DNA from: an uncultured Planctomycetota bacterium
Lineage (GTDB): Bacteria; Planctomycetota; GCA-002687715; CAIWVZ01
Direction: 5' to 3'
DNA: 32,311 nt
Assembly: GCA_903916245.1 (NCBI GenBank)
Contig: CAIWVZ010000155.1
Location: 1-32,311, forward strand
Made by a program: the position numbers and the translations under genes. The notes under the pieces are model-generated. The model searched no databases. It saw nothing but the letters and a program-made list of their open reading frames with translations, and was not told the origin of the DNA. Shown here one piece after another: positions 1 to 32,311 of this stretch. Numbering within the stretch: the stretch's first letter is position 1; every line of letters begins with the position of its first letter.

Positions 1-317
1 AAGGCTTCGGCTCTGTGCGCCGAACCGACGGCGACGATCAGACTCGTTTCGCCGACGCCGAGCATCCCGATCCTATGCAGCACGGTCACCGCGCCGACTC
101 CGTGCGCCGACGCGCATTCGCGAGCGACGGCTTCGAGTTCGCGGCGCGCCATCGGCTCGTAGGCGGTGTAGTCGACGGATTCGACGGCACGTCCCTCGTG
201 AAGATCGCGGACGTTCCCCCAAAAGACGAGTACGGCGCCGTGGGCGGGACCTTCGACGTCCCGACGCGCCGCTTCGGCGTCGAGCATTCCGGCGACGACA
301 TCGACGCGAATCTTCAT
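1..317 (-). CDS. moaE: Molybdopterin synthase catalytic subunit MoaE (C-terminus truncated by window edge)
   Basis: Manual translation of the minus strand from ATG at 317: MKIRVDVVAGMLDAEAARRDVEGPAHGAVLVFWGNVRDLHEGRAVESVDYTAYEPMARRELEAVARECASAHGVGAVTVLHRIGMLGVGETSLIVAVGSAHR; MoaE-like G.V.R..h.G..V..l.Y.aY..MA and R.G.l.vGe..v.vav...HR. Start overlaps the moaD stop (ATGA). Confidence 0.9.
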   Translation of the reverse strand, partial: MKIRVDVVAGMLDAEAARRDVEGPAHGAVLVFWGNVRDLHEGRAVESVDYTAYEPMARRELEAVARECASAHGVGAVTVLHRIGMLGVGETSLIVAVGSAHRAEA

Positions 318-559
318 CCGCCGCTCACCGGAGGGAGAAAGGCCACTTCGTCGCCGGAGCCCAACACCGTCGACGTCGATGCGTAGGAGCGATTCACCGC
401 CACCGCGACATGGTCGAGGCGCCCGCCGAGCGCCGGATGAATCTCGACGAGCAACGCGGCGAGCCCGGCCACGGTCGTACCGTCCGGAACGGCGATCCCG
501 CGGATCTCCGTGGGAACATGGTCGGTCAAAGAACCGAAGAAGACGACGTCGAGATGCAC
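314..559 (-). CDS. moaD: Molybdopterin synthase sulfur carrier subunit MoaD
   Basis: Small ubiquitin-like protein ending in the diagnostic ...EVAFLPPVSGG (C-terminal GG). GTG start at 559 chosen; the ORF track extends to a TTG at 625. Directly precedes moaE. Confidence 0.85.
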   Translation of the reverse strand: MHLDVVFFGSLTDHVPTEIRGIAVPDGTTVAGLAALLVEIHPALGGRLDHVAVAVNRSYASTSTVLGSGDEVAFLPPVSGG

Positions 560-646
560 GATGATGTCGGACCGCTTGACGGCGGCCCCCCTGCGCGGGC
601 ATCGTACGTCCCCGGTGCGTTTCAAAAAACGTCGCCGACATCCCCC

Positions 647-2875
647 ATGACGACACCCCTCGCCGTTCGCCGCGTCTTCCTCTTCCTTCTACTCGTCGCG
701 ATGCCGCAAGGGCCGCTCGCGGCGCAGTCCCCCGCGAAAGCGAAACCGCGGGCGCCGAAGTCGCTCACGCTCGACGACGTTCTCCTGCGGGCCTCGCAAT
801 TCGCGCCGCGTCTCCCGCAACAGATGCAGTGGCACGTCGACGGCCGACGTCTCGTGTGGGTCGAGAAGATCGGCGAGGTCGACGGGGTCTGGGCGCGCGC
901 TTTCGACGCTCCGGAGGGAACCAAGCCCGAACTCCTCGCGTCCACGGCCGACATCGCGGCCGCGCTTTCACTCGAGAAACCGCCCGCGATGCCGCGCGTC
1001 GAGATCGCCCGCGACGGGAAGTCGTTGCGCTTCGATGCGCCGACGGGAGCCGCGGGAAAACCCGCCACCCTCGTGCGTTGGGACTACGACCTCGCGACGA
1101 AAAAGGCCGAGCCCGTCCATGCGGTCCCCGCGGAAGCGACGGTCGTCGTCGCCGACGGCAAGGGTGCGGTCGCGTACGTGACCGGCGGCAACCTCCACGT
1201 CTCGGCGGTCGGTGCTCCCGCGATCGCCGTCACTTCCGACGCGTCCGCCGACATTCGTTACGGCGTGTCGGTCCATCGCGAAGAGTTCGGCATCAAAGAC
1301 GGTCTGTGGATGGACCCGACCGGACGTCGCGTCGCGTTCTACCGCGAAGATCTTTCTCCGATCCTCCCCCACCCGTTCATCGACTGGGACCCGACGCCGG
1401 CGGCGGCGGCTCCGGCCCGCTATCCCGTCACGGGCACGGCGAATTCGAAAGTCAAAGTCGGTGTCGTCCCACTCTCCGCCGCGGGGCCCGGATCGGTCGT
1501 TTGGCTCGACTTCGGGGACGAGGACCGTTGGTACACCAACGTCACATGGTCTCCCGACGGAGAATCGCTCTACGTCGCCGTCGTCAATCGTGGCCAAGAC
1601 GCGATGGAACTCGTGCGCTTCAACGCGACCTCGGGGACCCGGGAATCGGTTCTTTTCCGAGAGAACGACAAGGAATGGGTCGAACCCGAGCACGGTCCCG
1701 TCTTCCTGCCGAACGATTCCGGCAAGTTCCTTTGGCAATCCGAACGCGAGGGATTCGAACAGCTCTACCTCGTCGACATCGACGGCCGCACCCGCACCAA
1801 AGTCACCCCGCTGCCCGTCGACGTATCCGCGGTCTTGGGCTTCGCGGGGGACCACGTGGTGGTCGCCGCCTCGGACGACGATCCGAAAACGATGCACCTT
1901 TGGAAAGCCGCGCTCGACGGATCGGGCATGACCCCGATCACGAAAGGCCGCGGACGTCACGCGGGCGTGCTCGCGCCCGACGGACGCCACCTCCTCGACA
2001 CGTGGAGTTCGAAGGACACACCTCCACGGATCGACGTGGTCGCTCTCGCCGACGGCGCCCGCGTGAAGATCGCGGCGGCACGGGATCCGTTCGCGGGATG
2101 GGCCATGGGCACCCAGGAGTGGTTCACCGTCGAAAGTCCCCACGGAGGGACCATGCACGGACATCGGATTCTTCCCCCCGCATTCGACGCCGCGAAGAAA
2201 TACCCGGTGCTTTGGTACGTCTACGGCGGCCCGCACAGCCAACTCGTCACCGACACGTGGATGGCGGGCGCGAACTTGTGGTTGCACTTCATGGCGACGC
2301 AGGGCTACGTGGTCTGTCGCGTCGACGGACACGGCACGCCGAATCGCGGCATCGCGTGGGAACAGGCGATCCATCGCCGACTCGGGACCGTCGAAATCGA
2401 CGATCAGATCGCGGCGCTCGACGCGGTGAAGGCGCTCCCCTACGTCGACGCGAACCGCGTGGGTCTCCACGGCTGGAGTTACGGCGGCTACATGACGGCG
2501 TCGCTCATGTGCCGCGCGCCGAAGGCGTTCACCTGCGGGATTTCCGGGGCCCCGGTGACCGGCTGGGATCTCTACGAAACCGGCTACGGCGAACGCTACA
2601 TGGACACACCCGCCGAAAATCCCGAGGGATACAAGACCTCCGATATCCGCACGTGGGCGAAGGATCTGAAGGGCGATCTGCTCATCGTCCACGGCACCGC
2701 CGACAACACGGTCGTTTGGCAGAACACCGTGCGGTTGCTCGACACGTTCATCAAAGCCGGACGTGAGGTCGAAACGATGGTGTACCCGGGGCAGCTCCAC
2801 GGACTCCAAGGTCCGTCACGGTCCCATTTCTATCGAAAGATGACGAAATGGTTCGCGACGCGACTCAATCCGTGA
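647..2875 (+). CDS. S9 family prolyl oligopeptidase / dipeptidyl-peptidase IV-like, secreted
   Basis: ORF in frame with 410..2875; ATG 647 followed by a signal-peptide-like MTTPLAVRRVFLFLLLVAMPQGPLAAQ; catalytic serine motif GWSYGGYM, C-terminal HGTADNTV and HG; beta-propeller-like N-terminal region. Confidence 0.9.
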   Translation: MTTPLAVRRVFLFLLLVAMPQGPLAAQSPAKAKPRAPKSLTLDDVLLRASQFAPRLPQQMQWHVDGRRLVWVEKIGEVDGVWARAFDAPEGTKPELLASTADIAAALSLEKPPAMPRVEIARDGKSLRFDAPTGAAGKPATLVRWDYDLATKKAEPVHAVPAEATVVVADGKGAVAYVTGGNLHVSAVGAPAIAVTSDASADIRYGVSVHREEFGIKDGLWMDPTGRRVAFYREDLSPILPHPFIDWDPTPAAAAPARYPVTGTANSKVKVGVVPLSAAGPGSVVWLDFGDEDRWYTNVTWSPDGESLYVAVVNRGQDAMELVRFNATSGTRESVLFRENDKEWVEPEHGPVFLPNDSGKFLWQSEREGFEQLYLVDIDGRTRTKVTPLPVDVSAVLGFAGDHVVVAASDDDPKTMHLWKAALDGSGMTPITKGRGRHAGVLAPDGRHLLDTWSSKDTPPRIDVVALADGARVKIAAARDPFAGWAMGTQEWFTVESPHGGTMHGHRILPPAFDAAKKYPVLWYVYGGPHSQLVTDTWMAGANLWLHFMATQGYVVCRVDGHGTPNRGIAWEQAIHRRLGTVEIDDQIAALDAVKALPYVDANRVGLHGWSYGGYMTASLMCRAPKAFTCGISGAPVTGWDLYETGYGERYMDTPAENPEGYKTSDIRTWAKDLKGDLLIVHGTADNTVVWQNTVRLLDTFIKAGREVETMVYPGQLHGLQGPSRSHFYRKMTKWFATRLNP

Positions 2876-3227
2876 TGACCTTCAAACGCATGACGACCCA
2901 AAGGCCGCAAGCCGCGAGGATCGCGAGAATCGCGCGCGGCAAGGGTCCGATGCCGTCGACCGCGTAACTCGAAGCGACCGCCGTCAGGATCATGCAGACC
3001 GCCACGATCTTGACGTGCGGACGCACTCCACGGTGCTTCTCCCAATCACGCAGGAACGGACCGAACAGACGCGATCCGAGCAACCATGCATGGAGCCGCG
3101 GGGACGAACGCACGAAGCACGCGCTCGCGAGCAGGAGAAAAGGAGTCGTCGGAACGACGGGCAGAAACAGCCCGACGACACCGAGAATCACCATCAGGAT
3201 TCCGACGCTAACCCAAACGGCCTTCAT
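2865..3227 (-). CDS. YbaN / DUF454 family inner membrane protein
   Basis: MKAVWVSVGILMVILGVVGLFLPVVPTTPFLLLASACFVRSSPRLHAWLL...: G..GLFLP.lPTTPFLLLA..CF.RSSPR typical of DUF454. TTG start at 3272 is an alternative. 3' end overlaps the convergent peptidase gene by 11 bp. Confidence 0.85.
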   Translation of the reverse strand: MKAVWVSVGILMVILGVVGLFLPVVPTTPFLLLASACFVRSSPRLHAWLLGSRLFGPFLRDWEKHRGVRPHVKIVAVCMILTAVASSYAVDGIGPLPRAILAILAACGLWVVMRLKVITD

Positions 3228-3268
3228 CAACGGATGACGTCCGTCGCGGGTGGGGTCGGATTCCGGGG

Positions 3269-4135
3269 TCAAAGACCGCCCGTCTCGGTCGCGGCCGGAC
3301 CTTCGGGCGCCACTCCGCCGGGCAGATCTTCGTCATCCTTCGAACGCACCTCGACGACGGTGAAGTCGTTCGCGAGGCGCGTATTCGGGAACACGTCGCA
3401 CGCGGAGATCAACATGCGTTCGAGGCGCGCTTCGTCGTAGGAGGGATTCAGATGCCCGAGCACGAGTTCGGCGACACCCGCTTCCTTGGCGATCGCGGCC
3501 GCGCCGTGCGCCGTCCCGTGACGACGCAGATCGGCGTGCCCGAGCGCTTCGTCGTCCGCGTCGAGCCACGCGTCGTGAACGAGCACGGAAGCGCCCTTCG
3601 CGAACGCCGCGGTTTCGGCGCGAACGACGGTGTCCGTGACGTACGCGACGTCGCGGACGCGGAACCCGACCGAGGGGTCGGAGTGCGGTTGGCGCACGAC
3701 TTCGATCGTTTCTCCGGCGATCTTGTTGCGGCCCTCCCGCAACTCCACGATCGAGAAGCCCTTCCGGAACGTCTCTCCCCAACCGGTGATCGGCTGCGGA
3801 AGCAGCGGCGACGACCCGAAACGGGCGAGGACGGCCGCGCAATCGAATCCGGTGACGAGAACCCCGGGGCCCGCGATCGTCACTTCGTGGTCGCGCAGGA
3901 AGTGCGGCAGCATGTGCAGCCCTTCGATGTGATCGTGGTGGTAGTGGGACAGGAGAACGATCACCCGAGGTACCCGTTCAAGCACCAACCGCATCATCGG
4001 GTCCGACAAGCGGGACACGCCGACACCGCAATCAAAGAGGATCAGCGAACGCCGCGTTTCGAGGGCGTAGCAGTTCGTCGAACGCTTGGGAGACGGCACC
4101 CATCCGTTGCCGCCGAGCACGTAGAGTCGGGCCAT
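3269..4135 (-). CDS. MBL-fold metallo-hydrolase (RNase Z / PqqB-like)
   Basis: MARLYVLGGNGWVPSPKRSTNCYALETRRSLILFDCGVGVSRL...VLLSHYHHDHIEGLHMLP (HxHxDH), later VTDT, VHDAW and LGHL metal-site motifs. Confidence 0.85.
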   Translation of the reverse strand: MARLYVLGGNGWVPSPKRSTNCYALETRRSLILFDCGVGVSRLSDPMMRLVLERVPRVIVLLSHYHHDHIEGLHMLPHFLRDHEVTIAGPGVLVTGFDCAAVLARFGSSPLLPQPITGWGETFRKGFSIVELREGRNKIAGETIEVVRQPHSDPSVGFRVRDVAYVTDTVVRAETAAFAKGASVLVHDAWLDADDEALGHADLRRHGTAHGAAAIAKEAGVAELVLGHLNPSYDEARLERMLISACDVFPNTRLANDFTVVEVRSKDDEDLPGGVAPEGPAATETGGL

Positions 4136-4237
4136 CGCGGAAAAACCTCGCTGTCCCTTCATAACATGTCGGCGCGGTGCTAGCCCTTGGGGCCGGAAAG
4201 TCCGGGAAACGGCGCCCCGGACGCGGCCACCTCCGCC

Positions 4238-5296
4238 ATGCCCTCCATCTCCGATTCGGTACTTGCGGCGCTCTCCAAGGTCGTCGATCGCGACCTCGGC
4301 AAGGACATCGTCACGCTCGGATTCGTGAAGGACCTCGCCGTCGCAGGCGACAAGGTCTCCTTCACCCTCGACCTCACCACGCCCGCGTGCCCCTACAAGG
4401 ACGCGCTCGAAGCGGAAGCCCGCGGGGCGGCCGCCTCGGTACCCGGTGTGGCCTCGGTGGCGGTCACCATGACCGCGACCGTCCGTTCGACGGTGGCGAC
4501 GGGACCGAACTCGCTGCCCGGTGTTCGCAACGTCATCGCCGTGGCCGCAGGCAAGGGTGGCGTCGGCAAGTCGACCGTCGCCGCGAACCTCGCGGCCGGC
4601 CTCGCGCGGGAAGGTGCCCGCGTCGGCCTGCTCGACGCCGACATCTACGGTCCGTCGATTCCGATTCTCTTCGGCACCGACTCGAAGCCCGTGACGATGG
4701 AAGGGCCCGGCGGCAAAACCTTGATCAAGCCCGTCTACGCGCACGGCGTGACTTTGATCTCGATGGGATTCTTCCTCGATCCCGACAAGCCGATCATCTG
4801 GCGCGGCCCGATGCTCCACGGCGCGCTCCGTCAGTTCTTCCAAGATGTGGCATGGGGCGAACTCGACTATCTCGTCATCGATCTTCCCCCGGGCACCGGC
4901 GACGTGGCGTTGACCCTCGTCCAAACGGTCCCGCTGACGGGTGCCGTGATCGTCGCGACCCCGCAAGCGGTGGCGCTCGCCGACGTGCGCAAAGCCGTCG
5001 GGATGTTCAAGCAAACCGGCATCCACGTCCTCGGCGTCGTCGAAAACATGTCGGGTGCGATCTTCGGTGAAGGCGGCGGACGCGCCTTCGCGGAACAAAA
5101 CGGCTACCGATTCCTCGGAACGCTGCCGCTCGTCGCCCAGGTGCGCGAACTCGGCGACGCGGGCCGTCCGCCCGTTCTTTCCGACGATCCGTCGGTCTCG
5201 GGCCCGTTCCGCGCCTTGGTGGGTGCCGTCGCCTCGGCCGCCGCGATCCGCTGCGCCGAAGCTCCCCCGCAAGATCCCATCTCGCTCTCGGTCTGA
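4238..5296 (+). CDS. Mrp/NBP35 (ApbC) family Fe-S cluster carrier ATPase with N-terminal MIP18-like domain
   Basis: GKGGVGKSTVAANLA (deviant Walker A), DADIYGPSIPILFG, DYLVIDLPPGTGDVALTL, VENMSG; N-terminal VLAALSKVVDRDLGKDIVTLGFVKDL. Confidence 0.93.
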   Translation: MPSISDSVLAALSKVVDRDLGKDIVTLGFVKDLAVAGDKVSFTLDLTTPACPYKDALEAEARGAAASVPGVASVAVTMTATVRSTVATGPNSLPGVRNVIAVAAGKGGVGKSTVAANLAAGLAREGARVGLLDADIYGPSIPILFGTDSKPVTMEGPGGKTLIKPVYAHGVTLISMGFFLDPDKPIIWRGPMLHGALRQFFQDVAWGELDYLVIDLPPGTGDVALTLVQTVPLTGAVIVATPQAVALADVRKAVGMFKQTGIHVLGVVENMSGAIFGEGGGRAFAEQNGYRFLGTLPLVAQVRELGDAGRPPVLSDDPSVSGPFRALVGAVASAAAIRCAEAPPQDPISLSV

Positions 5297-5309
5297 CGGC
5301 GACGCGTCC

Positions 5310-5690
5310 ATGACGATCCTCGGCATCGGCACCGATCTCGTCGACGTCGCGCGGATGGACGAAGCTCTCTCGCGAGGCGGCGACGCGCTGAAAGCGCGTC
5401 TGTTCACGGCCGACGAAGCCGCGTACTGCCTCGCGCAACCGCGGCCCGCCGAACACTTCGCGGCGCGGTTCGCCGCGAAGGAAGCCGTCATGAAGGCGAT
5501 GGGCGCGGGCTTCGGCCAAGGTTGCGAGTTCCACGAGATCGGTGTCGTCCGCACCGCGAGCGGCGCGCCGACCGTGGTGCTCTCGGGGAAAACCGCCGCC
5601 ACCGCGACGTCACGGGGCGTCGGTCGTATCCACGTTTCGATGAGCCACACCGCCACGCACGCGACCGCCTACGCCGTCGCCGAAGCTTGA
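5310..5690 (+). CDS. acpS: Holo-[acyl-carrier-protein] synthase
   Basis: MTILGIGTDLVDVARMDEAL...FTADEAAYC...AEHFAARFAAKEAVMKAMG...HVSMSHTATHATAYAVAE: canonical AcpS motifs. Confidence 0.93.
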   Translation: MTILGIGTDLVDVARMDEALSRGGDALKARLFTADEAAYCLAQPRPAEHFAARFAAKEAVMKAMGAGFGQGCEFHEIGVVRTASGAPTVVLSGKTAATATSRGVGRIHVSMSHTATHATAYAVAEA

Positions 5691-5693
5691 GTC

Positions 5694-6866
5694 TCAGCGC
5701 TTCCCCAGCCAACGCGTGAGAAAACCGGGGTGGGCCGCTTTGCGGAAATCCGCCGCGAGCCGCGCGAGTCCGGGGCGCCGGTCGGGCTGATCGGAAAGCC
5801 CCTTCGCGAGGGCGTCGATCAAGTCGGCCGCGATGCGTCCCTCGAGCGCGGCGCGCATGGATGTCGCCGCCGATTCCGCAGGTAGCCCGTCGAGCACGAG
5901 AAGCCGCGAGACCGAAAGCGCCACGATCCACGCGTCCGCCGCCCGACCGACGACACCGTGCACGACCCGCGCCTCGGGGGCGCGATCGTCGAGTTGCTCC
6001 GGCGAACGTCGTGCGATGGCTCCGGCGGCGTCGAACACGCCCGGAGCCCGAATCTTCAAGCCGCCGTGTCGATCGAATCCGATGGTCGACGGCGCTCCGT
6101 CGACGAGCAACACGTCGCGCCGATGGGCGGATTCCAACGCTTCCGCGAGGGCGGCACCGAAGGCCCACACCGCTTCGACGTGCGACGGATTTCTCGTCAA
6201 CTCCGCCGAGGCGGACGCCCGCGAAGCCGCGTCCACCTGCGACGGTGCGGGTAATCCCACCGCGAGTGCGGCGATCGCGGAGGAGAGCGTTTCACGACCG
6301 CCCGCCGCGGCGAGGAATCGCACCACGCCGTCGAGATCCGCGGCCATGGGCTCGAAGGCCAGGTAGCCGAGATCGTCCTCGAATCCGGTTTCATAGGCAG
6401 CGACCCAAACGCCGCCTTCGAGGCCGCGCGCAAGCCCCGACGCGTGGAAGACGCGATCGACCACGCCCGAAGGCGTGTCGGCTCGAAGCAGCAGCACGTC
6501 CGCTTCGAGAGTGCCGTCCCGCTCGTAAGCCGGGAACCAGGCACCGAGGGGATGATCCGTTCCCGGGCCGTCGAGGACCCAACGACCGAGGTGACCGGGA
6601 CGCTTCGCACCGACGGGGGCCGCTCCGATTCTCTCCTCGATCCATCGCGCGAACGGAGGCGTCGTCGGATCCTCGGAATCCGGGACCTCGAGAGAGGCGG
6701 CTTCCGCGTCCACGTGCGCGGACGGCGCGAGAAGCCCTTCGGCGAGAAGGAGTCGCCGCGTGGCGATGATCTCTTCGACCTCCTCCCGAGGGAGTCCGGA
6801 CGCGGCCGCGATCCCGACGACGTCGGGTTCCGCGCCATCGAGCAATAGGCCGTCGACGATCCTCAT
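5694..6866 (-). CDS. Degenerate protein-kinase-like protein (predicted pseudokinase)
   Basis: From ATG 6866 (MRIVDGLLL...). C-lobe resembles an STPK: ESAHRRDVLLVDGAPSTIGFDRHGGLKIRAPG (HRDLKPSN/DFG positions substituted), RSPEQL (APE-like), GRAADAWIVALSVSRLLVLDGLPAE (subdomain IX-like), LAKGLSDQPDRRPGLARLAADF (subdomain XI-like). 35 bp downstream of the ECF sigma gene. Confidence 0.65.
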   Translation of the reverse strand: MRIVDGLLLDGAEPDVVGIAAASGLPREEVEEIIATRRLLLAEGLLAPSAHVDAEAASLEVPDSEDPTTPPFARWIEERIGAAPVGAKRPGHLGRWVLDGPGTDHPLGAWFPAYERDGTLEADVLLLRADTPSGVVDRVFHASGLARGLEGGVWVAAYETGFEDDLGYLAFEPMAADLDGVVRFLAAAGGRETLSSAIAALAVGLPAPSQVDAASRASASAELTRNPSHVEAVWAFGAALAEALESAHRRDVLLVDGAPSTIGFDRHGGLKIRAPGVFDAAGAIARRSPEQLDDRAPEARVVHGVVGRAADAWIVALSVSRLLVLDGLPAESAATSMRAALEGRIAADLIDALAKGLSDQPDRRPGLARLAADFRKAAHPGFLTRWLGKR

Positions 6867-6901
6867 CGTCGACGTCCGTCCACGTTCCGAATCCCTCGAC
6901 G

Positions 6902-7543
6902 TCACGACGCGGCCCCTCCTTCGATCCCGGCGAGAACCTCCGACAGCTTCTTTTGAGCGCGATGGAAGAGGACGTTCACGGCGTTGGATGAAAGACCCAT
7001 CGAATCGCCGACGTCCTTCGCCGAAAGTTGTTCGAAATGCCGCAGGCGAATCACTTCCGCGTAGTGCGCAGGAAGTTGAGCCATGGCGCGTTCGAGCGCT
7101 TCGACCCGTTCGCGACGTTCGACCGATTCGTACGGGGACGTGCCGTCGCCGGCGACCGTCGAAGCGAGGGCGGCTTCGGACGTCGCGTCCCGATTGACGG
7201 GAGCGTCGAGGGACTGCGCCGACGCATCGGCCCGTTTGCCCGTGTGGAAATGATGCTTGCCGAGATCCCGGACCTTCCAACGCGCGACCGTGAGGAGCCA
7301 TTTCCAAAACGACTCCGGGTCGCGCAGTTCGAACTTGTGGAAGTTCCGGAACACCTCCATGTAGATGTCCTGGATCACGTCGTCCGGATCGGCGTGTTCG
7401 CGGAGGCGCGACGACATCCGGCTGCGCAGCGTCAATCGCAGTCGCGGATAGAAGCGGTCGAACAGCGGGTCGAACGCCGATGCATCGCCGTCCTTGATGC
7501 GGGCGACGAGCCTGTGCGTCGTTCTCGGGATCGAACCGCTCAT
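6902..7543 (-). CDS. ECF-type RNA polymerase sigma-70 factor
   Basis: sigma-2-like FDRFYPRLR..LR.......DPDDVIQDIYMEVFRN...F..WLLTVARWKVRD; sigma-4-like LPAHYAEVIRLRHFEQLSAKDVGDSMGLSSNAVNVLFHRAQKKL. Confidence 0.92.
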   Translation of the reverse strand: MSGSIPRTTHRLVARIKDGDASAFDPLFDRFYPRLRLTLRSRMSSRLREHADPDDVIQDIYMEVFRNFHKFELRDPESFWKWLLTVARWKVRDLGKHHFHTGKRADASAQSLDAPVNRDATSEAALASTVAGDGTSPYESVERRERVEALERAMAQLPAHYAEVIRLRHFEQLSAKDVGDSMGLSSNAVNVLFHRAQKKLSEVLAGIEGGAAS

Positions 7544-7550
7544 CGGCGGG

Positions 7551-7556
7551 ATCCTA
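7551..7556 (-). promoter_or_regulatory. Putative leaderless -10 (TAGGAT, 7 nt before ATG 7543 of the ECF sigma gene)
   Basis: minus strand: tttggTAGGATcccgccgATG. Confidence 0.4.
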
Positions 7557-8984
7557 CCAAAGAAGCGTTTTCGGTTCGGTGTACCAGTCGAACGCGTCGC
7601 GCGCACCCTCGCGACCGAGTCCCGAACGTTTCATACCGCCGTAGGGCATCGGGTCGAGTCGCAGCGTCGGCACGTCACCGACCACGAGTCCACCGACGTC
7701 GAGCGTCGTGTAAAGACGCCTCACCAACCCCAAATCCTGCGTGAAGACTCCGGCCTGCAATCCGAAACGCGACGCGTCGAGGCGTCGTTCGATGTCGTCG
7801 ATCGTCGACCACGCGGCGACGTCGACGACGGGTCCGAACACTTCCGAACCATGAAGTCGGGTCTCCGCGGGAACGTCGCGCAAGGCGAGCGGAGCGATCC
7901 AACGTCCGCGTCGCCATCCGGCGCCCGCGGGTGCCTCCGGCGCGTCGATCCGACCGACGGCTTCGATCCGCGCTCCCCGATCGAGGGCTTCGTGCACCCA
8001 AGCTTCGACGCGATCCGCGTCGCGGTCGCGAAGCAACGGACCGGCGAGGACTCCCGTCCGCAGAGGATCGCCGACGACGCTTCCGGCCACGATGTCCCGG
8101 AAGACTTCGAGAAACGCGTCGAGCACGGAGGCGTGAACGAGCACATGCTGCACCGAGATGCACACCTGTCCCGCGTACGCGAAGGCTCCGAACGCGATCC
8201 GTTCCGCGGCATGGCGCAACGGCGCATCCGCCGCGACGATCGCGAACGCGTCGCCGCCGAGTTCGAGAGCGACGGCCTTGCCCGCGGCGCGGTCGCGAAG
8301 CGCCCATCCGACCGCCTCCGAACCGGTGAACGTGAGGCCGCGAATGCGCGGATCCTCCACCAACGGAGTCGGATCACCCGACTCGGGGATCGCGACGCAC
8401 GCAAACGCCTCCCGCGGCAACCCATGCGACGCGACGGCCGCATCGACGAGAGCCCCGAAGGCGCACGCGGTGCGCGCCGCGGCGGGAGCGGGTTTGAGAA
8501 TCACCGGGCAACCCGTCGCAACGGCGGGCGCGACTTTGTGCGCCACGAGATTGATCGGAAAATTGAACGGCGTGATCGCCGCGACGACACCGATCGGAAC
8601 GCGTCGGACCAGGGCTTCGCGACCCGCACCGCCGGGAACCGTGTCGAGCGGAACGAGACGACCTTCGTCGGTCGCCGCCACCGCCGCGGCATCTCGAAAC
8701 GTCGTCGCCGCGCGCGCCACCTCGACGCGGGCCGCGTCGATCGGCTTCGCCACGTCGCGCGCGATCAACGCGGCGAAGGCGTCCGCGTCCCGCATCAATC
8801 CGTCGGCGACGTCGCGCAACACGGCGATCCGTCGCTCCCGCGTCGTGGCGGCGACCGCCCGACGCGCGGCGAATGCGGCCGCGATGGCGGCCTCGACGTC
8901 GGCGGGCGTTGCCCAAGCCGGCTCGGAAAGCGGCCGTCCGGCCGCCGCATCGTCGAGGAACGCCCTACCGAGTGCGGGCGGCAT
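7554..8984 (-). CDS. NAD(P)-dependent aldehyde dehydrogenase
   Basis: ITPFNFPINLVAHKVAPAVATGCPVILKPAP, LTFTGSEAVGWALR, ALELGGDA, AFAYAGQVCISVQHVLVH (catalytic Cys), EVFGPV. Confidence 0.93.
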   Translation of the reverse strand: MPPALGRAFLDDAAAGRPLSEPAWATPADVEAAIAAAFAARRAVAATTRERRIAVLRDVADGLMRDADAFAALIARDVAKPIDAARVEVARAATTFRDAAAVAATDEGRLVPLDTVPGGAGREALVRRVPIGVVAAITPFNFPINLVAHKVAPAVATGCPVILKPAPAAARTACAFGALVDAAVASHGLPREAFACVAIPESGDPTPLVEDPRIRGLTFTGSEAVGWALRDRAAGKAVALELGGDAFAIVAADAPLRHAAERIAFGAFAYAGQVCISVQHVLVHASVLDAFLEVFRDIVAGSVVGDPLRTGVLAGPLLRDRDADRVEAWVHEALDRGARIEAVGRIDAPEAPAGAGWRRGRWIAPLALRDVPAETRLHGSEVFGPVVDVAAWSTIDDIERRLDASRFGLQAGVFTQDLGLVRRLYTTLDVGGLVVGDVPTLRLDPMPYGGMKRSGLGREGARDAFDWYTEPKTLLW

Positions 8985-11661
8985 GGCGCTTCAGCGCCTC
9001 CTCGAGTTTCGACGTCCAATTCGCGATGTCGAGATCGAAGGCCCACGCCCCGTACTGACGTTCGTCCTCGGGATCGACCACCACGTAGTAGGGCTGTGTG
9101 ATGGCCTTCACCATCCGCTCCTCGAGATCCAAGTTCTTCTTCGCCAACGCTTCGTTCGGATGGTCGCAGTGAAGTTCGACCACGACCATCTTGTCGAGAA
9201 GTTCGCGGACGGCCTTGTTGCGGAAGACGACCGCTTCGACCGTGCGACAGTTTTGACAGGTGAATCCCGTGAAGTCGATGAACAACGGGACGCGCGCGGC
9301 CTTCGCCGCGGCGACCGCGCCTTCATAGTCGTCCTTGAAGCGCGCCTCGATCCCGAAACGGGTCTCGGCGCCGCCTTCGGTCGTCTTCACACCGCCGAGA
9401 GATTTGCGCAACGCGGCGACGAGTTCCTGACGCTTGTGCTCGGGATCCTTGTGGGATTCGACGGCGGGCAGGTAACCGTCGATGAACTCGTTGAGCGGCG
9501 AACCGTCGAGTCCCGTGCCGAGGTACATCGCGGTCCCGAACGCGGTCATCGCGAAGAAGAGCCCCGTGACCGGCGTGCGCTCGGGTTCGCCGTCGTGCGG
9601 CAAACGGAACACCCCGAGGAGGTAGAGCCCCATCGCGACGAAGGCCGCCACGCAGATCACGAGGCACACCGTTCGGGGAAACAAATCCGGGAAACCGCCG
9701 TTCAGGAACTTCGTCGCCGCGACCAGTTCCACGAAGCCCATCACGACTTTGACTTGATTCATCCAACCGCCGGAGCGCGGCAGACTCTTCACGAGCGACG
9801 GAAACGCCGACAGGAAGAAGAAGGGCGCCGCGAGGACCGAAGAGAAGACGATCATGCCGAGCAGCGGACGCGACCAGGATCCGGTGGTCGCGGCCTGCGC
9901 GAGCAGCGTGCCCACGAAAGCCGCCGTGCACGTGAACGTGGTGATCGAGAAGAGGGCTCCCATGAGGAGCACGCCGCCGGTCCCGCCTTGGGATTGGGCG
10001 GACCCGACGAGATTCGTCATCCACGACGGGAGTTGCATCTCGAATCCGCCGAACAAGGAAGCCGCGAACACGACGAAGAGGATGCCGATGAACGCCTGCG
10101 TGATCCAATGTTGGGCGAAGACCGTCGCTCCCTGCCCGCCGAGCGCCGTCGTGAAGACGAAGCCGATGAGCGTGAACGACGCGACGATGCCGAAGCAGTA
10201 GAGAAGACCGAGCCGAATCGGCTTGCCGCCCGATTGCTTCGTGAAGTAGGAAATCGTGACCGGGATCATCGGGAACACGCAGGGCGTGAGCAGCGCGAAA
10301 GCCGCCGATCCGATCGCGAGAAGGATGAAGCCGAGCAACGTCGAGAACACCTTCGACGAGCCGCGGAAATCGACCCGCACACCGCCGGCGTCGAGATGGC
10401 CGTCGAGGGCGAAGGCGCCTTCCGGAGCCTCGGGACTCACCTTCACCGGAATCGTGACGCGCGTCGCGCCGTCCGCGGCGACGACCGTCGGCTTGCCGAC
10501 GACGGCGACGAACGCCGCGTCCACGACGGCGCCGACGTCCCCCGGCGGCAAGGCGCCGTCGACCACCACCGTGAGGGTCGCCTCGGATCCCGGTTCGACG
10601 GACTCGGTCGACAACGTCGCCGTCGCGATCTTGGTCGGCTGAGAGGTCGGCGTCGGAGGTTCGACGCGCGGCGTCGGCGGTGCGGTCGTCACGGCGTTCG
10701 CGGGCCGCGTTTCCACGACGGCCGTCGGCGACGCGCTTCCGGCGACGTCGATGTCGAAGTCGTACGAGAACGACGCGGGCGGCAGACACGACTTCTCGTC
10801 GCACGTCTGGTAGCGCATCCGGAACCGCCACGTCGTTTTTCCCGGGCTCGACGGGACGAACGGAACCTTGAAGGTCACTCCGCCTTCGTGCCCGGAATAC
10901 GACGGTTCGCCGGGATGATCTTCGGGCGGCGGAACCGCCGTGATCGCATCTTTGTCGACCTTCACCGCTCCGCCGGACTTCGGCGTGACGTCGAAGCGCG
11001 TCGGCGTCGCGATTTCGGTTTTCGGATCGAGCGCGTAGATGTGCCAACCGTCGTCGACGTCGATTTCGATCTCGACGATGCACGATTCCCCGACCGAGGC
11101 GGTCGTCGGAACCGTCAACGCGACGATCTTGAGCGGGTCGTCGCCGCGGCGCGGCGTCACGGATTCGGGTCGTTCGATGCGCGGTCGCGGCGACGGCGGC
11201 GGCGACGCACCGCCGGCGACCGTGACTTCCCACGGCGCCGACGAGGGCGGCAGACAACTCTCGTCGGTGCACGACGTGAAGTCGACGCGCCCCTTGACCT
11301 TGCCCGATCCGGTCGCGGTGAACGGGATCCGGAACGCGACGACGCCTTCGTGGTAGTCGTACTCTTGAACGTAGTCCGACCCCTCGAACGTCTGCCGCTT
11401 GTGCTTCGGCGGCGGTTCCTTCGCGTCCCCGGTCAACTTCCCGGGTCCTTCGGTCACCGTGAAGCGGGTTCGCGTCGCGGTATCGCCGACCGAAGCGGCG
11501 TAAATGTGCCAACCTCCGTCGATCGCGATCTCGACGACGAGGTCGCCACCGTCGATCTTGGCGGACTTGACCTTGACGGGATTGTCCTGCGCGACGCCCA
11601 TCCCCGCGAAGAGGACGAGCACGGCGAGGAACGCCGACAACCATGAAAAGGAGCGGGGCAT
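8965..11661 (-). CDS. DsbD-like protein-disulfide reductase with tandem N-terminal periplasmic domains and C-terminal thioredoxin fold
   Basis: ATG 11661 within ORF 8965..14712: signal peptide MPRSFSWLSAFLAVLVLFAGMGVAQ; two DGWHIYA...C.(D)E(K/S)SCLPP modules; membrane domain LLTPCVFPMIPVTISYFTKQSGG and TTFTCTAAFVGTLL; C-terminal FIDFTGFTCQNCRTVE. Confidence 0.92.
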   Translation of the reverse strand: MPRSFSWLSAFLAVLVLFAGMGVAQDNPVKVKSAKIDGGDLVVEIAIDGGWHIYAASVGDTATRTRFTVTEGPGKLTGDAKEPPPKHKRQTFEGSDYVQEYDYHEGVVAFRIPFTATGSGKVKGRVDFTSCTDESCLPPSSAPWEVTVAGGASPPPSPRPRIERPESVTPRRGDDPLKIVALTVPTTASVGESCIVEIEIDVDDGWHIYALDPKTEIATPTRFDVTPKSGGAVKVDKDAITAVPPPEDHPGEPSYSGHEGGVTFKVPFVPSSPGKTTWRFRMRYQTCDEKSCLPPASFSYDFDIDVAGSASPTAVVETRPANAVTTAPPTPRVEPPTPTSQPTKIATATLSTESVEPGSEATLTVVVDGALPPGDVGAVVDAAFVAVVGKPTVVAADGATRVTIPVKVSPEAPEGAFALDGHLDAGGVRVDFRGSSKVFSTLLGFILLAIGSAAFALLTPCVFPMIPVTISYFTKQSGGKPIRLGLLYCFGIVASFTLIGFVFTTALGGQGATVFAQHWITQAFIGILFVVFAASLFGGFEMQLPSWMTNLVGSAQSQGGTGGVLLMGALFSITTFTCTAAFVGTLLAQAATTGSWSRPLLGMIVFSSVLAAPFFFLSAFPSLVKSLPRSGGWMNQVKVVMGFVELVAATKFLNGGFPDLFPRTVCLVICVAAFVAMGLYLLGVFRLPHDGEPERTPVTGLFFAMTAFGTAMYLGTGLDGSPLNEFIDGYLPAVESHKDPEHKRQELVAALRKSLGGVKTTEGGAETRFGIEARFKDDYEGAVAAAKAARVPLFIDFTGFTCQNCRTVEAVVFRNKAVRELLDKMVVVELHCDHPNEALAKKNLDLEERMVKAITQPYYVVVDPEDERQYGAWAFDLDIANWTSKLEEALKRHAARTR

Positions 11662-11668
11662 CGGAGGG

Positions 11669-11674
11669 ATCTTA
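11669..11674 (-). promoter_or_regulatory. Putative leaderless -10 (TAAGAT, 7 nt before ATG 11661 of the DsbD-like gene)
   Basis: minus strand: gccgtTAAGATccctccgATG. Confidence 0.45.
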
Positions 11675-11688
11675 ACGGCGCGCCGCGC

Positions 11689-11694
11689 TATCGT
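11689..11694 (+). promoter_or_regulatory. Putative leaderless -10 (TATCGT, 6 nt before ATG 11701)
   Basis: gcgcTATCGTcccgacATG. Confidence 0.45.
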
Positions 11695-11700
11695 CCCGAC

Positions 11701-12345
11701 ATGCCTTCCGACCTCCACATCGAGACGTTTCCCGTCGGCATGCTCGGGTGCAACTGCACCATCATCGGAGACCCGGACACCGGAGATGCCCTCGTCATCG
11801 ACCCGGGCGACGAGCCGGACGAGGTCTGCGCCCGCCTCGACGCCCTCGGCCTGCACCCGGCCGCACTTATCCACACGCACGCCCATTTCGACCACATCGG
11901 CCGCTCTTCGGCGGTCGCCATGCGCACGGGCTCGGGAATGCACCTGCATGAGGGGGATCTCTTTCTCTATGAAAATCTGGCGACCCAAGCCGAGTGGTTC
12001 GGGCTGTCGCTTCCCCCGGGGCTCCCCCTCGCGGGATTCTTGAAGGACGCGGACGTGATCGGCCGCGGACGGGCGTCCGTGGAGGTGGTCCATACGCCGG
12101 GGCACACCCCGGGCTCCGTCTGCTTCCGGCTTGCGGGGCCGGTTCCCATGCTCTTCTCCGGCGACACGCTTTTCGCGGGGGGGATCGGACGCACGGATCT
12201 GTGGGGTGGCGACGGGCGTCTCATCGTCCGATCCATCCGCGAGCGCCTTTACACGCTCTCCCCCGAGACGCGGGTCATCCCGGGTCACGGCCCCGAAACG
12301 ACGATCGACGAAGAGCGCGCGACCAACCCGTTCGTCCAGTCGTGA
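11701..12345 (+). CDS. MBL-fold hydrolase, glyoxalase II-like
   Basis: GMLGCNCTIIGD...LIHTHAHFDHIG (HxHxDH), VVHTPGHTPGSVCF, FSGDTLFAGGIGRTDL, VIPGHGPETTI. Confidence 0.93.
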   Translation: MPSDLHIETFPVGMLGCNCTIIGDPDTGDALVIDPGDEPDEVCARLDALGLHPAALIHTHAHFDHIGRSSAVAMRTGSGMHLHEGDLFLYENLATQAEWFGLSLPPGLPLAGFLKDADVIGRGRASVEVVHTPGHTPGSVCFRLAGPVPMLFSGDTLFAGGIGRTDLWGGDGRLIVRSIRERLYTLSPETRVIPGHGPETTIDEERATNPFVQS

Positions 12346-12372
12346 CCTCCGTGTCGCACCGCGTCGATCGCG

Positions 12373-12378
12373 TATAGT
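12373..12378 (+). promoter_or_regulatory. Putative -10 element (TATAGT) for transketolase
   Basis: gatcgcgTATAGTcccccgcgc about 43 bp upstream of the ATG, followed by a purine-rich SD-like tract; no convincing -35. Confidence 0.3.
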
Positions 12379-12420
12379 CCCCCGCGCGGCGAGAAGGTCC
12401 GCGATCGAAGGGGAGCTGCG

Positions 12421-14370
12421 ATGGTGCCGATGCCGGGAATGTCGTTCGACGCGAAGCAATCCGTATTGACCGATGCGCAAAAGTCCGCTTGGGCGGAGGC
12501 CCGCAAGGCGGCGGTCGAAACGATCCTCGTCTCCACGTCGCTCGCGGCGTCGGGGCACCCCGGCGGCTCGCTGAGTTGCATCGACCTCCTCTTCGGGATC
12601 TACGGCATCTCTAACATCCATCCGGGGAACCTTCACGCGGACGACCGCGACGTGGTGATCGTCAGCAACGGTCACATCTCTCCCGGCGTCTACGCCACCC
12701 TCGCCACCCACGGCTTCGTCGCCACCTCCGACGTCATCACGGGGTTCCGCAAGGCGGGATCGATGTTCGCGGGCCACATCGAAACCAAGGTTCCCGGCGT
12801 GGAGTGGAACACGGGCAACTTGGGCCAAGGACTCTCCGCGGGCGCCGGAGCCGCACTCGCGCGAAAGCTGCGCGGCAACGACGGTTGGTCGTGGGTGCTC
12901 ATGGGCGACGGCGAGCAGCAAAAGGGACAGATCGCCGAGGCCCGCCGCTTCGCCGTGAAATTCGGTCTCAACAACCTCGTCTGCGTCGTCGATCGCAACT
13001 TCCTGCAAATCGGCGGCGACACGCGGGAAGTCATGGATCAAAACGTCGAGGCGGATTTCGCCGCGGCCGGATGGAACGTCTGCACCATCGACGGTCATGA
13101 TCCGGCGGAGATCTTCGAGACCTTCGCGCGCATCCGTCGCGGCGAAGTGCCGGACGCCTCGCGTCCGACGTGCGTCGTCGCCAAGACCGTCATGAGCAAG
13201 GGCGTTCCCTTCATGGAGAACAAGGCCCACTATCACGGCAGCCCGCTGTCCGAAGCGGATCTCCGCAAGGCGTTGGCGGAGTGCGGGATCCCCGACCGCG
13301 TGGATCACTGGAAGGCAGCGCGCGCCGCGGCACCGATCCAAGCCGGGATCCACGAGGACTGGCCGACGTTCGGCGGCATCGAGGTCGGCCCCGCGGTGAC
13401 GCGCACGGCGGCGACCGACTGCCGCTCGGCGTACGGGGACGTGCTCGAAGATCTCGCGCGTCGCAACAACGGCGGTCCGGCCCCGAAGGTCCTCGGCGTG
13501 TCGAGCGACCTCGAAGGGTCGGTGAAGATGTCGGGCTTCCGGAAGCTGTCCCCGAAAGCCTTCTTCGAAGGCGGGATTCAAGAACACAACAACGCCGTGG
13601 TGGCGGGCCGCCTCGCCCGCGAAGGATTCCTCACCTTCTTTTCCACCTTCGGCGTCTTCGGCGTCTGCGAGTCCTACAACCAACAACGGTTGAACGACAT
13701 CAACATGGCCGGAATCAAGGTGGTGTGCACGCACCTCGGACTCGACGTCGGCGAAGACGGACCGACCCACCAGAACATCGACTACGTCGGGCTCATGCTC
13801 GGAACGTTCGGCTTCGAGGTGTATCTCCCTCTCGATCCCAATCAGACCGACCGCATCATCCGTCACGCCGCGACCACCCGTTGCAACACGTTCGTCGGCA
13901 TGGGCCGATCGAAGATGCCGCTCGTCGCCAAGCCCGACGGATCTCCTTTCTACGACGACGGGTACACCTTCACGCCGGGCAAGATGGACGTCATCCGGGA
14001 AGGTACCGACGTGACCCTCGTCACGATGGGCGCGGCATCCACCTACGCCCTCGCCGGAGCGAAACTCGCTGCGGAACGCGGCGTTTCCGTTCAGGTACTC
14101 GGCTGCGCGTCGATCCGCCCCTTCGACGTCGAGGGCGTTCGCCGCGCCGCGACGACGGGTGCGATCCTCACCGTGGAAGACCACTCGGTCCAAACGGGAC
14201 TCGGTGCGCTCGTCGCACAAGCGGTCGCCGACTTGGGCCTCGTCGCGCGTCTGAAGCGACTCGGGGCTACACGATACGGAACAAGCGGCCCCTCGCCGGA
14301 AGTCTTCCGCGAGCAAGGCATGTCGGCCGAAAACATCGCTTCCGTTTTGATCGAACTCGCGCGTCGCTGA
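12421..14370 (+). CDS. Transketolase (single chain, resembling fused N/C halves of the split type)
   Basis: SGHPGGSLSCIDLLFGIY, NTGNLGQGLSAGAGAALA, GDGEQQKGQIAEARRFA...VVDRN (TPP motif), ...FFEGGIQEHNNAVVAGRLA, DVGEDGPTHQNIDYVGLM, YGTSGPSPEV. Purine-rich aaggggag upstream of ATG. Confidence 0.9.
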   Translation: MVPMPGMSFDAKQSVLTDAQKSAWAEARKAAVETILVSTSLAASGHPGGSLSCIDLLFGIYGISNIHPGNLHADDRDVVIVSNGHISPGVYATLATHGFVATSDVITGFRKAGSMFAGHIETKVPGVEWNTGNLGQGLSAGAGAALARKLRGNDGWSWVLMGDGEQQKGQIAEARRFAVKFGLNNLVCVVDRNFLQIGGDTREVMDQNVEADFAAAGWNVCTIDGHDPAEIFETFARIRRGEVPDASRPTCVVAKTVMSKGVPFMENKAHYHGSPLSEADLRKALAECGIPDRVDHWKAARAAAPIQAGIHEDWPTFGGIEVGPAVTRTAATDCRSAYGDVLEDLARRNNGGPAPKVLGVSSDLEGSVKMSGFRKLSPKAFFEGGIQEHNNAVVAGRLAREGFLTFFSTFGVFGVCESYNQQRLNDINMAGIKVVCTHLGLDVGEDGPTHQNIDYVGLMLGTFGFEVYLPLDPNQTDRIIRHAATTRCNTFVGMGRSKMPLVAKPDGSPFYDDGYTFTPGKMDVIREGTDVTLVTMGAASTYALAGAKLAAERGVSVQVLGCASIRPFDVEGVRRAATTGAILTVEDHSVQTGLGALVAQAVADLGLVARLKRLGATRYGTSGPSPEVFREQGMSAENIASVLIELARR

Positions 14371-14393
14371 CACGTCCGAGTTTTTTGCCATTC

Positions 14394-14420
14394 TTGCCGA
14401 GCACGTCCGTGGGGTACAAT
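14394..14420 (+). promoter_or_regulatory. Putative sigma70-like promoter TTGCCG-(15 nt)-TACAAT upstream of the 14446 ORF
   Basis: cTTGCCGagcacgtccgtggggTACAATcacgggcggaggcgcgg; spacer shorter than the 17-nt optimum. Confidence 0.3.
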
Positions 14421-14445
14421 CACGGGCGGAGGCGCGGTCAACAAC

Positions 14446-14778
14446 ATGGATTTCAGCGAACGCTTCGAGCTCGTGGTGCGGCAGGCTCTCGAAGAGGTCG
14501 CCGTCGGCGAGATGCCGACGTCGGCCGAAATGGTCGCGCGCGTCCATCAGGACTACGCGGCGCCGCTCGGTGACGCACTCTACCGACTCTGTATCGAACA
14601 CGGTGTCGAATGGAACGCCTTCCGCGAGTCCGTGATCGACGCCGTGCTGCGTCGCCCCGCGAAAGTCGGGGCCGCGGCGAAGCGCCCGTTGGCGGGCGTC
14701 GAACCGTTCCACGATCTGATCCTCCTCGCGGTCGAAACGATGCCGCCCGACGGCCTCGACGTTCCCGGCGACGAGTGA
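14446..14778 (+). CDS. Small hypothetical protein (110 aa)
   Basis: MDFSERFELVVRQALEEVAVGEMPTSAEMVARVHQDYAAPLGDALYRLCIEHGVEW...; not rich in R/G/P like the antisense artefact ORFs, has upstream cggaggcg and a candidate promoter; no family recognised. Confidence 0.65.
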   Translation: MDFSERFELVVRQALEEVAVGEMPTSAEMVARVHQDYAAPLGDALYRLCIEHGVEWNAFRESVIDAVLRRPAKVGAAAKRPLAGVEPFHDLILLAVETMPPDGLDVPGDE

Positions 14779-14832
14779 CGCTCATCCGCGGGCGCGGCTG
14801 AACGGCGCGTTCCGGTTCGCAGGCGCTCGCGC

Positions 14833-14838
14833 TACGAT
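14833..14838 (+). promoter_or_regulatory. Putative leaderless -10 (TACGAT, 6 nt before ATG 14845)
   Basis: gcgcTACGATgcgcgcATG. Confidence 0.45.
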
Positions 14839-14844
14839 GCGCGC

Positions 14845-15696
14845 ATGCTTTCCGGCACCCTCGCGGCCGCACTGACTCCCTATACACCGGGCGCCGACTC
14901 CCTCGATCTCGGGGTGATTCCGGCCTACGCGGATTGGCTCCTCGCACACGGTGCCTCCGGCGTCCTCAGTGCGGGCACCACGGGCGAGAGCGTCCTCCTT
15001 TCCGAGGACGAGCACATGAGATTGGCCGAAGCCTGGCGCACCGCCCTCCGCGGACGCGGACTTCTCGCCGTGCATGCGGGCGCACAAACGACCGCCGAAA
15101 CCGTGCGTCTCTCGGCGCATGCGAAGTCGATCGGCGCCGATGCGGTCGCGGTCATCGGCCCGCCCTACTTCGCCTTCGACCCCGAAGAACTCTTCGCCCA
15201 TTTCAAGGCGGCGGCGGATGCGTGCGCCCCCGTTTCCTTCTACGTCTACGAGTTCGCGGCGCGCGCCGGATACGCGCTTCCGATCCCGATGCTGCAACGT
15301 CTCAAAGCGGCATGTTCGAACGTCGTCGGGCTCAAGGTGTCGGACGCTCCCTTCGAAAAATTCAAACCCTACCTGCTCGAAGGTTGGGACGTCTTCGTCG
15401 GACCGGAAGCCTGCCTCGTCGACGGCCTCGCCCACGGAGCGAAGGGGGCCGTCTCGGGGCTCGCCGCGGTGTACCCCGATCGAGTCTCCGCCGTCGTGCG
15501 TCGGCCCGACGCCGCCTCCGGTGCCGCCGTCGCGGCTCTACGCGCATCGATGCAGTCGCTGCCGTTCCACGCGGCGGGCAAGGCGATCCTCCGCGCGCGC
15601 GGTGTGCCGATCGGCCCGGACGTCCGCCGTCCGCTCCGCGGTCTCACGCTCGACGAAGCCCGCGTCGCGGCCGCCATCGCCGCCGCGAATCCCTGA
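14845..15696 (+). CDS. Dihydrodipicolinate synthase (DapA/NanA) family lyase
   Basis: GTLAAALTPYTPG...LLAHGASGVLSAGTTGESVLLSEDEH, IGPPYF, YVYEFAARAG, VVGLKVSD (Schiff-base Lys), GPEACLVDGLAHGAKGAVSGLA. Confidence 0.9.
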   Translation: MLSGTLAAALTPYTPGADSLDLGVIPAYADWLLAHGASGVLSAGTTGESVLLSEDEHMRLAEAWRTALRGRGLLAVHAGAQTTAETVRLSAHAKSIGADAVAVIGPPYFAFDPEELFAHFKAAADACAPVSFYVYEFAARAGYALPIPMLQRLKAACSNVVGLKVSDAPFEKFKPYLLEGWDVFVGPEACLVDGLAHGAKGAVSGLAAVYPDRVSAVVRRPDAASGAAVAALRASMQSLPFHAAGKAILRARGVPIGPDVRRPLRGLTLDEARVAAAIAAANP

Positions 15697-15699
15697 TCC

Positions 15700-16800
15700 A
15701 TGCGCGTCCTCGTCGCGGGGAGCGGAGCGGTCGGCGCGTCGACGGCGTGGAATCTCGCCCGGCGTGGCGTCGAAACCGTTCTCGTCGAACGTCGCGACGA
15801 CTTGTGTGCGGGAGCCTCGCGCCGAGCGTTCGGCGGTGTGCGTCAACAGTTCGACGACGATGCGGAGATCGCGCTCGCACGGGCGAGCCTCGATTTCTTC
15901 ACGTCGCTACCCGACGGCCTTTTCGCTCCGGTCGGATATCTCTACCTCGCGACCGATGCAGCGACGGAGACGCGTCTGCGTGAGCGACACGAAAAGCAAC
16001 GGCGCCTCGGCGTCGCCTGCGTTTGGCTCGACCGTGAAGGCGTCTCGAAAGCCGCACCCGGAATCCGCGTCGACGACGTGCACGGCGGATTGTTCGGCCC
16101 GGAGGACGGCCTCGCCGATCCGGAGGCCGTAACGCGCCTCATGATCCGCCGCTTCGTCGACGCGGGAGGACGTGTCGTCGTCGGTACTTCCATCGAAGAT
16201 GTGGCGTCTCCGGGCGACGCGATCGTCGTCGCCTGCGGAAGCGAAACACCGGAGGTTCTCGAGCGGCTCTCGGCCCGCGGCTTCCTCGCGCGAGACGCGT
16301 CGCCGCCGATTCGCCCGCTCGTGCGCAGCCTCGCGGAAACCGGTCCCGTCGCGGCCGACCCGCGCCTCCCCCTCGTGATCGAGGCGTTCGACGGTTTCCA
16401 TTTCCGCGCCCGCGGCGACGCGCTCCGTCTCGCGATGGCCGATACACCGCCTCGGTGGGCGGATTCGTGCGACCCCGCGCCCGCCCCCCCGGACGGCTTC
16501 GGTCGGATTCCGCTCGAACGTCTGAGAAGTCGCTTCCCCGCCGCGAAGGCCACGACCATCGTCCGACGTTGGGCGGGACTCTACGACGTCACACCGGACG
16601 CGCGACCGATCATCGACCGCGTCGCGAACGACGTTTGGATCGCGGCGGGTTTCTCGGGACACGGATTCATGACGTCTCCCGCCGTGGGCGCGCACCTCGC
16701 GGATTGGGTCGCCGACGGCGCACGTCCTCCCGTCTTCACCGGCTTCGCCGCGGATCGTTGGAACGGTGATCCGCCGAACGCGTGGCCCACGCTTCTTTGA
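15700..16800 (+). CDS. FAD-dependent oxidoreductase, DAO (D-amino-acid/sarcosine oxidase-like) family
   Basis: MRVLVAGSGAVGASTAWNLARRGVETVLVERRDDLCAGASRRAFGGVRQQF (Rossmann), C-terminal RRWAGLYDVTPDARPIIDRVANDVWIAAGFSGHGFMTSPAVG. Confidence 0.92.
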   Translation: MRVLVAGSGAVGASTAWNLARRGVETVLVERRDDLCAGASRRAFGGVRQQFDDDAEIALARASLDFFTSLPDGLFAPVGYLYLATDAATETRLRERHEKQRRLGVACVWLDREGVSKAAPGIRVDDVHGGLFGPEDGLADPEAVTRLMIRRFVDAGGRVVVGTSIEDVASPGDAIVVACGSETPEVLERLSARGFLARDASPPIRPLVRSLAETGPVAADPRLPLVIEAFDGFHFRARGDALRLAMADTPPRWADSCDPAPAPPDGFGRIPLERLRSRFPAAKATTIVRRWAGLYDVTPDARPIIDRVANDVWIAAGFSGHGFMTSPAVGAHLADWVADGARPPVFTGFAADRWNGDPPNAWPTLL

Positions 16801-16810
16801 CGGGCCGCGC

Positions 16811-17602
16811 CTACTGACGCAACTGATCGACCTCTTCCTGTCCGTCCTCCACGGCGGCATGCAGGTGGATCGCCGCGAGCGCGACGTGCAACGGCCAAGA
16901 CGCGGTCGGCAGCGATCCGCGCACGACGATCATCGATCCCCATGCGGCTGCGATCACCGGAACGTGGTGCTGCAGGAGCCGCAGCGAACGGGAAATCGAG
17001 GGCAGCAATCCCGCGCGATCGAGGGCTCGGCGCAGAAACGCCACCGTGCGCGCCGTGGGATCGGATTCGACGAGATCGCCCGCGACGCGCGCGATCCGAT
17101 GAATCGCGGCGAGCACGAAAAGACGCCCTTCATCGGACAACCCGAGTCGGGCCAACGCGTCGCGGAACGCCGGAACGCCGCGAGAAATCGCTTCAAGTTC
17201 GGCGTGTTCCGTCGCGTCGAGTCCGCGGGCGACGAGTTCGGCGACACGCTCGAAGTGCATTCGTTCGACGTCGCGTTCGGAAAGTCCCGGATACGGATCG
17301 AGCCCGATGCGCTTCCCGGCCACCAGCAAGATTTCCCACCAATTCCGCGGACCGGCCAACGGAATCATCGCGCGAATCATGCCCTCGCTGCGGGCCTGAA
17401 GCCCCTTCACGGGCGTCGCGATCAAGAGCCACGCTTCGCCGAATCGGTCACCGTGCGCCGAGCCCAACGGAACGTCGAGAATCGACGCGATCTCCCGTCG
17501 ACCTTCCCCCGTCATCGTCGCGAGGAGCGCGAGGGGGCGATGGGCCCCCTGCGCGCGCGCTTCCGAGATGGGATCCCGGAGTGCCGGGTTGCCGGAGGAC
17601 AT
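16811..17602 (-). CDS. Uncharacterised protein encoded directly downstream of the IcmF-like gene
   Basis: MSSGNPALRDPISEARAQGAHRPLALLATMTGEGRREIASILDVPLG...; 9-bp gap from the upstream icmF-like stop, same strand; no family recognised. Confidence 0.7.
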   Translation of the reverse strand: MSSGNPALRDPISEARAQGAHRPLALLATMTGEGRREIASILDVPLGSAHGDRFGEAWLLIATPVKGLQARSEGMIRAMIPLAGPRNWWEILLVAGKRIGLDPYPGLSERDVERMHFERVAELVARGLDATEHAELEAISRGVPAFRDALARLGLSDEGRLFVLAAIHRIARVAGDLVESDPTARTVAFLRRALDRAGLLPSISRSLRLLQHHVPVIAAAWGSMIVVRGSLPTASWPLHVALAAIHLHAAVEDGQEEVDQLRQ

Positions 17603-17611
17603 CGGTGCTTC

Positions 17612-20600
17612 TCACATGTTCCGACGGTATTGTCCGCCGACTTCGAACAACGCGTGCGTGATTTGTCCCAACGACGCGACGCGCACCGTCCGCATGAGTT
17701 CGTCGAAGAGGTTTCCCTTCGGGTCGAGCGCGACTTCCTGCAATCGCCGAAGGGCCGCCGGACACTCCTCGGCGTGCGCGGCGTGCCATCTGCGAAGATC
17801 GACGAGGCGCTCGGCCTTCTCGTCCGGCGTCGCGCGGGACAGTTCGAGGCTGTCCATCGTCTTCAGATGATCGCCGCCCTCGTTCACGAACGTGTTGACG
17901 CCGATGATCGGCAGTTCGCCCGAGTGTTTCAGGTGCTCGTAGAGCTGCGACTCGTCCTGAATGCGACGGCGCTGGTACTCCGTTTCCATGGCGCCGAGCA
18001 CGCCGCCTCGCTCGTCGATCCGTTCGAATTCGCGGAGGACCGCTTCTTCGACGAGATCCGTCAGTTCGTTCACGATGAACGATCCCTGCAGAGGGTTCTC
18101 GTTCTTCATGATGCCGTGTTCCCGATTGACGATGAGTTGAATGGCCATCGCACGGCGGACGGATTCCTCCGTCGGCGTGGTGATCGCCTCGTCGTAGGCG
18201 TTCGTATGGAGCGAGTTGCAGTTGTCCTGCAACGCGATCAACGCCTGCAACGTCGTCCGGATGTCGTTGAAGTCGATCTCCTGCGCGTGCAGCGAACGGC
18301 CCGACGTCTGAATGTGGTACTTGAGCTTTTGGCTGCGTTCGTTCGCTCCGTAGAGACGGTCCATCGCGACGGCCCAGATCCGGCGAGCGACGCGGCCGAT
18401 CACCGTGTATTCGGGATCGAGCCCGTTCGAGAAGAAGAACGAAAGGTTCGGCGCGATGGCGTCGACCGGCATCCCGCGCGAGAGGTAGTACTCGACGTAG
18501 GTGAATCCGTTCGCGAGCGTGAACGCGAGTTGCGACACGGGGTTCGCCCCCGCTTCCGCGATGTGGTAACCGGAGATCGACACCGAATAGTAGTTGCGGA
18601 CGTTGCGGTCCACGAACCACTGCTGGATGTCTCCCATCATGCGGAGCGCGAACTCCGTCGAGAAGATGCAGGTGTTTTGCGCCTGATCTTCCTTCAGGAT
18701 GTCGGCCTGAACGGTACCGCGAACGGTCGACACGGTGCGCGCCACGATGTCGGCGTGCTCCGGAGGCGTCGGGATGCGCCCGTGCTTCGCCCTAAAGGCG
18801 TCGACCTGCTGATCGATCGCGGTGTTCATGAAGAACGCGAGAATCGTCGGTGCGGGGCCGTTGATCGTCATGGACACCGAGGTGTTCGGGTCGCAAAGAT
18901 CGAAGCCCGCGAACAGGCGCTTCATGTCCTCGAGCGTGCAGATGGAAACGCCCGACTCGCCGACCTTGCCCCAAATATCGGGGCGCTCCGCGGGGTCTTC
19001 TCCGTAGAGGGTCACCGAATCGAAGGCCGTCGACAGACGCTTCGCCGGGTCGTTGCGAGAGAGGAAGTGGAAGCGACGATTGGTCCGATCGGGGCCGCCC
19101 TCGCCCGCGAACTGACGCTTCGGCTCTTCGTCGGTGCGGCGCAATTCGAAAACACCCGCGGTGAACGGAAAGCGTCCGGGAAGGTTCTCGGTGCCGATGA
19201 ATCGGAAGAGATCCGCCTTCGAAGCCAGTCGCGGTAGCGCCACTTTGGGGATCGCGATGCCCGACAGACTCGTGGTCTTGAGCGGGCGACGGATTTCCTT
19301 GTCGCGGACCTTCGAAACGAGCGCATCGCCGCGGTAGGCCGCCGCGGTGGTCTCCCAATCGGCCATCGCGCGGACGGTCGACGGGAGGAGCGCCGCGCGC
19401 GCATCGGCCGCCGCGCGGGAGACGGCCGTCGCGACCTCGACGGAGGCACCGCCGGCGCGCAACGCCTCGGCCGCGGTTTCGAGCGCGTCCACGCGCCCCA
19501 ACGCTTCGGCCTCGGACTCGACGGATTTCCGGTAGAGGCGGCAGGTTTCCGCGACCTCGGCGAGGTAGCGCTGCCGCTTCGCCGGAATGATTCGCGCCCG
19601 CGCTTCCGACGCATGGGACGCCGGGGCGGCGAATCGGCTCTTCCATCCGGCGTCCGTCTTCGCGTTGACCGCATCGACGATGCCGAGCCAACACGCGGTC
19701 ACGCCCGGGTCGTTGAACTGCGCGGCGATGGTTCCGTAAACGGGCAACGCGTCGTCCGAACCGTCGAACTTTTGGTGGCTGCGACGCCACTGCTTGCGAA
19801 CGTCGCGCAGGGCGTCGAGCGCGCGCGGACGGTCGAACTTATTGAGAACGACGACGTCGGCGAGATCGAGCATGTCGATCTTTTCGAGCTGCGACGCCGC
19901 TCCGTATTCGGGAGTCATCACGTAGACCGAGACGTCGACGAGATCGACGACCGACGATTCGCCTTGGCCGATCCCCGAAGTTTCGACGATGACGAGATCG
20001 TGCCCGGCCGCTCGGCACGCGGCCACCGCGTCGCCGACGGCCTTCGAGATCGATCCCGCCCCGCGCGTCGCCAAACTCCGCATGTAGACGCGATCGCTGT
20101 GGATGGCGTTCATCCGGATGCGGTCACCGAGCAGCGCCCCGCCCGACTTCCGCTTCGTGGGGTCCACCGAAATCACCGCGACGGTGCCCGACGAGAAATC
20201 GAGCAGAAACCGTCGGACGATTTCGTCGATGAAGGACGATTTCCCGGCGCCGCCCGTGCCGGTGATGCCCACGACCGGCACCTTGCGGGTCGTCGTGCGG
20301 ACGAGGTCCCCGAAAAGCCGTTCCTTCTCGGCCGGATCCCCCTGCCCGTTCATTTCCGCCACGGAGATGACGCGCGCGAGTTCGAGTTCCGAGGCCCTTC
20401 CGGGCGCGAGCCGCGGCAGAGGATTCGGGGGCTTCGGCGTCGCGAAGTCCGCTTCCCGCACCATATGGCCGATCATGCCGTCGAGGCCCATCCGTCGACC
20501 GTCTTCGGGCGAAAAGATCTTCGAAATCCCGCAGGCTTCGAGCTCGGCGATTTCGCGAGGCACGATGGTTCCGCCACCGCCACCGAAGATCTTCACGTGC

Positions 20601-20887
20601 GTGGCCCCCCGCCGGTCGAGGAGTTCGCGCATGTACTTGAAGAACTCCATGTGGCCGCCCTGATAGGACGACACCGCGATTCCCTGAACGTCCTCCTGGA
20701 TCGCCGCGTTGACGATCTCGTCCACGGATCGGTTGTGGCCGAGATGGATGACCTCGACCCCGAAATCCTGCAGCAAACGACGCATGAGGTTGATGGACGC
20801 GTCGTGCCCGTCGAAGAGCGAGGCGGCGGTGACGAAACGGACGTGGTGAACGGGCTTGTAACGGGCGGCCGTGGGGGTCGTCGTCAT
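17612..20887 (-). CDS. icmF: Fused isobutyryl-CoA mutase IcmF (B12-binding + MeaI GTPase + mutase domains)
   Basis: VRFVTAASLFDGHDASINLMRRLLQDFGVEVIHLGHNRSV (B12 domain), VVGITGTGGAGKSSFIDEIVRRFLLDF (GTPase), RTNRRFHFLSRNDPAKRLSTAFDSVTLYGEDPAERPDIWGKVGESGVSICTLEDMK...GTVQADILKEDQAQNTCIFSTEFALRMMGDIQ...SGYHIAEAGANP (mutase). Confidence 0.92.
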   Translation of the reverse strand: MTTTPTAARYKPVHHVRFVTAASLFDGHDASINLMRRLLQDFGVEVIHLGHNRSVDEIVNAAIQEDVQGIAVSSYQGGHMEFFKYMRELLDRRGATHVKIFGGGGGTIVPREIAELEACGISKIFSPEDGRRMGLDGMIGHMVREADFATPKPPNPLPRLAPGRASELELARVISVAEMNGQGDPAEKERLFGDLVRTTTRKVPVVGITGTGGAGKSSFIDEIVRRFLLDFSSGTVAVISVDPTKRKSGGALLGDRIRMNAIHSDRVYMRSLATRGAGSISKAVGDAVAACRAAGHDLVIVETSGIGQGESSVVDLVDVSVYVMTPEYGAASQLEKIDMLDLADVVVLNKFDRPRALDALRDVRKQWRRSHQKFDGSDDALPVYGTIAAQFNDPGVTACWLGIVDAVNAKTDAGWKSRFAAPASHASEARARIIPAKRQRYLAEVAETCRLYRKSVESEAEALGRVDALETAAEALRAGGASVEVATAVSRAAADARAALLPSTVRAMADWETTAAAYRGDALVSKVRDKEIRRPLKTTSLSGIAIPKVALPRLASKADLFRFIGTENLPGRFPFTAGVFELRRTDEEPKRQFAGEGGPDRTNRRFHFLSRNDPAKRLSTAFDSVTLYGEDPAERPDIWGKVGESGVSICTLEDMKRLFAGFDLCDPNTSVSMTINGPAPTILAFFMNTAIDQQVDAFRAKHGRIPTPPEHADIVARTVSTVRGTVQADILKEDQAQNTCIFSTEFALRMMGDIQQWFVDRNVRNYYSVSISGYHIAEAGANPVSQLAFTLANGFTYVEYYLSRGMPVDAIAPNLSFFFSNGLDPEYTVIGRVARRIWAVAMDRLYGANERSQKLKYHIQTSGRSLHAQEIDFNDIRTTLQALIALQDNCNSLHTNAYDEAITTPTEESVRRAMAIQLIVNREHGIMKNENPLQGSFIVNELTDLVEEAVLREFERIDERGGVLGAMETEYQRRRIQDESQLYEHLKHSGELPIIGVNTFVNEGGDHLKTMDSLELSRATPDEKAERLVDLRRWHAAHAEECPAALRRLQEVALDPKGNLFDELMRTVRVASLGQITHALFEVGGQYRRNM

Positions 20888-21003
20888 GGGCGTTCCTGGG
20901 CAACCGACCGCCGATCGGTCGCTAGGGTTCGCGAGGGCCGCGGATCCGCCCGACCGGGGTGATCGACGCTTAGGTTACCGACGAGGACCCGCGGGAAAAA
21001 CGA

Positions 21004-21102
21004 GACAGCAGGGGGCGAAGAGAGGAGTACTGTGCCGTCCGGGAAAACGAACCGGGAGGAGGAGTGTGAGGAGTCGAACGAGAACAACAGCCCCCTGCTG
21101 TC
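21004..21102. repeat. Perfect 13-bp inverted repeat, GACAGCAGGGGGC / GCCCCCTGCTGTC, enclosing 73 nt
   Basis: Arms at 21004-21016 and 21090-21102, exact reverse complements, in the 368-bp gap between the HTH gene and icmF. Confidence 0.85.
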
Positions 21103-21255
21103 CACCCGTATAGGCGGGATCGGGTCGGAAAACGGCAAAAATGATCGCCACGATTTCGAGGAGGCCCCTCCGGCAACCGGGGGCCGCCGAGCACCAACGA
21201 TCGTAAACCAATAAAGGATAGAGATTTATGATCGCACGTGCGACGGGCCTAATCG

Positions 21256-21744
21256 TCACGCGGGCACCCAGGAAAATCCTCCGTCGTCCGCACCCGGAGC
21301 CTTCGAAATCGCGCGAACTCCGTCGTCCGTACCCCGCGTGCACTCCCCGTCGTCACACCACGCTTCGAACTCCGCAGCGAGACCCCGCTGTTCGAGAAAT
21401 CGTCGCATCCGGTCCGCATCGGCACGCGCGTCGCGTTCCCACCCCAAGGTCGTCGCGAGCCAGAAGCCGTCTCGTCCCCGCGCCTCGACCTTGCTCGCGA
21501 CCGCCGCCCGAAGGAGTTGCTCCCGTGACGCGGGCGACAGGCGCAGGACGTCGGCGATCTCGAGAACGGCTTCGCCCGACGGCACCAGCGAACCGCCGAG
21601 CATCTGCGAGACGGTGCCCGCCGATCGCCCGAGGACTTGGGCCAACGCGCGCCCCGACGGAATGCCGACGGCCTCGGCCCGCTCGAGAAGCAGGCGCCCG
21701 AGCAGAAGGCGGAAGGGAGAGGACGGAAGGGAGGGATTCGTCAT
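21256..21744 (-). CDS. HTH (XRE-like) transcriptional regulator
   Basis: MTNPSLPSSPFRLLLGRLLLERAEAVGIPSGRALAQVLGRSAGTVSQMLGGSLVPSGEAVLEIADVLRLSPASREQLLRAA...: HTH followed by XRE-like scaffold; divergent from the M28 peptidase. Confidence 0.65.
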   Translation of the reverse strand: MTNPSLPSSPFRLLLGRLLLERAEAVGIPSGRALAQVLGRSAGTVSQMLGGSLVPSGEAVLEIADVLRLSPASREQLLRAAVASKVEARGRDGFWLATTLGWERDARADADRMRRFLEQRGLAAEFEAWCDDGECTRGTDDGVRAISKAPGADDGGFSWVPA

Positions 21745-21835
21745 GACGACCGTGTCCGCAGACCTGACGGGTACCATGCCGACCTGCATGGACCGCAGCA
21801 CCCTCAAAGACGCCGGACCGAACAGGAGCGTCCCC

Positions 21836-23449
21836 ATGACATTCAGGATTTCGAAGACGATTTGGCTCCCCTTCTTCCTCGCCGCCGCTCTCGTCGCCCA
21901 ATCGGGGGACAAGATCCCGACGAACCTCAAGCCGCCGTCGGCCGACCGTGCCACCGGTTTCGCGACGATCACCGCCGACGACTGCAAGACGTGGCTGTCG
22001 ACGCTCGCCTCCGACGAGTTCGAAGGACGGGGCACCGGCCAAGCGGGCTATCAGAAGGCCGCCGACTACGTCGCCGCTCATTTCAAGGACTGGGGCCTCA
22101 CTCCCGTCGGCGACAAGAATTCCGAAGGTCAGCCGACCTACTTTCAGAACATGATGTTCGAAGGCTCGTCGATCGACGTCCCCGGAGCGGTCTTCGAATA
22201 CTCGGGAGGCAAAGAGCCGGTCGCCCTCAAGATGGGCGAAGGTTGGAGCGCCTCGGGATCGGGCAACATCTCGGGCGAATGGCCCGTCGTCTTCGTGTCG
22301 GGCAAGGCGAGCGCCAAGGAACTCGGATCGCTCGACGTCTCCGGAAAAGCCGTGATCTTCATGCCCGTCGCCGAAGCGACATCCGGGGCGCGCGGCAACC
22401 GCGCCGGCCGCACATCGCGCGACCTCGCGTCGAAAGCGGCCGCCGTCTTCACCGTAAACGACGTGGCGGCGGCACGGCTTCCGACCGCCTCGAGCGTCGT
22501 GCCGAAGTCGGCACGTCCGCCCGCGGGGGCGGGTGAAGGCGGCGCTTCGAAGCGCACTCCGACGCTGTCGATTTCTTCCGCCGCCGCGAAGTCCATCGCC
22601 GCCGCCGCCGGCGTCGACCTCGACAAGCTCGTCGCGTCGGCGACGGAAGCCCCGGTCTCGAAGGCGGGCAAGGGAAAGATCAAGGTCGGCGTCGCCACCG
22701 AAACGAAGGAGATTCCGGTTCCCAACGTGATCGGCAGTCTCGAAGGCTCGGACCCGGCGTTGAAGTCGGAAGTCGTCATCATCGGCTCCCACCTCGACCA
22801 CCTCGGCCGCAACGCCACCGGCGAGATCTTCAACGGCGCCGACGACGACGGTTCGGGATCGACGGGCCTCCTCGCGGTCGCCCGCGCCTTCGCGAAGAAC
22901 GGGACGCGCCCGAAGCGCACCATGGTGTTCATCGCGATGTGCGGTGAAGAAATGGGTCTTCTCGGCTCGGGGTACTACGTCGAGAACCCGATCTTCCCCA
23001 TCGAGAAAACCGTCGCCGAATTCCAGATGGACATGATCGGTCGGAACGAGGAGCACCACCCTTCCGAGAATCCGACGAACGAAAAGGCCGAGGAGAACGT
23101 CAACACGCTCCATCTCATCGGCTCGAAGAAGTTGTCGACGCAGCTCCACGAGATCATCGAAGCGACGAACACCGCGCACATCGGATTCGTCTTCGAGTAC
23201 GACCAGGAAGGCGTCTACTTCCGCAGCGATCACTACAACTTCGCGAAGAAGGGCATCCCGATCTCGTTCTACTTCTCGGGATTCCACCCCGACTACCACC
23301 GCCCGACGGACGACGTCGAGAAGATCGACTTCTCGAAGGTCTCGCGCACCGCGAAACTCGTGTATCTGTCCGCCTACGAGGTCGCGGATCGCACCGCGCG
23401 CGTCGTGGTCGACAAGAAGCCGGAAACCGAGCGTCGTCGTCGCGGCTGA
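21836..23449 (+). CDS. M28 family metallopeptidase (secreted; probable PA insert)
   Basis: AGGAG SD upstream of ATG 21836; signal peptide MTFRISKTIWLPFFLAAALVAQ; VIIGSHLDHLG....IFNGADDDGSGSTGLLAVARAFA, VFIAMCGEEMGLLGSGYY, FQMDMIGRNE. Confidence 0.92.
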   Translation: MTFRISKTIWLPFFLAAALVAQSGDKIPTNLKPPSADRATGFATITADDCKTWLSTLASDEFEGRGTGQAGYQKAADYVAAHFKDWGLTPVGDKNSEGQPTYFQNMMFEGSSIDVPGAVFEYSGGKEPVALKMGEGWSASGSGNISGEWPVVFVSGKASAKELGSLDVSGKAVIFMPVAEATSGARGNRAGRTSRDLASKAAAVFTVNDVAAARLPTASSVVPKSARPPAGAGEGGASKRTPTLSISSAAAKSIAAAAGVDLDKLVASATEAPVSKAGKGKIKVGVATETKEIPVPNVIGSLEGSDPALKSEVVIIGSHLDHLGRNATGEIFNGADDDGSGSTGLLAVARAFAKNGTRPKRTMVFIAMCGEEMGLLGSGYYVENPIFPIEKTVAEFQMDMIGRNEEHHPSENPTNEKAEENVNTLHLIGSKKLSTQLHEIIEATNTAHIGFVFEYDQEGVYFRSDHYNFAKKGIPISFYFSGFHPDYHRPTDDVEKIDFSKVSRTAKLVYLSAYEVADRTARVVVDKKPETERRRRG

Positions 23450-23472
23450 TCCGGACGTCTCCGCGAACGAAG

Positions 23473-23501
23473 AAGGCCGCCGATTTCTCGGCGGCCTTTT
23501 T
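23473..23501 (+). terminator. Rho-independent terminator of the M28 peptidase gene
   Basis: AAGGCCGCCGA-TTTC-TCGGCGGCCTT followed by a T-run; 11-bp perfect stem, 24 bp after the stop, in the convergent gap with pckG. Confidence 0.9.
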
Positions 23502-23519
23502 CATTCGGTGCGATTCGAA

Positions 23520-25259
23520 TCAGCCGAGGCGCGCGAGCAGATCGAGCCGCTGACGCTCCATCTCGGCGGGGAGACGGCTGCCGAACTTCGCGAAGAATTC
23601 CGCGACGTTCTCGGCTTCCGCCTTCCACTCGCCCGCGTCCACGTTGAACAGATCCGCGCGCGTCGCGTCGTCGAGATCGAGACCCGACATGTCGACGGCA
23701 CCCGGGGCGGGCAAGTGTCCGATCGCACTCTCGACGGCGGCGCCGCCGCCGTTGCAGCGATCGATCACCCAGCGGAGGACGCGGAGATTCTCGCCGAATC
23801 CCGGCCACACGAACTTGCCGGCCGCGTTTTGGCGGAACCAGTTCACGTGGAAGATCTTCGGCGCGTGCTTCATGCGACCGCCCATGCGCAACCAATGTGC
23901 GAAATAGTCGCCCATGTTGTAGCCGCAGAACGGAAGCATCGCCATCGGATCGCGACGCACGACGCCGACCGCACCGGTCTGCGCGGCGGTCGTCTCCGAC
24001 GCCACCGACGCTCCGACGTAGACGCCGTGATTCCAGTCGCGAGCCTGATAGACGAGCGGTGCGGTGCGCGCACGACGTCCGCCGAAGATGATCGCGGAGA
24101 TCGGAACGCCTTGGGGGTCTTCCCACTTCGGCGAGATCGAGGGGCACTGTGCCGCGGGTGCCGTGAAACGCGCGTTCGGGTGGGCCGCCTTTTCGGTCGA
24201 ACCCTTCGCCCACGGCTGTCCCTTCCAGTCGGTCAGGGTTTCCGGGACTTCGCCGTCGATCCCTTCCCACCACGGCATCCCGTCCTTCGTGACGGCGACG
24301 TTCGTGAAGATCGAGTTCTTCTTGAGGGACGCCATCGCGTTCGGATTCGTCTTCGAACCCGTTCCCGGGGCGACGCCGAAGAAGCCCGCTTCCGGGTTGA
24401 TCGCCCAAAGGCGGCCGTCCGGACCGACGCGCATCCAAGCGATGTCGTCGCCGACCGTCCACACCTTCCACCCCTTCTGACTCGCGGGCGGAACGAGCAT
24501 CGCGAGGTTGGTCTTTCCGCAGGCCGACGGGAACGCCGCCGCGACGTAGGTCGTTTCTCCCTGCGGATTTTCGATGCCGACGATCAGCATGTGTTCGGCG
24601 AACCAACCCTCTTCGCGCGCTTGCGTGCTCGCGATGCGGAGGGCGAAGCACTTCTTGCCGAGGAGGGCGTTTCCGCCGTAGCCGGAGCCGATCGACCAGA
24701 TCAGCTTCTCTTCGGGGAAGTGCATGATGAACCGGCGGTCGGGCGACAGGTCGCCGAGCGAGTGCAGCCCCTTCACGAAATCGGACGAGTGGCCGAGCTG
24801 GCGCAGCGCGACGTCACCCATGCGGGTCATGATCCGCATGTTGACGACGACGTACGGCGAGTCGGTGATTTCGACACCGACCTTCGACGAGGGCGACCCG
24901 ACCGGCCCCATGAGGTAAGGCACCACGTACATGGTGCGTCCCGCCATGCAGCCGTCGTAGAGCGGCAGCATTTGGGCGCGCCCTTCTTCGGGCGACTTCC
25001 AGTAGTTGTTGGGGCCGGCGTCGTCCTTCGACGGCGTGCAGATGAACGTCAGGTGCTCCGTGCGGGCGACGTCGTTCGGGTTCGAGCGGTGGAGGTAGCT
25101 GTTCGGGTAGGCGTCGTTGAGTTTCGACAGCACGCCGGAAGCCGTCATCTCGTTGATGAGACGGGTGTTCTCGGCGTCCGAACCGTCGCACCATTCGATC
25201 TTCGCGGGCTTGCAAAGCGCCGCGCACTCGTCGACCCAGGACTTCAGGGCTGCGTTCAC
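23520..25259 (-). CDS. pckG: Phosphoenolpyruvate carboxykinase (GTP)
   Basis: [95 protein letters not shown] start at 25259 chosen (ORF track extends upstream). Confidence 0.93.
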
Positions 25260-25536
25260 TGTCGATCTCGCTGGCGTAAGTAGATGAGAACGAGTCTCAC
25301 CGAAGAACGCCCTCCGGCCCCCCGGCGCGAACCGGAGGCCCCGAGGACGGGAACCCTTCGATGTTGCCAAGTCTCGGGCCTCCCGCCAACGCGTTTCCGC
25401 GGAGTTCCTCGGCGACCGATCCCGCGGGAAAATCGTGCGAAACCGACGTCTCGCAGCGGGTTCCGCGAAGCACGAAAAACCGTCCCGTCATCTAAGATCT
25501 TCGAGTCGGAACCACGCACCGACGACCGGAGATGCC

Positions 25537-26163
25537 ATGGGTGGTCATGCAGAAGAGGGCAAGGGGTCCGTTTCACGCCGCGGATTCCTGAAGAGTGCGG
25601 GCGTCGCGGCCGCGGCGACGTCCCTGATCGACGACGCGAAGAAGGCGATGGAGCCGGTCGGCCCCGCGCCGGCGGCGGCCGTTCGCGGCGAGACCGAGAT
25701 CCGCTTCAAACTGAACGGCAAGGAAACCGTCGCGAAGGTTCCTCCGTCGATGACGCTCCTCGAACTGCTCCGCGAACGCTTGGACATGACGGGGACGAAG
25801 CAGGTCTGCGACCGCGGAGCCTGCGGAGCGTGCACCGTTCATCTCGACGGACGCACCGTCAACTCTTGTCTGCTGCTCGCGATGGACGCGACCGGACGGG
25901 ACGTGACGACGGTCGAAGGGCTCGCCGTCGGCGACCGCCTGCACCCGGTGCAGCAGGGCTTCGTCGAAGAGGACGCGATGCAATGCGGGTTCTGCACCCC
26001 CGGCATGGTGATGTCGTGCGCGGCGCTCCTCGCCAAGAATCCCGCCCCGACGCGCGCCGAATGCGCCGAAGGCATTTCGGGGAACATCTGCCGCTGCGGC
26101 ACCTACCTGAACATCTTCCGCGCGATGGATCGCGCGTCGGCGCTCGCCAAGGGAGGCAAGTGA
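25537..26163 (+). CDS. Molybdenum hydroxylase small (2x[2Fe-2S]) subunit with Tat signal
   Basis: SVSRRGFLKSAGVAAAATS (Tat-like RR motif); CDRGACGACTVHLDGRTVNSC and CGFCTPGMVMS...GNICRCGTYLNI. Confidence 0.93.
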   Translation: MGGHAEEGKGSVSRRGFLKSAGVAAAATSLIDDAKKAMEPVGPAPAAAVRGETEIRFKLNGKETVAKVPPSMTLLELLRERLDMTGTKQVCDRGACGACTVHLDGRTVNSCLLLAMDATGRDVTTVEGLAVGDRLHPVQQGFVEEDAMQCGFCTPGMVMSCAALLAKNPAPTRAECAEGISGNICRCGTYLNIFRAMDRASALAKGGK

Positions 26164-26164
26164 G

Positions 26165-28459
26165 ATGAACGCCGACGATCCCGTGATCCCCGTCGATCCG
26201 CAGGACCCGGCTCCGCGCCGACGCCGCAACCAGCAGGACGGCGCCCGCGGCGGCAAGCCGTTCAAGTTCGGGCAAAAGGGCGACGTCCGCGAAGTCGCCG
26301 TCAACGTGCCGCCCGATGAACCACCTCCGTGGCAGTTCGGCGATACCCACGCCGTAGTCGGACAACGCACGCCTCGCGTCGACGCGGTGGCGAAGGTCAC
26401 CGGCAAAGCCCGTTACGCCTACGACATGAATCTTCCGGGGATGGTGTGGGCGGCCTTCGTGCGTTGCCCCCACGCACGCGCGAAGGTGACCGCGGTCGAC
26501 TACGCGGAAGCATTGAAGATTCCCGGCGTCCTCGTCGCGAAGGACTACGGATCGAAGGAGATCCGTTACGCGCTCCAGCACTTCGGCATCGTCGCCGCGG
26601 AAACGCACGCGGCTTGCCTCGAAGCCGTTCGCGCGGTGAAGGCGACGTTCGAAGTCCTCCCCCACGCCGCGCGCATGGACCAAGCGCTCGCGCCGGATGC
26701 GCCGCGCGTCCACGCCGAGCGCCCGAACAAGACCGGCGACGATTTCCGTCCCGAAGCCGTCGCCGCCTTCGAAAAAGCGGCTCAAGGCTGCGACGCCGTC
26801 GTCTCGGGCATCGCGACGACCGAAGTGCAGACGCACATGTGCCTCGAACCGCACGGCGTGACCGCCCGCTTCGAGGCCCCCGACCGCGCCACGGTGTGGG
26901 CGTCCACACAAGCGACGTTCGGCGCTCGCGGCGAAGTCGCCCGCGTGCTCAAAGTGCCCGAAGCGAACGTGACGGTGATCGCGCACTACATGGGCGGAGG
27001 CTTCGGATCTAAGTTCTCGCTCGGCGTCGCGGGTGCGGCCGCATGCACCCTTTCGAAAGAGCTCGGCCGCCCGGTCAAGTTGATGCTCGAGCGTCGCGCC
27101 GAGCACGCGCAGGGCGGCAACCGACCGTCGTCGGTGCAGGAGATGTCCCTCGGCGTGAAGAAGGACGGCACGCTCGCCGCCTACAAGGTGTCGAAGACGG
27201 GAACCGGCGGCATCGGTGGCGGCGCGGGCGCGGCGAATCCGATGATCTACGACTTCGGTGAAGTCGCCGAAGCGGATTTCGAAGTCGCGACCAACGCGGG
27301 TGCCGCGGCGGCCATGCGCGCACCACGCCACCCTCAGGGGTCCTTCGCGCTCGAAACGATCATGAATCTCGCGGCGGAAGCGATCGGGATGGATCCGCTC
27401 GAACTTCGCCGCAAGAACGACAAGCACCCGATCCGCGCGCGCCAATACGTCGAAGGTGCGAAACGCTTCGGCTGGGACAAACGGACTCCGAGCGGTTCCG
27501 GAAAGGGTCCGATCAAGAAGGGCATGGGCGTCGCGTCCTCCCTCTGGTACGCGCTCGGCGGACGCGGAGCCCAAGTGCTCTGTCGTATCCGGAAGGACGG
27601 ATCGGTCGAGATCCGCAACGGCGCTCAGGACATCGGCGTCGGAACGAAGACGATCCTCGCGATGGTGGCCGCCGAAGAACTCGGCATTCCCCTCTCCCGC
27701 GTGACGCCGTTCCTCGGCGACACGAACGACCCGATCGGTCCCGCTTCGGGCGGATCGACGACGGCACCCACCATCATGCCCGCCGCGCGCACCGCGGCGT
27801 TCATGGCGGGACGGTCGCTCCGCGAGATCGTCGCGAAGGCGTGGAACTGCGGCGCCGACGACCTCGCTCTCGGCGGCGGCAAGGTGCTCCACCTGAAGGA
27901 CGGATCGAAGTCGATGACGTTCGAAAAGGCGTGCGCGCTCATGCCGGGCGACGAAATCGCGGAACTCGGCAAGCGGACGGGCAACTACGCCGCCTACGAA
28001 GGTCAGACCGGCGGCGTGCACTTCGCCGAAGTCGAAGTCGACACCGAAGACGGGACGATCTCGGTCACGCGCTACCTGGCGCTGCAGGACGCGGGGACGA
28101 TCCTCAATCCCCTCACCGCCGAATCTCAAGTCAACGGAGCGATCGTGCAGGGCGTTTCCTACGCGCTCTTCGAGGAGCGCATCCTCGACCGCCAACTCGG
28201 CCAACAGGTCAACGCCGACATGGAGATGTACAAGATCGCGGGCCCGAAGGACATGCCGCGCGCGGAAGTGATCCTGACGGAAGTCGTCAACGGGGCGAAC
28301 AACGTCGGCGTCGCGGGACTCGGCGAAGGGCCTTCGGTTCCCGTCGCCGCCGCCATCGCGGGTGCGGTTCACAACGCGCTCGGCTTCCCCGTGTGGTCGC
28401 TCCCGATGACTCCGGACCGCGTCCTCGCGGCCATCGCCGCGAAGGAGAAGGGCAAATGA
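26165..28459 (+). CDS. Xanthine dehydrogenase-family molybdopterin-binding large subunit
   Basis: QRTPRVDAVAKVTGKARYAYDMNLPGMVWAAFVRCPHARAKV, YMGGGFGSKF, AAMRAPRHPQGSFALE, GSVEIRNGAQDIGVGTKTILA, VAGLGEGPSVPVAAAIAGAVHNALG. Confidence 0.93.
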   Translation: MNADDPVIPVDPQDPAPRRRRNQQDGARGGKPFKFGQKGDVREVAVNVPPDEPPPWQFGDTHAVVGQRTPRVDAVAKVTGKARYAYDMNLPGMVWAAFVRCPHARAKVTAVDYAEALKIPGVLVAKDYGSKEIRYALQHFGIVAAETHAACLEAVRAVKATFEVLPHAARMDQALAPDAPRVHAERPNKTGDDFRPEAVAAFEKAAQGCDAVVSGIATTEVQTHMCLEPHGVTARFEAPDRATVWASTQATFGARGEVARVLKVPEANVTVIAHYMGGGFGSKFSLGVAGAAACTLSKELGRPVKLMLERRAEHAQGGNRPSSVQEMSLGVKKDGTLAAYKVSKTGTGGIGGGAGAANPMIYDFGEVAEADFEVATNAGAAAAMRAPRHPQGSFALETIMNLAAEAIGMDPLELRRKNDKHPIRARQYVEGAKRFGWDKRTPSGSGKGPIKKGMGVASSLWYALGGRGAQVLCRIRKDGSVEIRNGAQDIGVGTKTILAMVAAEELGIPLSRVTPFLGDTNDPIGPASGGSTTAPTIMPAARTAAFMAGRSLREIVAKAWNCGADDLALGGGKVLHLKDGSKSMTFEKACALMPGDEIAELGKRTGNYAAYEGQTGGVHFAEVEVDTEDGTISVTRYLALQDAGTILNPLTAESQVNGAIVQGVSYALFEERILDRQLGQQVNADMEMYKIAGPKDMPRAEVILTEVVNGANNVGVAGLGEGPSVPVAAAIAGAVHNALGFPVWSLPMTPDRVLAAIAAKEKGK

Positions 28460-29463
28460 AGGACTTCACCTACGTGCTGCCGAAGGACGCGGCCGAAGCG
28501 GCCCGCGCCGCCGCCGCACCGAATTGCGCTCTGAAGGGCGCGGGCACCGATCTCGTCGATCGCATGAAGGAAGGCGTCACGCGCCCCGACACGGTGGTGA
28601 ATCTCCTCACCGCGACCGATCTCCGAAGCCCGATTCGGGAAGAGAACGGACGCATCGTCATGGGCGGTGCGACCACCCTCGCGGAGGTCGCCGAATCGGC
28701 GCTCATCCGCAAGGTGGCGCCCGGCTTTGCCGACGCGGCCGCGGAGGCCGCGACGCCTCAGATTCGAAACCGCGGGACGGTGGCGGGCAACCTCTGCCAA
28801 CGTCCTCGTTGTTGGTACTTCCGGAACGACACGTACGCGTGTTCGAAGAAGGGCGGCGAGACCTGCTACTCCATCGAAGGCGAAAACAAGTACCACGCCA
28901 TCTTCGAGAACGTGACGTGCAACATCGTCCACCCGTCGAATCTCGCACCGATCCTTCAAGTGCTCGGGGGAACGCTCCATGTCGTCACTGCGAACGGGAC
29001 CGACGTCGTCGCTTCCGACGTCGCGGTGAAGGACTTCTGGGTGCGACCGGAAGAAGACATTTCGCGTGAAAACATCCTCGTCGCGGGACAGGTCGTCCGC
29101 GAAGTGTCGTTCCCGATTCCACAGGGGATGACGGGATCGTCGTACGTCGAAACCCGCGAGAAGGCGTCGTTCGACTGGGCGCTCACCTCCTGCGCGGCGG
29201 CGCTGACGCTCGACGGCGGCAAGATCGCCTCGGCATCCGTGGTGCTGTCGTCGGTCGCTCCGACGCCGTTGCAACTCGAAGCCGTGGAGAAATGGCTCGT
29301 CGGCAAGGCGCCCTCGGACGCGTTGTTCCGCGAAGCGGGAACGAAGGCGACGGACGGAGCGACGCCCATGCGGGACAACGCCTACAAGATCACGTTGACG
29401 GCCGTGGTGGTACGCCGTGCGCTTTCGGCGGCCGCCGCTCGTGCGACCGGAGGTGGCAAATGA
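28456..29463 (+). CDS. Molybdenum hydroxylase FAD-binding medium subunit with Cys-rich (probable [4Fe-4S]) insertion
   Basis: ATGA overlap with the large subunit gene; GGATTLAEVAES, TPQIRNRGTVAGNLCQRPRCWYFRNDTYACSKKGGETCYSIEGENKYHAIFENVTCNIVHPSNLAPILQVLGG. Confidence 0.92.
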   Translation: MKDFTYVLPKDAAEAARAAAAPNCALKGAGTDLVDRMKEGVTRPDTVVNLLTATDLRSPIREENGRIVMGGATTLAEVAESALIRKVAPGFADAAAEAATPQIRNRGTVAGNLCQRPRCWYFRNDTYACSKKGGETCYSIEGENKYHAIFENVTCNIVHPSNLAPILQVLGGTLHVVTANGTDVVASDVAVKDFWVRPEEDISRENILVAGQVVREVSFPIPQGMTGSSYVETREKASFDWALTSCAAALTLDGGKIASASVVLSSVAPTPLQLEAVEKWLVGKAPSDALFREAGTKATDGATPMRDNAYKITLTAVVVRRALSAAAARATGGGK

Positions 29464-29717
29464 GAGGTGACCCGCGAGATCCCGATTCGATCGTCCCCGC
29501 GCGGCGGCTCGGCGCGCACGTCTGCCCCGATCTGCGCACGAAGACGATGTACTTGAACGAAGAAGCGCGCGGAGACGCCGACGATTCCTTCGGGGGGCGT
29601 TCGCACGCGTTCTGGTGCCTCAAGACGATGGAGGCGATCGGTCCCGACGACCGCCCGATCGGTCCGACGCTCTGCGGACGCGACCGCGCGTGCTGCGGCC
29701 TCCCGCCCGAAGTGTGA
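29460..29717 (+). CDS. Small Cys-rich protein (85 aa), fourth gene of the molybdenum hydroxylase operon
   Basis: ATGA overlap with the medium-subunit stop; MRGDPRDPDSIVPARRLGAHVCPDLRTKTMYLNEEARGDADDSFGGRSHAFWCLKTMEAIGPDDRPIGPTLCGRDRACCGLPPEV (Cys at 22, 53, 72, 78, 79). Confidence 0.72.
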   Translation: MRGDPRDPDSIVPARRLGAHVCPDLRTKTMYLNEEARGDADDSFGGRSHAFWCLKTMEAIGPDDRPIGPTLCGRDRACCGLPPEV

Positions 29718-31985
29718 TCAGCCCCGGCGGCCCGGTCGCGAGGTCGGGCCGCTCGTCGGGACTTCTTTGCGCGCCGGCGCCATCAACGGGCCCGTGACCC
29801 GCCCTTGGAGGCGGTGTCCCGCGTCGTCCTCGAAGACGATGTCGCATCCCCAGCCGGCCGCCTCGAGGGCCCGCGCTCCTACCTCGAGATCGCACGTGAG
29901 CAGGTCGTAGTTGGCGCCCTTGATCCCCGCGGTCGGACTCAACGCCGCTTCGGCGAGGACATTGCCCGATCGAACGTCCGTGATGCGCAGCGTCGCGCGG
30001 AACCCGAAGGCGCGCGGCTTCAATCGGTTTTCGAGCAGCAATACGTGGCGTCCCGCGCCGAGCGCCACCTTGCCGTCGCGCGGCATCCGACCGTCGACCA
30101 GTTTCAACTCGCATGCGGGCTCACCGGGCGGCGGCATCGGGCGCACCAGCACGACGTCCGCGACGCTCGTCACGCCCGCGGGCGTCTTCGCGACGACGCG
30201 GACGGGTCCCTCGAGACGCGACCCGGAGAGAGCGAGAATCGCGTCGACTCCCCCGGGGCGCGACTCCGCGGCGATCAACGCCCCGACGGGTTCCGCCGCA
30301 ACCTCGGGAACGGCTCCTTCGAGAAGGACCGGGACCTTCGTCGTCCCGCGCTCGTCGTCGACCACGATGCGCGCGACGGACGGAATCTGAATCCGGCACC
30401 GCACTTCGCGTTTCGGAACACGAAAACGGCTTTCGGTGCGATTTCCCGCGACGTCGACGGCCTCGATGCGTACGTCCCCACCTTCGAGATCGTGCAGTGG
30501 GAAAGAGACGGACGCCGCTTCGGGGAACTCGCCGACGGATCTTCCATCGCGCCGGATCCGGAGCGTCACGGGTCCTTGGTCGTCCGACGTTTCAATGCGC
30601 AGCGTCCCGGAGGCGACATCGTCGACGACGAGGTCGTCGATCGCCGTACGACGTCCGTCGGCGAACGTCGTCGCGACGACGAGGGACGGTGGCTCGCGGT
30701 CGATGCGATACGGGCCTCCCGAGACGGGAATCGTCACGCCGTCGGGAGTCACGAGCGACAGTGTCACCCGCCCCGACGCAAGAAGCGGTAGCTCGAGCAC
30801 GACGTCGCGCGGCGACCCCGATCTCGGGAGCAGTGCCTCCGCGATCGGTACGGCCTCGACCTCGGCGCCGAAAACGACGAGTCGGGTCCCCGACGGAGGT
30901 TCGACACCTTCGATCGCGACTCCGAGCGTCACGCTCGACGTCCGGAAGGCGGGCGCGATTCCGCGCCCCGAAGTCACGCCGTTGACGGAAACGATCGACG
31001 CGCTCGGCGGCGGAACCGGGACGGGGCGATTCCACCACCAACCGCCCGCCACGACGGCGAGGGCCACGACGCCGGCCGCCGCGAGACGTCCGCCGCTCCC
31101 GCGACGGATGCCTCGCACGGCGTCGCGAAGATCCATGCGAAACGCATCGACGGAACTCTGTCGGGCTTCGGGCTCCTTCGAGAGAGCGCGCGCGACGACC
31201 GCCTCGACCGCCGCGGGAAGACCCGGAACTCCGTCGGCGAGCGACGGCGGAGCACGGTGGAGGATGGCGTGGCGAACGGCGTCGGTGGACGCTCCCTCGA
31301 AGGGGCGACGTCCCGACAGCAACTCGTACGCGATGACGCCGAGCGCCCATACATCCACCAGCCGGGCATCCGATGCGGCGTTCCGATCGAACTCTTCGGG
31401 AGCCATGTACGGGACCGTCCCGTGGATCACGGGATCACCGACCATTGTGGTGTCGTCGACGCGCCGCGCCGTTCCGAAGTCGACCACGAAGGGGCGTGGG
31501 ACGCGCCCTCCCGAGATGATGATGTTCTGCGGCTTGAGGTCGTGATGGATCACGTCGTGGGCGTGGGCCTCGGCGATGATGCCCGCGATGCCGTCGAGCA
31601 GCGCCGCGGCGCGCAACGTGCGCCGCAACCCCGGCGGCGGTAGTTCGAGCGCGGCCCATCGCGAAAGGTCCACCCCCTCGCGGTAATCCATCACGATGTA
31701 CGGAAGGCCGTCCTCGATCCCGACGTCTTGAACTTTGACGACGCCGTCGACGTCCTTCAGCCGGAGAAGATGTTGAGCCTCGGCGAGATGCCGCTCCTTC
31801 AGCGTCGTCGGATCCTTGCCCGTCGCCCGATAGAGCTTGACCGCGAGAAATCCACCTTCGATGTTCGGGTGACGACAAAGGAACACGGTGGCCATCCCGC
31901 CGCGACCGATCTCGCGGACGACGGGATACCGACCGATGTGCGTGCGGGCCGGGTTTCCGGCGTTCATCGTCCCCATCTCGGGCAT
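29718..31985 (-). CDS. Transmembrane Ser/Thr protein kinase with large C-terminal extracytoplasmic region
   Basis: IGRGGMATVFLCRH, LAVKLYRA, VIHHDLKPQNIIIS, VVDFGTARR, VPYMAPEEF, DVWALGVIAYELLSGRRPFEG; TM LAAAGVVALAVVAGGWWW; C-terminal YRIDREPPSL...VDVAGNRTESRF Ig-like segment. Confidence 0.93.
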   Translation of the reverse strand: MPEMGTMNAGNPARTHIGRYPVVREIGRGGMATVFLCRHPNIEGGFLAVKLYRATGKDPTTLKERHLAEAQHLLRLKDVDGVVKVQDVGIEDGLPYIVMDYREGVDLSRWAALELPPPGLRRTLRAAALLDGIAGIIAEAHAHDVIHHDLKPQNIIISGGRVPRPFVVDFGTARRVDDTTMVGDPVIHGTVPYMAPEEFDRNAASDARLVDVWALGVIAYELLSGRRPFEGASTDAVRHAILHRAPPSLADGVPGLPAAVEAVVARALSKEPEARQSSVDAFRMDLRDAVRGIRRGSGGRLAAAGVVALAVVAGGWWWNRPVPVPPPSASIVSVNGVTSGRGIAPAFRTSSVTLGVAIEGVEPPSGTRLVVFGAEVEAVPIAEALLPRSGSPRDVVLELPLLASGRVTLSLVTPDGVTIPVSGGPYRIDREPPSLVVATTFADGRRTAIDDLVVDDVASGTLRIETSDDQGPVTLRIRRDGRSVGEFPEAASVSFPLHDLEGGDVRIEAVDVAGNRTESRFRVPKREVRCRIQIPSVARIVVDDERGTTKVPVLLEGAVPEVAAEPVGALIAAESRPGGVDAILALSGSRLEGPVRVVAKTPAGVTSVADVVLVRPMPPPGEPACELKLVDGRMPRDGKVALGAGRHVLLLENRLKPRAFGFRATLRITDVRSGNVLAEAALSPTAGIKGANYDLLTCDLEVGARALEAAGWGCDIVFEDDAGHRLQGRVTGPLMAPARKEVPTSGPTSRPGRRG

Positions 31986-31991
31986 GGGGAC

Positions 31992-31997
31992 ATGATA
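31992..31997 (-). promoter_or_regulatory. Putative leaderless -10 (TATCAT, 6 nt before ATG 31985 of the kinase gene)
   Basis: minus strand: atcgcTATCATgtccccATG. Confidence 0.45.
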
Positions 31998-32001
31998 GCG
32001 A

Positions 32002-32311
32002 TCAGTTTCCGCGGCCGCCTTCCGCCATGCGCCTCAGGAACTCTTCCGCGGCGTGACGTTGGACCTTGTCGTCGGCGTAGATGACGCCGATCGAGCGCCA
32101 GAAACCCATCATTCCGCCGCCACCGCCACCGCGGCGACCGCCGCGTCCACCACGACCGCCCCCGCCGCCGCCTTCACCGCCGCCCGCGTTGGGAGCCCCG
32201 CCGCCGAGCATGCTGCGCACGCCGTCCGCGACCGACTTGAGCGTCGCGTTCTTTTCATCCTTCACCAACGCGTCGAGCAGATCCGTATTCGCCGGGTCCT
32301 TGCTGTTGGTG
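32002..32311 (-). CDS. C-terminal part of a Gly-rich hypothetical protein (5' end outside the window)
   Basis: Frame stays open to the window edge: TNSKDPANTDLLDALVKDEKNATLKSVADGVRSMLGGGAPNAGGGEGGGGGGRGGRGGRRGGGGGGMMGFWRSIGVIYADDKVQRHAAEEFLRRMAEGGRGN*. Confidence 0.6.
   Translation of the reverse strand, partial: TNSKDPANTDLLDALVKDEKNATLKSVADGVRSMLGGGAPNAGGGEGGGGGGRGGRGGRRGGGGGGMMGFWRSIGVIYADDKVQRHAAEEFLRRMAEGGRGN

What the first reader, a model, noticed from the sequence alone, without database searches (positions are those of the whole stretch)
29460..29717. 85-aa Cys-rich protein translationally coupled to the molybdenum hydroxylase operon
The start overlaps the medium-subunit stop as ATGA, the same coupling used between the large and medium subunits, so it behaves as the fourth operon gene. 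Five cysteines (HVCPDLRTK, FWCLKTM, LCGRDRACCG) suggest a metal or Fe-S site. I do not recognise it as a known Moco chaperone (XdhC/CoxF type). It could be an additional electron-transfer subunit, a cluster-assembly factor or a redox switch. This is the best candidate for an undescribed component here.
Basis: partly seen in the sequence, partly recalled or inferred. Interest (0 to 1): 0.6.

Follow-up and report, generated by a model that had tools for sequence, protein, structure and literature searches.

The report
Fourth Cys4 protein of molybdenum hydroxylase
A small protein family with four invariant cysteines, absent from the protein-family and structure libraries searched, is encoded directly after the FAD subunit in nearly every member of one clade of exported molybdenum aldehyde-oxidase-like enzymes in Planctomycetota, so it is probably an overlooked fourth part of that enzyme or of its assembly line.

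Summary
The ORF at 29460-29717 is real: 85 aa, ATGA overlap with the FAD-subunit stop, a GGAGG 6 nt upstream, and purifying selection. It belongs to a family absent from Pfam and NCBIfam, with no relative in the PDB. A profile finds it in about 100 of 392 Planctomycetota genomes, nearly always one copy. All 101 strong matches lie downstream of a PaoB-like FAD subunit, and 100 of 112 such FAD genes have it (three exceptions are cut by a contig end). It is absent after 38 other FAD-subunit matches (mostly 4-hydroxybenzoyl-CoA-reductase-like) and from the one PaoABC-order operon seen.

On a large-subunit tree the trait needs one gain and one loss. Four of five cysteines (C22, C53, C72, C78), G61 and R76 are invariant. 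Linked small subunits have a Tat motif wherever readable; this protein has no export signal. XdhC occurs elsewhere in 39 of 40 genomes tested. In one family the enzyme has lost all FeSII and three of four [4Fe-4S] ligands, yet this protein keeps its four cysteines.

Best reading: an undescribed fourth component of a PaoABC-like enzyme, probably a Cys4 (Fe-S?) electron-transfer subunit co-exported by Tat. An assembly factor is the main rival. Metal, location and function are untested.

The parts
25537..26163 (+). S subunit: Tat signal (SRRGFLK) plus two [2Fe-2S] domains (FeSII plant-type, FeSI Fer2_2)
   Evidence: Pfam Fer2_2 1.1e-30, Fer2 1.8e-7, TAT_signal 2e-5; all eight cluster Cys present; start chosen at the ATG at 25537 by inspection
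26165..28459 (+). L subunit: Moco-binding, catalytic Glu721 in GLGEGP
   Evidence: Pfam MoCoBD_1 and MoCoBD_2, Ald_Xan_dh_C; Glu column; below all NCBIfam equivalog cut-offs, XdhA and PaoC models nearest
28456..29463 (+). M subunit: FAD-binding, PaoB-like, with [4Fe-4S] ligand cysteines C119, C129, C137, C155
   Evidence: Pfam FAD_binding_5 and CO_deh_flav_C; aligned to 5y6q_B, 5g5g_B (PaoB) and 1rm6_B
29449..29453 (+). GGAGG ribosome-binding-site-like sequence, 6 nt before ATG 29460
   Evidence: sequence
29460..29717 (+). Small Cys4 protein, C-x2-L-x2-K...WC-x2-T...GPD...C-x3-R-x-C; the fourth operon gene

Best explanation
The ORF encodes the fourth component of a Tat-exported, PaoABC-like molybdenum hydroxylase (order S-L-M-Cys4). 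SHOWN: the family exists, is tied to one enzyme clade, has four invariant cysteines and no signal peptide, while the linked small subunits carry a Tat motif. INFERRED: it binds the folded S-L-M complex in the cytoplasm, its four cysteines hold one metal centre (most likely an Fe-S cluster), it travels out with the complex on the S subunit's Tat signal as PaoB and PaoC do in E. coli, and in the periplasm it passes electrons from the FAD/[4Fe-4S] end of the enzyme, or around a lost FeSII/[4Fe-4S] relay, to an external acceptor such as a c-type cytochrome.
For: All 101 strong profile matches lie downstream of a PaoB-like FAD gene, and 100 of 112 such FAD genes have it, versus 0 of 38 in the list of other FAD matches (L132 has one gene inserted in between). 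On the L-subunit tree the trait needs 2 changes; the carrier clade has SH-aLRT 98 and contains one true absence. C22, C53, C72, C78, G61 and R76 are invariant in 52 diverse members. S subunits of carriers have an RRxFL-type Tat motif wherever the N-terminus was read; most of the 4-hydroxybenzoyl-CoA-reductase-like operons show none. PaoB and PaoC ride on PaoA's Tat signal (PMC4273604), and the PaoABC terminal acceptor is unknown (PMC3958847). In L071, L072 and L132 the S subunit lost all four FeSII ligands and the M subunit three of four [4Fe-4S] ligands, but FeSI, the catalytic Glu and the Cys4 protein are intact; five more loci (L041, L066, L086, L089, L090) lost only the M-subunit ligands. 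This fits a redox role that does not depend on those clusters and argues against a factor dedicated to building them. A secreted CxxCH protein gene follows in one genus (L073, L084, L085). Distances track L and M beyond shared ancestry (partial r 0.40 and 0.24).
Against: No metal binding, complex membership or export is shown. A conserved operon position also fits an assembly factor. There is no fold match, and the AlphaFold model is only moderate (pLDDT 77). Four cysteines could bind Zn or form disulfides. Several related S-L-M operons outside the clade lack the gene, so it is not universally required. The cytochrome neighbour is limited to one genus.
Confidence: 0.45

Rival explanations
1. 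A cytoplasmic assembly or proofreading factor specific to this clade: it binds the S-L-M complex (or the S subunit) through a Cys4 Zn or Fe-S site, holds back Tat export until the cofactors are in, and then lets go.
For: No export signal while the enzyme is exported; last operon gene, as E. coli paoD is (PMC3909100 abstract); dedicated chaperones are common for Tat-exported molybdoenzymes (PMC4273604); XdhC is not in these operons.
Against: XdhC is encoded elsewhere in 39 of 40 genomes tested, so the Moco-insertion role is filled. It is kept where FeSII and the FAD-subunit cluster are lost, so it is not dedicated to those clusters. Related Tat-exported S-L-M operons do without it (L123-L130).
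Confidence: 0.3
2. A structural, non-redox subunit whose four cysteines bind Zn or form two disulfides and which braces the FAD subunit or an oligomer interface.
For: Very short protein with a variable loop and invariant Cys, Gly and Arg; distances track L and M; retained when redox centres are lost.
Against: No CxxC knuckle typical of Zn sites (sequence); disulfides would not be expected to form before Tat export from the cytoplasm (general knowledge).
Confidence: 0.17
3. A redox or metal-sensing regulator of the operon or enzyme (switch).
For: Cys-rich and small.
Against: No DNA-binding or known regulator domain; never found away from the enzyme operon, nearly always one copy per genome.
Confidence: 0.05

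Closest known systems
E. coli PaoABC periplasmic aldehyde oxidoreductase (paoABCD)
   Same: Heterotrimer-type S (Tat), M (FAD with [4Fe-4S]-type Cys) and L (Moco) subunits; PaoB matches the M subunit at 8.7e-30; the PaoC model matches L at 3.1e-102, below its cut-off.
   Different: Gene order is S-M-L then paoD (an XdhC-type chaperone) in E. coli, S-L-M-Cys4 here. Chaperone elsewhere; no Cys4 gene in the PaoABC-order operon seen (G360, L131).
Methylobacillus aldehyde oxidase (PDB 5y6q)
   Same: Closest solved relative of the M subunit (3.4e-39).
   Different: No relative of the small Cys4 protein was found among PDB chains.
4-hydroxybenzoyl-CoA reductase (HcrABC, 1rm6)
   Same: FAD subunit with an extra [4Fe-4S] (1rm6_B, 1.7e-25).
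   Different: The HCR-like operons of Planctomycetota lack the Cys4 gene in all 20 loci read, and most show no Tat motif on the S subunit.
XdhC/PaoD/CoxF Moco chaperones
   Same: Operon-linked accessory protein of XO-family enzymes.
   Different: About 35 kDa for PaoD (PMC3909100 abstract) versus 85 aa; no XdhC match; XdhC is present separately.

Membership tests
PaoABC-type molybdenum hydroxylase (S, M, L) | Tat signal and two [2Fe-2S] motifs in S; PaoB-like FAD subunit with [4Fe-4S] Cys; Moco L subunit with catalytic Glu | tested here: met
   (window enzyme)
PaoABC-type molybdenum hydroxylase (S, M, L) | NCBIfam equivalog cut-offs for PaoA or PaoC | tested here: not met
   166.5 vs 322 bits; 343.2 vs 1180 bits: a relative, not an orthologue by that standard
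PaoABC-type molybdenum hydroxylase (S, M, L) | S-M-L gene order followed by paoD | tested here: not met
   order is S-L-M-Cys4
PaoABC-type molybdenum hydroxylase (S, M, L) | Aldehyde oxidation; MCD form of Moco | not testable with these tools
   needs enzyme assay and cofactor analysis
XdhC/PaoD/CoxF chaperone | XdhC_C / XdhC_CoxI domain | tested here: not met
   no Pfam or NCBIfam match
Known small Fe-S proteins (ferredoxin, HiPIP, rubredoxin) | Detectable sequence or fold similarity to a solved member | tested here: not met
   profile vs PDB sequences: only antibody chance hits at E>0.8; Foldseek vs PDB: none (moderate model, so weak)
Known small Fe-S proteins (ferredoxin, HiPIP, rubredoxin) | Binds an Fe-S cluster through four Cys | not testable with these tools
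   four invariant Cys make it possible, not shown

The most novel reading that the evidence does not exclude
A new Fe-S subunit family that makes a four-subunit molybdenum hydroxylase and opens a new electron exit. In one planctomycete family it has taken over the relay after the enzyme lost FeSII and the FAD-subunit [4Fe-4S], so electrons would leave the Mo site by a route not known in the xanthine oxidase family.
Probability: 0.2. Interest if true: 0.8.

Novelty: new variant of a known kind. Interest (0 to 1): 0.58.

Why it matters
XO-family enzymes are described as having two [2Fe-2S] clusters, usually FAD, and Moco, plus in HCR and PaoB one [4Fe-4S]. No fourth Cys4 partner is named in the papers searched. 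The natural acceptor of PaoABC is unknown (PMC3958847). A dedicated extra component, fixed in one clade over many planctomycete families and kept where other clusters were lost, gives a direct handle on how electrons leave these exported enzymes, or on how their export is checked. It also defines a protein family that Pfam and NCBIfam do not hold.

Tried and rejected
Family libraries Pfam and NCBIfam with the single protein and with 52 members: nothing. PDB by sequence and by fold: nothing. 'Factor for the FAD-subunit [4Fe-4S]': weakened by eight loci that lost three ligands but keep the protein. 'XdhC substitute': weakened by XdhC in 39 of 40 genomes, although the window's own MAG (92% complete) has no match. 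Conserved further operon genes: none general; a secreted cytochrome-like gene in one genus only. So 'planctomycete-specific' is not claimed. Papers: no description found. A script time-out was rerun. The group table printed mislabels the window row and two truncated loci (L133, L135) as lacking the gene; one search repeats the count with correct labels (2 changes).

Full report
OBSERVATION. It overlaps the FAD-subunit stop as ATGA, as the FAD subunit itself overlaps the large subunit at 28456-28459. A GGAGG sits 6 nt upstream. The operon is S (25537-26163, Tat motif SRRGFLK), L (26165-28459), M (28456-29463), then this gene. On the opposite strand a protein kinase gene ends at 29718, right after it. 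The window is a Planctomycetota genome: its near relatives L002 and L003 are planctomycete MAGs.

FAMILY. The single protein finds 89 of 392 planctomycete genomes. A 52-member profile finds 101 genomes; 100 of them have a match at E<=6.6e-12, and the next matches are at 0.002 and 0.007. There is one copy per genome apart from one genome with two. Pfam, NCBIfam and PDB have no relative. Invariant residues are C22, C53, G61, C72, R76 and C78; L25, K28, T56, P62 and D63 are at 90% or more. The fifth cysteine (C79) is not conserved. Window versus L003 differences by codon position are 15/9/53.

LINKAGE. tblastn of the four window proteins on the fetched loci gave the order (S-)L-M-Cys4 wherever the locus was long enough; the only locus without it, L092, was a weak 29-residue chance match. 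Joining the two phylum searches, 100 of 112 PaoB-like FAD genes are followed by the gene at a median 27 nt between matched stretches; three of the 12 exceptions stop at a contig end. None of 38 further FAD matches has it. The two lists were split mainly by E-value, and the second contains one PaoABC-order operon (G360) and one truncated contig (G331). The one strong Cys4 match not joined to a listed FAD hit (G235) also lies next to an FAD fragment (L034). In G087 a second gene, GxxExxY-like by eye, has been inserted between M and Cys4 (L132).

EVOLUTION. On a large-subunit tree of 69 enzymes, all carriers fall in one 59-row group (SH-aLRT 98). That group also holds two truncated loci (L133, L135) and one true absence (L122). 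Presence needs two changes, i.e. one gain and one loss. Outside the group, related Tat-exported S-L-M operons (L123-L130), the PaoABC-order operon (L131) and the HCR-like operons lack it. This is a quick tree without bootstrap, and L130 and L131 are long branches.

ENZYME CLASS. The M subunit is closest to Methylobacillus aldehyde oxidase 5y6q and E. coli PaoB, and its four cluster cysteines (C119, C129, C137, C155) align with cysteines there. S subunits of carriers have a Tat motif wherever the N-terminus was read. Most HCR-like operons show none; the few RR matches there lie in upstream, probably untranslated, frame. L keeps the catalytic Glu. NCBIfam equivalog cut-offs for PaoA and PaoC are not reached, so it is PaoABC-like rather than PaoABC.

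NATURAL EXPERIMENT. In L041, L066, L071, L072, L086, L089, L090 and L132 the FAD subunit has lost three of four [4Fe-4S] ligands. In L071, L072 and L132 (family f26) the S subunit has in addition lost all four FeSII cysteines, while FeSI, the catalytic Glu and the FAD-subunit glycine motifs remain. All eight keep the Cys4 protein. So it does not exist to build those clusters, and in f26 the usual FeSI-FeSII-FAD relay is missing a step that another centre would have to fill. That the Cys4 protein fills it is inference.

CHAPERONE TEST. XdhC_C is found in 39 of 40 genomes tested, both carriers and non-carriers, away from the operon. The window's own MAG has no match, which may reflect incompleteness. 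The protein is therefore not a general XdhC replacement. E. coli PaoD is described as a chaperone and not a subunit (PMC3958847), and PaoABC export needs all three subunits and probably a proofreading factor (PMC4273604), so a proofreading role remains a serious rival.

STRUCTURE. AlphaFold2 gives a moderate model (pLDDT 77, pTM 0.58) with two short strands at 25-29 and 49-53, next to C22 and including C53. No PDB fold matches.

NEIGHBOURS. No other gene is conserved across the loci. In L073, L084 and L085 (one genus) a secreted CxxCH protein gene follows directly (no Pfam match for its first 127 residues). Distance correlations favour L and M over S as partners; this is weak evidence.

VERDICT. 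Most likely it is a Cys4 electron-transfer subunit (0.45), otherwise an assembly or proofreading factor (0.30) or a structural subunit (0.17). Distribution outside Planctomycetota is unknown.

Noticed in passing
L071, L072, L132 (S and M subunits): Molybdenum hydroxylases that lost all four FeSII ligands and three of four [4Fe-4S] ligands but keep FeSI and the catalytic Glu.
   Followed up: partly
L035, L077, L130: S and L subunits lie in one continuous reading frame (892, 964 and 1103 aa), i.e. apparent natural S-L fusions.
   Followed up: partly
L123-L127 (genus g104): A different conserved ~120-aa ORF, without the four Cys and without a Pfam match, sits right after the FAD gene in related S-L-M operons.
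   Followed up: partly
L073, L084, L085: A secreted CxxCH (cytochrome c-like) gene directly follows the Cys4 gene, then an aldehyde-dehydrogenase-like gene (by eye) further downstream.
   Followed up: partly
L132:5885-6260: A gene that reads by eye like the GxxExxY family, inserted between the FAD gene and the Cys4 gene.
   Followed up: no
window 23520-25370 (-): A 616-aa ORF that reads by eye as GTP-type PEP carboxykinase lies upstream of the operon, on the opposite strand.
   Followed up: no
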